DNA from: Candidatus Gastranaerophilales bacterium
Lineage (GTDB): Bacteria; Cyanobacteriota; Vampirovibrionia; Gastranaerophilales; Gastranaerophilaceae
Assembly: GCA_944323535.1 (NCBI GenBank)
Contig: CALUSW010000004.1
Coordinates: 1-56,424, forward strand
DNA length: 56,424 nucleotides
Direction of reading: 5' to 3'
Part shown: positions 1 through 56,424 of the stretch, piece after piece
Numbering within the stretch: the first letter of the stretch is position 1
Layout: every line of letters starts with the position of its first letter
Notes under the pieces: model-generated
What the model was told of the DNA's origin: nothing
Databases searched by the model: none
The model's input: only the letters and a program-made list of their open reading frames with translations
Made by a program: the position numbers and the translations under genes

Positions 1-7
1 AAATTTA

Positions 8-400
8 TGGAGACGGAGAGATTCGAACTCTCGTCCGGAATGGGATATAAACCTGCATCTACGAGTGTAGGTTTGTTATTTTAGATAATATTACGGCACA
101 GACCTTTCCTTAAATATTATCATAGCAGTTTTAACTGATACGCAGTTTGAAAGCGAAAACTTAGTCCGGCTGCTTTCATTACCGGAGTGCAGCTTGCATA
201 CCTGCGTCATATCAAACGGCAAGCTGGTCTGATATAACGGCTGAACTGCTACTAAGCAGCAAGAGCTCTAACTCTTGAAAAATCAGCTTTTACTACATTG
301 TTTGTAGCGTTTGTTTTAATTTGCTCGTTGATAACTCAGAACAGCGCTGAGACCCGCAGCCTGATTACATCAATCCACCCGTCAAATCCAAAACGTCCCC
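8..400 (-). ncRNA. ssrA: tmRNA (one-piece ssrA)
   Basis: Transfer-messenger RNA, which rescues stalled ribosomes and tags the nascent peptide for proteolysis. On the minus strand the 5' end (GGGGACGTTTTGGATTTGAC, from 400) is the canonical tmRNA start and the 3' end carries a T-arm with GTTCGAATC. The 5' GGGGACG pairs with 3' CGTCTCC to close the acceptor stem. The 3' CCA is not encoded: after the discriminator A (position 8) the sequence reads TAAA. The tag frame runs from GCT at 308 to TAG at 252 and reads ATNNVVKADFSRVRALAA, ending in the usual ALAA degron. The order is not permuted. Identity is certain; the exact ends rest on the acceptor-stem pairing. Confidence 0.97.
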
Positions 401-466
401 ATATTTAATTTTCAATGTTCGTTATTTTAATTATTACATATATTAAATATTTTTCAATATTCAAAT

Positions 467-1486
467 TTACATCAAGCCGCTTTTTTGCAGCCTTTTTATT
501 TTTGCATCTTCTGTATCAACATTTAAAATATTGTTTAATATATTTGATTTTAATAATTTGTTAAAATAATCTGAATTTTCAAGCTTTACGCCTGTTTTTT
601 TCATTGCCCTGAAAAATTTTAAGGCAATATCATCTGAATATTTTTTACTTGTTTCTTTTATTTCTTCTGGCAAATCGGAAGATGAGAACAAAATCCCGAA
701 TTCTCCATCTAAAAGTGAATACAATACATTTCCGTATTGCGTATGCCCTGAAGAAATTCTATCATTTATATCAACAAAATTTATGCTCTTTTTTTCATTA
801 TCAATCATAAAATTATATGGATTACAGCAATCTATCTGATAACCCTGTTTTGTTATATAAGATATATCTTGTATACATTTATCAAAACTTTCCTGCGGGA
901 ATTTTGAGAGAATTTCCAGCGATTTTAAGTGTTTTTTTATGTTAAATTCATCAAGATTATTTGAATCGCCATATGAAATTCCGTGCGAAATTCCGCTTTG
1001 TCTTTTTAAGATAAAATACTGAGAAACAAATTTTTCACCATTTGGAACTTCAACTTTAGCAATAACTTGTCCGACATTTAACGCAGGACATATATCTTCA
1101 AGCGGAATAATTCCTTTTGGATTTCCGTCCGAAGGAATTAAATTGCTTCGTTTAAATTCTTTAATTACCCATTTGTCACAATCAGGAATTGAATATGTTA
1201 TTCCTTCAAATCCTGAACCAAGAATTTCACCTGTTTTTTCAACAATTTCTCTTGCTTTTGAGAGAAAATCAGTTTCATTTGACCATTTGACAAAATCAAC
1301 GAGAGTGTTATCAATATTATCTGATTTAAAAGAAACATTCCGGTTAAAAGAATCTCTGCATAATTGTGCAGGTATAGTTTTAATTCCATCTGTATGTTTA
1401 CTTAATAAATTGCTTTTATAAGAATGCTCTACAGAAGAATGATTATTTTTTTTATTTGCAAAAAAATAATAGTTATTTATTTTCAT
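467..1486 (-). CDS. divergent protein-kinase-like protein
   Basis: 339 residues, no close family recognised. A kinase-like fold is suggested by a glycine-rich loop (GSGFEG, about 90-95), a candidate ATP-binding lysine in VIKEF (K109), a catalytic-loop-like stretch with D219 and N222/N225 (NPYNFM), and a DFG-like VDIND with D239. This order matches protein kinases and aminoglycoside-phosphotransferase relatives, but the HRD motif is not classical, so activity is unproven. The first 60 residues are polar and low in complexity and contain NVSFK, resembling TVSFSG in the RelA/SpoT-fold protein at 28305-29840. It is transcribed divergently from the GH57 gene and ends 66 bp before the tmRNA. No signal peptide is seen. 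The kinase-like call is inference from motif order. Confidence 0.55.
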   Translation of the reverse strand: MKINNYYFFANKKNNHSSVEHSYKSNLLSKHTDGIKTIPAQLCRDSFNRNVSFKSDNIDNTLVDFVKWSNETDFLSKAREIVEKTGEILGSGFEGITYSIPDCDKWVIKEFKRSNLIPSDGNPKGIIPLEDICPALNVGQVIAKVEVPNGEKFVSQYFILKRQSGISHGISYGDSNNLDEFNIKKHLKSLEILSKFPQESFDKCIQDISYITKQGYQIDCCNPYNFMIDNEKKSINFVDINDRISSGHTQYGNVLYSLLDGEFGILFSSSDLPEEIKETSKKYSDDIALKFFRAMKKTGVKLENSDYFNKLLKSNILNNILNVDTEDAKIKRLQKSGLM

Positions 1487-1575
1487 AATTTATCAACTTT
1501 CATATTCGATATTAAAAAAGGAAAATAAATAAATTTGACAAATAGTAAAATTATTCATAATTTTTGTAAACAATA

Positions 1576-1595
1576 CTATAGAATTAGTTCTATAG
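1576..1595. promoter_or_regulatory. perfect 8-bp dyad in the divergent promoter region
   Basis: CTATAGAA-TTAG-TTCTATAG is a perfect inverted repeat between the divergently transcribed kinase-like gene and the GH57 gene, 63 bp upstream of the GH57 start. It has no terminator context for a plus-strand transcript because nothing on that strand ends before it. It is better read as a candidate operator; the cognate regulator is unknown. Confidence 0.3.
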
Positions 1596-1657
1596 GGTTA
1601 TATTTTTTTTAAGTTTATGCTATAACAACAATGTAATTTAGAAAATCGGAGGAAAAT

Positions 1658-3379
1658 ATGACAGTAGGTTCATTTGTATTTATGTTACATTCACACCTTC
1701 CATATTACAGAAAAGCCGGTATGTGGCCGTTTGGTGAAGAAAATTTGTATGAATGTATGGCAGAAACTTACGTTCCGCTGCTTAATGCAATATCTGAATT
1801 GTATGAAGAAGAAGGTATAAAGGCAAAATTGACGGTCGGAATTACTCCGATTCTTGCTGAACAGCTTAACGATGAACACCTTAAAAACGGATTTGTAGAA
1901 TATCTTGATTCAAGAATAACTGCAGTTTCAAAAGATTTGGAAAGATATCCCGATCCAAAGGTTGAACATTCGCAACATTTAAAATATCTTGCAAAATATT
2001 ACTTTGATTGGTTCAACCATATAAAAGATTCTTTTGTAAATAAATATAATAAAGACTTAATCAGTGCTTTCAAAAAATATCAGGATTTAGGATGTATAGA
2101 AATTACAACATCAGGTGCTACTCACGGTTTTTCACCGCTTTTGGCAACTGATTCAAACCTAAATGCACAATTTAAGGTAGGCTCAGATACTACAAAAAGA
2201 CTTTTCGGGAAAAAAGCGAAAGGTGCCTGGCTGCCTGAATGTGCATATAGACAAGGATATGAATATACAGGAAAAGACGGTCAGAAGAAATGGCGTCCCG
2301 CTATAGAAGTAATTCTACAGAATAATGATATCGAATATTTCTTTACAGAATCCCATGTAATTGAAGGCGGCAATTCAGTAGGAAACAGACGTGTTGTAGG
2401 CATATATGGCAACATTGAGTATATTCCGCTTCCACAAAGAGAAGCAACCGGATATGATACTTATTCTGCATACTGGCTTCCCGATGCACAGGTTGCCGTT
2501 ATGGGACGTAATGACAGAGCAGGTTTTCAGGTTTGGTCGGCGGCTGACGGATATCCCGGTGACGGATGTTACCGTGAATTCCATAAAAAAGACGATAAAT
2601 CAGGTATGAATTATTGGAGAATAACATCTCCGACCACGGATTTGGGTGATAAAATGCTTTATGATCCGGTACTTGCTATGAATCAGGTTAATTCAAATTC
2701 AGACCACTATACAACACTTTTATATCATTTATTAAATGACTATAAAAAAGCAACCGGCAAAGAAGGTTTAATCATGGTATCTTTTGATACAGAATTATAC
2801 GGACACTGGTGGTTTGAAGGTGTTGAATTTATTAAGCAGGTTATCAGAAAACTCAATAATTTTATTCCTGAAATAGAAAGAATGACTGCAGGTGAATATT
2901 TAGAAAAACATCCTCCTGTCGATACTATTCAAATTCCTGAAAGTTCCTGGGGACAGGGCGGTCATTTCTATGTATGGATGAATCATCTTACTGAATGGAT
3001 GTGGCCAATTATTCATGGCTGTGAAAAGAGAATAGTAGATATTGTTTCTAATTATGAGAAAATTCCCGAGGATAAACTTCTTCACAGGGCATTAAATCAA
3101 TTGGCAAGAGAAAATCTTTTGCTTCAAAGTTCTGATTGGCCGTTTTTAATTACTACATGGCAGGCTAAAGATTATGCAACGGACAGATTTATGGAACATG
3201 TTGAAAGATTTGAAAAAATAGCCGATATGATAGAAGCAGGTAATATCAATGATGAAGAATTAAAGAAAATTGAATCAATTGATAATTGCTTCCCTGTAAT
3301 TGATTACAGAGTATATCTTCCTATTGAAGAAGGAAAGATACCGCAGCAGGAAGCAAAACTTGCACCATTGTATCAATAA
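1658..3379 (+). CDS. GH57 1,4-alpha-glucan branching enzyme
   Basis: 573 residues, glycoside hydrolase family 57. It would form alpha-1,6 branches in glycogen, acting in the cytoplasm (no signal peptide). The N-terminal metal/substrate histidine motif is HSHLPY (H11, H13). The nucleophile motif WLPECAY places Glu at about 194, and the acid/base motif SFDTELYGHWW places Asp at about 377, both in the order and spacing of GH57 branching enzymes. It starts after a strong AGGAGG site at 1648-1655. The C-terminal part, with two acidic helical stretches, matches the branching-enzyme subfamily more than 4-alpha-glucanotransferases. A glycogen synthase lies at 19934-22603, so the two likely work in one storage pathway although unlinked. 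Subfamily assignment is fairly sure. Confidence 0.9.
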   Translation: MTVGSFVFMLHSHLPYYRKAGMWPFGEENLYECMAETYVPLLNAISELYEEEGIKAKLTVGITPILAEQLNDEHLKNGFVEYLDSRITAVSKDLERYPDPKVEHSQHLKYLAKYYFDWFNHIKDSFVNKYNKDLISAFKKYQDLGCIEITTSGATHGFSPLLATDSNLNAQFKVGSDTTKRLFGKKAKGAWLPECAYRQGYEYTGKDGQKKWRPAIEVILQNNDIEYFFTESHVIEGGNSVGNRRVVGIYGNIEYIPLPQREATGYDTYSAYWLPDAQVAVMGRNDRAGFQVWSAADGYPGDGCYREFHKKDDKSGMNYWRITSPTTDLGDKMLYDPVLAMNQVNSNSDHYTTLLYHLLNDYKKATGKEGLIMVSFDTELYGHWWFEGVEFIKQVIRKLNNFIPEIERMTAGEYLEKHPPVDTIQIPESSWGQGGHFYVWMNHLTEWMWPIIHGCEKRIVDIVSNYEKIPEDKLLHRALNQLARENLLLQSSDWPFLITTWQAKDYATDRFMEHVERFEKIADMIEAGNINDEELKKIESIDNCFPVIDYRVYLPIEEGKIPQQEAKLAPLYQ

Positions 3380-3400
3380 TAAATAGAACTATAGTTAAAT

Positions 3401-3429
3401 AAAAAGCGGTAGTTTTTCTACCGCTTTTT
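3401..3429. terminator. bidirectional rho-independent terminator
   Basis: AAAAAGCGGTAG-TTTTT-CTACCGCTTTTT is a perfect 12-bp stem with a 5-nt loop, A-run before and T-run after, between the convergent GH57 gene (plus) and the first VWA gene (minus). It can serve both strands. Confidence 0.9.
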
Positions 3430-3434
3430 ATTAT

Positions 3435-4169
3435 TTATTGATTTAAAATTACGCCCTGTACTTCTTTTTGAAGATTCAAGGAATCTTGCAAACTATTCTT
3501 TAGTTCTGCTGCGGTATTAGCATTATAAAATCTCCCCGAAGTAACCAGAGCAACACATTTTAACTGGTTATTTGCATCCATATCACCGACGGCAAGGGCA
3601 ATAACGTCGATTCTTATATCTTCTCTTATTTTCATAAGTTCAATTACAAAGTCACAAGGGCTTTCATCACAGTTCTCGCCGCCGTCGCTTATCAATATTA
3701 TCCTTTTTTTAGTTGTTGTATCATTAAAATCAAAAAATACTGCTTGTTTTAACGAATATGTTATAGGAGTCCAGCCGACTGCATTAATTGAATTTAATCT
3801 TGAATATATATTTACGGTATTATTTTGCTGAATAGGGGAAACGAGCTGAGAGGCTGTGCAGCTTTGTTTAGGCGTAAATCCTGTTCTGTGTCCGTATACT
3901 CTAAGACCTACCGGAGTATTCGGAGGTATTAACTGCAAGGTTTCTTTCATTGTTGACAGCGCTATATCCAGTTTCGTGCGACCGCCTAATCTTTCATTCA
4001 TACTGTTTGAAAAGTCAACAATAAAAAGTATCTTTTCACTTGAATTATCGTCCGTACGAGGCTCAAACTTATAATTATTTGGGGTCGAATAAGTATAGTT
4101 TGGCTCAGAATATGAATTATCGCCTGAAAGAATGATAAAAAATAACAAAAATATAAAAATCTTTTTCAT
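3435..4169 (-). CDS. secreted VWA-domain protein (copy 1)
   Basis: 244 residues: an N-terminal signal peptide (about 1-21, ending near NSYS) and then one von Willebrand factor A domain. The metal-ion-dependent adhesion site is DFSNS (D52, S54, S56), followed by a conserved ISDGGENC..PC segment that carries a probable disulfide pair. VWA domains bind protein partners through a coordinated divalent metal, so a periplasmic or surface role is likely. It is the last of three tandem paralogues reading right to left, 65 bp after copy 2. The C-terminus is short, with no visible anchor. The partner and role are unknown. Confidence 0.8.
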   Translation of the reverse strand: MKKIFIFLLFFIILSGDNSYSEPNYTYSTPNNYKFEPRTDDNSSEKILFIVDFSNSMNERLGGRTKLDIALSTMKETLQLIPPNTPVGLRVYGHRTGFTPKQSCTASQLVSPIQQNNTVNIYSRLNSINAVGWTPITYSLKQAVFFDFNDTTTKKRIILISDGGENCDESPCDFVIELMKIREDIRIDVIALAVGDMDANNQLKCVALVTSGRFYNANTAAELKNSLQDSLNLQKEVQGVILNQ

Positions 4170-4234
4170 ATTACACCCGTAAACTGTATTTATACTAACA
4201 AAAATTCAAAATAATGTCATTAGCCTGTTGAGGA

Positions 4235-5092
4235 TTAATTTAAAAACTCATAAGAGTAATTTTTAAAAATAATACCGGACGATTGTTTCTTGATTTCAGG
4301 ATTAGATTTTTGCTCAGGCTTATTATCGGGATAATTAATTTCAAGCGCATTCTTTAAATTAATTTTTAATTCATCCGGATTGTTTGCATTATAAAGTTTA
4401 CCGTTAGTATAACCTGCTATGCAGGAAAGTTCCGAATATGCATTTTTATTTATAGAAACACCTATAATATCGATCTTTATATCATTTCGTGTCTGCATAA
4501 GATTTCTAATAAATTTACAGGGATCATCTCCGCAATTTTCGTTACCGTCAGTAACCAATATGATATGTTTTAATTGTACAGCCGGGGTAAAATCATTCTT
4601 AACAGCTTGTCTTAGAGAATAGCCGATAGGGCTTGCCCCAAAAGGAGTATATTCTGAAAATTTATTGATAATATTGCGCGTATTATTTTTTGCTATAGGT
4701 AAAACTAATTTTGAGGAAAGACATCTTTTTTCTTCATCTGACAATTGATTATTCTGAAAAGCAAAATCGCTGCTATTATCTATACCAAAAAGTCTTAAGC
4801 CTATTTTTGTATTATCATCAATAGTTGTTATTACGCTGATTATAGCATCAGTTGCAAGAAAAAATCTTTTAGTATAGCCGATACTATTATTCATACTTTT
4901 TGAATAGTCAAATATTATAAGTATTTCTTTATCTGAAGACAATATATTATTTTTTTTAGTTATTTCTTTTGCTTCACTTACATCACGCAAATTATATTTA
5001 TTACCTGTAAAATTTTCATATGAAAAAGCTTTTGCATAACAAGCGGATATTATAATAAAAGAAATTAATAGCAATAAATGTATTCTCTGCAA
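4235..5092 (-). CDS. VWA-domain probable lipoprotein (copy 2)
   Basis: 285 residues. The signal sequence ends in ISAC, a fair lipobox with Cys at 18, so this copy may be lipid-anchored, unlike copies 1 and 3. The MIDAS motif is DYSKS (D62, S64, S66), and the VTDGNENCGDDPC segment matches the paralogues. About 40 extra residues lie between the signal and the domain, and the C-terminal tail is Lys/Pro/Asn-rich. It lies 19 bp after copy 3 and 65 bp before copy 1, so the three probably form one operon. VWA assignment is sure; lipoprotein status is inferred from the motif alone. Confidence 0.8.
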   Translation of the reverse strand: MQRIHLLLLISFIIISACYAKAFSYENFTGNKYNLRDVSEAKEITKKNNILSSDKEILIIFDYSKSMNNSIGYTKRFFLATDAIISVITTIDDNTKIGLRLFGIDNSSDFAFQNNQLSDEEKRCLSSKLVLPIAKNNTRNIINKFSEYTPFGASPIGYSLRQAVKNDFTPAVQLKHIILVTDGNENCGDDPCKFIRNLMQTRNDIKIDIIGVSINKNAYSELSCIAGYTNGKLYNANNPDELKINLKNALEINYPDNKPEQKSNPEIKKQSSGIIFKNYSYEFLN

Positions 5093-5111
5093 AATTCACC
5101 TCTTTTCATTG

Positions 5112-5885
5112 CTAACTTGATGTTTCAATAAGATAATTTTTATATTTTATTTGCTGTCTGGAAGGAATATAATTATCAGGATTTTTTTGCTGAACCGGCA
5201 CAGGATACTGCCGGATGTTGTTTAATGAAGGTTTATTGTTCATAACACTGGAAAAAGCATTGTCAAACTCACTGTCATCGTTTACAGTAATTATTCTTCC
5301 CCCGGTATTTTCCGTAAGACATTTCAAAAGATTGTAATCATTTTGATTAACAGTTATTGCAATAACATCAATTTTTATATCATTACGTTTTAACATTATA
5401 TTTTTTATATAAGAGCAAGGGTCTGCATCACAGCTTTCAGCTCCATCCGTGATTAAAATAATATGTTTTGGGTACGCATTAATATCAAAATCATAATCAA
5501 CAGCGGTTTTTAAAGTATATGTCAAAGGAGTTATACCCATTGGGAAAATTGTATCTAAGTTTTTATTAATATTTTCAATATTATAAGCCGAGATAGGAAC
5601 TACTAATTTTGTTGCTTTACACATATAATCAGGATTAATAAAAAAAGACATAATGGCAGAGTCAATAGTAATACCAATAATTCTTAATCCGACTTGTTTT
5701 TGAGAATCAATTTTTGATAATTGATTTTTTGCAGCATTTATTGCTGCAATATACTTTTGAGTTGAACCAAAAGGCTCAAGCATGCTGACTGAAGCATCAA
5801 ATATAATTAATGTTTGTTCCGAGGCAAGTGCCTTATTACACATTATTACGTATAGTATTAAAAAAAAGCAAAATATTTTTTTCAT
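5112..5885 (-). CDS. secreted VWA-domain protein (copy 3)
   Basis: 257 residues: signal peptide of about 21 residues (ending NKALA), then a VWA domain that begins almost at once with MIDAS DASVS (D30, S32, S34) and carries ITDGAESCDADPC. The tail after the domain is Pro/Gln-rich (PVPVQQKNPD) and may be extended. It is the first of three tandem VWA genes, and the strong terminator at 5910-5940 separates it from the small gene upstream, so it needs its own promoter or read-through. The trio probably arose by local duplication. Binding partners are unknown. Confidence 0.8.
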   Translation of the reverse strand: MKKIFCFFLILYVIMCNKALASEQTLIIFDASVSMLEPFGSTQKYIAAINAAKNQLSKIDSQKQVGLRIIGITIDSAIMSFFINPDYMCKATKLVVPISAYNIENINKNLDTIFPMGITPLTYTLKTAVDYDFDINAYPKHIILITDGAESCDADPCSYIKNIMLKRNDIKIDVIAITVNQNDYNLLKCLTENTGGRIITVNDDSEFDNAFSSVMNNKPSLNNIRQYPVPVQQKNPDNYIPSRQQIKYKNYLIETSS

Positions 5886-5909
5886 TCTAATAAATAGTTT
5901 ATCAGAAAA

Positions 5910-5940
5910 TTAAAAAAGGAACTAATTGTTCCTTTTTTAA
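5910..5940 (-). terminator. rho-independent terminator overlapping the stop of the 54-residue gene
   Basis: TTAAAAAAGGAAC-TAATT-GTTCCTTTTTTAA is a perfect 13-bp inverted repeat with a 5-nt loop. Its outer arm includes the TAA stop codon (5937-5939) of the small gene. For a minus-strand transcript it has the A-stem-T layout of an intrinsic terminator; the symmetry would let it work in both directions. Confidence 0.85.
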
Positions 5941-6101
5941 CAGCCTATTCCAAGCATTTTTTTATACCAGCTAAAAGTTTCTATATCGCAACCATTAAAA
6001 GTAGCCTTTAAAGCCTGTTTTTTCAAGTACTTTTCAAATTCTTCAGTAAATTTTGATGTTATTGTATTACTTTTAGATAGGTCTGTTGCAATATTTGACA
6101 T
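5937..6101 (-). CDS. 54-residue protein of unknown function
   Basis: Small open frame from ATG at 6101 to TAA at 5937. It begins 10 bases after an AGGAGG ribosome site (6109-6114) and ends inside a strong terminator, so a discrete expressed unit is likely. The protein starts MSNIATDLSKSNTITSKF, has a charged helical centre (EEFEKYLKKQALK), two Cys, an aromatic WYKK segment and the C-terminus GIGC. It has no signal peptide or membrane segment. The upstream 180 bp carry repeats and a GntR-like site. I do not recognise the family. It sits between the four-winged-helix regulator and the VWA genes, so it may be a target of that regulator (inference). Confidence 0.6.
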   Translation of the reverse strand: MSNIATDLSKSNTITSKFTEEFEKYLKKQALKATFNGCDIETFSWYKKMLGIGC

Positions 6102-6188
6102 AAGAAACCTCCTTTAATTTAGTACAGCCGTAAATATAATGATACACCCTACATATCTATTCTAACATTTTTTTACTTGATTTTCACG

Positions 6189-6196
6189 CTGTACAG
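6189..6196. promoter_or_regulatory. GntR-like palindrome upstream of the 54-residue gene
   Basis: CTGTACAG is an 8-bp perfect palindrome with the TGTACA core seen in many GntR-family operators. GTACAG recurs at 6122-6127, and a direct repeat TAAGGTA lies at 6197-6203 and 6211-6217. On the minus strand a weak promoter GTGAAA-17 nt-TAGAAT lies just downstream of the palindrome. The adjacent gene encodes a four-GntR-domain regulator. The operator role is inference. Confidence 0.35.
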
Positions 6197-6281
6197 TAAG
6201 GTACTTTCAATAAGGTAATATCTTACTTGTTTTAAGCACTGTAAAAAATAATTAACTTAATTGTTTTTTTTACTATTAAAA

Positions 6282-7421
6282 TTATATATAATCCGGATTA
6301 ATAGATAACCATTGATATTGCTGTCTTTCATTAGTCAAAGGTTTATCAACAACAAAAGTACCGCCGTATCTGCCGCGTCCGAAAGTAATATATCCGTCAT
6401 CGGCAATATTCATAAGTGCTTTTCGAATAGTATTTGTACTTACATTCAGCTTTTTTGACAACATCTGCATAGACGGAAGTTTGTCTCCCGGGTTATACTC
6501 TTTATTAATTAAAGAACGTATCATATCTTCAACTTTTTGATAATTATATACTACTGCATCTTCAGCTCTTGCAAAAATTGAACTCTCCTTAAATCCTGTG
6601 AAAGCAGGATTTAAAGGATTTCTGGCAAGAATACTTCCGTATCTGCCGCGTCTGGATATGATAATACCTTCTTTAACCATATTACTTATACTGTCATGAA
6701 CTGTTTTTACACTAACATTTAATTTTTTGGCAAGTTCTTCATGAGGAGGAATCTTATCTCCTATTTGAAAATTTTCTGCAAAATATAGCTTTAGCTCTTT
6801 TTCTATTTTATCAACAAGTGTATCAGCGGATATACTCTCAAACTGCAAATTTTCATCTTTGCTGACAACAGGAAAGCTTTTTAAAATCCAATTAGAATCA
6901 TTGCCCCTTAATTGTTTAGACTCAAGAACACCTTCCGAACACAAATACTCATATGCAAGCCTTGCAGTATTTTGTGAAATACCAATTTGTTCAGACATTT
7001 TTCTTGTTGAGGGAATATTTTTGCCGACTTTATAACCGCCATGCAGAATAACTTTTTTTATAGCTAATATTGCTTTTTCTCTTTTTGAGGTAGATTTCTT
7101 TATACCTGAAAATGGATTAGACATATTAGAAATCATTGTTCCGATTTTTTGTTTTGATTTTAAAAGTCCTTCATCTTCTACATATCTGATTGCGTTTTGT
7201 ACAGTTCCTATACTTACGCCCAGATAGCTTGATAATTCGGATTTGCCCGGCAATATGTCATTTTCTTTAATTGTTTTTTTTGATAAAGCCGATAATATCC
7301 AATTTGTAATCCATTTTTTTATTAGTGAATCTTTCGATTCAAAACTTTGCTCGAAATCAGGGATCTCGGACGGCATCTCATTTATTGTAATTTTTCTTTG
7401 TTTTAAGCTTGTATCGGACAT
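6282..7421 (-). CDS. transcriptional regulator with four GntR-type winged helices
   Basis: 379 residues containing four tandem GntR-type winged-helix domains and no visible effector-binding domain: about 33-98 (LPGKSELSSYLGVSIGTVQNAI), 112-181 (IPSTRKMSEQIGISQNTAR), 200-267 (IPPHEELAKKLNVSVKTVHDSI) and 293-358 (LPSMQMLSKKLNVSTNTIRKAL). Domains 3 and 4 end in a matching wing, RGRYGS and RGRYGG. Typical GntR proteins have one such domain plus a FadR, HutC, MocR or YtrA module. Four heads in one chain could contact a long, repeated operator. Dyad sites lie near its own start (7445-7460) and downstream (6189-6196). Start: ATG at 7421 after a GGAGGA site. Regulator call is sure; targets are unknown. 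Confidence 0.85.
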   Translation of the reverse strand: MSDTSLKQRKITINEMPSEIPDFEQSFESKDSLIKKWITNWILSALSKKTIKENDILPGKSELSSYLGVSIGTVQNAIRYVEDEGLLKSKQKIGTMISNMSNPFSGIKKSTSKREKAILAIKKVILHGGYKVGKNIPSTRKMSEQIGISQNTARLAYEYLCSEGVLESKQLRGNDSNWILKSFPVVSKDENLQFESISADTLVDKIEKELKLYFAENFQIGDKIPPHEELAKKLNVSVKTVHDSISNMVKEGIIISRRGRYGSILARNPLNPAFTGFKESSIFARAEDAVVYNYQKVEDMIRSLINKEYNPGDKLPSMQMLSKKLNVSTNTIRKALMNIADDGYITFGRGRYGGTFVVDKPLTNERQQYQWLSINPDYI

Positions 7422-7444
7422 AAATCCTCCAAATTAATATTTAG

Positions 7445-7460
7445 CAGATATATTTATCTG
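7445..7460. promoter_or_regulatory. dyad just upstream of the four-winged-helix regulator
   Basis: CAGATA-TATT-TATCTG is a perfect inverted repeat 24 bp before the regulator's start codon. Next to it TTATAA-N6-TTATAA (7469-7486) forms a second dyad that could hold the -10 box. The arrangement fits autoregulation by the adjacent protein. Only the symmetry is seen; the function is inferred. Confidence 0.35.
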
Positions 7461-7545
7461 ACATTTAATTATAAGTCGGATTATAAAATTTTTTGTTAAA
7501 ATTCAAATATAAATTAATATTTTGTTACTTTAAATAAAAAATTAT

Positions 7546-8214
7546 TTAAACTAACCCTTCTTTAATAGCCTTAACAGCCGCCTGTGTTCTGTCATCCACA
7601 ACAAGTTTTTGAATTATATTGCATACATGGGCTTTTGCTGTATGTTCGCTTATACATAAAAGCTTCGCAATGTCATTATTTGATTTTCCGTCAACGACCA
7701 ATTTTAAAACTTCATATTCTCTTTGAGTAAGATTAGCATGGGTATTTCTAAACATAGCTCTCGAAGTTTGTTTTTTAGGAACAATTTTATCAGATTTTTC
7801 GCGTAAAATGGGTACTATTTTAGGATCAAGCCACATTGCACCATTGTAGACACTTTTTACAATATATAGTAATAATTCTGTATTTACATCTTTAATAACG
7901 TATGCATATATACCCATAGCAAGGGCTTTTATAATCTCATTTTCATCATATCTGGAAGATAAAATAATTATTCTGGCCTTGCTATCATTTTCAGTAAGAG
8001 CCTTAATAACCTTCAAACCTGACATATCCGGCAGACCTAAATCAAGTAAAACTATATCAGGACTGTATTTCAAGGCTTTTTCAATTGCTTCTTTGCCGGT
8101 TTCAGCCTCTGCAATAACATTATAGCCGTCCGATTCATCGAATAATGTCTTTATTCCCACTCTAATGAGTTTGTGGTCTTCAACAAGAAGTATATTAATA
8201 GGCTTATATTCCAT
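7546..8214 (-). CDS. orphan NarL/FixJ-type response regulator
   Basis: 222 residues: receiver domain 1-120 with acidic pocket E12/D13, phospho-acceptor D58 (DIVLLD), Ser86/87 and K108 (YVIKD), then a linker and a LuxR-type helix-turn-helix from about 156 (LTQREYEVLKLV, SNNDIAKLLCISEHTAKAHV). It would bind DNA as a phospho-dependent dimer. No histidine kinase gene lies in the window, so its sensor is elsewhere or it is an orphan. The ATG at 8214 follows a GGAGGCAG site. The 235 bp upstream are very AT-rich and hold imperfect 24-bp direct repeats (8375-8447) that are candidate binding sites. Confidence 0.93.
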   Translation of the reverse strand: MEYKPINILLVEDHKLIRVGIKTLFDESDGYNVIAEAETGKEAIEKALKYSPDIVLLDLGLPDMSGLKVIKALTENDSKARIIILSSRYDENEIIKALAMGIYAYVIKDVNTELLLYIVKSVYNGAMWLDPKIVPILREKSDKIVPKKQTSRAMFRNTHANLTQREYEVLKLVVDGKSNNDIAKLLCISEHTAKAHVCNIIQKLVVDDRTQAAVKAIKEGLV

Positions 8215-8374
8215 ATCTGCCTCCCAATATATATTAATTTTAATTCTAAGTGAGTATATCCCTCGTTGTAATTGTTATAAGTACAATTAAATTTCAGACA
8301 AAAAAAATTTTTAAAATAAAAAATAAAATAAAAAAATTTTTAGAAAAAATCAAAAAATTTTTTACAGTTTTTAA

Positions 8375-8447
8375 TATCGTATAGATATATAATCATAATA
8401 TTTTTATTTTAACTTGTATTTTATATCGAATAAATATATAACTATAA
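8375..8447. repeat. imperfect 24-bp direct repeats upstream of the response regulator
   Basis: Copies at 8375-8398 and 8424-8447 share 20 of 24 bases (TATCG-A-TA-ATATATAA--ATAA pattern), start to start 49 bp apart. The core TATCGTATAG of copy 1 recurs inverted as CTATACGATA at 9515-9524, upstream of the adjacent methyltransferase gene. Such spacing suggests binding sites for one DNA-binding protein. The flanking tract from 8290 to 8365 is almost pure A/T. Identity of the protein is unknown. Confidence 0.4.
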
Positions 8448-8449
8448 AA

Positions 8450-9496
8450 TTATTGCTTTTTATAAAATTTTAAAAATTTAGTATGTGACATTCTGTGAGA
8501 TAATTCCATCTCCAATTTTCTGCCGGATAGAATTTTTTCAGATGTACTATTTAAATCAGCATCTCTATATGGAATTCCGCTTTTTGTGTCTAAAAGTTTT
8601 ATATCATATTCATTTAAAGGAAACTTAATTTTATCTTTATTTAATGAAGCGATAGTACCCATGTCATTATTTTCAATAAATGTTTTTCCTGTAACAAACC
8701 CGAGTTCTTTTAGCGCACTTCTAAAAGGAGTAGATTTAGAATAAGAAAGTATCACGGAATTATAATTTAACTTTTGTTTCAAAAGTGATAAAAAGTCTAT
8801 CGTCCATAATGTAGGATCAATTTGCGGAGAAAAAGCATCCAAAAAAACTACATCATATACAGAATTTAATAATCTAAGAGTATCTCTTGCATCACCTATA
8901 AAAAACTGTATTTTAGAATTAGCGTATTTATTAGTGTTTTTGGAAAATCTATTATCAATCGATATATAATTATAATATATATTATGTAAAAACGAAAGAT
9001 AATTATTAATAGGTTCATTTATATGGGGATTAATTAAAAAATCCTTTAAAAACGATACTATGGCTGAATTAAAATAAGGGTTGTTTTCATCTGTATTATA
9101 TTGCTTTAAATTGTTAAGTATATCACCAATTTCAAACTTGTTTCTATACATTTCAAATAAAATGTATATTTTCATTTCTATATCCATTATACCGTCATTC
9201 AAGAAAGGAGAAAGAAAAACAATTTCTTTTGAAATATCAAGACAATCAACTCTGACGTTTTCTCCATTAACTAAACTTAAAAATGCTTTAGTGTTATAGC
9301 AGGTTCCGCAGCATATATCAAGAACATTTATTTTATTTTTACACTTTAAAAGTTGTTCAATTTCTGCAGGATATATAAATTTCTCAAATGCTTCTTTTAA
9401 AGCACCCGTTCTTGAATGATAAATATCTTTTATCAGATTGTTATATAAACCGGTTGTGCCGTCCTCTGTCACCGTAAATTTAATATCACTCTTCAT
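8450..9496 (-). CDS. MnmC-type SAM-dependent methyltransferase, standalone
   Basis: 348 residues. The opening EDGTTGLYNNLIKDIYHSRTG matches the tRNA 5-methylaminomethyl-2-thiouridine methyltransferase (MnmC-like, Methyltransf_30) family. A SAM-binding LDICCGTCYNT lies at about 59-69 and the family block VVFLDAFSPQIDPTLWT at about 216-231. In MnmC the methyltransferase is fused to an FAD oxidase domain that is absent here, as in many cyanobacterial homologues. The middle (about 95-190) is longer and Asn/Tyr-rich. It is transcribed away from an FAD-dependent oxidoreductase (9632-10921), which is not of the MnmC oxidase type. Role in tRNA wobble-uridine modification is by family; substrate not proven. 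Confidence 0.75.
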   Translation of the reverse strand: MKSDIKFTVTEDGTTGLYNNLIKDIYHSRTGALKEAFEKFIYPAEIEQLLKCKNKINVLDICCGTCYNTKAFLSLVNGENVRVDCLDISKEIVFLSPFLNDGIMDIEMKIYILFEMYRNKFEIGDILNNLKQYNTDENNPYFNSAIVSFLKDFLINPHINEPINNYLSFLHNIYYNYISIDNRFSKNTNKYANSKIQFFIGDARDTLRLLNSVYDVVFLDAFSPQIDPTLWTIDFLSLLKQKLNYNSVILSYSKSTPFRSALKELGFVTGKTFIENNDMGTIASLNKDKIKFPLNEYDIKLLDTKSGIPYRDADLNSTSEKILSGRKLEMELSHRMSHTKFLKFYKKQ

Positions 9497-9631
9497 AACT
9501 TTATCGCTATACTTCTATACGATATATACAAATAATGTTTTAATGTTATTGTTATATATCTATTAGATTTAATATTATTTAAATATTTTTTTTTGCACTT
9601 TTATATTATGCTATAAAAAAAGGAAAAATTT

Positions 9632-10921
9632 ATGAAATATGATTTAATAATTTTTGGAGGCGGAACTGCAGGAATTGCTTCTGCATATATAGCATCAAAA
9701 TACGGTTTGAATACTCTTCTTGTAGAAAAAACAGATGTGCTCGGCGGCTCTATTACACGGGGACTTGTCCTTCCTTGCATGAAGGTCAATTCTCAAGACA
9801 TTAATACAGAATTTATAACAGACCTAAAAGCCTTTGCCGATAAGTATTCTGCGCGTCATAAATACATGGACGGCAATGAACACTGGTTTAACCCTGAATT
9901 ATTAAAAATTGTCTTTGACGAAATGTTAACTAATGTAAAATGTAATGTTTTATTTTCTACTGAACCTGTAAAAGTTGTTTATAAATCTATAAATCCTTCT
10001 TTTGAAGTTACATTAGTTCATAAATTATTATCATTATATACCGATACGAATTATATTGTAGACGCGACTGCTGACGGAAAAATTTTTCAACTTTTAAATT
10101 GTGAATTCCAACCGCAATCCGAAAATACACAAGCGGCAACGCTGCGGTTCATAATGACAAACATTGACTGTAAAAAATTTTCACAATGGCTTAAAGAAAT
10201 CGACAGTAATACTGATGTTACAACTATTGATAACGCAAACAATCAAATATATCTTTCTACTGCTTATACCTGGGACGATTCTAAAAACTGGGCATTAAAG
10301 CCTGTATTTGAAGCCGCTGTTAAAGACGGAGTTCTTAAATACTCTGATACGGCTTACTTTCAGTTGTTTTCTGTTCCGGGAATGCCTGATGCGCTTGCTT
10401 TTAACTGTCCGCGTATTATTCTTGAAGATGATGAAAATCTGAATGATCCGTTTGTGTATTCAAGGGCATTAAGACAGGGGAGAGAAAGAATTTACAGAAT
10501 CGGCAAATTTTGTATAAAATATCTGCCCGGATTTGAAAAGGCTTATATTTCTCATATTGCAGATATGCTTGGTATTAGAGAGTCATACAGAATTAAAGGC
10601 AAATATACAGTTACGGCAGACGATATAAGAAGTCCGAAAAAATTTGATAATATTGCTTTTGCGACAGATTATCCCATTGATATACATACAAATAAACCCG
10701 AAAAAGATAAGCTTGAGTATATCGGAGAACCTTGCTTAATTCCCGTTGAAGCATTAATTTCAAACGAATTTGACAATTTATATGCAGCCGGAAGAAATAT
10801 AAGCGCTGATTTTGATGCTCATTCCGCTATAAGAACTCAAATTAACTGTTTCTCAATGGGAGAAGCCGCTTCCAAAGATATATATTATAAAATAAAATCT
10901 AATCTAAATAAAAAGCAGTAA
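9632..10921 (+). CDS. FAD-dependent oxidoreductase (FAD_oxidored family)
   Basis: 429 residues. N-terminal dinucleotide-binding fold DLIIFGGGTAGIASAYIASK (about 4-23), then LLVEKTDVLGGSITRG, typical of the HdrA/FumA-like PF12831 group. A late FAD-contact segment reads LYAAGRNISADFDAHSAIR, followed by CFSMGEAA. No Fe-S cysteine clusters and no signal peptide, so a cytoplasmic enzyme whose substrate cannot be read from sequence. An AAAAGGA site precedes the ATG. The 3' end overlaps the convergent DprA-like gene by 23 bp. The nearby MnmC-like methyltransferase invites a functional link, but this protein is not a DAO-type oxidase, so the link is only suggestive. Confidence 0.82.
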   Translation: MKYDLIIFGGGTAGIASAYIASKYGLNTLLVEKTDVLGGSITRGLVLPCMKVNSQDINTEFITDLKAFADKYSARHKYMDGNEHWFNPELLKIVFDEMLTNVKCNVLFSTEPVKVVYKSINPSFEVTLVHKLLSLYTDTNYIVDATADGKIFQLLNCEFQPQSENTQAATLRFIMTNIDCKKFSQWLKEIDSNTDVTTIDNANNQIYLSTAYTWDDSKNWALKPVFEAAVKDGVLKYSDTAYFQLFSVPGMPDALAFNCPRIILEDDENLNDPFVYSRALRQGRERIYRIGKFCIKYLPGFEKAYISHIADMLGIRESYRIKGKYTVTADDIRSPKKFDNIAFATDYPIDIHTNKPEKDKLEYIGEPCLIPVEALISNEFDNLYAAGRNISADFDAHSAIRTQINCFSMGEAASKDIYYKIKSNLNKKQ

Positions 10922-11459
10922 CAACTTTATGTGAATCTTCTGCGTGTTGTATTGCTTTATGAAGAGTATTAGATGTATGAGATAAGAAACAGATTAACTG
11001 CTGGCATTCGTCAATTATTTCTCTGTTACAAATGCGGCTTGCATCTGCAAGAGTCATCATAGAACGATCCGGATGTTCTATAATATTTGGAACGCCAATC
11101 AATTGATCCTGAACGTCAGAAGGCTGCTGTCCTATTGTTTGGGGAAGAATAACTCTTAATTTATCAGGATTAGCTTTCATTGCACCTCGTATAGTTGCAG
11201 CATTTGTACCGCTGGAGCCTCCGCTGGTAATAACTGTATTCCCCTGTATTACAAGTGCATATGATAAAATCTCAATAATTTGCTGATGTGTTATCGGCAG
11301 GTTTCTGCTGCCAATAATGGCAACCTTTTTAGCAGATTGTTGAATTGTTGCAAGTTCCATTGCCAGTGCATCTAAAGCGTGGGGATCATCTGATTCTACT
11401 TTATCCAAATCATCAAGCGGAACCATAATCTGCTGTTCATTTTTATTCTCTTCTGACAT
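10899..11459 (-). CDS. DprA/LOG-like Rossmann protein of cyanobacterial type
   Basis: 186 residues. After an acidic, Asp/Glu-rich 35-residue lead comes a Rossmann-like core: KKVAIIGSRNLPITHQQ (about 43-59), then VITSGGSSGTNAATIRGA, DKLRVILPQT, ICNREIIDECQQLICF and a C-terminal VVTAFYLD. This matches short DprA-like proteins that are widely conserved in Cyanobacteria, annotated as DNA-recombination-mediator-like. It lacks the SAM and winged-helix domains of true DprA, so a role in natural transformation should not be assumed. Nucleotide or lysine-decarboxylase-like (LOG) chemistry is an alternative. It is convergent with the FAD gene and divergent from the helicase. Confidence 0.8.
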   Translation of the reverse strand: MSEENKNEQQIMVPLDDLDKVESDDPHALDALAMELATIQQSAKKVAIIGSRNLPITHQQIIEILSYALVIQGNTVITSGGSSGTNAATIRGAMKANPDKLRVILPQTIGQQPSDVQDQLIGVPNIIEHPDRSMMTLADASRICNREIIDECQQLICFLSHTSNTLHKAIQHAEDSHKVVTAFYLD

Positions 11460-11538
11460 ATATTTTCCTATTTGTCTTATTAAATTTTCTATTTATAATA
11501 TAAATATAATAGCACAATTTTATAAAAATAAAAGATAC

Positions 11539-14016
11539 ATGTCAAATATTTTAGAGGGATTAAACAGGGAGCAAAAAGAAGCAGTACTTCAAGATAGGGG
11601 TACAATTCTTGTGCTCGCCGGTGCAGGATGCGGAAAAACAAAAGTATTAACGACCAGAATAGCTAATTTAGTTAATTCTGGCGTTTCTCCTTACGAAATT
11701 TTAGCTGTTACATTTACTAATAAAGCTGCTAAAGAAATGGTTCAAAGACTCTCCTCCATGATTGGTGAAGAAAAAGCAAAAAAAATGTGGATTGGAACTT
11801 TTCATTCAGTATCAGGAAGAATATTAAGGACGGATATTAATGAATATACTGATGAAGACGGAAAATCTTATAATAATAAATTTGTTATTTATGATGATAC
11901 TGATTCTAATTCAATATTAAAAACCGCGATAAAAAAATGTAATCTTGATGAAAAAATATATCAGCCTAAACTTTTAAAAGTTATAATTTCAAATGCAAAA
12001 AATAAAATGCTTGATGCATATACATATGCGACAAGAGCTAAGGACTTCAGAACAGAGCGTTATGCACAAATATTTATGGAATACCAGAAACAATTAATGG
12101 AAAATAATGCTCTTGATTTTGATGATATGCTTGTATTGGCAGTTAAACTGCTTTCACAGTCAAAATCGGTAAGAGAAAAATATTTTAACAGATTCAAACA
12201 TATTCTAGTTGATGAATTTCAGGATACTAATCTGTGCCAGTATAATATGATAAAATCTATCTATACTAATGATAAACAAGAAGAAGAAATTCCCGAAGAT
12301 AAAAGTTTGTGCGTTGTCGGTGATGTTGACCAGTCAATATACAGCTGGAGAGGTGCAGATTACAGAATTCTTTTAAATCTTCAATCTACTTTCAGAAAAA
12401 CACATTTAATTAAATTGGAACAAAACTACAGATCGGCAGAAACTATCCTTGAAGCCGCTAACAGTGTTATTTGTCATAATAAACAAAGAATAAGTAAAAA
12501 TCTTTATTCAAATCTGGGCAAAGGAAATAAAATAAGCATTTATCAGGCAAATGATGAGGCTGATGAAGCTTTAAATCTTATTCGGGAAGTAAAAAGACTT
12601 TCTCTTACAAAATCTCTTTCTGATATTGCGGTACTTTACAGAACAAATTCTCAGTCAAGAGCAATAGAAGAAGCCTGTATGGCGAATAATGTTCCATATA
12701 AGGTTGTCGGCGGATTAAAATTCTATGACAGAAAAGAAATAAAAGATATAGTTGCATATTTAAAATTAATATATAATCCAAATGATTCACAAAGTCTAAA
12801 GAGGATTATAAATGTTCCGAAACGCTCAATCGGTCCGTCAACAGTAGAAAAACTTCTTGAAATAGCTGATTCATCCGGTATTAAGTTTATGGAAGTTCTT
12901 AAAGATATAAATAATTATAAAGAGTTTCCGTCCAGTTCCAAAGCTAAACTTTCCGGATTTTACGATTTAATCAGCGATTTTCAAAATTCATTTTATAAAA
13001 TGGATTTGCCGGCCTTTATCGGATATATACTTGATAAATCCGGTTATTTAACTGATATAAAAGAAAATGAAGATGAAACAACCGCAGAAAGCAGAATTGA
13101 CAACCTGCAGGAATTTATAAGTGTTGCACAGGAATTTATTCCTCAGGATAATGATATTTTAGGAGAATTTTTATCGCAGGTATCTCTGGTAAGTGATATA
13201 GATTCATACGTTGAAGAGTCAAATGCGCTTACTTTAATGACTTTGCACAGCGCAAAAGGACTTGAATTTGAGACAGTATTTCTCTCCGGACTTGAAGAAG
13301 GAATATTTCCCCACAGCCGTTCGCTTGACTCACCTTCCGAAATGGAAGAAGAAAGAAGACTTATGTACGTAGGAATTACCAGAGCTAAAAAGAATTTATT
13401 CCTGAGTTATGCAAAAAGAAGAAAAATGTGGGGTGAATACAGATACTATAATCCCAGCAGATTTATAGCTGAAATCCCGTCTGAATTAACCGATTACAGC
13501 GAATCCGAACAAATATCCGACTCTTCTTATACTTTCAAACAGGCTGTTGATACAATTAAATCCCGCCGCTATATTGAAGAAAATCCTGATGGCAGCATAA
13601 AACAAGTATCTTCTTTCGGAAAAAATTTTATTGCTCCTCAAAAAAAGACTGCATTGCAGCATAATACAAGTTTTGTTATCAAGAAAAAACACTCTGCCGA
13701 AAACATAACCCGGAATAAACTTACGGAAACCGAAAGAGTTAAGAGTTTTCTTGAAAATAATCCAATTAAAAAGAAGCTTGAAGAAAGAAAACTTAAAGAG
13801 CAAAATAGTGAAAATGCAAAAAATATAAATAATTATACTCAAAATCAATCTCTAAATAATTTTATTGCAGGAGACAGGGTTTTTCATTCCAAATTCGGTG
13901 TAGGAAAAGTCACAGAGGTTAAAGAGATTGGCTCATCTACCATGATTATTGCAGATTTTGGTTCTCAAGGAACAAAAGCACTTGATGCCGCCTTTTCCCA
14001 ATTAAAGAAATTCTAG
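11539..14016 (+). CDS. pcrA: UvrD/PcrA-type ATP-dependent DNA helicase
   Basis: 825 residues, superfamily 1A helicase with 3'-5' polarity by family, acting in nucleotide excision and recombination repair. Seen in order: Q motif LNREQKEAV, Walker A AGAGCGKT (27-34), TFTNKAAKEM, motif II VDEFQDTN, GDVDQSIYSWRGAD, QNYRS, TLHSAKGLEFETVF and a late VGITRAKKNLFLSYA. The C-terminal tail (about 770-825) has the PcrA Tudor-like RNA-polymerase-binding segment with GDRVFHSKFGVGKV. Length fits PcrA/UvrD better than Rep. There is no strong ribosome site before the ATG. A charged, Lys/Asn-rich linker precedes the tail. Confidence 0.93.
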   Translation: MSNILEGLNREQKEAVLQDRGTILVLAGAGCGKTKVLTTRIANLVNSGVSPYEILAVTFTNKAAKEMVQRLSSMIGEEKAKKMWIGTFHSVSGRILRTDINEYTDEDGKSYNNKFVIYDDTDSNSILKTAIKKCNLDEKIYQPKLLKVIISNAKNKMLDAYTYATRAKDFRTERYAQIFMEYQKQLMENNALDFDDMLVLAVKLLSQSKSVREKYFNRFKHILVDEFQDTNLCQYNMIKSIYTNDKQEEEIPEDKSLCVVGDVDQSIYSWRGADYRILLNLQSTFRKTHLIKLEQNYRSAETILEAANSVICHNKQRISKNLYSNLGKGNKISIYQANDEADEALNLIREVKRLSLTKSLSDIAVLYRTNSQSRAIEEACMANNVPYKVVGGLKFYDRKEIKDIVAYLKLIYNPNDSQSLKRIINVPKRSIGPSTVEKLLEIADSSGIKFMEVLKDINNYKEFPSSSKAKLSGFYDLISDFQNSFYKMDLPAFIGYILDKSGYLTDIKENEDETTAESRIDNLQEFISVAQEFIPQDNDILGEFLSQVSLVSDIDSYVEESNALTLMTLHSAKGLEFETVFLSGLEEGIFPHSRSLDSPSEMEEERRLMYVGITRAKKNLFLSYAKRRKMWGEYRYYNPSRFIAEIPSELTDYSESEQISDSSYTFKQAVDTIKSRRYIEENPDGSIKQVSSFGKNFIAPQKKTALQHNTSFVIKKKHSAENITRNKLTETERVKSFLENNPIKKKLEERKLKEQNSENAKNINNYTQNQSLNNFIAGDRVFHSKFGVGKVTEVKEIGSSTMIIADFGSQGTKALDAAFSQLKKF

Positions 14017-14130
14017 TATGTTAACTTTTATTAAATAATTTATAAAAAATATATACAAATTATGCATATTTTCTCTCTTTATTGTTTTTATATAGATATA
14101 CAGACTTTTTAACTTAGAAAGAGGAGATAT

Positions 14131-14319
14131 ATGGCCAGAGTTTTAATTTCAATGCCCGAAGATTTTTTATCAAAAATTGACGAAGTTGCCGAAGGTGAAA
14201 ACAGAACAAGAAGTGAACTTATTCGTGAAGCTTTAAGAACATATATTCATAAACAAAGAGTTAAAGAAAATGCTCTGGCAATAAAAAATGCAAGTATCCT
14301 TGAAACTCTTCTTGATTAA
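14131..14319 (+). CDS. ribbon-helix-helix (CopG-type) DNA-binding protein
   Basis: 62 residues. The beta strand ARVLISMPEDF and helices FLSKIDEVAEGENRTRSELIREALRTYI form a ribbon-helix-helix fold that binds DNA as a dimer. Such proteins are often antitoxins, but no toxin gene accompanies it: 35 bp later comes the convergent rlmD. It may therefore be a standalone regulator. A strong AAAGAGGAGATAT site lies before the ATG, and a terminator hairpin follows at 14340-14379. Regulated genes are unknown. Confidence 0.85.
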   Translation: MARVLISMPEDFLSKIDEVAEGENRTRSELIREALRTYIHKQRVKENALAIKNASILETLLD

Positions 14320-14339
14320 AATTAATAATAGAATATATT

Positions 14340-14379
14340 ATCCGGCGCTGCTCTTTATCTAAAATGTTCAACGCCGGAT
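14340..14379 (+). terminator. hairpin terminator of the ribbon-helix-helix gene
   Basis: ATCCGGCG and CGCCGGAT pair across a 24-nt loop and are followed by TTTTT on the plus strand. The loop holds the stop codon of the convergent rlmD gene, so the element sits inside the last codons of rlmD. On the minus strand there is no good T run, so it mainly serves the plus strand. Confidence 0.7.
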
Positions 14380-15734
14380 TTTTCAAAAATAACAATAGTT
14401 TCTATGTGATGAGTATTGGGAAACATGTCAACCGGCTGAACAAATTTCGGGATAAAATTATTTTCAGTTAATATTTTTAAGTCACGCGCAAGTGTTGAAA
14501 CACTGCAGCTCACATAGATAATATATTTTTTTGTAAGTTTAATTAGGTAATTTAAAGCTTCATTGCTGCAGCCTTTTCTCGGAGGATCCGTTACTGAAAC
14601 ATCAAACCTGAAACCTTTATCCAGAAGTTTTTGAAATTCATCAGCTGCATCACCGTTTATAATAGTCATATTTTTTTTATTATTTATTTCAGCATTATAC
14701 GCGGCATCAGAAGAAGCACTTGATACTTCTTCAATACAAACGGTTGCGGATGAAATATCACTCATCCATATACCGAAACTTGATACTCCCGAATATGCAT
14801 CTAATATAGATGGTTTTTCTATCCTGGATTGAATTTGCTCTTTTACGGTATTAAATATTATTTGAGCACATAAAGGATTGACCTGAAAGAAACTGCCCGC
14901 ACTGATTTTATATATTAATCCCGAAAGATTTTCCGTATAAAAATCATCGCCTTTAATACTTTTAGTTATACTTCCGGATATAACATTAGTTCTTTTGTTA
15001 TTAAAATTAATACAAACTCCTTTTATAACCGGATATTTTTCTGTTATTTTTTCTGACAGTTTATAGAAATCAGATATAATCTTGTTTGAATTTATTACAA
15101 AAATAACTAAGATTTCATCAAGTTTTGAAGATACTCTGTAAATAATGTGCCTGAGCAGACCTTTATGAGTTTTTTCGCAATAAGCAGAAATACCAATGTT
15201 TTGAAGCTCTTTTTTTATATATTCATTAATTTCATTTATTATTGCGGGATGCATGATACAATGCTTTATATTAATTAAATCATGCGTATTTTTTTTAAAA
15301 TAACCTGTTATTATACGTTTAGAATTTTTTGTTTGCGAAACAGGAAGCTGAATTTTACATCTGTATTCTTTAATTTTCGGTGACGGGATAGTTTTCTCCA
15401 CATTTAAATCCATGCCTGCAATTTGCTTTATTGTTTCTTTTACAATATTTTCTTTTTGTTTTAATTGTTCACTATATTCAATATGCTGCCAGCCGCAGCT
15501 GCCGCATATTTTATGAAACGGACATTCAGGTTTTACCCTGTATACAGACGGTTTAATAATCTCAATAATTTTTGCTGAAAGATAGTTTTTATTAATTTTT
15601 GTCAAAGAAATTTTGGCAATATCACCGGGACATCCTTCTTCAATAAAAACAGGTATATTATTTATACGTGCAAAAGAATTGCCTCCGTTTATCATTTTTT
15701 CAATATTAACGGTATAAATATCTTCAATTTTCAT
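14355..15734 (-). CDS. rlmD: 23S rRNA (uracil-5-)-methyltransferase, RlmD/RumA type
   Basis: 459 residues. An N-terminal TRAM domain (about 1-60) binds RNA. Cysteines C71, C77 and C80 (CPFHKICGSC) with a fourth near 159 (KHCIMHP) fit the 4Fe-4S site of RumA. The SAM domain has LDAYSGVSSFGIW and a DPPRKGC motif. The nucleophile is in YVSCSVSTLARD, and the family ends in TMFPNTHHIETIV-like sequence (here VDMFPNTHHIETIVIF). The product is 5-methyluridine in 23S rRNA; which position (747 or 1939) cannot be told, since one enzyme may do both. The start ATG overlaps the stop of the upstream TPR gene by 4 bp, so it is likely translated in the same operon. Confidence 0.92.
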   Translation of the reverse strand: MKIEDIYTVNIEKMINGGNSFARINNIPVFIEEGCPGDIAKISLTKINKNYLSAKIIEIIKPSVYRVKPECPFHKICGSCGWQHIEYSEQLKQKENIVKETIKQIAGMDLNVEKTIPSPKIKEYRCKIQLPVSQTKNSKRIITGYFKKNTHDLINIKHCIMHPAIINEINEYIKKELQNIGISAYCEKTHKGLLRHIIYRVSSKLDEILVIFVINSNKIISDFYKLSEKITEKYPVIKGVCINFNNKRTNVISGSITKSIKGDDFYTENLSGLIYKISAGSFFQVNPLCAQIIFNTVKEQIQSRIEKPSILDAYSGVSSFGIWMSDISSATVCIEEVSSASSDAAYNAEINNKKNMTIINGDAADEFQKLLDKGFRFDVSVTDPPRKGCSNEALNYLIKLTKKYIIYVSCSVSTLARDLKILTENNFIPKFVQPVDMFPNTHHIETIVIFEKSGVEHFR

Positions 15735-17755
15735 AGTTTCATAAGCTCTTTTTCAACCCTATTTATGACTTGCGCCCAATTTCCGGTTTCTTTTTGCCGA
15801 AAAATTTTAATACTGTCATACCAGGGTGTTGTTTCGAAATCATTAAACCATCTCCACTCTGCCGTATAAGGCAATAATAAAAATGTCTTTATTCCAAGTG
15901 CTCCCGCCATGTGAGCTATGGACGAATCTATTGTTATAAGTATATCAATGTTTGAAAGCAATGCTGCAGTATCATTATAATCTTTTATATATTTCTTCAA
16001 ATCAACCATATTTTTATTATCAGAATCTTTATCTATTTGAAAAGAATACATTTTTATATCCGGAAGAAGAAAAAGTCTTGAAAATTCTTTTAAATCAATA
16101 GACCGGTTCTTAAAAATTTTTCTGTTTCCCTGCCGGAATAAGCCTATTTTCTTTTTATTTGTTTTGAAAATTTCTAATCCTGAAAAATATTCAACAAGTG
16201 ATTTATCCGGACTAAGATAGCCGCATGATAAAGGAATAGAATTAAAATCCATATTTAACGCTATAGGTAAATCCATAATCGGAATAACAACATCGTAATT
16301 TAAAATTCTTTTGCTTTTACTTACAATATTTAACTGCGGAAAATTATTAACTAAAAGCGGAACAAGGGTTTTATCGGTTTGCAGTGTTATATTGTCTGCC
16401 AGTTTCTCAAGCTCCTTTAAATATCTGGAAAACATTATGGTATCACCGAGTCCGCAATCTGTAAATACAAGTACATTTTTGTCTTTTAAAGAAATGCCGC
16501 GTGTCCATACTTTTTGCTTAAACAAATTTTGGAATTTAGTATCTTTACTTCTTTGAGAGTATAAAATCATTCCCTTATCAAAATTTCTTTCAGTCAGATA
16601 TATCATACCGAGAGTAACTTTACTTTTTATAGAAGAATCTTTTTGCTTTACAATATATTCCAATATTTTTTTTGCTTTTTTAATATCACCGGCATATTTA
16701 TGGCAAACAGCTTTTCCGTGTAAATAATTCAAATTATCAGGCTGAATTTTTAAAGCTTTATCATAATAATCCATTGCAAAAGAATAGTTTCCTATGTCCA
16801 TATAATTAATGGCAAGCAAAGAATATATCTCTGCAGATAAAGGATTATATTCAAGTGCATCAAATAATATACGTATGCTGTCTTCATTTTTATCTGAATC
16901 CCTGTACGTACGGGCCAGGCTTAAATACACATTTTCAGACTGCGGTGCAATCTTATATGCTATTTTTAAATAATTTAAAGCTGTTTGGATATCGTCATTT
17001 TTATATAATGCAGCAAGATTTACATATGACTCGGCATGCAGTTTATTTAAGAAAATAGCATTATTATATGCCTTAATTGCTCTTTTTCTATCATCAATTT
17101 TTGAATATAAAACTCCTAAATTATAATAATACAAATAATTTTTATTATTTATAAAAATTGCCCTTTCTAAAGAATTAATTGCATTTTTATAATCATTTGC
17201 TTCTTCATAATAACCGGAAAGTAAAGCACATATTTCGTCATCATTTTCATTAATTTCTGTGCACTTTCTTGCATATAGCACAGCATTAGAAATATCACCT
17301 GTATCTTTATATGCAAGAGAAAGATTATATAATGCATTATAATTGGATGGATTTAACTCTATAGCTTTTTTATAGTTTAAAATAACGTTATCAAAATCAT
17401 TGAGTTTTTTATACGTAAGAGCTATAGAATAATAGATATCATCCGATTTTTCTAAATCCAAAGCCTTATTATACAATTGTAAAGCCTTCACGGGTTCATC
17501 ATTAAGGTAATATGCTTTGGCAAGATTTGAAGCAATATATGAAGATTTTTTTAATATAAATGCTTTTGTTAAACAACTTATAGCTTCAGATAAATTATTT
17601 TTTGATATACATAACAATCCGTATAAATTCAAAATATTTACATCGTCAGGATTAAGTTTAAGCAGCTGCCTGTATATTTTTTCTGCATGTTCAAAGTTGT
17701 TTATTGAATGATAATAGAAGGCTTTATCAGATAGTTCTTTATATTGAAAGCTCAT
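15731..17755 (-). CDS. TPR protein with C-terminal GT9/heptosyltransferase-like domain (paralogue 1)
   Basis: 674 residues. About eleven TPR units occupy residues 1-380 (for example AIELNPSNYNALYNLSLAYKDTG). The C-terminal ~280 residues look like an ADP-heptose/GT-B transferase domain, with VLVFTDCGLGDTIMFSRYL, IDILITIDSSIAHMAGALGIKTFLLLPYTAEWRWF and TPWYDSIKIFRQ. This architecture is known from TPR-linked glycosyltransferases that modify surface polymers or proteins. No signal peptide is seen. It overlaps paralogue 2 (17739-19889) by 17 bp and rlmD by 4 bp, suggesting one transcript. Acceptor and sugar are unknown. Confidence 0.82.
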   Translation of the reverse strand: MSFQYKELSDKAFYYHSINNFEHAEKIYRQLLKLNPDDVNILNLYGLLCISKNNLSEAISCLTKAFILKKSSYIASNLAKAYYLNDEPVKALQLYNKALDLEKSDDIYYSIALTYKKLNDFDNVILNYKKAIELNPSNYNALYNLSLAYKDTGDISNAVLYARKCTEINENDDEICALLSGYYEEANDYKNAINSLERAIFINNKNYLYYYNLGVLYSKIDDRKRAIKAYNNAIFLNKLHAESYVNLAALYKNDDIQTALNYLKIAYKIAPQSENVYLSLARTYRDSDKNEDSIRILFDALEYNPLSAEIYSLLAINYMDIGNYSFAMDYYDKALKIQPDNLNYLHGKAVCHKYAGDIKKAKKILEYIVKQKDSSIKSKVTLGMIYLTERNFDKGMILYSQRSKDTKFQNLFKQKVWTRGISLKDKNVLVFTDCGLGDTIMFSRYLKELEKLADNITLQTDKTLVPLLVNNFPQLNIVSKSKRILNYDVVIPIMDLPIALNMDFNSIPLSCGYLSPDKSLVEYFSGLEIFKTNKKKIGLFRQGNRKIFKNRSIDLKEFSRLFLLPDIKMYSFQIDKDSDNKNMVDLKKYIKDYNDTAALLSNIDILITIDSSIAHMAGALGIKTFLLLPYTAEWRWFNDFETTPWYDSIKIFRQKETGNWAQVINRVEKELMKL

Positions 17756-19889
17756 TTTTAACTCTTAAAATAACTTCATCCCAGTCATTTACATTTTTTT
17801 GTTTAAATATCCTTATGCTATCATACCATGGAGTTGTTTCGGTATCATGAAACCACCGCCATTCCGCCGCATAAGGAAGAAGTAAATATGTCTTAATTCC
17901 CATTGCACCGGCAAGATGTGCTATTGATGTATCAATAGTTATCAAAATGTCTATATTTTTTAGAAAAGCAGCCGTATCTGCATAATTTTTAATATAAGGA
18001 GCTAAATCAATAAGGGGATATGAACTTTTACAGTCGTCCGATTCAAAATCAACTTTCGATATCTGAAAAGAATATACTTGTATATTTTCTAAATTAAACA
18101 ACGGCGAAAACTTTTTCAGCTTAATTGAACGATTAATCAATATACTTGGATTTCCCTGCCAGTATATTCCGACTTTTGTTTTGTTCGTTTTTAAAATATC
18201 AAGTTTTGATTTCTCATTTACTAAATCACTATCAACAGATAAATATCCCGACGAAAATTCAATATTCTTTAAACTTTTATTCAGATTGTAAAACAAACAT
18301 AAAAACGGTGTTGTAAAATCATAAGAATTTTCTGAAATAACACTATCTTCAGAATATACATCAACATCTTTAAAATTATGCTTAAATAAGCCTGTACAAG
18401 AGGAAGGCACCTGTAAAATAATTTTAGAAGCTTTTTCTTTTACCTGATTAATATATCTTGTACTCATTAATAAATCACCGACGCCATGCATAGAATATAT
18501 TAAAACTCTTTTCCCGGTGATTTCTTCATCTTTCCAGCGTTTATCTGCATATTGACTGTAATTTTTCAAAGTATCATTGGATGAACTATTTTGTATATAA
18601 GCAAATAACTCTTCCGATACATCATATCGTTCGCCGACATTTAATTTATAAAACATCCTTCTTGCTTTTTTTTCTATTTGGTCAGCGGTTAAGAAAGCAG
18701 AATTCCAGTCAAAAAAGTCCGTTCTGACTTCTTCTAAATTTTTATTTTTCAGGCATAATATTGTATAATCTCTTTGAGCTGTTTGACTCTTTGGAAATTT
18801 CTTAAGAATTTCAGCTGCTTCTTTATCTTTATTCGTATAAGAATATACCAGAGCAAGCCCTATATTAAGCATTTCATCATCAGGTTTAAGTTTAAGACCT
18901 TTTTTATACTCAATAGCTGCTCTTTCATACTGGTAAGTATCAACCAATGCATCAGCATATAAAGAATAATATACATAATTATCAGGTTCAATATTTATAA
19001 GTTTTTTAGCAATATTACAGCAAGCTTCATATTCCAACATATCAAGATATAAAACATACATATTAAAAAGAACCATGATATCATTCGGATATAAGCCAAG
19101 AAGCTTTTTCAGTATTTCTTTTGTTTTATTTTTATCATAGTTTTTAAAAATAATTGCAACATTTATAAGAGCTTTTTTGTTTTCAGGTTCAATCTGCAAA
19201 ATTTCATTAAAAAAAGAAACAGCCTCCTGATCTTTTCCGGTTTGCTTTAAAAGAACTGCAATTCTATATAAAATATCAGTATTCTTTGAAAATTTTGATG
19301 CATTTATAAGATATTTTATTGTATTTTCTTTATCACTTTTTTCTTCATATAAAGAAGCAATATGTAAATTAATTTCTAAATCATTATTGTTATGATTATA
19401 GGCCGATATTGCGTATTTTAAGGAATCATCAATATTATTAAGATATTTAAGGCATAAAGACAAATTATATAAGTCGAAACCTCCGCAGCCTTTTGAGTCA
19501 ATAAAGCTCTTATAAACCTCCGCAGCCTCCTTATACATATTCAATTTCATATAAGCCAGAGCTAAAAGTCTTAAGGATTCTATATTTTTATTGTGAATTT
19601 CATTTAAAGTTTCAACGGCAGATTGATAATCATTTTTAAAAATATAAACCTTTGCAATGTTTGTTTTAATCTCTTCTAAACCTGTTGCCGTATATATTTG
19701 ATTAAAAATATTTAAAGCAATGTCAAAGTTTTTTAAAGATACATTAAGCTGGGCATATAAGTTAAGTACATCCAGATTATCGGGAGAAACCGCAAGCAGT
19801 TTTTCATAAACATCTTTTGCCTCGATAAGTTTACCTGAAATGTGCATTTTATAGGCAATATCAACCAACTTTGAGAAATTATCATCCAT
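17739..19889 (-). CDS. TPR protein with C-terminal GT9/heptosyltransferase-like domain (paralogue 2)
   Basis: 716 residues, same architecture as its downstream neighbour: TPR units through about residue 390, then VLIYSMHGVGDLLMSTRYINQ and the nearly identical signature IDTSIAHLAGAMGIKTYLLLPYAAEWRWF with TPWYDSIRIFKQ. The pair differs mostly in the TPR half, so after duplication the substrate- or partner-binding part diverged while the catalytic motif stayed. The gene follows the glycogen synthase gene by 44 bp on the same strand and could be part of the same transcript. Sugar and acceptor are unknown; a role on surface glycans is inferred. Confidence 0.82.
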   Translation of the reverse strand: MDDNFSKLVDIAYKMHISGKLIEAKDVYEKLLAVSPDNLDVLNLYAQLNVSLKNFDIALNIFNQIYTATGLEEIKTNIAKVYIFKNDYQSAVETLNEIHNKNIESLRLLALAYMKLNMYKEAAEVYKSFIDSKGCGGFDLYNLSLCLKYLNNIDDSLKYAISAYNHNNNDLEINLHIASLYEEKSDKENTIKYLINASKFSKNTDILYRIAVLLKQTGKDQEAVSFFNEILQIEPENKKALINVAIIFKNYDKNKTKEILKKLLGLYPNDIMVLFNMYVLYLDMLEYEACCNIAKKLINIEPDNYVYYSLYADALVDTYQYERAAIEYKKGLKLKPDDEMLNIGLALVYSYTNKDKEAAEILKKFPKSQTAQRDYTILCLKNKNLEEVRTDFFDWNSAFLTADQIEKKARRMFYKLNVGERYDVSEELFAYIQNSSSNDTLKNYSQYADKRWKDEEITGKRVLIYSMHGVGDLLMSTRYINQVKEKASKIILQVPSSCTGLFKHNFKDVDVYSEDSVISENSYDFTTPFLCLFYNLNKSLKNIEFSSGYLSVDSDLVNEKSKLDILKTNKTKVGIYWQGNPSILINRSIKLKKFSPLFNLENIQVYSFQISKVDFESDDCKSSYPLIDLAPYIKNYADTAAFLKNIDILITIDTSIAHLAGAMGIKTYLLLPYAAEWRWFHDTETTPWYDSIRIFKQKNVNDWDEVILRVKNELSI

Positions 19890-19933
19890 ATTCTATATGA
19901 TAATTTATAAAACAAAGATTAGCAAGTTTTGAA

Positions 19934-22603
19934 TTATTTTACTTCAGGCAGAGTATTTCTATCTATTCCTATCGCATCAAGATAATCAAATACAGGTCCC
20001 TGCTTGCCTTTTTGAATCCAGCTGAAATCTTCTGCTAATGAATCACTTACCATTTTATTATACTGAAGGGGATTATTGAAATATATGTTAAGTCCTTCTT
20101 TCATTGCTTCATATAACCCTTTAGCGCTAAGAGGTTTGGATTGATCTGTTAATATACCGTTTGTTTTTCCGTCACGATTAACAGTATCAACAATACCGCC
20201 GACGGCACTGCCTATTACGGGTGTAGCAACTGCAAAAGATTCACCCTGAGTCAAGCCGCACGGTTCAAATATGCTCGGAAGAAGGAAGAAATCAGAAGCT
20301 GCGGTTATTGCCGTCATCGGTGCAAAACCATGTGCGAATACAACTCTGTCTGAATCTTCGCCTGATAATTTTTTGCTTTTTAAATCTTCAATATATTTTC
20401 TCTGTACACCGCCTTCTCCGTCCTGGCCTGCAATATAAAATATAGGTTTCGGCTTATTCGGAAAATCTTTTTCCCAATTATCAAACAGCATTTTAATAGC
20501 TTCTGACATTATTCCTATACCTTTTTGAGAAACTAACCTTCCCACCGAGGCTATTACCGGAGTTTTAGAAAGTTCTTCATCCGTTAAATCAGGAAGAACA
20601 GTTTTAGAACCCTGGTCTACAAATTCAAGTTTTGAAGATAATTTTCGAATTTTTTCAACTTCAGCATCCGTATTCGATGTATCATTTTTCTTTGAAAACG
20701 GTTTTATGTAGTTATTATAGAAATTTATCTTATTATTTTTTCTTGCCGTTAAAATATCATTCATATCAGAATTTTTATTATATGTATCAAAATCAAGTCC
20801 TGTTTGATTTTTAATAGTAGATTTCTTAGCTTCAATTGACAAATTATCAAAATCATTGCCATTAATTATTCCTACAAGCGAGCCGGAATTATTCTTCTGT
20901 ATCAATGCCCACCTCAACTCACCTGCAAGGTCAGGATGCTCATCAGATATAATTTCATTTGCATAATTTTGTGAAACAGGGTGGAAATAGTCACTTAAAC
21001 ATATTCCCATATTTAAAAGATTTGTATGATTTGAATAAGGGTCATGAGCATTTAATAAAAGAGTATTATCAAGATTTTTTAGTCCGTAATCACTTGTATC
21101 AGTTTCAGACGCTCCTGTTTTGGCATTTGTAACTATGTCATACGCAAAATTATCAAATAATGTATTTAAAATATTTGTAGTAGCTTCTTTTCTCTGTGCA
21201 TCATCATTATTATTTCGTGTAGAGCCCTGATACATTGCGTTGTGACCTATTGTAATAATACGCATATCAGAGAGCTTTTGTGCCGTATCATCCGACAATT
21301 GCCCGTATGCATTTTCCATCGGAGCTTTATATCTGGCAAGAGCTGCAATAGGTGATGCCTGCCAATCATTTAATATCAAACCGTCAGGGAATGCAATCGA
21401 GTCAAATGCTTCTTTATTTTCTATAACTAAATCCTTAACGCCGGATTTATCATCTTTTGCTTTTGCAAATTCATATACAGCTTTCGAGAAAAATGCAAAT
21501 TTTTCGGGTTCTTCTGTTTTTTCGCTGCTTTGATAAATTGTTCCGTTAAAATAGTTATCATTTTTAACGAATACAAGCTGCTTATCGTTGCCATCGGCAC
21601 CTTTTGAATTAGAAATAAAAATCTCTACATTTTCAGTTTTGGATTTACCGCCCTGATAAGTATCAATTTTAAATGAGGCTGCTTTATCAAGTTCGAATTC
21701 TTTACCTTTGTATGTATAGTAATATTTACCGTTTTCCTGTCTGAAGCTTGCAATTCCTTTTTGCTGATACATAGGAATAAAAGAAGGTACTTTTATACCG
21801 AGTTTAACCATATTGTTTTGTATTTCAACGGGAACAGAGCCTAAACCGCCCTCTTTGACAGGTGCAAATTCCGAAGTTACAGACCACAGTGTAGGATGAG
21901 TTTTTGTTATGGGTTCTATTTTTGGTTGTTCGTATAGGTGTCTTGGCGCTGCTGTTTGAATTTGTTTTAATGCTTTTGAATATTTTTGTGCGTTTTTATT
22001 AAGGGAGTCTGTATTTTGTAAAAGCTGTATACCGTTGTAATTTTTTGTATATTTTCTTGCTAAACTGCTGTTGCTTAACGATAATGATTGCTGTGCACTA
22101 TCAAGAGCTCTGTTGGAACGGTTATCTATTTCATCAAACCTTGAACCAAGCCTATCCGTTACTTCTTCTTTTTCCGATTTAGACATTTTTCCCGCATTAT
22201 AGCTGCCGCATAGTCCGGCCGCAGCAATTAGTGCAGACCAAATTTGCGCATTTGATTTTTTAGAACTTGTCGAATATTTTTTTAAATTTTCAGAAATCAG
22301 TTTTGTTCTTTCTTCATTTACAACCTGCAATTTCGCAATCTCTTGTGTAAGACCTTTAATTTCTGATTTCAAATTGGAAAGATTTTTATTCGATAACTTA
22401 TAGGTTATTACCGCAGTAACAGGAATTGCAGCCAGAGGTATAGCATAAGGCAGCACAGTTTTAGCAGTATTTATAAATTTCTGCTTTTTATCAGGCAAAT
22501 CCTCTTTATTTTGAGAATCAAAAGCCGGCCGGCTATTAACATTTTGTCCCTGAACTGCTGCCGGATGCATATTCTGAAAATTTGAAAAGACACCAATGCT
22601 CAT
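19934..22603 (-). CDS. glgA: glycogen synthase (GT5) with long membrane-type N-terminal extension
   Basis: 889 residues from the ATG at 22603, which follows AAAGGGG (22611-22617); a GTG seven codons upstream would be a weaker start. The last ~650 residues are a GT5 ADP-glucose glycogen/starch synthase: SEFAPVKEGGLGSV (K250, the KxGGL loop), LILNDWQASPIAA, SVGRLVSQKGIGI, and LPSIFEPCGLTQGESFAVATPVIGSAVGG. Typical glycogen synthases have about 480 residues. The extra N-terminus (1-240) is disordered and Asn/Gln-rich, then has hydrophobic stretches near 50-68 and 120-137 separated by a coiled-coil stretch (75-110). This suggests tethering to the membrane or a granule. About 170 extra residues are also inserted in the catalytic part. 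It probably works with the GH57 enzyme at 1658-3379. Confidence 0.88.
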   Translation of the reverse strand: MSIGVFSNFQNMHPAAVQGQNVNSRPAFDSQNKEDLPDKKQKFINTAKTVLPYAIPLAAIPVTAVITYKLSNKNLSNLKSEIKGLTQEIAKLQVVNEERTKLISENLKKYSTSSKKSNAQIWSALIAAAGLCGSYNAGKMSKSEKEEVTDRLGSRFDEIDNRSNRALDSAQQSLSLSNSSLARKYTKNYNGIQLLQNTDSLNKNAQKYSKALKQIQTAAPRHLYEQPKIEPITKTHPTLWSVTSEFAPVKEGGLGSVPVEIQNNMVKLGIKVPSFIPMYQQKGIASFRQENGKYYYTYKGKEFELDKAASFKIDTYQGGKSKTENVEIFISNSKGADGNDKQLVFVKNDNYFNGTIYQSSEKTEEPEKFAFFSKAVYEFAKAKDDKSGVKDLVIENKEAFDSIAFPDGLILNDWQASPIAALARYKAPMENAYGQLSDDTAQKLSDMRIITIGHNAMYQGSTRNNNDDAQRKEATTNILNTLFDNFAYDIVTNAKTGASETDTSDYGLKNLDNTLLLNAHDPYSNHTNLLNMGICLSDYFHPVSQNYANEIISDEHPDLAGELRWALIQKNNSGSLVGIINGNDFDNLSIEAKKSTIKNQTGLDFDTYNKNSDMNDILTARKNNKINFYNNYIKPFSKKNDTSNTDAEVEKIRKLSSKLEFVDQGSKTVLPDLTDEELSKTPVIASVGRLVSQKGIGIMSEAIKMLFDNWEKDFPNKPKPIFYIAGQDGEGGVQRKYIEDLKSKKLSGEDSDRVVFAHGFAPMTAITAASDFFLLPSIFEPCGLTQGESFAVATPVIGSAVGGIVDTVNRDGKTNGILTDQSKPLSAKGLYEAMKEGLNIYFNNPLQYNKMVSDSLAEDFSWIQKGKQGPVFDYLDAIGIDRNTLPEVK

Positions 22604-22869
22604 ATAGAACCCCTTTATAAACACAAAAATATAAGACCCCTAAAAACTTTTATGTGCTTATATTATCATAATTTATTAAAATATTGTTACAATTAGAAAC
22701 CATTATCCAGCACACAAATGTTTAGACTATTAAAACTTAAATATTTGTTATTTGCAAGCTAAAATCAAAATTAAAAATTTTCTATTTACATAAGTTTATG
22801 TTATAAATACAATATTTTCCTAAATCAATGTAAAATTTATATATGTAAACACAAAAAACAAAGGTAATA

Positions 22870-24684
22870 ATGAAATTAAAAGATACACAAGCAATAACAT
22901 CATTTAGATACGGATGGCTTTTAAAAAGAATTTTTCCATATATTAAACCTTTTTTAGGAAGAGTCATACTGGGATTTATTGTTGCAATCCCGGTAGGACT
23001 GCTGGACGGGGTTGTTTCTTTCGCATTGAAACCATATATGGACTATGTTATAGGACAGCAAAATCTTATAATATTCGGCAAAGAAATACCTTATATCTTT
23101 TTAGCTTACGCAATGCCTTTTGCAATTATATTCTTTGCGGCATTCCAAGGTGTTTTAAGATATCTTAATTCATATCTTACGGATTGGACAAGTCTAAAAA
23201 TAACTAATGCAGTAAAAAATGACTTATTTGCCAGACTTGTGTTTATGGATACTTCTTTTTTCGATGAAAATTCTTCCGGTCTTATAATAAACAGGTATTT
23301 GACTGATCCTGATTCTGCCTCTAAAGGAATTGTTGAACAGATAAAAACCTTCATAATAAGCTTATTCGGGGCAATGTCATTAATTACGGTAATGCTTTAC
23401 AGTTCCTGGAAACTCGCAATTGTCGGTGTTCTGGTTCTGGCTGTGGCTTTTATGCCGGTTTTATTAATAAGGAAAAAAATTAAATCCGTTTCCAACAAAA
23501 ATACTGTTATTACCGGTGATATTATGACAACCATGAATGAAACATATGCCGGAAATAAAGTAGTAACCGCTTATAATTTGCAGGAAAGACAAAAATCACT
23601 CTTTACAGACGGTATAAATAAAAGTTTTGATGTATCAATTTCCTTAACAAAACGAGTAGGCTGGATGTCCCCTTTAATGTATTTAATAGCATCATTCGGC
23701 ATCGCATTTGTTTTATTCTACGGAACAAAATTGATATATGACGGACACATGACAGCAGGTTCATTTGCTTCATTTGTCACATCGCTTTTACTTTTATATA
23801 AGCCCGTTAAGACTCTGGGCAATACTATGACAAATATACAAACAATTTTTGTTGCGATGGGAAGGGTATTTGAATTATTTGACTATATTCCGCTTATCAA
23901 AAACAAAGAGAATAGCGTTTCATTCCCTGCTCATATTTCAAACATCAGGTTTGATAATGTTACTTTTGCATATAATGAAAATACTACGGCATTGAAAAAT
24001 ATTAACCTTACCGTAAAAGAAGGAGAAACGCTGGCAATAGTAGGTAATTCCGGAGGAGGAAAATCCACTCTCGTAAATCTTATTCCAAGGTTTTATGATG
24101 TAACTAACGGTTCAATTAAATTTAACGGTATTGATATCAAAGATTTTAAGCTGGAAGAATTAAGAAATAATATTTCTTTTGTTTTTCAGGATAACTTCTT
24201 ATTTACAGGCACTATAAGAGAAAATATTATGCTTGCAAAAGAAAATGCTTCGGAAGATGAATTAAATACTGTTATACATGCTTCTCATCTTGATGAAGTT
24301 ATCAATTCACTGCCTGACGGAATTAATACAATGCTTGGTGAAAGAGGATTGACCTTATCCGGAGGGCAAAGACAAAGAATAGCAATAGCACGAGCCATGA
24401 TTAGAAATACACCGATTATTATACTGGATGAAGCAACTTCCGCTCTTGATAATGAATCGGAAGCAATAGTTCAAAAAGCTCTTGATAATTTAATGGTAAA
24501 TAAAACAGTATTTGTAATTGCACACAGGCTTTCCACAATTAAAAATGCAGACAGAATTGCAGTAATTAATGACGGTAAATTAGCAGAACTTGGAACTCAT
24601 GAACAGCTTATAGCTATTCCTGACGGGCAATACAAACATCTCTACGAAATGCAGTTTAAAGGTTCTTTACAAACTATAAAATAA
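22870..24684 (+). CDS. MsbA-like ABC exporter (fused membrane and ATPase domains)
   Basis: 604 residues: a six-helix transmembrane domain (about 20-330) and an ABC ATPase with Walker [11 protein letters not shown] loop FVFQDN, signature LSGGQRQR, Walker [13 protein letters not shown] and switch His in IAHRLS. This layout is that of lipid flippases/exporters of the MsbA type, acting as a homodimer in the inner membrane. It heads a plus-strand run that includes UDP-glucuronate decarboxylase and a predicted outer-membrane protein, which supports an envelope-lipid role, but drug export cannot be excluded. A weak AAAGG site precedes the ATG. Confidence 0.88.
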
Positions 24685-24695
24685 AGGGAAATAAA

Positions 24696-25640
24696 TTGAA
24701 ACGTATTTTAATAACAGGCGGGGCCGGATTTATTGGTTCACATCTATCCGAAAAATTATTAAATGAAGGAAATGATATTATATGTTTGGATAATTTTTTT
24801 ACAGGTTCAAAAGATAATATCAGGCATTTAATAGGTAATAATAAATTTGAACTTGTCAGACATGATATTATTAAAGAATATTTTGCGGAAGTTGATCAAA
24901 TATATAATCTTGCCTGCCCCGCATCTCCAATACATTACCAGTACAATCCAATAAAGACAATGAAAACATCTGTTATGGGAGTTATAAATATGCTTGGTCT
25001 TGCAAAAAGATGTAATGCCAGAATACTTCAGGCAAGTACAAGTGAAGTATACGGAAATCCCGTGATACATCCGCAAGTCGAAACATATTGGGGCAATGTA
25101 AATCCTATAGGACTGAGAAGCTGCTATGATGAAGGAAAACGCTGCGCTGAAACTTTAATGATGGATTATAACAGACAAAATAATATTGATATAAGAATTG
25201 CAAGAATTTTTAATACCTATGGACCCAATATGGCAATAAATGACGGACGTGTGATTTCTAATTTTATAATACAAGCTCTAAAAAATGAACCTATCACAGT
25301 TTATGGAAAGGGTACTCAAACAAGATCATTCTGCTATGTTACAGATATGATTGATGCATTAGTCAAGTTAATGGAAAGTAATTTTATAGGCCCGGTTAAT
25401 TTAGGGAATCCGGAAGAATATAAAATTATTGAACTTGCAGAACTTATTATAGAATTAACAAATTCTAAATCTAAAATTATTTTTGAAGCACTTCCTTCGG
25501 ATGATCCTGTTCAAAGAGAGCCCGACATTTCTTTAGCAAAGATAAAACTGAACTGGGAGCCTTCAACCCCGTTAAAAGAAGGTCTATTGCTAACAATTAA
25601 TTATTTTGATAAAGTACTTTCTAATAAAGTAAATATTTAA
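24696..25640 (+). CDS. UDP-glucuronate decarboxylase (UDP-xylose synthase type)
   Basis: 314 residues, extended short-chain dehydrogenase. NAD-binding [10 protein letters not shown] (about 8-17), [12 protein letters not shown], the family's [12 protein letters not shown] (about 73-84), [14 protein letters not shown], and the catalytic YxxxK (YDEGKR, about 146-151), then [11 protein letters not shown] and [12 protein letters not shown]. The CPASP motif separates UXS from UDP-glucose 4-epimerases. It converts UDP-glucuronate to UDP-xylose in the cytosol, feeding glycan synthesis. The start is TTG at 24696 after AAAGGGAA. It follows the exporter gene by 11 bp. Confidence 0.9.
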
Positions 25641-25654
25641 TACGGATACTTATT

Positions 25655-26776
25655 TTGAAAAAAATATTTCTGCTTCTGATTATACTTTTAAATATAAATA
25701 CCTGTTTTGCAATTGAAGAAGTCATTGAATTGCAGAAGGATAATTTAGATTTGGATTATTTATCTGATTTATACTATGGAAAAGTTGAAAATTATGATAA
25801 AGTATCGCCATTAATAAAACTTTTTTCCGAAAAAGGAATTACATTCGAAAATTCAAGAATTAATTCAATTAAAGCAACTTTCCTTTATGACGGAAGACTG
25901 AATTTTACAAAGTATGAATATAACAGCAGCCTTACCGCAATACATGATTTTAATACAGTAGAACCTATGATTACGGTAAAATTTAATGAAAATAAATCAA
26001 AGGCAGCATTTGATATAAATTTAACAAGAACGCTTGAAGGATATTCAAACGGATTTACAAAAAGAATTTCACGTATTTTTGTATCACATGAAATAGTACC
26101 CGGGCAAACAATTATATTCGGTCAAGCCGACAGGCTGCCAAATTCTTATGACGGTTCAAGAAATGTTATGGAACAGGAAATGATTTTAAAATCACAGTTG
26201 GGAAGAACATTAGGTGAAGCCAGATCCGTAGGCATAAGAAATCGCGGTGAATATAAATATATAGATTATGATATAGGTCTTTACGATGCAACAAGATATA
26301 TGAAAGATTTCGGAAAAGGATTAGATTTTACGGGATACATTATGCTTAAGCCTCTTGCTAATATTGAAGATTCTACAGGAAGCCTTAAAATCGGCACAGG
26401 ATATAATATAGGCGATTATAACTCAAGTTACAGCATGTATTCTTTCTTCGCAGGATATGACTATAAAAATTTTCATATAAAAGCAGAATACGCCAATGCG
26501 GACGGATATAACGGGATTCACGACTCTAATAATAAAGCAGAAGGTTTTTATACTATACTTGCCTATGATTTAACGAAAAAAATGACCTTTCTTGTAAGAT
26601 ATGATTTTTTTTCACCGCATAAAAATATTGATAATTCAAATATTCAAGAATACACTGCAGGTATAACTTATAAAGCATTTAAAAATATGAAATTTATGGT
26701 GAATATCATTAGAAGAAATTATTCTGATAAACCTGATTCTAATATGATATTATTTGCTACCAGATTTATTATTTAG
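25655..26776 (+). CDS. predicted secreted outer-membrane beta-barrel protein
   Basis: 373 residues with a clear signal peptide (MKKIFLLLIILLNINTCFA, cleavage after about 19). The body is rich in alternating hydrophobic/polar strands with Tyr, Phe and Gly (for example GDYNSSYSMYSFFAGYDYKNFHIKAEYA), and the chain ends FATRFII, as barrel proteins often end on an aromatic/aliphatic strand. It is probably an outer-membrane porin-like protein; no family name can be assigned. The start is TTG at 25655, 15 bp after the decarboxylase. Barrel status is inferred from pattern only. Confidence 0.65.
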   Translation: MKKIFLLLIILLNINTCFAIEEVIELQKDNLDLDYLSDLYYGKVENYDKVSPLIKLFSEKGITFENSRINSIKATFLYDGRLNFTKYEYNSSLTAIHDFNTVEPMITVKFNENKSKAAFDINLTRTLEGYSNGFTKRISRIFVSHEIVPGQTIIFGQADRLPNSYDGSRNVMEQEMILKSQLGRTLGEARSVGIRNRGEYKYIDYDIGLYDATRYMKDFGKGLDFTGYIMLKPLANIEDSTGSLKIGTGYNIGDYNSSYSMYSFFAGYDYKNFHIKAEYANADGYNGIHDSNNKAEGFYTILAYDLTKKMTFLVRYDFFSPHKNIDNSNIQEYTAGITYKAFKNMKFMVNIIRRNYSDKPDSNMILFATRFII

Positions 26777-26789
26777 TATAATAAATCCT

Positions 26790-27851
26790 ATGGAAACTGG
26801 TAAACATATAAAAAAAATTGAGAAATTAATTAAGAATATCGTAGAAAACCCGAATAACTCCGATAATTATTTGGAACTTGCAAAATTATATTTATCAGGC
26901 AAAGAATATGATCTTGCAATTAACGTGTATGAAAGTCTTTTGAGCTTTGAAACATCTAATTTTGTAGCGTTGACAAACCTGGGGAGTCTATATTTTTGCA
27001 AATATGACTTTTTAAAAGCTGTTAATTATTATTCAAGAGCAGCTAATCTTGGAGTCGAAAATGCTTCCGTATATTATAATCTCGGCAATGCATATGCAGA
27101 ACTCGGCGAGTTTAAACAGGCAATGTCTAATTACATAAAAGCTCTTAATATAGATAAAAATAATTATCAGGTATATTCGGCAATTGCTCTTTTGTATCAG
27201 GATCAGCATAATTATCAGGAAGCTCTTGTATATTTTGAAAAAGCATTAAAATTAAACAACGTTATTCCGGAAAACTATACAAATACGGCTTTTGTATTAA
27301 TGAAATTGGGCAGATATACAGAAGCTGTTGAATATTTTGCCAGAGCGCTGTCAATTCTTCCAAACAACTATAAGATTATGCTCTATACTGCTAATGCCTA
27401 TTCCTCGGCCAGAAAATATAATGAGGCAAACAAGTTATTTGAAAAAGTCCTTAAAGCTGAAGCTTCATACTATCAGGCATATATTTGCTATGGAATTTCT
27501 TTGTATGAACAAGGTAAAATAGATGAAGCTCTGGAAATGTATAATAATGCGATTTTAATTAATCCTGAGCTTGTTAACGCATATATTCTTATAGGTAATA
27601 TATACTCTGCAGAACAAAAATATGAAGAAGCTGTCGAATTTTATAAAAAGGCACTGGAACTTGAACCTGCCGATGCGAATATATATACATTGCTTGGTAA
27701 CACTTATGTCATGCTTCAGGATCTGCGTTCTGCAATATCATGTTATAAACAGGCTATTGATATTGAAACTGATAATGATGAAATTAAATTAATATATATA
27801 GAAATTGTTCAAGAATTTGTAAATAATAAGGTTAATGATAATGCCGCATAG
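26790..27851 (+). CDS. tetratricopeptide-repeat protein
   Basis: 353 residues from the ATG at 26790 (a TTG at 26754 would overlap the upstream gene's last codons). Nearly the whole chain is TPR units of about 34 residues with the classical pattern, for example ASVYYNLGNAYAELGEFKQAMSNYIKALNIDKNN. No signal peptide or enzyme domain is seen, so it is a scaffolding or binding protein. It overlaps the next gene by 17 bp (stop 27851, next start 27835), so translation of the two is probably coupled. Partner is unknown; its place after an outer-membrane protein suggests an envelope assembly role. Confidence 0.85.
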   Translation: METGKHIKKIEKLIKNIVENPNNSDNYLELAKLYLSGKEYDLAINVYESLLSFETSNFVALTNLGSLYFCKYDFLKAVNYYSRAANLGVENASVYYNLGNAYAELGEFKQAMSNYIKALNIDKNNYQVYSAIALLYQDQHNYQEALVYFEKALKLNNVIPENYTNTAFVLMKLGRYTEAVEYFARALSILPNNYKIMLYTANAYSSARKYNEANKLFEKVLKAEASYYQAYICYGISLYEQGKIDEALEMYNNAILINPELVNAYILIGNIYSAEQKYEEAVEFYKKALELEPADANIYTLLGNTYVMLQDLRSAISCYKQAIDIETDNDEIKLIYIEIVQEFVNNKVNDNAA

Positions 27852-28278
27852 TAATAATATTATTTCACCAATTGAAAAAATCATTTCTGTTTTATCATAT
27901 GTTACTATGGGGATTGCAGGTCTGCTCTGGTTAATTCTTGCTTATTTTCTGAAGAAGAAATTAAGATATTTTTTAATGTATAATATAGCTCAATCAATGA
28001 TTATTGCAATTATCCTTGCTATTTTTAAATTACTTACAGATATAATATTATCTCTGATTGCAAAAATTTCTTTCCTTGATTTTATCATGGCTATATTTAA
28101 TCTTGTAATTTCCTTTAAGATTATAAGAATTTCGAATTCCGGAATATCATTCACTATTTTGGAATTATTGTTATTAATGCTTTTAGGATATATAATATTC
28201 GGAATATTATTCGGAAGAATATTTTATATTCCGTACCTGAGCGATTTTATGAAAAAAGTTATGAAAACTTATAAATAA
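27835..28278 (+). CDS. Tic20/Ycf60-like multi-spanning membrane protein
   Basis: 147 residues with four predicted membrane segments (about 15-40, 45-75, 78-100, 110-132). The segment RYFLMYNIAQSMIIAII resembles the FIRFNTMQAILLDI block of Tic20/Ycf60, and the end GRIFYIPYLSDF resembles its GQYAEIPTISDA tail. In chloroplasts Tic20 takes part in protein import; in cyanobacteria its role is unclear. A homologue here would be a cyanobacterial-lineage inheritance. Two in-frame starts (ATG 27835 and 27841) are possible. Similarity is judged by eye, so the family name is tentative. Confidence 0.55.
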   Translation: MIMPHSNNIISPIEKIISVLSYVTMGIAGLLWLILAYFLKKKLRYFLMYNIAQSMIIAIILAIFKLLTDIILSLIAKISFLDFIMAIFNLVISFKIIRISNSGISFTILELLLLMLLGYIIFGILFGRIFYIPYLSDFMKKVMKTYK

Positions 28279-28304
28279 AATATAGTTTAATATTTATTCT
28301 GATA

Positions 28305-29840
28305 TTATTTGAGATGATAACCAATTAAACTTTTTAAGGTCTTTATATCTCCTGCCTGCTTAAGAGTTCTAATAATGTTTTTATCTTTAGCATTTTCATC
28401 AAGTTTTTGTTTTTGACGCATTAGCTCTTTTTTCTTGTCACAAGGAAGTTTTATTTGTTTTAAAATATTAAAATCCAACTCCGGAGGAACTTTACCTTCA
28501 AACCCGAGTTCTTGTATTGATGGGAATCGGGTCTGTGTTTTTGTTCCCGGCGGTAATGCTCTCTGTGCTAAATATAGTGCATATGTATAATTATCAAAAG
28601 CTTGTTTAACATCATCTTTGTAATATTTTTGAAAATGCTCTTTAAATGGTTTATATGCAATATGAATTGCATTTTTATTATCTTTCAGTTTATAACATAA
28701 ATCTTCTATTTCTTTTAATTGAAGCACATCGCTTCCTATAATTTGTATTTCACCCGAATAGCCGTTATAAACACCGTTATATGAATTGAAAAGAGGGCTT
28801 GATAAGTCAACATTAATGTGTATTGCCAGATAACCTGATTTTGATTTGTTTTTTATAAGAGGGGCATTTGCAGCTTTGGCAAGAGAAAGTAGCTGCCGTT
28901 CAGTAGCATATATATAATCAGAAAGTTTTTTCCCTTTTGGCAGTTTTCTGGGATCAGGAAGATTATTTTCAATAGATGTTATTTTCAATTCTCCTTCTTC
29001 AGCGGCTTTTTTTAATGCTTCTATAACAACCGCTGTATATTCGGGTCCGGATTCTTTCATAACTATTCTTGCGCCGACTATATCATTTGCATAATACTTA
29101 ATTCCTTTAACAGTTGTGGGATCATACGTACCAATTCCATTTGCAGCAGCTGCTTCTTCAACATCTGATAAACCGTTTATTATATCTGTAAAAATATTTT
29201 TTTGAACTGATTTATCAACAGAATCAAAATCTATTCTGTTTAATTTTGCAAAATCTTCAATTATTTCAGAAAAATAAAAAACAGCATTGCTGAAAGGTGG
29301 TGTTTTTTTGCCTTGATGAGAATATTCAAGAACTCTTTTTGCATCTTCTATAAGCATATCTCTGTCAACACCCGGCAAGGGAGTAAAACTTTTCAAAAGT
29401 TCATCAACGACTATGCTTGAAAATTTATCAACTTCCGCAGTATATTTTTTTGTATATCTTGATACTACTTTTTCTCTTATACTATGTGATTCTTTTGTAC
29501 GGGTTGAATATTTTAATACAGGAAAAGTTTTTGCTTTAGCTTCAGAATTAATTTGGGTAAAAGGTTTTAAATATTTATCCAATATGGTTTCTAAATAAAA
29601 ACGTGCAGGCTCTGCATTTTCTTCTACATTTCTGCATGTTCTTTCCGGCGGAGCATCCGCCATGCTTGCAGCGATAAGAGTCCCACGCCCTGAAAAAGAC
29701 ACGGTATCTTTTTCCAAAGGTGCCAAATTACTATATAACGGCCTTGTTTTAATATCACCGGCAGTCATATAATTTTTTATAATATTATTTGTAAAATTAT
29801 TAAGAGTTATATTCATTTTTCCAAATAATATAAAACCCAT
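28305..29840 (-). CDS. RelA/SpoT-fold (p)ppGpp-synthetase-like protein
   Basis: 511 residues; ATG at 29840, with an in-frame ATG at 29816 also plausible. The core resembles a RelA/SpoT synthetase domain: SIREKVVSRYTKK (about 120), YYANDIVGARIVM with D253 at the metal-binding Asp position, SKSGYLAIHI with Y337, and GEIQIIGSDVLQLKEIEDLCYK with E364 at the catalytic Glu position. The order matches (p)ppGpp synthetases and ToxSAS-type relatives. There is no HD hydrolase, TGS or ACT domain, so it is not a long RSH protein. A 100-residue N-terminus includes TVSFSG, like NVSFK in 467-1486. It may make alarmone, modify another nucleotide or RNA, or be inactive. Confidence 0.65.
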   Translation of the reverse strand: MGFILFGKMNITLNNFTNNIIKNYMTAGDIKTRPLYSNLAPLEKDTVSFSGRGTLIAASMADAPPERTCRNVEENAEPARFYLETILDKYLKPFTQINSEAKAKTFPVLKYSTRTKESHSIREKVVSRYTKKYTAEVDKFSSIVVDELLKSFTPLPGVDRDMLIEDAKRVLEYSHQGKKTPPFSNAVFYFSEIIEDFAKLNRIDFDSVDKSVQKNIFTDIINGLSDVEEAAAANGIGTYDPTTVKGIKYYANDIVGARIVMKESGPEYTAVVIEALKKAAEEGELKITSIENNLPDPRKLPKGKKLSDYIYATERQLLSLAKAANAPLIKNKSKSGYLAIHINVDLSSPLFNSYNGVYNGYSGEIQIIGSDVLQLKEIEDLCYKLKDNKNAIHIAYKPFKEHFQKYYKDDVKQAFDNYTYALYLAQRALPPGTKTQTRFPSIQELGFEGKVPPELDFNILKQIKLPCDKKKELMRQKQKLDENAKDKNIIRTLKQAGDIKTLKSLIGYHLK

Positions 29841-29889
29841 AAAAATATTTTTTTACAGTAAAATGATTTTTCTTTACATAAGTTAAATG

Positions 29890-30978
29890 TTATTTTACAA
29901 CTTTTCTTAATCCATTAGGGTTATCGACATCTTTTTTCAATAACATAGCAATATCAAGAGCAAGCAACTGTAACAAAACCATATATGTAAATAATAAATC
30001 AATTTTATTGGTTTCTGGCTGGTAAATAATATTTTCCTTATAATTATTAAACTGCAAATCATTAGTAAATATATAACAATCAGAAGAATAGTTCTTTCTT
30101 ATTATATCTATAACATTTTCAGCAAAAGAACTGCTGTCATAATCGCATAAGACTAAAACTGCAGATTTTTTGTTTAATAAAGCAATATGTCCATGGAGAA
30201 ATTCTCCCATAGGGTATGCAGAAGTGTTAATATATGAAGTTTCTTTTATTTTTAACGCGCCTTCTCTCGCCAGAGGATAATATAAACCTGTAGAAAGGAG
30301 TACTATATTTTCATATTCAAATATTCTTTTTGCAATATTAAACACTGAATTACGTTTAACAAATGCTTTTTTTACTATTTTCGGAAGATTGATAAGTTCT
30401 TCAATTAAATTTGAAGATGAAATATTTTTTTCCTGCATTATTTTGGCAGCAAGAAGAAACAAACAAAATAGCTGTGTTCCGAAGGCCTTCGTAGATGCAA
30501 TTGATTTTTCTTCACCTGCATATGTAAGTATTTTATAATTTGCATTATTATATAAAGAAGAATTTTTAGTATTCGTTAAAGCAAGCGTATTTTGGGTTTT
30601 AGATTTTATCAAACTTAATGCTTTATTTGTATCGGAGGTTTCTCCTGATTGTGATATAAATACGAATAAAACATCATTATCCGCTTCAATACTATTGTGT
30701 AATACAAATTCGCTTGAATAATAGTATAATGCTTCAATACCTTTAATTTTGTTAAAAAAGAAAGACGCAATTGCAGCGCTGTGATATGATGAACCGCTTG
30801 CAATAAATATTATTTTTTTTATATTATCCGGAATATCTATATTAACTATTAATTTTTGCTTTATATATTTCCTTACAATGTGTTTTATTATGGAAGATTG
30901 TTCATATATTTCTTTTTCCATATTTGTTTTTTTATTAAAAAAAGATATATTTGAAATAAAATCTTTTAAAATACTCAT
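29890..30978 (-). CDS. GlmS-like double-SIS isomerase without glutaminase domain
   Basis: 362 residues from ATG at 30978, which follows AAAAGGG (30985-30991). Two SIS domains: FIASGSSYHSAAIA and FISQSGETSDT in the first, then LSTGLYYPLAREGALKIKETSY and MGEFLHGH in the second, ending DVDNPNGLRKVVK, close to the GlmS C-terminus. NMEKEIYEQ near the start matches the segment that joins the two GlmS halves. The N-terminal Cys glutaminase of GlmS is absent, so glutamine is not the amide donor. A ketose-aldose sugar-phosphate isomerase or deaminase-like role (AgaS/FrlB relatives) is likely. Substrate is unknown. Confidence 0.82.
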   Translation of the reverse strand: MSILKDFISNISFFNKKTNMEKEIYEQSSIIKHIVRKYIKQKLIVNIDIPDNIKKIIFIASGSSYHSAAIASFFFNKIKGIEALYYYSSEFVLHNSIEADNDVLFVFISQSGETSDTNKALSLIKSKTQNTLALTNTKNSSLYNNANYKILTYAGEEKSIASTKAFGTQLFCLFLLAAKIMQEKNISSSNLIEELINLPKIVKKAFVKRNSVFNIAKRIFEYENIVLLSTGLYYPLAREGALKIKETSYINTSAYPMGEFLHGHIALLNKKSAVLVLCDYDSSSFAENVIDIIRKNYSSDCYIFTNDLQFNNYKENIIYQPETNKIDLLFTYMVLLQLLALDIAMLLKKDVDNPNGLRKVVK

Positions 30979-31029
30979 GATAGACCCTTTTCTAATATAA
31001 AAATACCTCATGGAGCATAAAAATTATCA

Positions 31030-32508
31030 TTAATAAAATTTTCTTTTATAATCTTTTAACACATTTTTAGGACTAATAAGACCAATATCAAATAATAACT
31101 GAGTTTGAGCCTTATTATATTCTATCATATTTGAGATTAAATTAATGTTTGCCTGCACCTTTAAGTTTTGTGATGCAATAACATCAATAAATGTAGCTTC
31201 ACCGGCCTTCATATTTGCAAGCGATAAATCAAGACTTACATTGGCAGACTCAACCTCTACCTTAGATGCTTCAATTTTTTTTAGAGCATTTAAAGAATCA
31301 TAATAAGAATTTAAAATATTTTCTTTAACCTGTCTTTTTAGATTAATCAGTTCTAATTTTTTTTGTTCAACAACGGCAGTATCAGCTTTAATTTGCGTAA
31401 TGGTTCCCAAAAGCATATTTTTACCCAAATGAGCTCTAACATCTAAAGTAAGACTGTTATGACCCGACATTCCTCTTCTTTTTGTTCCTACCATACCATT
31501 TTGATATGACAATGTTATCTCGGGAATAATATCCGTATAATTAGAGCTTCTCTGGGCTCTATATGCTTCAATTTCTGCTTTTTTTGCTCTTATATCTTCT
31601 CTTGATTCAAGAGCCTGCTTATATAATGTTTCAATATCAATATCAGGATTAATAAGCTCTCTCTGGTCTACAGAAATTTCAAACGGATAAATTGCATCCA
31701 ATATATCAACCCCTATTACATTTGCAAGAGCAGCTTGAAGAAGTCTGAAAGAATTAAGAGTAGCGGTATAATCCTGCTGAGCACCGGCTAGTTCTGCCTG
31801 CGCGCGTTTAACATCATATAATGTTCCAAGTCCTGTTTCAAATCTGGCCTGAGTATATTTTAACTGTTCAAGTCTGTCATAAACATTGACCTTTTGAACC
31901 TCTATTTCCATTTTTTTTGCTAAAGTATCATAATAGGCAAGAACTGTATTTAAAAGTATTTCTTCCTTTGTATACTCCAAATTAGCTTTATTCGATTTTA
32001 AAACATTTTTTGCCTGAGCAAGATAAAAGAAATATTTTCCTTGATTAATTGTAGACCATTCAAATTTAAACAAACTCTGAATTGGCACTTCATGGGTTGT
32101 TGTTGCTACAATTCCGCCGACCAGATACTCTCCTTCAAGATTTTGAAGGTCAAAATTATAATATATATCCGGAAGAAGTTGAAATTGAGAATTTTTATAT
32201 AACCAGTATGATTCTCTCTTCACAGCGTCTTGAATTTTAATGTCATAATTTTGTTCCAGGGCAATTTTAATGCAATTTTCAAGATCCATATATACAAAAG
32301 AAACTCCAAGTTCATTTGAAATTTCTTTATCAATTATATATTGTTTTTCAATATCCGAAATACTTGCATTACCTTTTATTATTTGTGAAAAAGATTTATA
32401 ACTCTCATTTTCGCAGCATTTAGTATACTCTTCTATATATTGCGAAACATCAGCAAAACCAGATAATTGAAATATTAAAAAAAATAATAAAACAACAACA
32501 ATTCTCAT
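31030..32508 (-). CDS. TolC-like outer-membrane efflux protein
   Basis: 492 residues from the ATG at 32508 (a TTG six codons upstream is possible; neither has a clear ribosome site). An N-terminal signal peptide MRIVVVLLFFLIFQLSGFA, then the two long helical hairpins of the TolC family: YTQARFETGLGTLYDVKRAQAELAGAQQDY and, in the second repeat, ANMKAGEATFIDVIASQNLKVQA. It would form a trimeric channel across the outer membrane. No inner-membrane pump or adaptor gene is beside it, so its partners are elsewhere. It lies 61 bp after the GT2 gene on the same strand. Confidence 0.87.
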   Translation of the reverse strand: MRIVVVLLFFLIFQLSGFADVSQYIEEYTKCCENESYKSFSQIIKGNASISDIEKQYIIDKEISNELGVSFVYMDLENCIKIALEQNYDIKIQDAVKRESYWLYKNSQFQLLPDIYYNFDLQNLEGEYLVGGIVATTTHEVPIQSLFKFEWSTINQGKYFFYLAQAKNVLKSNKANLEYTKEEILLNTVLAYYDTLAKKMEIEVQKVNVYDRLEQLKYTQARFETGLGTLYDVKRAQAELAGAQQDYTATLNSFRLLQAALANVIGVDILDAIYPFEISVDQRELINPDIDIETLYKQALESREDIRAKKAEIEAYRAQRSSNYTDIIPEITLSYQNGMVGTKRRGMSGHNSLTLDVRAHLGKNMLLGTITQIKADTAVVEQKKLELINLKRQVKENILNSYYDSLNALKKIEASKVEVESANVSLDLSLANMKAGEATFIDVIASQNLKVQANINLISNMIEYNKAQTQLLFDIGLISPKNVLKDYKRKFY

Positions 32509-32569
32509 AGCAAAATTATTGTTCAAATTTAAAAAAAATTACGTTGCCCGATAAGACAGTATCAAAAGG

Positions 32570-33508
32570 CTATTTATTTTCAAGCTTTTTTGTTCGCACC
32601 TGAATATCTTCCAGAAGTTTTCTGTTTATAGCCATAAGATCTGCAATTATACCGAATAAAAACGTCTGAAATCCTGTAATTACAAGCATAGATGAAATTA
32701 TTAACGATTGAACATGCCCGTTTCCTTCATCAAGGAAATACAGAAACAGAAATCTTGCAACGAGTATAAACCCGGTTAAAAATATTGAACCTCCAATTAA
32801 TGCAAAAAATCTAAAAGGTCTATATATAATAAACATTCTTAAAATTGTAAACGAATTTTTTTGAATATATGTAAAAATATTTTTTACAAGACGAGATTTT
32901 CTGTAACATGAATTAACTCTGATAGGTACGGATATAATATGAAGTCCTTTAATTTTAGATTGAATAACAGTTTCAATTGTATATGTATAATTATCAAACA
33001 CATTAATAGACAATGCAGCTTCTCTTGAGAAAGCTCTAAAACCGCTGGGTGCATCTTCTGTCGCAGTTGAACTTAGCAGTCTTACTATCCTTGAACCTAT
33101 TTTTTGTAATAATTTTTTAAATAAAGAAAATTCTTTAATTTTAGTTATTGGTCTGGCACCGATAACTATATCTGCTTTTTTTTCAAGGATTGGCTGCACC
33201 AGCTTTTCTATATCTTCTGCATTATATTGATTATCGGCATCAGTATTCACAATAATATCAGCACCCTCTTCAAGAGCCTTTTGTATACCAGCAACAAAAG
33301 TTCTGGCTAATCCTCTATGATGAGTTGTGGTTACAATATGATTAACACCATATTCTTTTGCAATTTCAACAGTCCTGTCAGTGCTGCCGTCATCGGATAC
33401 CAAAACTTCTATTTCATCTATACCTTTGATCTTTTGAGGTAATTTCGATAATGTAACCGGTAACGATATTTCTTCATTATAGCAGGGTATTTGTATTATT
33501 AATTTCAT
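32570..33508 (-). CDS. GT2 glycosyltransferase, membrane-bound (DPM1/GtrB type)
   Basis: 312 residues from the ATG at 33508 (a TTG three codons upstream is also open). GT-A fold: MKLIIQIPCYNEEISLPVTL, VLVSDDGSTDRTVEIA and a NTDADNQYNAEDI metal motif, then two membrane helices (about 230-250 and 270-290) at the C-terminus. Proteins of this build transfer sugars to polyprenyl phosphate, making donors for periplasmic glycosylation. The divergent neighbour (33555-35261) looks like a polyprenyl-sugar-using GT39-type enzyme, so the two could act in sequence. Sugar is unknown. Confidence 0.88.
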   Translation of the reverse strand: MKLIIQIPCYNEEISLPVTLSKLPQKIKGIDEIEVLVSDDGSTDRTVEIAKEYGVNHIVTTTHHRGLARTFVAGIQKALEEGADIIVNTDADNQYNAEDIEKLVQPILEKKADIVIGARPITKIKEFSLFKKLLQKIGSRIVRLLSSTATEDAPSGFRAFSREAALSINVFDNYTYTIETVIQSKIKGLHIISVPIRVNSCYRKSRLVKNIFTYIQKNSFTILRMFIIYRPFRFFALIGGSIFLTGFILVARFLFLYFLDEGNGHVQSLIISSMLVITGFQTFLFGIIADLMAINRKLLEDIQVRTKKLENK

Positions 33509-33554
33509 ACATTCCAATCTGTTATATAATAAAATATTATATTATATAAAATAC

Positions 33555-35261
33555 ATGTATCAAATAGGAACCATGAGAAGCAATACTACTTTTAAATTAT
33601 TTATTATTTTAATCGTTGCACTTTTATTCAGACTATACTGCATAGATAAACCGGAAGGTCTGTGGAATGATGAATATGTAAGCTGGTATATTGCATCGAA
33701 AAGTTCTTTTTCAGATTTTTTATATAGAATGCTTCAAAATTGCCACATGCCTTTTTATTATTTTTATCTGAAATTTTGGATGTTTTTCTTTTCTGATACG
33801 GATTTATCACTGAGATTATCATCTGTTGTGCCGTCCATTATTAGTATTATAGTTATGTTTTTTAATGGGAAAGAGCTTAAGAATAATAATACGGGACTCA
33901 CTGCTGCTTTTTTGACTGCTATAAGCTCTTTTAGTATTTATTTTGCACAGGAGGTAAGACTATATAGCCTGCTTTTTCTTTTTACTTCATTAACTGTTTT
34001 GTTTTTTATCAGAATAATTAAATATCAATCAAAAATAGACTTCATATTGTATTTTTCCGCTAATGCAATGGTTTGTGCAACTCATACACTCGGAATAGTT
34101 TTTTCTTTTTTTAATATTATTTGTCTGTTTATTTATTTATATAAAAATAATAATGAATGTAAAGATAAAATTAAAATCATCATTTCTGCACTAAAATATA
34201 TTTCGCCGTTTATATTAGTTCTTCTTATTTTATTACCGTTTTTATTTGAAATTGCATTCTCAAAATCTTTATCACAGTTCTGGTCTAATTTTTCATATTC
34301 TAAAATTCTTTTCACTTTTGTAGATTATTTTTCACCGATACAAACCAATATAGTAAATTCACCCGATACATTTTCTACATATATATATTCGGACACACAA
34401 CTAAATTATGTATTTATACTTTTTGCATTAATTCCGTTAATTATAGGATGTATCACAGTAGTTAAATCACTTTTATCTGAAAATAAAATAATAAACTATC
34501 TTTTTCTTTCTTCATTTCTGTTTTTTATTACAATTTCACTAATATCTCTAAGCGGGAAAATTATATTAATAACAAAATATACAAGTGAAATATATCCAGT
34601 ACTTATTTTAATACTTTCTTACGGATTATTAGAATATAAAAATAAGTTTATAAAATACGGATTTATTTCTCTTTTTATCTCAATAAATTTAATTTATTTA
34701 ATTATCTCCCCTGATGCAGCGCCAAGAAGAACACGTCCGGAAGGACATTTAGCAGTTGTACAGCTTTTAAATAATTCAAGACTTAAATACAGTGATAATG
34801 TGCTTTTGACATATTATGATGTTGATAAATTTGAGAGATATTTACCTTCAAAAAATAAATACAGATTTTATTCAATAAATAAATTTAATTTCAATTATTT
34901 CATGTTTAACAATGAAGATTACGTGCAAACTATCAAACAGGGAAAGAATTTATATAAAAGTTATTTTGCCCAATTCCCGAATCCGGTGATAATGAAATAT
35001 TCAAATGATTACTTTATAAGGAACATGAAAAAAGGAGAAAAAATAGGAATTATATTTTTAAATACCGTATCTTTTCTTTCTAATGATAACATACAGGATA
35101 TATTAAAAGATGAAAAAAGATATAAATATACTCCATTTATATTCCTTGTATTTTCAACATTAAGAAATAATTTACTGCTATCATTCAAAGATGATTATAA
35201 GATAGATAGTATAACCGGTTCCGGAGATTGGACGCTTTTTGTATTTGAAAAAACACATTAA
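33555..35261 (+). CDS. GT39-like multi-spanning membrane glycosyltransferase
   Basis: 568 residues with about ten predicted membrane helices. Near the N-terminus RLYCIDKPEGLWNDEYVSWYIA carries the Asp-Glu pair in the first external loop typical of PMT/ArnT enzymes (GT-C fold), followed by QEVRLYSLLFL. The C-terminal ~180 residues lie outside the membrane. It would transfer a sugar from a polyprenyl-phosphate donor on the periplasmic face. An internal ATG at 33573 with AGGA just upstream is an alternative start. The last 30 residues run almost to the convergent recG, leaving 15 bp. Substrate is unknown. Confidence 0.8.
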   Translation: MYQIGTMRSNTTFKLFIILIVALLFRLYCIDKPEGLWNDEYVSWYIASKSSFSDFLYRMLQNCHMPFYYFYLKFWMFFFSDTDLSLRLSSVVPSIISIIVMFFNGKELKNNNTGLTAAFLTAISSFSIYFAQEVRLYSLLFLFTSLTVLFFIRIIKYQSKIDFILYFSANAMVCATHTLGIVFSFFNIICLFIYLYKNNNECKDKIKIIISALKYISPFILVLLILLPFLFEIAFSKSLSQFWSNFSYSKILFTFVDYFSPIQTNIVNSPDTFSTYIYSDTQLNYVFILFALIPLIIGCITVVKSLLSENKIINYLFLSSFLFFITISLISLSGKIILITKYTSEIYPVLILILSYGLLEYKNKFIKYGFISLFISINLIYLIISPDAAPRRTRPEGHLAVVQLLNNSRLKYSDNVLLTYYDVDKFERYLPSKNKYRFYSINKFNFNYFMFNNEDYVQTIKQGKNLYKSYFAQFPNPVIMKYSNDYFIRNMKKGEKIGIIFLNTVSFLSNDNIQDILKDEKRYKYTPFIFLVFSTLRNNLLLSFKDDYKIDSITGSGDWTLFVFEKTH

Positions 35262-35276
35262 TTATAATTGTGCGAA

Positions 35277-37706
35277 TTAATCAGGATTCATCATGTCAGA
35301 AAGAGAGCTTAAACTAGAATTAATGTAATTTTTTAACGGAAGAGGGAAATCGTTAACGGAATGAGATAATAAATACTCACCGGCATCCTCTCGTGCCATT
35401 TCAAGAATATATATATCTTTTGTCAAGTCTGCAAGATGAAGTTCTAAAAGTCCGCTTTGTTTCACTCCCAGAAATTCTCCCGGACCTCTTATTTCCAAAT
35501 CTTTTTCGGCAATAATAAAACCATTGTTAGTTTGAACTAACACATTTAATCGATGTTGTGTTTCCTCATTTTTAGAAGAAGAAACAAGAACACAATAAGA
35601 TTGAACAGAACTTCTTCCAACTCTTCCTCTAAGCTGATGAAGCTGCGAAAGTCCAAATCGCTCGGCATTTTCTATAACAATTACAGTAGCATTAGGAACA
35701 TCTACTCCGACTTCAACAACTGTAGTACATACAAGCACGTCATATTCTTTATTTTTAAAATCACTCATTACTTTATCTTTTTCATCAGTTTTCATTTTCC
35801 CATGCAATAAACCGACTTTTAGATCTGAAAAATATCCGTTTTTAAGATTTTCGGCTTCTTTTGCAGCTGCTTTAGCCGATAAAGTTTCAGACTCTTCTAT
35901 TAACGGAAATACAATATAAGCTTGATGTCCCTTTTTTACCTCATCTTTAATTAAATCAAGAGCTTTTTTTCTTTGCCCTACAGAAATAAGTGAAGTTTTA
36001 ACAGGTTTTCTGCCTTTAGGAAGTTCATCAATTACTGTTAAATCCAAATCACCATGAACAGTTAAAGCAAGAGTTCTTGGAATTGGAGTTGCTGTCATTG
36101 TAAGCATTTGCGGTATTTCTGCTTTTGTTTTAAGAATGTTTCTTTGCTTTACTCCGAATCTGTGCTGTTCATCTATTACAATTGCACCTAAATTTTTAAA
36201 TTCAATATTATCTTGTATCAAAGAATGAGTCCCGACGGCAATATTAATCTGTCCGTTTCTTAAATCTTTTTCAAGCTGAGTACGCAGCTTCTTTGAATTT
36301 GACGAAGTAAACAGTGCAACATTTATGCCAAGAGGTGTAAGCCACCTGACAAAATTATTAAAATGCTGCTGTGCTAATATTTCTGTTGGCGCCATTATCG
36401 CAGTCTGAAATCCGTTTTCAATGGCAGCAAGAAGCATTATACAGGCCACTACGGTTTTACCGCTTCCTACATCTCCCTGTAATAGCCTTTGCATGGGTCT
36501 AGTTGAGTTAATATCATTCAATATCTCGTTAACGGCACGTTTTTGGGCATCAGTAAGTTTAAAAGGAAGATTTTTTATAAAAGTCATAACCAAACCGTCA
36601 TCTTTAATATTTAAAGATACCGTTTTATATGACTTTGTATTATGTTCTTTCATTAATAATAATTTTACCTGCAGAAGAAAGAGTTCTTCATAAACAAGAG
36701 TAAAACGAGCTTTTTCAAGCTGTTCCTGGCTATCAGGGAAGTGAATAATTTGAAGTGCATTTTTTCTGTCAAGTAAATCATGTTTTAACATTAATTCTTT
36801 GGGAATTAGATTATAAATTTTATTTTTATAGGTTTCCAAAGCATAATTTATAACTTTTCTAAGCGCCTTTATATTTAGATTTTCTACAAGAGGATAAATC
36901 GGAACTATTCTTCCCAAATTTAGATTTGAACTGTCGGTATTATTATCTCCTGCTACTTGGAACTGCGGTTTATCTATAGTGATTTTTTTTGAAAATTTAT
37001 CAAATTTAGCAGTGCCGGATACAAAAATATTAGCATATTTAGGAAATTGGGATTTATATCTTTCTATAGAGTATCTGTTGATTTTTGAATAAAAGAAATT
37101 AAGATCAAGAAAGCCTGACTCATCAGTAATAGTAACTTTTATTATTGTCAAACTATTCTTCGTTGTATAAGTATTCACAGAAGATATCCGCCCGTATATA
37201 GTCACATTTTCGCCTAATTTAAGGTTTTTAATAAGACACCTTGAAGAATAATCTATGTATCGTTTCGGATAATAACTAATTAAATCAAATACGGAAAAAA
37301 TTCCCGCTTTATTAAGAATATATCCGAACTTAGGACCGACACCTTTTAAGCTGACGACATCTGTATCAAATAATTCTTCATCTAAGGGTATTTCTGGATT
37401 CTTTTCTTTTGGTGAACTTTCCTCTTTTAAAACGGTCATTTCTGCTTTTAACAGAGCAGCTAATCTTGAAATTGTTTTTTTTCGCTGAAAAATATTCTCT
37501 TGAGGATAATGTTCAAAAGCCTCAATTATAGGAAGCCATTTTATGTTTTTTCCGGAATTAATATATATTTTCTTAAGATTTTTAAGAATAAATCCGGCAA
37601 AAGAAGATTCTTTTCCCATAATATTTATGAATTTATATTTTTCTTCAACCTGAATGGCTCGTCTTATCTGTTCTATATCAATATTTTTCAAATTATTTTT
37701 ATTCAC
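35277..37706 (-). CDS. recG: ATP-dependent DNA helicase RecG
   Basis: 809 residues. The wedge/OB domain (GLGENVTIYGRI) follows an N-terminal region of about 150 residues. The helicase core has DAQKRAVNEI, Walker A QGDVGSGKTVVA, DEQHRFG, MTATPIPRTLAL, LHGKMKTDEKD, TTVVEVGVDVPNA, and RFGLSQLHQLRGRVGRS. It reverses stalled replication forks and processes recombination intermediates. The start is GTG at 37706, with AAGGA just upstream inside the preceding gene, whose stop is two bases away, so translation is probably coupled to the cyclase. The N-terminus is somewhat longer than E. coli RecG (693 residues). Confidence 0.95.
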   Translation of the reverse strand: MNKNNLKNIDIEQIRRAIQVEEKYKFINIMGKESSFAGFILKNLKKIYINSGKNIKWLPIIEAFEHYPQENIFQRKKTISRLAALLKAEMTVLKEESSPKEKNPEIPLDEELFDTDVVSLKGVGPKFGYILNKAGIFSVFDLISYYPKRYIDYSSRCLIKNLKLGENVTIYGRISSVNTYTTKNSLTIIKVTITDESGFLDLNFFYSKINRYSIERYKSQFPKYANIFVSGTAKFDKFSKKITIDKPQFQVAGDNNTDSSNLNLGRIVPIYPLVENLNIKALRKVINYALETYKNKIYNLIPKELMLKHDLLDRKNALQIIHFPDSQEQLEKARFTLVYEELFLLQVKLLLMKEHNTKSYKTVSLNIKDDGLVMTFIKNLPFKLTDAQKRAVNEILNDINSTRPMQRLLQGDVGSGKTVVACIMLLAAIENGFQTAIMAPTEILAQQHFNNFVRWLTPLGINVALFTSSNSKKLRTQLEKDLRNGQINIAVGTHSLIQDNIEFKNLGAIVIDEQHRFGVKQRNILKTKAEIPQMLTMTATPIPRTLALTVHGDLDLTVIDELPKGRKPVKTSLISVGQRKKALDLIKDEVKKGHQAYIVFPLIEESETLSAKAAAKEAENLKNGYFSDLKVGLLHGKMKTDEKDKVMSDFKNKEYDVLVCTTVVEVGVDVPNATVIVIENAERFGLSQLHQLRGRVGRSSVQSYCVLVSSSKNEETQHRLNVLVQTNNGFIIAEKDLEIRGPGEFLGVKQSGLLELHLADLTKDIYILEMAREDAGEYLLSHSVNDFPLPLKNYINSSLSSLSDMMNPD

Positions 37707-37707
37707 A

Positions 37708-39675
37708 TTAATCCTTAATTTTCAAAATTTCATAAATATCAATAGGAATGGATTTCCCTTTTATTTTCATTTGGCTCAATTTAACAACTTCAACATTATC
37801 TTTGACATATTCATAAGTATATTCACTTATTAAGAACTGGGTTTTTAAAATTTTATTATAAGCCTCAATTCTTGAAGCAAGATTAACATTATCACCTATT
37901 ACCGTGTATTCAAGTCTTTCTTCTGACCCAATATTTCCTGCAAAAACTTCTCCGGTATTAATACCAATTCCGACGGTAATTTCTGGTCTGCCCTCAGATA
38001 ACAGCTTTTTTCTTAGTTCTTTAACACTTTGAATAATTTCCAGTCCGCATTTAATTGCATCTATAGCATGGTTTTCATTTTTTATAGGCTCACCGAAAAC
38101 AGCGAGAACACCGTCACCCATATATTTATTAATAATGCCTCGATACTTGCCTATTATAGGTTCAATTACGGAAAAATACTCATTTAAAATCGATGAAACT
38201 TCCTGCGGAGATAATTTTTCCGATATTTGCGTAAAATTTCTGATATCAACAAAAAGAATTGTAACAACTGCCCTGACACCGCCAAGCTTCAATTTATCAA
38301 TATTTTCCATTACTTTCTTCATTACATCTTTTGAAATATATTTTCCCATTGCATATCTAATCATTTCACTGCTTTTATCTGTAGTAATTACAGAATATAT
38401 TTTTTTAAGAACAGCAGCCGTATACATTGATATTACGGGAGTTAACGGCGGAACATAAATACTACAAAAATATTCATAAAAATAATAAAACAAATACAAA
38501 AAAGATAAAAGTGACGTAAAAATAATATTATTTTTAAAATCTCTAAAGCCTCTTATTATAAAAAAGCAGAAAATAACAGTAATTATTAAAGAGAAATCAT
38601 TTTTATTTATTGATTTAAAAGTATTTGAAAGCATATTATTAATCATAGTTGCATGAACATCCATATCGGATTGTTTATCCAATATCGGCGTTTCACTCAT
38701 CTGATCCCATACATTTTTATCTGCATTTAATCCGACAATTACAATTTTATCTTTAAATTCCTCCGGATTAATTTTTGGATTTTTTCCGTTTTTTAAATCA
38801 TAATATGAAACAAGTACATCAATGGCAGAATATGTTTTGTGAGTATAATATTCTTCTACGGGAGAATACCAGTTGTAATAAGTAAAGATACCGTTAACAT
38901 TGTTCCCGATATAATCTTTTGACGTTTTTTGGATAACAGGAATTTTTAAAGTTTTACAATTATCATCCGAACATAAAAAATCATCATACAATACAAATGA
39001 ATTTATGCCCGTATACATGGAATATGCACTGAGAGCTAAAGAAGGATACAATTTATCTCTAAATTGAATAACCGGCATATAACTTCTTACAAATTCGTCA
39101 TTATCCTCGGGAATAATAGAAAAAGCAAGATTTATTGAATTTTCAAGCATTTCCTTCGGAAGTTTTATTATTCCTTTATAAAGAGAAGGCAGAGGATTTT
39201 TTCTTTTATCCGTTATTGTTACATTTGATTTTGACTCAAATATTTTATAATATTCGGAAGGAAGAACATCGCCCGCCATATTTGAATTAAGAAAAAAATA
39301 GCTGTTAATTAACTTTTTTTGATTTTTAATTCGTTTATAAAACTCTGAATCATTTTCAGGATAATAGGAGTCGGGAAGCATAATTACATTATGAAAAATA
39401 ATTGCTTTTGCAAATGCTTCATTTTCCAAATAATCAAAAATATCTGTAAATAAATCTTTTTTCCAAGGCCAGGTAATTTTATCAAGGGATTGATTATCTA
39501 TTACGACAAGTACAACTTGATTAGATGCAATATTTTTTTTAATAAGAAGAGAATTTTTAGTAAAATAATCATTAACTTTAACATCTAAAAAGTTCGATGA
39601 AAGAGTATATACGGAATACAGTATTACTAAAAAAAGAAAAAATATTATTATTTTAGGCGTAAAATTTTTATACAT
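37708..39675 (-). CDS. CHASE2 sensor / class III adenylate cyclase
   Basis: 655 residues: one N-terminal membrane helix, an extracytoplasmic CHASE2 domain (about 35-365), two or three membrane helices (about 370-430), and a class III nucleotide cyclase domain (about 465-650). Metal aspartates are in VDIRNFT and MGDG, and the transition-state Asn/Arg are in GDNVNLASRIE. KYMGDG and the DNVN context fit adenylate rather than guanylate cyclase. It is expected to convert an outside signal into cAMP, but no CRP-type regulator is in the window. It ends two bases before the GTG start of recG, which is an unusual pairing. Confidence 0.9.
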   Translation of the reverse strand: MYKNFTPKIIIFFLFLVILYSVYTLSSNFLDVKVNDYFTKNSLLIKKNIASNQVVLVVIDNQSLDKITWPWKKDLFTDIFDYLENEAFAKAIIFHNVIMLPDSYYPENDSEFYKRIKNQKKLINSYFFLNSNMAGDVLPSEYYKIFESKSNVTITDKRKNPLPSLYKGIIKLPKEMLENSINLAFSIIPEDNDEFVRSYMPVIQFRDKLYPSLALSAYSMYTGINSFVLYDDFLCSDDNCKTLKIPVIQKTSKDYIGNNVNGIFTYYNWYSPVEEYYTHKTYSAIDVLVSYYDLKNGKNPKINPEEFKDKIVIVGLNADKNVWDQMSETPILDKQSDMDVHATMINNMLSNTFKSINKNDFSLIITVIFCFFIIRGFRDFKNNIIFTSLLSFLYLFYYFYEYFCSIYVPPLTPVISMYTAAVLKKIYSVITTDKSSEMIRYAMGKYISKDVMKKVMENIDKLKLGGVRAVVTILFVDIRNFTQISEKLSPQEVSSILNEYFSVIEPIIGKYRGIINKYMGDGVLAVFGEPIKNENHAIDAIKCGLEIIQSVKELRKKLLSEGRPEITVGIGINTGEVFAGNIGSEERLEYTVIGDNVNLASRIEAYNKILKTQFLISEYTYEYVKDNVEVVKLSQMKIKGKSIPIDIYEILKIKD

Positions 39676-39748
39676 AAGACAATTTTAACCAAATTACATA
39701 ATTTTGCAAAAAATTTTACTTATATTAATGAAAAAATTTATGCTTCGT

Positions 39749-39770
39749 GACATGAAAATGTCTTTATAAT
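39749..39770 (+). promoter_or_regulatory. pheT promoter with dyad over the spacer
   Basis: TATAAT at 39765-39770, about 34 bp upstream of the pheT ATG, is preceded by the perfect dyad GACAT-GAAA-ATGTC (39749-39762), which would cover the -35 to -10 spacer. No good -35 box at 17 bp is seen. The position suggests an operator that a repressor or activator could occupy. Confidence 0.45.
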
Positions 39771-39803
39771 AGAATTAAATATATATTTTGAGAGGAAGAA
39801 AAA

Positions 39804-42257
39804 ATGAAAATATCATTGGAATGGCTGAATGAATTCGTAGATATAACGGATATTACAGTTGAAGAGATAGTCAATGCACTCACAATGAGCGGTTTGGAAG
39901 TAGAAGAAATAGAGAAAACCGGACCAAAATTCACAAATATTATTACAGCTGAAATAAAAGCAATAAAACAGCATCCTAATGCCGATAAACTTCATCTTGT
40001 TGATGTTAATTTAGGCAATGAGATTAAAACAGTAGTATGCGGTGCTCAAAATATAAAAGAAGGACAGATAATACCTTATGCTTCAGTCGGTTCTAAAGTA
40101 TTTTCAAGAAAAACAGGAGAATTATTTGAACTTACTCCGGCAGTTATAAGAGGGGTTGAGTCGCAGGGGATGTTATGTTCTCAAGATGAACTGGGACTTG
40201 AAGGCATGCAGGAAGAAGACGGCATTCTCATTTTAAATAATATATACAATAATTTAAAAATCGGTTCAAAATTAGAAGATATTTTGAATATAAAGGAAGA
40301 TACAATTATTGATGTTTCGCCGACCCCTAACAGAGGTGATGAAATGTCTGTAATTGGTGTCGCAAGAGAAATTGCCGCTTTATTTAATAAAGAATTGAAT
40401 TTTTCAAAATTAGAATACACAAAAAATCTTTCTACAGATAAATTTAAAGTCGAAATTATTGACAAAGACACCTGCAGCTATTATGCAGTTGGTTTATTAA
40501 AAGATATTATAATTAAACCTTCACCCGACTGGATGAGAAGAAGACTTGAAGTATCCGGTATTCGTTCTATTAACAATGTAGTTGATATAACAAACTATGT
40601 TCTTCTTGAATACGGTCAGCCATTGCATGCTTTTGATATGAACAAGCTTGACGGATATATATGTGTAAGAAGGGCACATGAAGGTGAAACGATAGTTACT
40701 CTTGACGGAATCGAAAGAAAACTCAATCATGATTCCGTATTATGTGCTGACAGGAATAAAGGAGTATGCGTTGCAGGCGTATTTGGCGGCGAGAATTCCG
40801 AAATTGATAATAACACAAAAAATATTGTATTAGAGTCTGCCTGCTTTACACCGGCAACAAACAGAAAAAATGCCAGAAGCGTAGGATACAGAAGCGAAGC
40901 CTGCGCAAGATTTGAAAGAGGAATTGATATAACAAACACAAAACCTGCTCTTTTAAGAGCTATGCAGCTTATGACAGAATATGCGCAAGCAAAAGTCGAA
41001 GGCATTGTAGAAACCGGCTCCGACAAATGCGAAGATATAGAAATAACATTAAGATTTAAACAAGTTAAAAAAATCCTCGGAATAGATATTCCCGCTCAGA
41101 AATGTATTGAAATTCTGGGAAATCTTGGATTCAAACTTCTGGGCAAAAATGATATTGCCGCAAAATTAATAACTCCCAGCTACAGAGTAAATGATGTAAT
41201 GCAGGAAATTGATTTAATTGAAGAAATTGCAAGAATATACGGTTACAATAAAATTGAGCCTACCCTGCCGCAGAAAACAAAATCTCCAGAAATCACAAAT
41301 CAGGAAAAATTAATAAAATCTGTAAACTCCTTGTTCCTTGGTTTTGGATTTAATGAAGTTACAACATCTTCCCTAATAGGAGAACCACTGCTTAAGCAGT
41401 TCGGCTTGTCTTATAATAAAGAAAGGGCCGTATATGTCCAGAAACCCCAGTCTGACGAACATACAATGCTAAGACAAACAACTATTGCCAATATTTTAAA
41501 CACAATTAAATATAACTTTGACAACGGACAAAAAAACATCTGGATATATGAAATCGGCAAAACATACAGCATAACTCATCAAGCGACAGAAAAAGACAGC
41601 GGTGTTACGGAAAGTCAGATATTATCGGGAGCAATAACAGGAGATACTAATTGCAATTTATGGAAAAACAGAGATAAAGCAGATTTTTATGTTCTAAAAG
41701 GAGTTATTGAAAATTTATTTTCTTTATTAAATATTTCTTCCAGAATAAAATTATCGCCTGCTAAAGACTGTGAATATCTGCACCCCGGAAGAAGCGCACA
41801 AATTGTACTTCTTGGGAAAGTACCTGAAGTAGTTGGCTGTTTTGGAGAAATATATCCTATAATCAAAGATAAATTAAAAATCAATCAGGATGTTTATTTA
41901 TTTGAAATTAACCTGGGTAAATTAATTGAAGCTGCTTCTACAAATGTAGTTAAATATAAAACACTGCCGCAATATCCTGAAGTTCAACGAGATATATCTT
42001 TTGCAATTGAAAAAGGTATTTCTAATGAGCAAATAATGCTTGCAATTAAAAAGAGTGCAGACTCTAAATTATTCAAAGGAGCAAACCTGTTTGATATATA
42101 CGAGGGAGAACATATTAAGGAAGGCTTTAAGAGTATGGCATACAGAATAACGCTTCAAGATGAAGCCTCAACACTAACAGATGAAATTATAGAAAAACAA
42201 ATTTCATCAATCAAAGCAGGGCTAATAAAAAAATTCCCAACTGTAAGTATAAGATAG
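39804..42257 (+). CDS. pheT: phenylalanyl-tRNA synthetase beta subunit
   Basis: 817 residues, within the usual 790-820. N-terminal EMAP-like tRNA-binding domain (about 40-150, HPNADKLHLVDVN), B3/4 editing domain with the conserved VVDITNYVLLEYGQPLHAFD, B5 domain, catalytic-like core near 480-690, and the C-terminal ferredoxin-like anticodon-binding domain (KTLPQYPEVQRDISF). It needs the PheS alpha subunit to form the active heterotetramer, but pheS is not next to it, as in Cyanobacteria. An AGAGGAAGAAAAA site precedes the ATG. A GC-rich hairpin lies about 50 bp after the stop. Confidence 0.97.
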   Translation: MKISLEWLNEFVDITDITVEEIVNALTMSGLEVEEIEKTGPKFTNIITAEIKAIKQHPNADKLHLVDVNLGNEIKTVVCGAQNIKEGQIIPYASVGSKVFSRKTGELFELTPAVIRGVESQGMLCSQDELGLEGMQEEDGILILNNIYNNLKIGSKLEDILNIKEDTIIDVSPTPNRGDEMSVIGVAREIAALFNKELNFSKLEYTKNLSTDKFKVEIIDKDTCSYYAVGLLKDIIIKPSPDWMRRRLEVSGIRSINNVVDITNYVLLEYGQPLHAFDMNKLDGYICVRRAHEGETIVTLDGIERKLNHDSVLCADRNKGVCVAGVFGGENSEIDNNTKNIVLESACFTPATNRKNARSVGYRSEACARFERGIDITNTKPALLRAMQLMTEYAQAKVEGIVETGSDKCEDIEITLRFKQVKKILGIDIPAQKCIEILGNLGFKLLGKNDIAAKLITPSYRVNDVMQEIDLIEEIARIYGYNKIEPTLPQKTKSPEITNQEKLIKSVNSLFLGFGFNEVTTSSLIGEPLLKQFGLSYNKERAVYVQKPQSDEHTMLRQTTIANILNTIKYNFDNGQKNIWIYEIGKTYSITHQATEKDSGVTESQILSGAITGDTNCNLWKNRDKADFYVLKGVIENLFSLLNISSRIKLSPAKDCEYLHPGRSAQIVLLGKVPEVVGCFGEIYPIIKDKLKINQDVYLFEINLGKLIEAASTNVVKYKTLPQYPEVQRDISFAIEKGISNEQIMLAIKKSADSKLFKGANLFDIYEGEHIKEGFKSMAYRITLQDEASTLTDEIIEKQISSIKAGLIKKFPTVSIR

Positions 42258-42306
42258 AACTTTTCTCGAATATATTTCAATCTATAGTCGTATTAATATT
42301 CCATAC

Positions 42307-42337
42307 ACCTGCCGGCTTAATACTATTAGCGGCAGGT
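42307..42337 (+). terminator. likely pheT terminator hairpin (weak T run)
   Basis: ACCTGCC and GGCAGGT pair, with additional inner pairing (GC and TAAT/ATTA), giving a stable GC-rich stem. The tail is ATTAATTTGTTT rather than a clean T run, so termination efficiency is uncertain; other structured roles remain possible. The rest of 42258-42500 holds no gene that I can support. Confidence 0.45.
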
Positions 42338-42454
42338 ATTAATTTGTTTATATTTGCTGCTTTTAAATCTTAATAATACACAACAAATTCATATACTATA
42401 CATGTAAAAATATTAATAATTTTGTATCATAACGTAATAATTGAATATTTTTTC

Positions 42455-42482
42455 TTGAAAAGAAGTAATAAAAAGATATAAT
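42455..42482 (+). promoter_or_regulatory. sigma-70-type promoter of the Cys-rich small protein
   Basis: TTGAAA at 42455-42460, a 16-bp spacer, and TATAAT at 42477-42482. Transcription would start near 42489, giving a 5' untranslated stretch of about 75 bases before the GTG at 42566, in which a 21-codon ORF is open from 42501. Confidence 0.65.
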
Positions 42483-42500
42483 AATAATATGATTTACGGG

Positions 42501-42566
42501 ATGTACATGCAGATAATAAATACATTACAAAATCATTTGGGGATTATATCAAGGAGGAATTTATAG
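42501..42566 (+). CDS. possible 21-codon upstream ORF
   Basis: ATG at 42501 begins about 12 bases after the predicted transcription start and reads MYMQIINTLQNHLGIISRRNL. Its TAG stop (42564-42566) overlaps the GTG start of the Cys-rich protein by one base (TAGTG). The AAGGAGG of the main gene lies inside this ORF, so ribosomes could reinitiate. There is no good ribosome site of its own. It may be chance; the overlap is what makes it worth listing. Confidence 0.25.
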   Translation: MYMQIINTLQNHLGIISRRNL

Positions 42567-42784
42567 TGCTAAAAACCAAAGAACTTGGCAGACCAATAGC
42601 GGTTAGGAGATGGACAAATACAGCTTTAGAATGCTATAAAAGAGGCTGTGTTTGTGAGGGATGTTTTTATACAGACTTTTTCAACGGCACTTCACAGCGC
42701 TGTCAGATGAAAGCCTCTGTATTAGAACTGGTGAGAGTACTTGGCAAGCCTAATGTAGAATTACAACAGGTTTTGGTGGATTAG
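42566..42784 (+). CDS. 72-residue Cys-rich protein, possible metal-binding
   Basis: GTG start at 42566 with AAGGAGG at 42551-42557. The protein has a core of ECYKRGCVCEGCFYTDFF followed by QRCQMKASVLELVRVLGKP: five Cys in a span of about 25 residues, with CVCEGC resembling a short zinc knuckle or Fe-S ligand set, then a helix. No signal peptide. A strong terminator follows at 42803-42830, so it is a monocistronic unit with its own promoter. I cannot name the family. The ordered cysteines suggest a small metal-binding or nucleic-acid-binding factor. Confidence 0.75.
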   Translation: MLKTKELGRPIAVRRWTNTALECYKRGCVCEGCFYTDFFNGTSQRCQMKASVLELVRVLGKPNVELQQVLVD

Positions 42785-42802
42785 TTAAACTCATATTATT
42801 TT

Positions 42803-42830
42803 AAAGACTCCTTATTAGGAGTCTTTTTTT
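42803..42830 (+). terminator. terminator of the Cys-rich small protein
   Basis: AAAGACTCC-TTATTA-GGAGTCTTT is a perfect 9-bp stem with a 6-nt loop and continues into TTTTTTT, a textbook intrinsic terminator 19 bases after the stop codon. Confidence 0.93.
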
Positions 42831-42857
42831 ATCGGAACTTTAAACTAATTAATATAT

Positions 42858-42899
42858 AAACTAAAAAAGCCTCATTTATTAATCAAGGCTTTTTAGTTT
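42858..42899 (-). terminator. terminator of the symporter gene
   Basis: AAACTAAAAAAGCC and GGCTTTTTAGTTT pair with one bulged base around a 15-nt loop, just after the 3' end of the minus-strand symporter gene. The A/T-rich stem gives a T run on the minus-strand RNA. Confidence 0.75.
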
Positions 42900-42927
42900 T
42901 GCAATAAAAACAGAATTTTAAGAAAAG

Positions 42928-44259
42928 TTATATAATCTCTTTATATTCCTCCGTATTATTTAGGAGATTATAATCTATTTCATTTTCATTGTCCGCAATT
43001 ACTGCCGTAACAACAGCATCACTGCAAACATTAACAGTAGTCCTAATCATATCTACAATACGATCTATTGCAAATAAGAACGCAAATCCTTCAACGAGCT
43101 GTTGCGGAGATAATCCCAATCCGTTTAAAACAAGAGCAATTGTTATAAGCCCTGAACCCAGAATACCTGCACACGTACTTGATGCAATTATAGCAAGCAC
43201 CATAATTTGTATAATTTGAATCGGTTCAAGGGTAATACCGTATGCCTGCGTCAGGAAAATAACGGCAACAGTCTGGAATAAAGCAGTACCGTCCATATTT
43301 AAAGTTGCACCTAAAGGAAGAACGAAACTGCAAACTTTATGAGAAATTCCTCTCTTTTCACAACAGGCAATAGTTAAAGGAAGTGTAGCGCTGCTGCTTG
43401 CGGTACCGAATGCAACAAGTAAAGCTTCAATTATTGCCGTATAGAAAGTACCTATAGGAACTTTGCTGAAAAATTTGAGTAATAACGGATATACAACAAA
43501 AAACTGTAAACAAAAACCTACAAATACGACGGCAAAGAACTTCGATATCGTAGAAAATATACTTAGTCCGAATGTGGAGACAGCAACCGTTGTTAAAGCA
43601 AAGATACCGGGAGCTGCAAATATCATAATCCAGTCGGTTACCTTCATTGTTGCGGCAAATACAGATTCAAAAAAGGAAACTATTGGTCTGTTAATTTCTC
43701 CCACTTTAGACAAAGCAAGCGAAAAGATAAGAGCAAAGAATATAATAGGAATCATCTCCCCTTTTGCCAGTGATTCAAGAGGGTTTTGAGGTATCATATT
43801 TAAGAATAGATTGCCCAGCTGTGACCTTTGATCATGCAAAACATTATTAACCTGATTTTGTATTTCAAGAGCAGATGATTGGCTTATATACTCCTGAACA
43901 CCAATACCTGGTTTAATCCACAAAACAAGAAGTGCACCTATTGTAACAGCAAGAATTGTTATAATTCCATAATATAAAATCATTCTCTTACCAAACTTAC
44001 CGATTTGCTTGCTGTCGCCGATACTTGAAATACCAACAACTATTGCACTGCAAACTAAGGGTATTACAACCATTTGTATCACTCTAATAAAAGCCTGCCC
44101 GATAAGATTGAGTAATTTTATAAAAGGAACAAGAATACCCTGATTTTCATGAAGATAGTTGCCGAAAATAATACCTGCTATAATAGCCAAAAATATATGC
44201 CAATTACGTTTTATACCTAAACCGATTGCAACAAATAAAGTTTGAACGTGTAATTTCAT
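42928..44259 (-). CDS. dicarboxylate/amino acid:cation symporter (GltP/DctA type)
   Basis: 443 residues with eight membrane helices and two re-entrant hairpins expected for the DAACS family. Seen: MIPQNPLESLAKGEMIPIIFFALIF, the serine-rich hairpin TASSSATLPLT, the cation/substrate motif NMDGTALFQ, and a late helix with DRIVDMIRTTVNVCSD. These match GltP/GltPh-type Na+- or H+-coupled transporters of glutamate, aspartate or C4-dicarboxylates; the exact substrate is not resolved. It stands alone with its own terminator, and its promoter region is shared with the divergent murC. Confidence 0.93.
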   Translation of the reverse strand: MKLHVQTLFVAIGLGIKRNWHIFLAIIAGIIFGNYLHENQGILVPFIKLLNLIGQAFIRVIQMVVIPLVCSAIVVGISSIGDSKQIGKFGKRMILYYGIITILAVTIGALLVLWIKPGIGVQEYISQSSALEIQNQVNNVLHDQRSQLGNLFLNMIPQNPLESLAKGEMIPIIFFALIFSLALSKVGEINRPIVSFFESVFAATMKVTDWIMIFAAPGIFALTTVAVSTFGLSIFSTISKFFAVVFVGFCLQFFVVYPLLLKFFSKVPIGTFYTAIIEALLVAFGTASSSATLPLTIACCEKRGISHKVCSFVLPLGATLNMDGTALFQTVAVIFLTQAYGITLEPIQIIQIMVLAIIASSTCAGILGSGLITIALVLNGLGLSPQQLVEGFAFLFAIDRIVDMIRTTVNVCSDAVVTAVIADNENEIDYNLLNNTEEYKEII

Positions 44260-44393
44260 AAATACCTCTTATTCATACTAAAGTGTACTAATTGTACAAT
44301 TATTTCAATAATAATTCAACTATTTAACAAAATATATAACATTAACCGATTTTTTATAATAGAATGTAAAAAGTAGTCAGGTTAATAGAGTTT

Positions 44394-45797
44394 ATGTTCA
44401 TGTCAGTTAATCAGAAAAAAATTTTTTATTTTATTGCCATAGGCGGAGTAGGAATGAGTGCACTTGCTAAATATCTTGCAGAAAAGGGCTATACTGTTTA
44501 CGGTTCTGATTCTGCAGAAAGCAAATATACTCATTTACTTGAAGAAAAAGGCATTAAAGTATATATCGGACATGACGAGAATAACATAAAAAAAAATATG
44601 GTTATTGTTGCAAGCAGTGCAATAAAAAATGACAATCCCGAACTAAAAAAAGCACAGGAATTGAAATTAAAGATAAATCATCGCTCTGACATATTAAAGA
44701 TGATTTCTGATGAATTTTCAAACAACAAAAATTCCTGTTATATAGGGTTTTCAGGAACACACGGCAAAACGACGACAAGCGGATTATGCTCATATTTGTT
44801 AAACAAAGCAGGTTTTTGCCCTTCTTTTGTTGTAGGTGGAATTATTCCCGACTTAAATACAAACGGAGAATATAATCAAGACAAATATTTTATTGCGGAA
44901 CTTGACGAATCAGACGGAACTATTGAAAAATATTCTACTGACATTTCCGTAATAAATAATCTTGAAGAAGATCATCTTGACTATTACAAAAACGGTTTTG
45001 AAGATATTTCAAATACATTCAATAAATTTCTTTCAAATAAGCCTGATCAAAAAGTTATTATAAATATCGATAATGACGGATGCAAAAAATTTATGAAAAA
45101 ATATCCCGGATATAATTATATAACTTTCGGGCTTAAAGAAGCTGACTATACTGCTAAAGATATAACTTACAGCGGACTTGGCTCTTCTTTTGACATTTTT
45201 CTCTCTGGGCAAAAAACGGAAACAATATCTCTTTCGATACTGGGTGAACATAATGTATATAACGCATTAGCGGTTTACGCGGCAATTAAAGAAGCCGGAA
45301 TAGACACAAAAAATCTAATTAAATATTTTTATGAGTTCAGCGGTATGGGGAGAAGATTTCAAAAAGTATGCGACATTAATAATATAAAAATTTATGATGA
45401 TTATGCTCATCATCCGAGTGAAATAAAAACCACCTTAAACTCCGTAAAAAAAGCACTACAGAAAAATCAAAGACTTATAGCAGTATTTCAGCCGCATAGA
45501 TACACCAGACTTAAATCTCTATGGAATAATTTTAAAGAATCATTCCATAATGCAGATTTGCTTTTGATAACGGATGTATACCCTGCAGGAGAAAAAGAAA
45601 TTGCAAATATAACTTCCGACAAATTTGCAAAGGAACTAAAAAATAAAGATGTAAAATATATAAGCGGCAGTATGGATGAATGTACAGAAAAAATTTTCCC
45701 TTTACTTAAAGAAGGCGACATTGTTATTACTCTGGGAGCCGGAACCATAACACAGCTCGGAGGATTACTTGAAAAAAAATTAAAAGGTAATAGTTAA
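44394..45797 (+). CDS. murC: UDP-N-acetylmuramate-L-alanine ligase
   Basis: 467 residues. Mur ligase with N-terminal IGGVGMSALAKYLAEKGYTVYGSD, central ATP-binding GTHGKTTTSGLCSYLL, ELDESDGT, and C-terminal YDDYAHHPSEIKTTL and FQPHRYTRL. It adds L-Ala to UDP-MurNAc, the first peptide step of peptidoglycan precursor assembly. It opens a tight murC-murB-ddl-ftsQ run. TATAAT at 44355-44360 is a candidate -10 box. A second in-frame ATG at 44400 is an alternative start. Its stop directly abuts the murB ATG. Confidence 0.96.
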   Translation: MFMSVNQKKIFYFIAIGGVGMSALAKYLAEKGYTVYGSDSAESKYTHLLEEKGIKVYIGHDENNIKKNMVIVASSAIKNDNPELKKAQELKLKINHRSDILKMISDEFSNNKNSCYIGFSGTHGKTTTSGLCSYLLNKAGFCPSFVVGGIIPDLNTNGEYNQDKYFIAELDESDGTIEKYSTDISVINNLEEDHLDYYKNGFEDISNTFNKFLSNKPDQKVIINIDNDGCKKFMKKYPGYNYITFGLKEADYTAKDITYSGLGSSFDIFLSGQKTETISLSILGEHNVYNALAVYAAIKEAGIDTKNLIKYFYEFSGMGRRFQKVCDINNIKIYDDYAHHPSEIKTTLNSVKKALQKNQRLIAVFQPHRYTRLKSLWNNFKESFHNADLLLITDVYPAGEKEIANITSDKFAKELKNKDVKYISGSMDECTEKIFPLLKEGDIVITLGAGTITQLGGLLEKKLKGNS

Positions 45798-46721
45798 ATG
45801 ACAGATATTTTTGAAAATTATTCAGTTAAAAACGAATCAACATTTAAAATCGGAGGTATAGTAAAAAAGGCAGCATTTCCGCATACAATTGAAGAAATGG
45901 TAAATCTCTTAAATTCAAACGAATATGATATTGTACTCGGAAGCTGTTCCAACATCTTATTCAGTTCCGGCAAAATAGATAAAAATATAATATTTACTAA
46001 ACATATAAAAGACTATAAATTTGAAGATCCAAAATTAACAGTCTCATGCGGAACAAAAGGTGCTTTAATTTCAAAAGAATGCAGGGAACGGGCTTTAACA
46101 GGATTTGAATTTTTAATAGGTTTTCCGGGCAGCTTTGGCGGAATGATATATATGAATGCCTCTGCACATAACCAGTCAATATCTGATTGTTTTGTATCGG
46201 CAAGATTATTTGATATTAAAAACGCAAAAATTATTAATTTCAATAAAGATGATATGAATTTTTCATACAGAAAATCCGGATTATTAAACGGTAATTATAT
46301 ATTATTAGATGCAGTATTTGAACTAAAAGAAGGTTCGAAAGCAGCAATTGAAGAATTAATGCAAAGAAATATAGAATTCAGAAAATTAAGACAACCGTCC
46401 TTATCTTTCGGAAATGCAGGAAGTATATTTAAAAATCCTGTTAATGATTCAGCCGGAAGACTGCTTGATCTAGCGGGAACAAAAGAAGAAAAATCCGGCG
46501 GCGCCGCAGTCTTTGAAAAACACGCAAATTTTATAATTAATAAAAATAATGCAACTTCGTTTGATGTTGTAAATTTAATGTATAAAATGTATTCAAAAGT
46601 AAAAGAAAAATATACAATAGAACTAGAACCAGAAATAAAATATATAGGAAATGAAGGAACGGAAGAGTATAAAATATGGGAATTAATGACTTCAAAAAAT
46701 ATCCAAACAACACAAAAATAG
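45798..46721 (+). CDS. murB: UDP-N-acetylenolpyruvoylglucosamine reductase
   Basis: 307 residues, FAD-dependent reductase making UDP-MurNAc. Seen: FKIGGIVKKAAFP near the start, LGSCSNILFS, GFEFLIGFPGSFGGMIYMNA (FAD-binding), FSYRKSGLL, SFGNAGSIFKNP with the catalytic Ser, and SGGAAVFEKHANFIIN near the end. Size and motifs fit the shorter type II MurB. It starts on the base after the murC stop. Its last 46 bp overlap ddl in another frame, so translation is probably coupled. Confidence 0.96.
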   Translation: MTDIFENYSVKNESTFKIGGIVKKAAFPHTIEEMVNLLNSNEYDIVLGSCSNILFSSGKIDKNIIFTKHIKDYKFEDPKLTVSCGTKGALISKECRERALTGFEFLIGFPGSFGGMIYMNASAHNQSISDCFVSARLFDIKNAKIINFNKDDMNFSYRKSGLLNGNYILLDAVFELKEGSKAAIEELMQRNIEFRKLRQPSLSFGNAGSIFKNPVNDSAGRLLDLAGTKEEKSGGAAVFEKHANFIINKNNATSFDVVNLMYKMYSKVKEKYTIELEPEIKYIGNEGTEEYKIWELMTSKNIQTTQK

Positions 46722-47632
46722 CTGTTTTATGCGGCGGAATGTCAAGTGAAAGAGATGTCTCGCTGCGCTCCGGAAAAAATGTATACGAGTCACTTAAAAG
46801 ACTCGGGTATATAAACGCAGAATTAATTGATGTTGACAAAAATATCGCAAAAACACTATCTGATAAAAATATAGAAGCCGCTTTTAACGTTCTTCATGGA
46901 AAATACGGAGAAGACGGCTGTATACAAGGGATACTCGAAATACTTAAAATTCCATACACAGGAAGCGGTGTTATGTCAAGTTCTATTTGTATGAACAAAG
47001 AATACACAAAAAGAATACTTTCAACCTGCAGTGAAATTCCTTTAATAAAATCTGTATTAATAAAAAAATTTGATAATTTATACGAAAAATGCAAAGAATT
47101 AAAATATCCTTTAATTACAAAGCCTGTCTGTGAAGGATCAAGTTTTGGAATTACAAAGGTAAATAGCGAAAGTGAACTTGAAAATGCATATAAAATAGCA
47201 GCAAAATATAATAATGATGTTCTTGTTGAAGAATTTATAGACGGATTTTTTATTACCGTCGGAGTACTGGAAAAAGACGGAAAAGCTTTTGCCACCGAAA
47301 TTCTTGAAATAAGACCAAAGAATGAATGGTATGATTTTGAAGCAAAATATACAAAAGGAATGTCAGAATTTATTGTACCGTCTAAATCTCTTACTGAAGA
47401 GAGCACAAAAAATATAAAAGAACTTGCAGTTAAGGCACATGTTACAGCCGGCTGCAGCGGTGTATCCAGAATTGATTTTATGGTAAAAGACGATAAGCCG
47501 TATTTTTTAGAAATAAATACAAGCCCGGGAATGACCGATATCAGCGACTTACCTGCTCAGGCAAATGCAATGGGAATTAACTATGATGAACTGGTACTGT
47601 TAATATTAAATAGTGCAGGGCTCAATAAATAA
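46676..47632 (+). CDS. ddl: D-alanine-D-alanine ligase
   Basis: 318 residues, ATP-grasp enzyme that joins two D-Ala for peptidoglycan precursor. Seen: VLCGGMSSERDVSLRSG at the N-terminus, FNVLHGKYGEDGCIQGILE, IPYTGSGV, PLITKPVCEGSSFGITKV (ATP-grasp lysine), VLVEEFIDG and the metal/substrate segment FLEINTSPGMTD. The start ATG lies inside murB (46-bp overlap) and the stop abuts ftsQ. A Lys/Asn-rich first ten residues may be slightly over-extended. Confidence 0.96.
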   Translation: MGINDFKKYPNNTKIAVLCGGMSSERDVSLRSGKNVYESLKRLGYINAELIDVDKNIAKTLSDKNIEAAFNVLHGKYGEDGCIQGILEILKIPYTGSGVMSSSICMNKEYTKRILSTCSEIPLIKSVLIKKFDNLYEKCKELKYPLITKPVCEGSSFGITKVNSESELENAYKIAAKYNNDVLVEEFIDGFFITVGVLEKDGKAFATEILEIRPKNEWYDFEAKYTKGMSEFIVPSKSLTEESTKNIKELAVKAHVTAGCSGVSRIDFMVKDDKPYFLEINTSPGMTDISDLPAQANAMGINYDELVLLILNSAGLNK

Positions 47633-48478
47633 ATGTCAGATGAATATATAATACAAAGAAGAATAAAGCATCAAAAACTTCGCCGAAAAGCCAGGCGGGG
47701 TGAGATAATGCTGAGAAGAACATATAAATTTGTAAGATTCGTATTCATAATTTTTATTTTCTATTTCGTATACAGAATTTCAATTTGTCATTACTGGTAT
47801 TTAAGCTCTAACATTTATAACGAACCCTTAGGTAAACACATTGAAATATTGGGCAATGACATAGTTTCGGAAAACAAAATATTAAAAACCCTGAAAAGTT
47901 TTCCTGTTGAAAAAAAACCTTTATATATGACAGATCCGGCACCGATATCAAATAAAATAGAAGAACTGACTCCAATAAAAAGAGCCTACGTAAGAAGATA
48001 TTGGCTGCCGGCAAGATATCTTATTATGGTGGAAGAGGTCACGCCGGCAATTGAAATTGCACCCTCAGAGGACGCACCTTCCGTTGCGGCGCTGGCTTTT
48101 ACCGGTGAACTTATAACAAGGGAGTATCTTCCCCTAAAGAGCAGCTTTAACACCGCAAAGATATTAAGTTACGGAACTAAAGGCGACGATTACGAGAACT
48201 GGAACATTGAAAAAATAAATAACTTATACAAACTTTTTGTACTTCTGGAAGAATATTCCGGTGAAAAAGTTATGTTTATAGATTTAAGAATTCCCCATAA
48301 TGCTTTTGCTCAGCTTGAGAGTGTAAAAATAAGACTCGGAGAAATTGACCCGTCTGTATTTGAACGAATAAAAGCTATACATGATATATTGCCTGCAATT
48401 AGCGATTTGAAACTAAAAACACAATATATAGATTTGTCATGGAAAAATACACAATATATAAAAGAAATTGAAAATTAA
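47633..48478 (+). CDS. ftsQ: cell-division protein FtsQ/DivIB
   Basis: 281 residues: basic cytoplasmic N-terminus (RRIKHQKLRRKARRGE), one membrane helix (about 31-48), a POTRA domain (about 65-135, IEILGNDIVSENKILKTL, then IKRAYVRRYWLPARYLIMVEE), and a beta domain to the end. It is a bitopic divisome protein that recruits FtsB/FtsL. The order murC-murB-ddl-ftsQ is typical of a division/cell-wall cluster, but ftsA and ftsZ do not follow. It is the last gene of the run, and its stop overlaps the convergent calpain gene by 4 bp. Confidence 0.85.
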   Translation: MSDEYIIQRRIKHQKLRRKARRGEIMLRRTYKFVRFVFIIFIFYFVYRISICHYWYLSSNIYNEPLGKHIEILGNDIVSENKILKTLKSFPVEKKPLYMTDPAPISNKIEELTPIKRAYVRRYWLPARYLIMVEEVTPAIEIAPSEDAPSVAALAFTGELITREYLPLKSSFNTAKILSYGTKGDDYENWNIEKINNLYKLFVLLEEYSGEKVMFIDLRIPHNAFAQLESVKIRLGEIDPSVFERIKAIHDILPAISDLKLKTQYIDLSWKNTQYIKEIEN

Positions 48479-48990
48479 TTTAATTCATAATAAGCAATGC
48501 CCGAAACATATTTGCTAATTTCATCCTTTTCAAAAGTAACTTCGACAGATGTATCCCAAGGATTAACAAGAACAACATTATTTCCTTGAACTTCTTTAAT
48601 ACTCCAAGAATGCGAACTATTTGTCAATACAACATTCTCTCCGTTTATATCTTTTGCAATTATTGGAGATGACGGCACCAAATCATCGTCACCATTCCAA
48701 AAACTTATTGTTGCACAATAGTTTTCAGGATTTTTTTCTAATAAGTCATATACATAATCCATATTGCTTTTAAACAAATATGTTAAGCCGGGAATTTTCC
48801 TTAAAATTGAAGATAAAAAATCATCTTTATAAGCCAAATGTTCACAATTATACTGATGTTTAGATATATCACCCGTAAGTAAATAGACAGCATCTTTCAT
48901 AATTCCGCCGCTAATAGAAGTTTCTCCTTCAATAGCCGCTTGTTTTATAAAGTCAGGAGCCTCAGTCTGCCCCGAGCGAATTTTATTCAT
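48475..48990 (-). CDS. calpain-like cysteine protease, C-terminal half (frameshifted)
   Basis: 171 residues from the first ATG; the frame stays open upstream of it as far as an A run at 49055-49060 (minus strand). Contains the remaining two triad residues of calpain: H127 in SHSWSIKEV and N143 in LVNPWD. Upstream of the ATG the same frame reads KGDDDVILFEIAYRK, a segment typical of calpains, but that part is joined to the N-terminal half only by a one-base frameshift. Without the N-terminal half this chain lacks the catalytic Cys. The two halves should be read as one gene (48475-49847) of about 457 residues. Confidence 0.7.
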   Translation of the reverse strand: MNKIRSGQTEAPDFIKQAAIEGETSISGGIMKDAVYLLTGDISKHQYNCEHLAYKDDFLSSILRKIPGLTYLFKSNMDYVYDLLEKNPENYCATISFWNGDDDLVPSSPIIAKDINGENVVLTNSSHSWSIKEVQGNNVVLVNPWDTSVEVTFEKDEISKYVSGIAYYELN

Positions 48991-49004
48991 AATTTTTCTA
49001 TATG

Positions 49005-49847
49005 CTATTTCAAAAAGGATAACATCATCATCGCCTTTAGCATATTTCCCGTTATTTTTTCGTCGAACATTTCTTCTTTTGTAACTTTCACAGAGGTATC
49101 CACACCTTTAAAATTAATAGAAAAATCACCGTTCTGGTCAATTTTCACAGCATTATTTAATAGTTTTTCGCCATTTTTCGAAAAACTTAAACTCGTTAAA
49201 GTGGCAATAAGCCAGCAATCGCCCAAAGATCCCTGACTTGTTTCATCTATTTTTTTATTAATATCAAATTGATAATTTTCACTTAAAATATATTTGTCTT
49301 CTATATCAGATAACTTATTACCTGTTGTCACCAAAAATAACAATTGCACAAGATTATCAGAATTTATAGAAGAAATCCCTTCATTTGCAATTTTATTAAT
49401 TAAAGAAGAAGAAGTTTTGGTACTGACGGCCTGTTCTATTATATCATTCATTCCGGAGAAAAAAGCCGCAACATTCTTTTCACAGTTAGAAAAAGTTTTA
49501 TCGGAAGGAAATGAATTTTCAATCTGCGTTTCCGATACAATAATACTTCCATAAGACGTCCTTAAATAATAATTGCCATCTTCAAATACAACAGAATCAT
49601 TCAAAAGTTCCAAAACTTTATTTTTATCTTCAACTGATAAATTTTCATAAGCATCAGACAATGCAGAAAAATCTTCATTTTGAAAATATTCACTATAGTC
49701 TTCATAAAAGATTTCCTGATTTTCGGAATCATCTTGTATTTTGAATACAGATAAACAATCCTGGTCAATATTATCACCAGATAAATATATATTTGACAAA
49801 GATGAATTATAATTTTCTCTTTGTATAGACTCACTAATATATGTCAT
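49005..49847 (-). CDS. calpain-like cysteine protease, N-terminal half (frameshifted)
   Basis: 280 residues. The C2-family catalytic Cys is C211 in QGSLGDCWLIATLTSLS, a near-perfect calpain motif. The first 200 residues are acidic and Ser/Asn-rich, with no signal peptide, so it may be cytosolic or leave by a non-classical route. The frame then stops early with MLKAMMMLSFLK after DEKITGN. One extra A in the A6 run (49055-49060) would give DEKNNGKYAKGDDD and join the 48475 half. Calpain-like proteases are sporadic in bacteria and known from some Cyanobacteria. Whether this copy is a pseudogene, phase-variable or an assembly error is open. Confidence 0.75.
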   Translation of the reverse strand: MTYISESIQRENYNSSLSNIYLSGDNIDQDCLSVFKIQDDSENQEIFYEDYSEYFQNEDFSALSDAYENLSVEDKNKVLELLNDSVVFEDGNYYLRTSYGSIIVSETQIENSFPSDKTFSNCEKNVAAFFSGMNDIIEQAVSTKTSSSLINKIANEGISSINSDNLVQLLFLVTTGNKLSDIEDKYILSENYQFDINKKIDETSQGSLGDCWLIATLTSLSFSKNGEKLLNNAVKIDQNGDFSINFKGVDTSVKVTKEEMFDEKITGNMLKAMMMLSFLK

Positions 49848-49910
49848 TTATTCTCTCTTAATTCTTATATATATATTAAAAAATTTTTTTTATTAAAATT
49901 GCGTTTTCTA

Positions 49911-49942
49911 TTGTAAAAAAAATTTTTTTATTCTAATATAAT
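49911..49942 (+). promoter_or_regulatory. candidate promoter of the rpsE operon
   Basis: TATAAT at 49937-49942 with TTGTAA at 49911-49916, a 20-bp spacer that is longer than ideal. The following 115 bases before rpsE hold no gene. The leader may carry a ribosomal-protein feedback site, but I see no strong structure. Confidence 0.3.
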
Positions 49943-50058
49943 ATAGTCAGAAAATTTAAATCCAAATCATAACATGCGAAAGGCTTCTTTATACAAAATA
50001 AAAGGCTGTTTACATGTTTTTTTATTTTTAAGGATTAAAACAAAGAAAGGCAAATACA

Positions 50059-50598
50059 GTGGAAGAAACAAAAACTAAAAGTAAAAAAAGAAAAATTGAA
50101 ACTACAACCGAACCCCAGCAAAATGAATGGAAAGAACAAGTTATTCAGGTAAGAAGAGTAACAAAAGTTGTAAAAGGCGGTAAAAAGCTTAGTTTTAGAG
50201 CAATTGTTGTAGTCGGAAATAAAAACGGACAGGTTGGTGTCGGCTGTGCTAAAGCATCTGAAGTTATAGTTGCAATACAAAAAGCTGTTGCAGACGGCAG
50301 AAAAAATTTAATCAACGTTCCTATATTTAAAACAACAATTCCACATCCTATAACGGGTCGTTCCGGAGCAGGCAGCGTAATGCTAAAACCGGCATCACAG
50401 GGTACCGGAGTTATCGCAGGCGGCGCAGTTCGTGCAGTTCTTGAACTTGCCGGAATTGAAAATATATTAAGCAAATCATTAGGTTCAAAATCACCGTTAA
50501 ATGCTGCAAATGCGACATTAAACGCTCTTTTAGATTTAAAACCGTTTGATGTTGTTGCAAAAAGACGCGGTTTATCATTAAAAAATATGCTAAATTAA
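50059..50598 (+). CDS. rpsE: 30S ribosomal protein S5
   Basis: 179 residues; GTG start at 50059 after AGAAAGG. The S5 N-terminal double-stranded-RNA-binding domain ([37 protein letters not shown]) is followed by the C-terminal fold ([34 protein letters not shown]). A Lys/Thr-rich lead of about 20 residues is added. S5 stabilises the decoding centre. It begins a run that matches the end of the spc operon, but the usual preceding genes (rplF, rplR) are absent and a minus-strand calpain gene lies upstream. Confidence 0.98.
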
Positions 50599-50610
50599 GA
50601 GGATTAAACA

Positions 50611-50793
50611 ATGGCAAATAAAACTATAAAAATTACTTTAGTTAAGAGCCTTATCGGCTCAACCGAAAAACAGAGAAAAGTTGCAAAAGCTCTCGGCTTA
50701 ACTAAAAAAGATCAAACAGTAGAGCATGTTAACACACCTGTAATTCAGGGAATGGTTAACGCAATACCGCATTTATTAAAAGTAGCCGAGTAA
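50611..50793 (+). CDS. rpmD: 50S ribosomal protein L30
   Basis: 60 residues, standard for bacterial L30: IKITLVKSLIGSTEKQRKVAKALGL with QTVEHVNTPVIQGMVNAI. It lies 12 bp after rpsE with a GAGGATT site and 18 bp before rplO, in conserved order. Confidence 0.97.
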   Translation: MANKTIKITLVKSLIGSTEKQRKVAKALGLTKKDQTVEHVNTPVIQGMVNAIPHLLKVAE

Positions 50794-50811
50794 TAAGAAA
50801 GGTAATCTAAA

Positions 50812-51264
50812 ATGTCAGAAAGAATAAAATTAGAAGATTTAAGACCGGCTGAAGGTTCAACCGGTAAAATAAAAAGAGTAGGACGCGGAAGATCATCAGG
50901 AATGGGAAAAACATCTTGCCGCGGTAATAACGGAGAAGGACAAAGAGCCGGAAGATCTTCAAAAAGAGGGTTTGAAGGCGGACAGATGCCGGGATACAGA
51001 CAAATGCCAAAGTTAAAGGGTTTCAAAAACTTTAATGCGATTAACTATGCACAAATTAATGTCGGTGAACTGGCTAATATAAAAGCTGATGAAATTTCAT
51101 TAGAATCATTAAAGGCTGAGGGCAAAGTATCAGTAAAAGCTCAAGCATTAAGAGTACTTGGCAACGGAGAAATAAATAAAGCAGTTACTGTAAATGCAAG
51201 ATATTTTACACAATCAGCAAAAGAAAAAATTGAAAAAGCAGGCGGAAAGGTACAGTTAGTATAA
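50812..51264 (+). CDS. rplO: 50S ribosomal protein L15
   Basis: 150 residues. N-terminal LEDLRPAEGSTGKIKRVGRGRSSGMGKTSCRGNNGEGQRAG and GFEGGQMPGYRQMPKLKGF are hallmark L15 sequence; the C-terminus folds with KVSVKAQALRVLG and KEKIEKAGGKVQLV. Its TAA stop overlaps the secY ATG by one base, so translation is coupled. Confidence 0.98.
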   Translation: MSERIKLEDLRPAEGSTGKIKRVGRGRSSGMGKTSCRGNNGEGQRAGRSSKRGFEGGQMPGYRQMPKLKGFKNFNAINYAQINVGELANIKADEISLESLKAEGKVSVKAQALRVLGNGEINKAVTVNARYFTQSAKEKIEKAGGKVQLV

Positions 51265-52607
51265 TGCAGCAATACACACCAAGCCAGCAAAATTTACAAG
51301 CTATGCTGTCAAATCTGAATATTGCCGGACTAAAAACAAAAATCATATTTACTCTTGCAATGATAATGGTTTTTCGTTTATGCGCACAGCTTCCCTTATT
51401 TGGTATTGATTCAACAAGTTTTGCAAATCTGGCGGCTACAAATAATCTGATAGGCTTTTTGGATATGTTTTCGGGCGGTGCGCTTGGAAATGTTTCCATA
51501 ATTGCTTTAGGTATAGGTCCTTATATTACAGCTTCTATTATAATGCAGCTTCTGGCTGTTGTAATTCCTCATCTTGAGCAGCTGCAAAAAGAAGAAGGTG
51601 AAGCAGGCAGAAGAAAATTATCACAATATACACGTATTTTTACAATAGTAATAGCTGCAATTCAATCAGTTGTTTTTGTAATATATTTACTTAAAACGGC
51701 CCGCGGTGTTATTATGCCTGATGTAAATATTTTCGCGTTTGCTATAGGCTCTGTCATCATTCTAACGGCAGGTTCCGCTTTCACAATGTGGATGGCTGAA
51801 TTAATGACAGAAAGAGGTATCGGAAACGGAGCTTCAATGCTTATCTTCTGCGGTATTATTTCTAAAATACCTTTTTATACAAGCCAGACAGCAACCTTAG
51901 TAAGCGGTAATTCTTCACTGCAGCCCGGTTTGTTTTTACTATTATTAATATTTTTTGCAACAATGATTTTTATAGTTATAATGCAGGAAGCAGCAAGAAA
52001 AGTTATAATAGTAAATCCCAGAAGACAGGTCGGAAACAAAGTGTATGGCGGTACAAACACCTTTATTCCGTTCAAACTAAATCCGGGCGGTGTTATGCCG
52101 ATTATCTTTGCAATAGCTATTTTATTATTTCCAACGACAATATTGGGTTTAGTCGGACAGTCAAACATAAGTAATGATACTTTAAGAAATATAATTGTAT
52201 CATTATCAAACTTTTTAAGTCCTTCAGGATGGGCATATAATGCAGTTTATTTCCTGTTAATATTTGGATTAACTTTCTTTTATGCATCGATTATTCCTAA
52301 TTTGCAGCCGAAGGAAATAGCAACAAACCTGAAAAAATACGGTTCATCAATACCCGGTATAAAACCGGGACGCCCTACAGCCGAAGCACTTGATAAAATA
52401 TTGAGTAAAACAACCTTTATAGGTGCATCAGGTTTGGCAATTATAGCATTAATTCCTTCTATTGCTTGTCATATAACCGGTATAACAACATTGCAAGGAA
52501 TTGGAGCCACTTCATTAATAATTATGGTAGGTGTTGCACTTGATTTTATAAACCAGGTCAGAACAAACCTCTTGCCAAAAAATTATGAAAGCTTTTTAAG
52601 ACAATAA
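51264..52607 (+). CDS. secY: Sec translocase subunit SecY
   Basis: 447 residues, ten membrane helices. Seen: FTLAMIMVFRLCAQLPLFGIDS, GIGPYITASIIMQLL, IPHLEQLQKEEGEAGRRKLSQYTR, RGIGNGASMLIFCGI and KKYGSSIPGIKPGRPTAE. It forms the protein-conducting channel for the secreted proteins in this window (VWA proteins, TolC). A terminator with T run follows at 52653-52680, before adk, which is unlike the continuous secY-adk arrangement of many bacteria. Confidence 0.98.
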   Translation: MQQYTPSQQNLQAMLSNLNIAGLKTKIIFTLAMIMVFRLCAQLPLFGIDSTSFANLAATNNLIGFLDMFSGGALGNVSIIALGIGPYITASIIMQLLAVVIPHLEQLQKEEGEAGRRKLSQYTRIFTIVIAAIQSVVFVIYLLKTARGVIMPDVNIFAFAIGSVIILTAGSAFTMWMAELMTERGIGNGASMLIFCGIISKIPFYTSQTATLVSGNSSLQPGLFLLLLIFFATMIFIVIMQEAARKVIIVNPRRQVGNKVYGGTNTFIPFKLNPGGVMPIIFAIAILLFPTTILGLVGQSNISNDTLRNIIVSLSNFLSPSGWAYNAVYFLLIFGLTFFYASIIPNLQPKEIATNLKKYGSSIPGIKPGRPTAEALDKILSKTTFIGASGLAIIALIPSIACHITGITTLQGIGATSLIIMVGVALDFINQVRTNLLPKNYESFLRQ

Positions 52608-52652
52608 AAATAAGTCAAAATAATTTTAGCAATAAACTTAAATATACAAATT

Positions 52653-52680
52653 AAAATGAGCTTTAACCGGCTCATTTTTT
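52653..52680 (+). terminator. terminator after secY
   Basis: AAAATGAGC-TTTAACCG-GCTCATTTT is a perfect 9-bp stem with an 8-nt loop and continues into T residues, 46 bases after the secY stop. It separates the rpsE-secY unit from adk-map. Confidence 0.88.
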
Positions 52681-52698
52681 ATGCAAAAAAATTTGATA

Positions 52699-52707
52699 TG
52701 GTATAAT
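52699..52707 (+). promoter_or_regulatory. extended -10 promoter of adk
   Basis: TGG-TATAAT (TG at 52699-52700, TATAAT at 52702-52707) is an extended -10 element 35 bp before the adk ATG. No convincing -35 is present, consistent with extended -10 use. The adk-map-DUF151 run can thus be transcribed apart from secY. Confidence 0.55.
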
Positions 52708-52741
52708 TAATTAGAAAAATATTAAATTTACAGGTGAAAAA

Positions 52742-53413
52742 ATGAAACAAGAATTTATTTTTATTGGTCCTCCGGGAAGCGGAAAAGGCACGCAAACAAA
52801 ATTATTATCTAAAGATTATAATCTTCCGCATATTGATACAGGCTCCCTGTTAAGAGAAGAAGTATCATCCGGAAGTGAAAACGGGAAACTCGCAAACAGT
52901 TTTATGGAAAAAGGACAGCTTGTTCCCATTGAGCTTGTTTCCCAAATTATAAAAAACAGGCTTTTAAAAGATGATTGTAAAAACGGATTTATTCTTGACG
53001 GATATCCGAGAAGTCTTGAACAAGCAGAGGCTCTTGATAATATACTAAAAGAAGTAAATTCGGATACAAATATTAACCTGCAGGCATTCTATTTTAATGT
53101 CCCCGAAGAAAGATTAATAGAAAGACTTGTCAACCGCCGTTCATGTCCAAGATGCGGAACAATATATAATCTAAAAACAATGAATTTAAAAAACAAAGAA
53201 ATATGTGAAAATTGCGGAAGCAAATTAGTCCAAAGAGATGACGATACCGAAGAAATTGCAAGAAAAAGATTTGATACCTATTTTGCACAAACTGAGCCGC
53301 TAATTGAATTTTACAAAAAAAGAGGAATATTAACAGAATTGGATGCAAGTTTATCCATTGAGGAAATATACAAAAATTTAACCGGAGCAATAAAAAACTA
53401 TGTCAATTCATAG
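52742..53413 (+). CDS. adk: adenylate kinase
   Basis: 223 residues, long-form kinase that interconverts AMP, ADP and ATP. P-loop GPPGSGKGTQT (about 8-18), HIDTGSLLREEV, GFILDGYPRS and a zinc-finger-type LID with CPRCGTIYNL and CENCGSKLVQRDDD (four Cys). The second half has RKRFDTYFAQTEPL. It overlaps map by 14 bp. Classical position in the spc operon after secY. Confidence 0.98.
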   Translation: MKQEFIFIGPPGSGKGTQTKLLSKDYNLPHIDTGSLLREEVSSGSENGKLANSFMEKGQLVPIELVSQIIKNRLLKDDCKNGFILDGYPRSLEQAEALDNILKEVNSDTNINLQAFYFNVPEERLIERLVNRRSCPRCGTIYNLKTMNLKNKEICENCGSKLVQRDDDTEEIARKRFDTYFAQTEPLIEFYKKRGILTELDASLSIEEIYKNLTGAIKNYVNS

Positions 53414-54152
53414 AAAATCGAAACACGATATAAATTTAATGAAACAGGCTGGCAATATTGTAGCACTGGTTCATGCTGCAATGAAAGAAGCCGTAAAAGA
53501 GGGGATTACAACGCAGGAACTTAATGATATCGCATATAAAATTATAAAACAAAATAAAGCTGACCCGACATTTCTGGGTTACCACGGCTTTCCTGCAACA
53601 ATTTGTGCTTCAGTAAATGAACAGGTGGTACATGGATTTCCTTCAAATAATGTTATTTTAAAAAGCGGAGACATAATAAGTATAGATGTTGGCGCAACTT
53701 ATAAAGGATTTGTAGGTGACAGTGCCTGGACATATCCTGTTGGTGACATTTCTGATGAAAAGAAAAAACTTCTTAGGGCTACGGAGGAATCTTTATTCGC
53801 CGGCCTCGAATTCATGAAAAGCGGCGAAAAACTTGAAAATGTTGCAGGAGCAATAGAAGATGTTGCAAAAAAATATAATCTGGGAATTGTAAGACAATAT
53901 GGCGGGCACGGAGTCGGAAGACAAATGCATGAAGAACCCTTTGTATATAATTACAGAACAAACTGCCCGCTTATACTCTTAAAAGGAATGACTATTGCAA
54001 TTGAACCAATGCTAAATTTAGGATGTGATGACGTTTATGTACTTGATGATGAATGGACAGTCGTAACAAAGGATCATAAACCATCAGCACACTTTGAACA
54101 CACCGTTCATGTTACGGATGACGGACCTGAGATACTGACAAAACTGTTATAA
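53400..54152 (+). CDS. map: methionine aminopeptidase, type I
   Basis: 250 residues, removes the initiator Met. Metal ligands are visible in order: H in GYHGFPATICASVNEQVVHG, D in SIDVGATYKG and FVGDSAW, H in GGHGVGRQMHEEP, E in TIAIEPML, and E of FEHTVHVTDDGPEIL. It starts inside the last 14 bp of adk, so translation is coupled. After it the usual infA-rpmJ-rpsM genes are missing and a DUF151 gene follows instead. Confidence 0.97.
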   Translation: MSIHRKSKHDINLMKQAGNIVALVHAAMKEAVKEGITTQELNDIAYKIIKQNKADPTFLGYHGFPATICASVNEQVVHGFPSNNVILKSGDIISIDVGATYKGFVGDSAWTYPVGDISDEKKKLLRATEESLFAGLEFMKSGEKLENVAGAIEDVAKKYNLGIVRQYGGHGVGRQMHEEPFVYNYRTNCPLILLKGMTIAIEPMLNLGCDDVYVLDDEWTVVTKDHKPSAHFEHTVHVTDDGPEILTKLL

Positions 54153-54162
54153 GGAATAAAAA

Positions 54163-54672
54163 ATGATTGAAATGAAAGTTATGGGTATTGCTATAGATAC
54201 GGCAAGCGGCTCACCGATAATTGTATTAAATGATAAAGAAAATAGAAAGGCTCTGCCTATATGGATTGGCAGTGCAGAAGCAAGTGCAATTATAAGAAAA
54301 ATTGAAAACATAAAAGTTTTAAGACCTATGACACATGATTTAATAATAGATATTATTGAGAAAACAGGATATGAAATAAGCCGTGTAGAAATTAACGATG
54401 TTGAGAAAGAAACATATTATTCAACAATATTCCTTGCGAATGAAGCAGGAAATGAAATAGCAATAGATTCAAGACCTTCTGATGCAATAGCCGTTGCAAT
54501 AAGGGTTGATGCCCCTATATTTGTATCTGCAAAGGTTCTTGCTGATGGCAGTGTTTCCTGTGATAGTGAAAAGGATGAAGCGGAATCCCAAGAATTTAGA
54601 AATTTTATTCAAAGTATAAAACCGTCAGACTTTGAAAAGCTTCTTAAAGATGATAAGCAATCGGATCAATAA
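54163..54672 (+). CDS. DUF151/bifunctional-nuclease-domain protein
   Basis: 169 residues. The domain spans almost the whole chain: VLNDKENRKALPIWIGSAEASAI, RPMTHDLIIDIIEKTGYEISRVEI, IFLANEAGNEIAIDSRPSDAIAVAIRVDAPIFVS. DUF151 proteins include plant BBD nucleases and are common in Cyanobacteria and Actinobacteria. Nuclease activity has been reported for plant members only; here it is inferred by family. It lies 10 bp after map with a GGAA site, so it belongs to the adk-map operon. The acidic tail after 140 is poorly conserved. Confidence 0.9.
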   Translation: MIEMKVMGIAIDTASGSPIIVLNDKENRKALPIWIGSAEASAIIRKIENIKVLRPMTHDLIIDIIEKTGYEISRVEINDVEKETYYSTIFLANEAGNEIAIDSRPSDAIAVAIRVDAPIFVSAKVLADGSVSCDSEKDEAESQEFRNFIQSIKPSDFEKLLKDDKQSDQ

Positions 54673-54817
54673 ATTTTCTGCTGCTGTTATTGTTGACGTA
54701 TTTCTCAAATAACCTATTATTGTTATTTTTGAATAGTTTATTTGAGTAAAGCCCTTTAATTTGACATAACCCAACAATTGTATCATTACAAAATATATCT
54801 AATATGTATTTAATCAT
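54644..54817 (-). CDS. 57-residue open frame of unknown function
   Basis: ATG at 54817 follows AGGAAAGG (54823-54830) and reads MIKYILDIFCNDTIVGL and on to a basic, Asn-rich C-terminus (FKNNNNRLFEKYVNNNSS). It overlaps the end of the DUF151 gene by 29 bp on the opposite strand. No family is recognised. A good ribosome site is the main support; low-complexity Asn runs could be chance. Treat as possible. Confidence 0.35.
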   Translation of the reverse strand: MIKYILDIFCNDTIVGLCQIKGLYSNKLFKNNNNRLFEKYVNNNSSRKFIDPIAYHL

Positions 54818-54893
54818 ATACACCTTTCCTAATCCTTGATGTATAATCTTTAATGATAAATATAAAAAAGGCAAAAAAGAAAGGTATAAAATA

Positions 54894-55091
54894 ATGGGAA
54901 AAATTACAAAAGAAATGGGTTTAATTGAAATAGTTCAGAACTACCCCGAAACTATAGAAATATTTCAAAAATACGGCTTAGGCTGTATCGGGTGCGCTGC
55001 GGCAAGATTTGAAAACCTGGAAGCAGGTGCTAAAGTTCATGGTATAGATCCTGATAAAATGGTTGAAGAACTTAATGCAGCTATTGTTTAG
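54894..55091 (+). CDS. DUF1858-type small redox-disulfide protein
   Basis: 65 residues: MGLIEIVQNYPETIEIFQKYGLGCIGCAAARFENLEAGAKVHGID. The CxxC (CIGC, at about 31-34) is the hallmark of the small hybrid-cluster-associated DUF1858 family, thought to pair with redox partners. A good AAAGAAAGG site precedes the ATG, and a strong terminator at 55104-55147 follows, so it is probably a monocistronic gene. Partner is not in the window. Confidence 0.88.
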   Translation: MGKITKEMGLIEIVQNYPETIEIFQKYGLGCIGCAAARFENLEAGAKVHGIDPDKMVEELNAAIV

Positions 55092-55103
55092 TAATTTTTA
55101 AAA

Positions 55104-55147
55104 ATAAAAGAAAAAGAACTGAAATTAATTAGTTCTTTTTCTTTTAT
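55104..55147. terminator. long A/T-rich terminator hairpin
   Basis: A 17-bp arm (55104-55120, containing AAAAGAAAAAGAACT) pairs with 55131-55147 (AGTTCTTTTTCTTTT) around a 10-nt loop. It lies 12 bases after the DUF1858 stop; its symmetry makes it usable in both directions. Confidence 0.8.
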
Positions 55148-55209
55148 AAAAGCCCTAAGTATAATTTTTGAGTTAAAATACTCGCATTTATTTCTCTTAA
55201 TTATTGGAT

Positions 55210-55243
55210 ATATATTAAATTTTTACCTAAAAATTTAATATAT
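55210..55243. promoter_or_regulatory. perfect 15-bp A/T dyad upstream of rplI
   Basis: ATATATTAAATTTTT-ACCT-AAAAATTTAATATAT is a perfect inverted repeat with a 4-nt loop, ending 73 bp before the rplI ATG. There is no T run after it, so it is more likely an operator or RNA leader element than a terminator. Its A/T composition makes chance formation more likely than for a GC stem. Confidence 0.35.
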
Positions 55244-55316
55244 GCGTGACATTTATTTATGTTTTTATTATTATCTTTATACGAAAACGCAATAATATTT
55301 ATTAAGGAGATATAAA

Positions 55317-55811
55317 ATGGAAGTAATTCTAAAAAAAGATGTACAAAATATCGGCGAAGCAGGTGATATAGTTAATGTAAAAGACGGCTATGCCAGAAAC
55401 TTTTTATTACCTCAAAATTTCGCAGAAATAGCAACTAAAGGTGCAAAAGAAAACAGAGAAAAGAATCTTGCAAGAATTAAAGCAAAACAAGAAAAACTTC
55501 ATGCTGAAGCTTTAGAAACAGCAAAAAAGATTGAAGCTCTTGAAGTTCTTGAATTTTCTGCAAAAGCAGGTGAAAGCGGTAAATTATTCGGTGCAATTAC
55601 AACAAAGAAACTGGCTGAAGAAATTAAAGCAAAAGCCGGTGTTGATGTTGACAGAAAAAATATTTCGTTAGATGCACCTATAAATAAATTGGGAAGCTTT
55701 AATATGCAGATTAAATTAACTTCTAAAGTTAAAGTTTCATTAGGTGTTAATGTTACAGCTTCAGAAGTTTTAAAAGAAGAAATTGTTGAAGAAACAGAAA
55801 CTGCAGAATAG
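55317..55811 (+). CDS. rplI: 50S ribosomal protein L9
   Basis: 164 residues. N-terminal MEVILKKDVQNIGEAGDIVNVKDGYARNFLLPQNFA is diagnostic L9, then a long helix (KENREKNLARIKAKQEKL) and the C-terminal domain with GESGKLFGAITTKKLAEEI and NKLGSFNMQIKL. A strong AAGGAGATATAAA site precedes the ATG. An extra acidic tail (EEIVEETETAE) follows the fold. It is not in the rpsF-ssb-rpsR cluster here. Confidence 0.98.
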   Translation: MEVILKKDVQNIGEAGDIVNVKDGYARNFLLPQNFAEIATKGAKENREKNLARIKAKQEKLHAEALETAKKIEALEVLEFSAKAGESGKLFGAITTKKLAEEIKAKAGVDVDRKNISLDAPINKLGSFNMQIKLTSKVKVSLGVNVTASEVLKEEIVEETETAE

Positions 55812-55813
55812 TC

Positions 55814-55841
55814 TTTACAAAACGATTTTTTATGCTACACT
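55814..55841 (+). promoter_or_regulatory. promoter of the structured leader
   Basis: TTTACA at 55814-55819, a 16-bp spacer and TACACT at 55836-55841 match a sigma-70-type promoter right after the rplI stop. A transcript would begin near 55848, just before the 17-codon ORF. Confidence 0.55.
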
Positions 55842-55865
55842 GTTACTAACAAAAAGGAATAAATA

Positions 55866-55919
55866 ATGCTGCACATCCAAAATCGACGTTATATTTATAA
55901 AGGAGGCTTTACGATATAA
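55866..55919 (+). CDS. possible 17-codon leader ORF
   Basis: ATG at 55866 follows AAAAAGGAAT and reads MLHIQNRRYIYKGGFTI, stopping at 55917-55919. It spans the 5' half of the structured leader, and the anti-terminator sequence AAAGGAGGCTTT lies in its codons. Ribosome progress could therefore choose between the alternative stems. Tyr occurs twice and Arg twice, but no run of one amino acid points to a specific sensed tRNA. Coding status is uncertain. Confidence 0.3.
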   Translation: MLHIQNRRYIYKGGFTI

Positions 55920-55955
55920 TCGTATCAAATTTTGGTGTGGATAAAATAATCAAAG

Positions 55956-55988
55956 CCTTCTGTATAAATAAATTACAGAAGGTTTTTT
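55956..55988 (+). terminator. leader terminator hairpin
   Basis: CCTTCTGTA and TACAGAAGG form a perfect 9-bp stem with a 9-nt loop, followed by six T residues. Its 5' arm overlaps the sequence complementary to the upstream AGGAGGCTTT. Confidence 0.85.
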
Positions 55989-56009
55989 AATGTATAAGGA
56001 GAAAGAAAT

Positions 56010-56084
56010 ATGCGACGTAATTTAAAAGAAAATTTAGCAAATGCCCCGTTTGTTAAATTAAGAAATCTTATCTGGGGCTTGTGA
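56010..56084 (+). CDS. 24-codon open frame between leader and final gene
   Basis: ATG at 56010 follows AAGGAGAAAGAAAT and reads MRRNLKENLANAPFVKL and on to a TGA at 56082-56084. GCCCC (56043-56047) and GGGGC (56074-56078), within the ORF, can form a stem. The next gene starts 24 bp later after AAAAAGGGAAAAAA. The good ribosome site supports translation; function is unknown. Confidence 0.4.
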   Translation: MRRNLKENLANAPFVKLRNLIWGL

Positions 56085-56107
56085 TATATAAATAAAAAGG
56101 GAAAAAA

Positions 56108-56424
56108 ATGTCGATACAAGCAATAACAACAAAAATAGTTTCAACATTAGGGAATAAAGAATCTTTAGTGCCCATTATGATAAAAGACGGTGTAGACTCA
56201 GCAAGTCTTACATATAAATCATTTAAAGAAGGCGGCAGTGTTGAAGGAACAGACAGATTTATAGATGAGTTTGGGACACAGGCAATCTGGATAGGCGGTA
56301 TTCCGTTTTATAAAAAACTTATTGATAAAACAGCGTATAAACTTGCAAAAATAAATCCGGAAGTTGATCCGAGAATTATAGCCGATAAAGAATATGCATC
56401 CTGGGCGAAAGAAAATGCAAAAGG
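56108..56424 (+). CDS. unknown protein, truncated at the window end
   Basis: Open frame from ATG at 56108 (AAAAAGGGA upstream), without a stop to the window edge; about 105 residues visible. It reads MSIQAITTKIVSTLGNKES and contains IKDGVDSASLTYKSFKEGG, FIDEFGTQAIWIGGIPFYKKL and EVDPRIIADKEYASWAKENAK. No signal peptide, no clear membrane segment and no family recognised. It is the first long gene downstream of the structured leader and 24-codon ORF, so it is probably what they regulate. Longer sequence is needed to name it. Confidence 0.6.
   Translation, partial: MSIQAITTKIVSTLGNKESLVPIMIKDGVDSASLTYKSFKEGGSVEGTDRFIDEFGTQAIWIGGIPFYKKLIDKTAYKLAKINPEVDPRIIADKEYASWAKENAK

Follow-up and report, generated by a model that had tools for sequence, protein, structure and literature searches.

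A putative ribosome-mediated attenuator with two upstream reading frames in series before an orphan gene of Gastranaerophilales

Leader reading frames in which arginine codons act as the signal have been described in Salmonella. In the his leader, de-attenuation was highest with Arg-Arg pairs that include CGA (PMC4046918), and two Arg codons of the speF leader frame orf34 (SpeFL) sense arginine (PMC6386406). Four consecutive CGA codons were, however, translated without hindrance in B. subtilis (PMC10454642), which counts against a stall at CGA. The locus described here, upstream of a gene we call DN, resembles speF in that a pair of adjacent Arg codons lies close to the 5' end of a leader ORF; in speF it is the ribosome position that selects the mRNA fold, and the gene is more active at low arginine. 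Unlike speF, which depends on Rho and RNase G and has one uORF, it has a predicted intrinsic terminator and two uORFs. Rare and frequent Arg codons both work in speF, whereas CGA-CGN is kept here, and the downstream genes are unrelated. ORF34 belongs to the DUF2618 family; a Pfam search at E<=10 with four Arg-type leader peptides from our loci gave no match, DUF2618 included.

The enteric his/trp-type attenuators (Rfam His_leader and others) share with this locus tandem sensor codons, an intrinsic terminator and an exclusive antiterminator, and their His runs have a counterpart in the leader of the paralog DN2. They control biosynthesis, whereas the gene here encodes an orphan membrane protein and the leader has no Rfam match at threshold. 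In addition, the locus has a second uORF after the terminator, the sensor consists of two codons, CGA-CGN, and the host belongs to Gastranaerophilales. We found no earlier description of leader-peptide control in this order of gut bacteria in the open literature searched, which is not proof of absence. The preliminary description had left a choice between attenuator and riboswitch for the element at 55814-55988. Comparison across the order identifies it as a predicted leader-peptide transcription attenuator and not a riboswitch. It most likely senses arginine and would be a variant form of ribosome-mediated attenuation in which one uORF follows another. We put the probability of the overall explanation, in which a stall at Arg codons would free an antiterminator and switch DN on, at roughly 70%.

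The leader locus and its conservation

The window, which is the whole stretch of 56,424 nucleotides analysed, is contig C4 of a Gastranaerophilales genome of 1.9 Mb (G000). A tmRNA gene (Rfam RF00023, 98 bits) occupies its left end (5-400, minus strand). Towards the right end, rplI is followed by an intergenic region of about 300 bases containing a promoter-like site, ORF1, a stem, an intrinsic terminator, ORF2 and the start of DN. A check of the sequence located every piece named in the preliminary description, including the 11-bp stem, in its described place. The features are as follows.

55814-55841, plus strand: promoter-like site, TTTACA and TACACT separated by 16 nt, with TG before the latter (score 9/12)
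55855-55858, plus strand: Shine-Dalgarno sequence AGGA of ORF1 (from sequence; SD-like sequence in 50/69 loci)
55866-55919, plus strand: ORF1, first leader peptide MLHIQNRRYIYKGGFTI and stop, 17 codons (frame conservation)
55872-55883, plus strand: 5' arm of helix P1, CACATCCAAAAT (swapped-partner duplex test)
55884-55889, plus strand: tandem Arg codons CGA CGT in ORF1, the proposed sensor (CGACG invariant in the genus)
55901-55910, plus strand: 5' arm of helix P2, the antiterminator strand AGGAGGCTTT, within ORF1 (pairing, and covariation outside the genus)
55910-55924, plus strand: putative hairpin P3, TACGAT-ATA-ATCGTA, containing the ORF1 stop (from the genus alignment)
55929-55939, plus strand: 3' arm of P1, ATTTTGGTGTG, 3' of the ORF1 stop (fold and swapped-partner test)
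55952-55988, plus strand: intrinsic terminator, whose 5' arm AAAGCCTTCT (55952-55961) is also the 3' arm of P2 (fold, double changes and swapped-partner test)
55997-56002, plus strand: Shine-Dalgarno sequence AAGGAG of ORF2 (from sequence)
56010-56084, plus strand: ORF2, second leader peptide MRRNLKENLANAPFVKLRNLIWGL and stop, 24 codons (uORF conservation at DN loci)
56013-56018, plus strand: tandem Arg codons CGA CGT in ORF2 (87 CGA-CGN pairs among 98 distinct ORF2s)
56064-56084, plus strand: conserved ORF2 C-terminus NLIWGL and stop (free synonymous change)
56108-56424, plus strand: 5' part of the controlled gene DN, an orphan helical protein of about 445 aa (continues on contig C28 of the same genome)

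A DNA search recovered the region in 30 of 35 congeneric genomes, with one full-length copy each and E-values from 1e-41 to 1e-6, and its presence in some 30 genomes at those values places it far beyond chance. At every genus locus the element lies 5' of DN, mostly after rplI; for three loci rplI fell outside the retrieved stretch. Searching with a covariance model built on the leader turned up weaker copies outside the genus, and the best of these precede DN homologues of 36-52% identity without rplI nearby. DN homologues were gathered from 79 loci. In most loci of the order some 200 bases separate the terminator from the end of ORF2, and an ORF1 containing CGACG precedes the terminator. By this comparison the predicted device belongs to the downstream DN and not to rplI, and is conserved across families of Gastranaerophilales.

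The promoter of the preliminary description fared less evenly. The -35-like TTTACA (55814-55819) and the -10-like TACACT (55836-55841), with an extended -10 TG, were found where they had been placed, but a score of 9/12 is not significant by itself, as 13 such sites were found against a chance expectation of 11.2. The site gains weight only because comparable TTTACA / TG-TAAAAT-like sites recur 5' of ORF1 in relatives.

Two reading frames with an avoided codon pair

The reality of the 17-codon ORF was assessed at the 69 loci carrying CGACG before a terminator. The frame that reads CGA-CGN is open and has a start in 68 of them, while the other two frames do so in 6 and 8; the ORF of the preliminary description is thus genuine, and ORF1 is predicted to be a conserved leader peptide, a short leader ORF with conserved sensor codons. 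CGA makes up 4-5% of Arg codons (4.6% in 690 neighbouring ORFs), and CGA-CGN encodes just one of the 292 Arg-Arg dipeptides in those 690 ORFs, yet it encodes RR in both ORF1 and ORF2. The tRNA-Arg genes found in the genome have the anticodons ACG, TCT and CCT only, so that the sole CGN-reading gene found is that with anticodon ACG. Across families the ORF1 peptide MRIRKYQ[KR]RCFYTN is nearly identical; in genera of the g30/g39 type most species have KR[CQ] instead of RR. It is at the codon level that ORF1 and the ORF2 Arg pair are conserved.

TadA editing of the mRNA at UACG was considered as a role for the motif and dropped, because the base preceding CGACG is not fixed (TCCGACG, AATCGACG). 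In several genera (L131, L133, L137, L147-L149 and L164) ORF1 is apparently leaderless, with a TATAAT-like -10 placed 5-7 bases before the ATG, for example TGTATAATAAAAATATG.

The 24-codon ORF that the preliminary description had noted on the way to the downstream gene is present and is, in addition, a second conserved leader peptide, ending in NLxWGL and stop. An in-frame uORF with WG close to the stop was found directly 5' of DN in nearly all of the 79 loci. A single M-N-L-x-W-G-L-stop pattern is present in each of 67 genomes among the 98 of the order, and reversed controls had none (0); DN lies directly downstream in 30/30 of the pattern loci inspected. The regular expression used for ORF2 demanded the NLxWGL motif; a separate search demanding only WG near the stop gave a like result. 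Synonymous change is free up to the stop, which indicates that N-L-x-W-G-L is maintained as a peptide. At loci outside the genus a further helix, P4, forms between the codons that follow CGA-CGN and bases just past the ORF2 stop (-10.77 vs -7.71, sd 0.35, at 39 loci); it is absent from the genus of the window. ORF2 so appears to be a second unit of the same design as ORF1, placed further downstream.

Two further observations concern the surroundings of this frame. In the genus, many ORF2s (56046-56060 in the window, and relatives) contain a hairpin GACAAAT-NCCCC-ATTTGTC, the loop of which could pair with TGGGG of the WG codons; some species are without the entire insert. Between terminator and ORF2, loci L095-L170 keep GTTACAAAA and an AGCAA/AGCAC block.

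The gene DN, its paralogs and the nature of the stall

The window contig ends within DN, the remainder of which is on C28; the two contigs overlap by 77 bases. It matches no Pfam or NCBIfam family. Its predicted model is confident and all-helical (pLDDT 86.5), and fold searches with it were unusable, with a best Foldseek E of 0.14 and a VIA Z of 6.3 to ABC exporter membrane domains, the latter discounted as it is below a meaningful level for helical bundles. A search of the sister order, run without a positive control, found DN in 0 of 53 genomes. In several genera the gene after DN is on the opposite strand. A natural guess is that this orphan membrane protein serves arginine or histidine uptake or the response to their lack.

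There is a second DN family, DN2, and at 28 of its 30 loci a His-rich leader lies 5' of the gene (for example MENRILKLHHHHHHSDLRRAVNW and stop), which provides independent evidence that amino-acid-sensing leaders govern the DN family. Among the DN2 loci (L218-L246), L242 has the leader LKLHHHHHHSDL..., which would probably act as a histidine attenuator. The genome of the window also encodes a DN paralog (L257; G000:C19:7960-8060) with a uORF, MQQMIIYRNQKKIKKLVDLMNMIWGL and stop, that ends 6 bases before the start and is without the Arg pair. Another paralog (G129 C5) is without ORF2, and remote DN-like proteins as well as one close paralog are without uORFs.

The arginine biosynthesis gene argH is absent from the genus of the window and from most DN-bearing lineages. 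DN was found in 80 of 83 argH-less genomes, and a strong DN match in 4 of the 15 that bear argH (Fisher 4e-9, or 0.026 outside the main family, values inflated by common ancestry). Most DN-bearing lineages appear to have lost arginine synthesis. Of the paralogs, DN1 appears tied to arginine and DN2 to histidine.

These data bear on what halts the ribosome. The same attenuator could be worked by a ligand- or drug-induced arrest of the nascent peptide, as in erm, TnaC or SpeFL, rather than by uncharged tRNA-Arg, with QNRR / MRIRKYQKR and NLxWGL-stop as the arrest sequences. The near-identity of MRIRKYQ[KR]RCFYTN across families would fit such a role, as would the C-terminus of ORF2, constrained in amino acids up to the stop and with an invariant Trp near its end as in TnaC-type stop-codon arrest peptides, a likeness in the pattern of conservation. 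However, ORF1 and the ORF2 Arg pair are kept at the level of codons, the His run of the DN2 leader is the signature of tRNA sensing, and no gene of a resistance type lies downstream. We regard peptide arrest as an unlikely substitute for tRNA sensing.

ORF2 could also be a functional microprotein made together with DN, such as a partner subunit, and not a leader at all. Its conservation at the amino-acid level and its constant place directly 5' of DN (30/30 loci examined) are compatible with this, but the extreme CGA-CGN bias and the P4 helix, which covaries outside the genus, both point to a role in cis, and the DN paralog of G129 does without ORF2. A microprotein seems to us improbable, and we retain ORF2 as a second leader peptide.

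Mutually exclusive helices and the proposed mechanism

Folding, a check suggested in the preliminary description, was run on 55848-55992 and gave -35.5 kcal/mol against -18.65 (sd 3.18) for shuffled sequences, that is 5.3 sd better than the shuffles (z -5.3), with 0/200 of them as good. P1 pairs ORF1 codons with the segment directly past the ORF1 stop. P2 can form between AGGAGGCTTT (55901-55910) and the 5' arm of the terminator, AAAGCCTTCT (55952-55961); the 3' arm and T-run of the terminator end at 55988. In the genus alignment the order of conserved blocks is CAAAATCGACG, 12 variable bases, AGGAGGCTTTACG, CGTA..CGATTTTG and AAAGCCTTCT..AGAAGGCTTTTTT, and five terminator pairs have double changes. 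RNAalifold reported the terminator alone on this alignment because the helices are mutually exclusive, and swapped-partner tests were therefore used, in which the duplex energy of an arm with its own partner is compared with that obtained with the partners of other species (5000 permutations in the genus). Cognate P1 arms scored -12.86 vs -10.87 for swapped ones (sd 0.34), with 0/5000 permutations as good, and terminator arms -13.66 vs -12.99 (sd 0.13; 0/5000, p<2e-4). P2 is paired in 97.7% of cells in the genus (30 species) without double changes; it hardly varies there, which accounts for the lack of covariation within the genus. At 26 loci outside it, P1 reached z -7.6 and P2 z -6.8, while 16 loci of the g30/g39 type gave z -3.2 for P2 and no significant value for P1. 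Maintenance of P1, the terminator and, order-wide, P2 is thus supported by covariation.

The alternative pairing of the terminator 5' arm with an upstream strand, on which the preliminary description had based its attenuator reading, is borne out by these z values: covarying pairs exist across the order, contrary to the refuting condition set there (no such pairs in homologues), and the antiterminator and terminator are predicted to exclude each other. The 'anti-anti-SD-like' AAAGGAGG of that description did not hold up, since the homologous arm elsewhere in the order is GGCTTGTT, AGAAGTCTTT and others; the resemblance to a Shine-Dalgarno sequence is a coincidence, and a role as such is rejected.

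Jointly, P1 and P2 have the topology of an H-type pseudoknot, which could suggest an RNA that binds a metabolite or protein, be it a riboswitch or a ribosomal-protein leader such as one for L9 autoregulation, given that in the genus the element comes after rplI. At the gathering score, however, Rfam returned no riboswitch, T-box or leader family for the window leader or five related loci, in agreement with the preliminary remark that no riboswitch class was recognised. All conserved bases lie in helices or codons and not in an unpaired aptamer core, and the reading frames are conserved. Elsewhere in the order the element accompanies DN at loci that have no rplI nearby, at odds with an autoregulatory leader of rplI (L9). 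The missing Rfam match and the confinement of conservation to helices and codons leave a riboswitch unsupported, and we judge a binding RNA of either sort very unlikely. At permissive E-values, Rfam gave chance matches only, among them a weak one to His_leader. An ordinary constitutive terminator with chance ORFs, which from its position would end rplI transcripts too, is scarcely credible given that antiterminator strand, ORF frames and codon pair are conserved order-wide before DN even without rplI near.

The preferred reading remains attenuation by a ribosome stalled at Arg codons. When ORF1 is translated to its stop, the ribosome would cover the 5' arm of P2, AAAGCCTTCT would fold into the terminator and transcription would end. 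A ribosome halted at CGA CGN would instead disrupt P1 and leave the P2 5' arm bare; P2 would then form, the terminator would be blocked, and RNA polymerase would continue into ORF2 and DN. The most likely signal is a scarcity of charged tRNA-Arg(ICG), i.e. arginine starvation, to which the slow codon CGA would make the response sensitive. The spacing suits this scheme. From the first base of CGA to the start of the P2 5' arm the distance is 17 bases in the genus and about 22 in other genera, which would leave the arm bare during a stall there; with a ribosome stalled at CGA it is free in 56/56 loci (genus and 'rest' groups). A ribosome at the ORF1 stop overlaps the arm in 32/32 genus loci and 22/24 'rest' loci, while in two loci of the g30/g39 type that were examined the stop lies beyond it, which counts against the scheme in that group. 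We infer from this geometry the arrangement of a classical attenuator. ORF2 would most likely serve as a second gate, on DN translation and in the same direction, and is the least certain step.

A broader proposal can be made tentatively, and we give it somewhat less than an even chance: that two serial leader peptides read one rare codon pair at two levels, transcription through ORF1 and translation through ORF2; that NLxWGL-stop of ORF2 is a previously undescribed stop-codon arrest sequence; and that throughout the order the device marks a family of membrane proteins gated by amino acids, arginine in the case of DN1 and histidine in that of DN2, in bacteria apparently without arginine synthesis.

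With two uORFs in series that use a codon pair avoided elsewhere, the locus offers a natural test of CGA-CGN as a deliberate stall signal in bacteria. The leaders also provide the first functional handle on the conserved orphan DN family and, as its paralogs appear tied to arginine and histidine, make a role of DN in amino-acid acquisition or in the starvation response testable.
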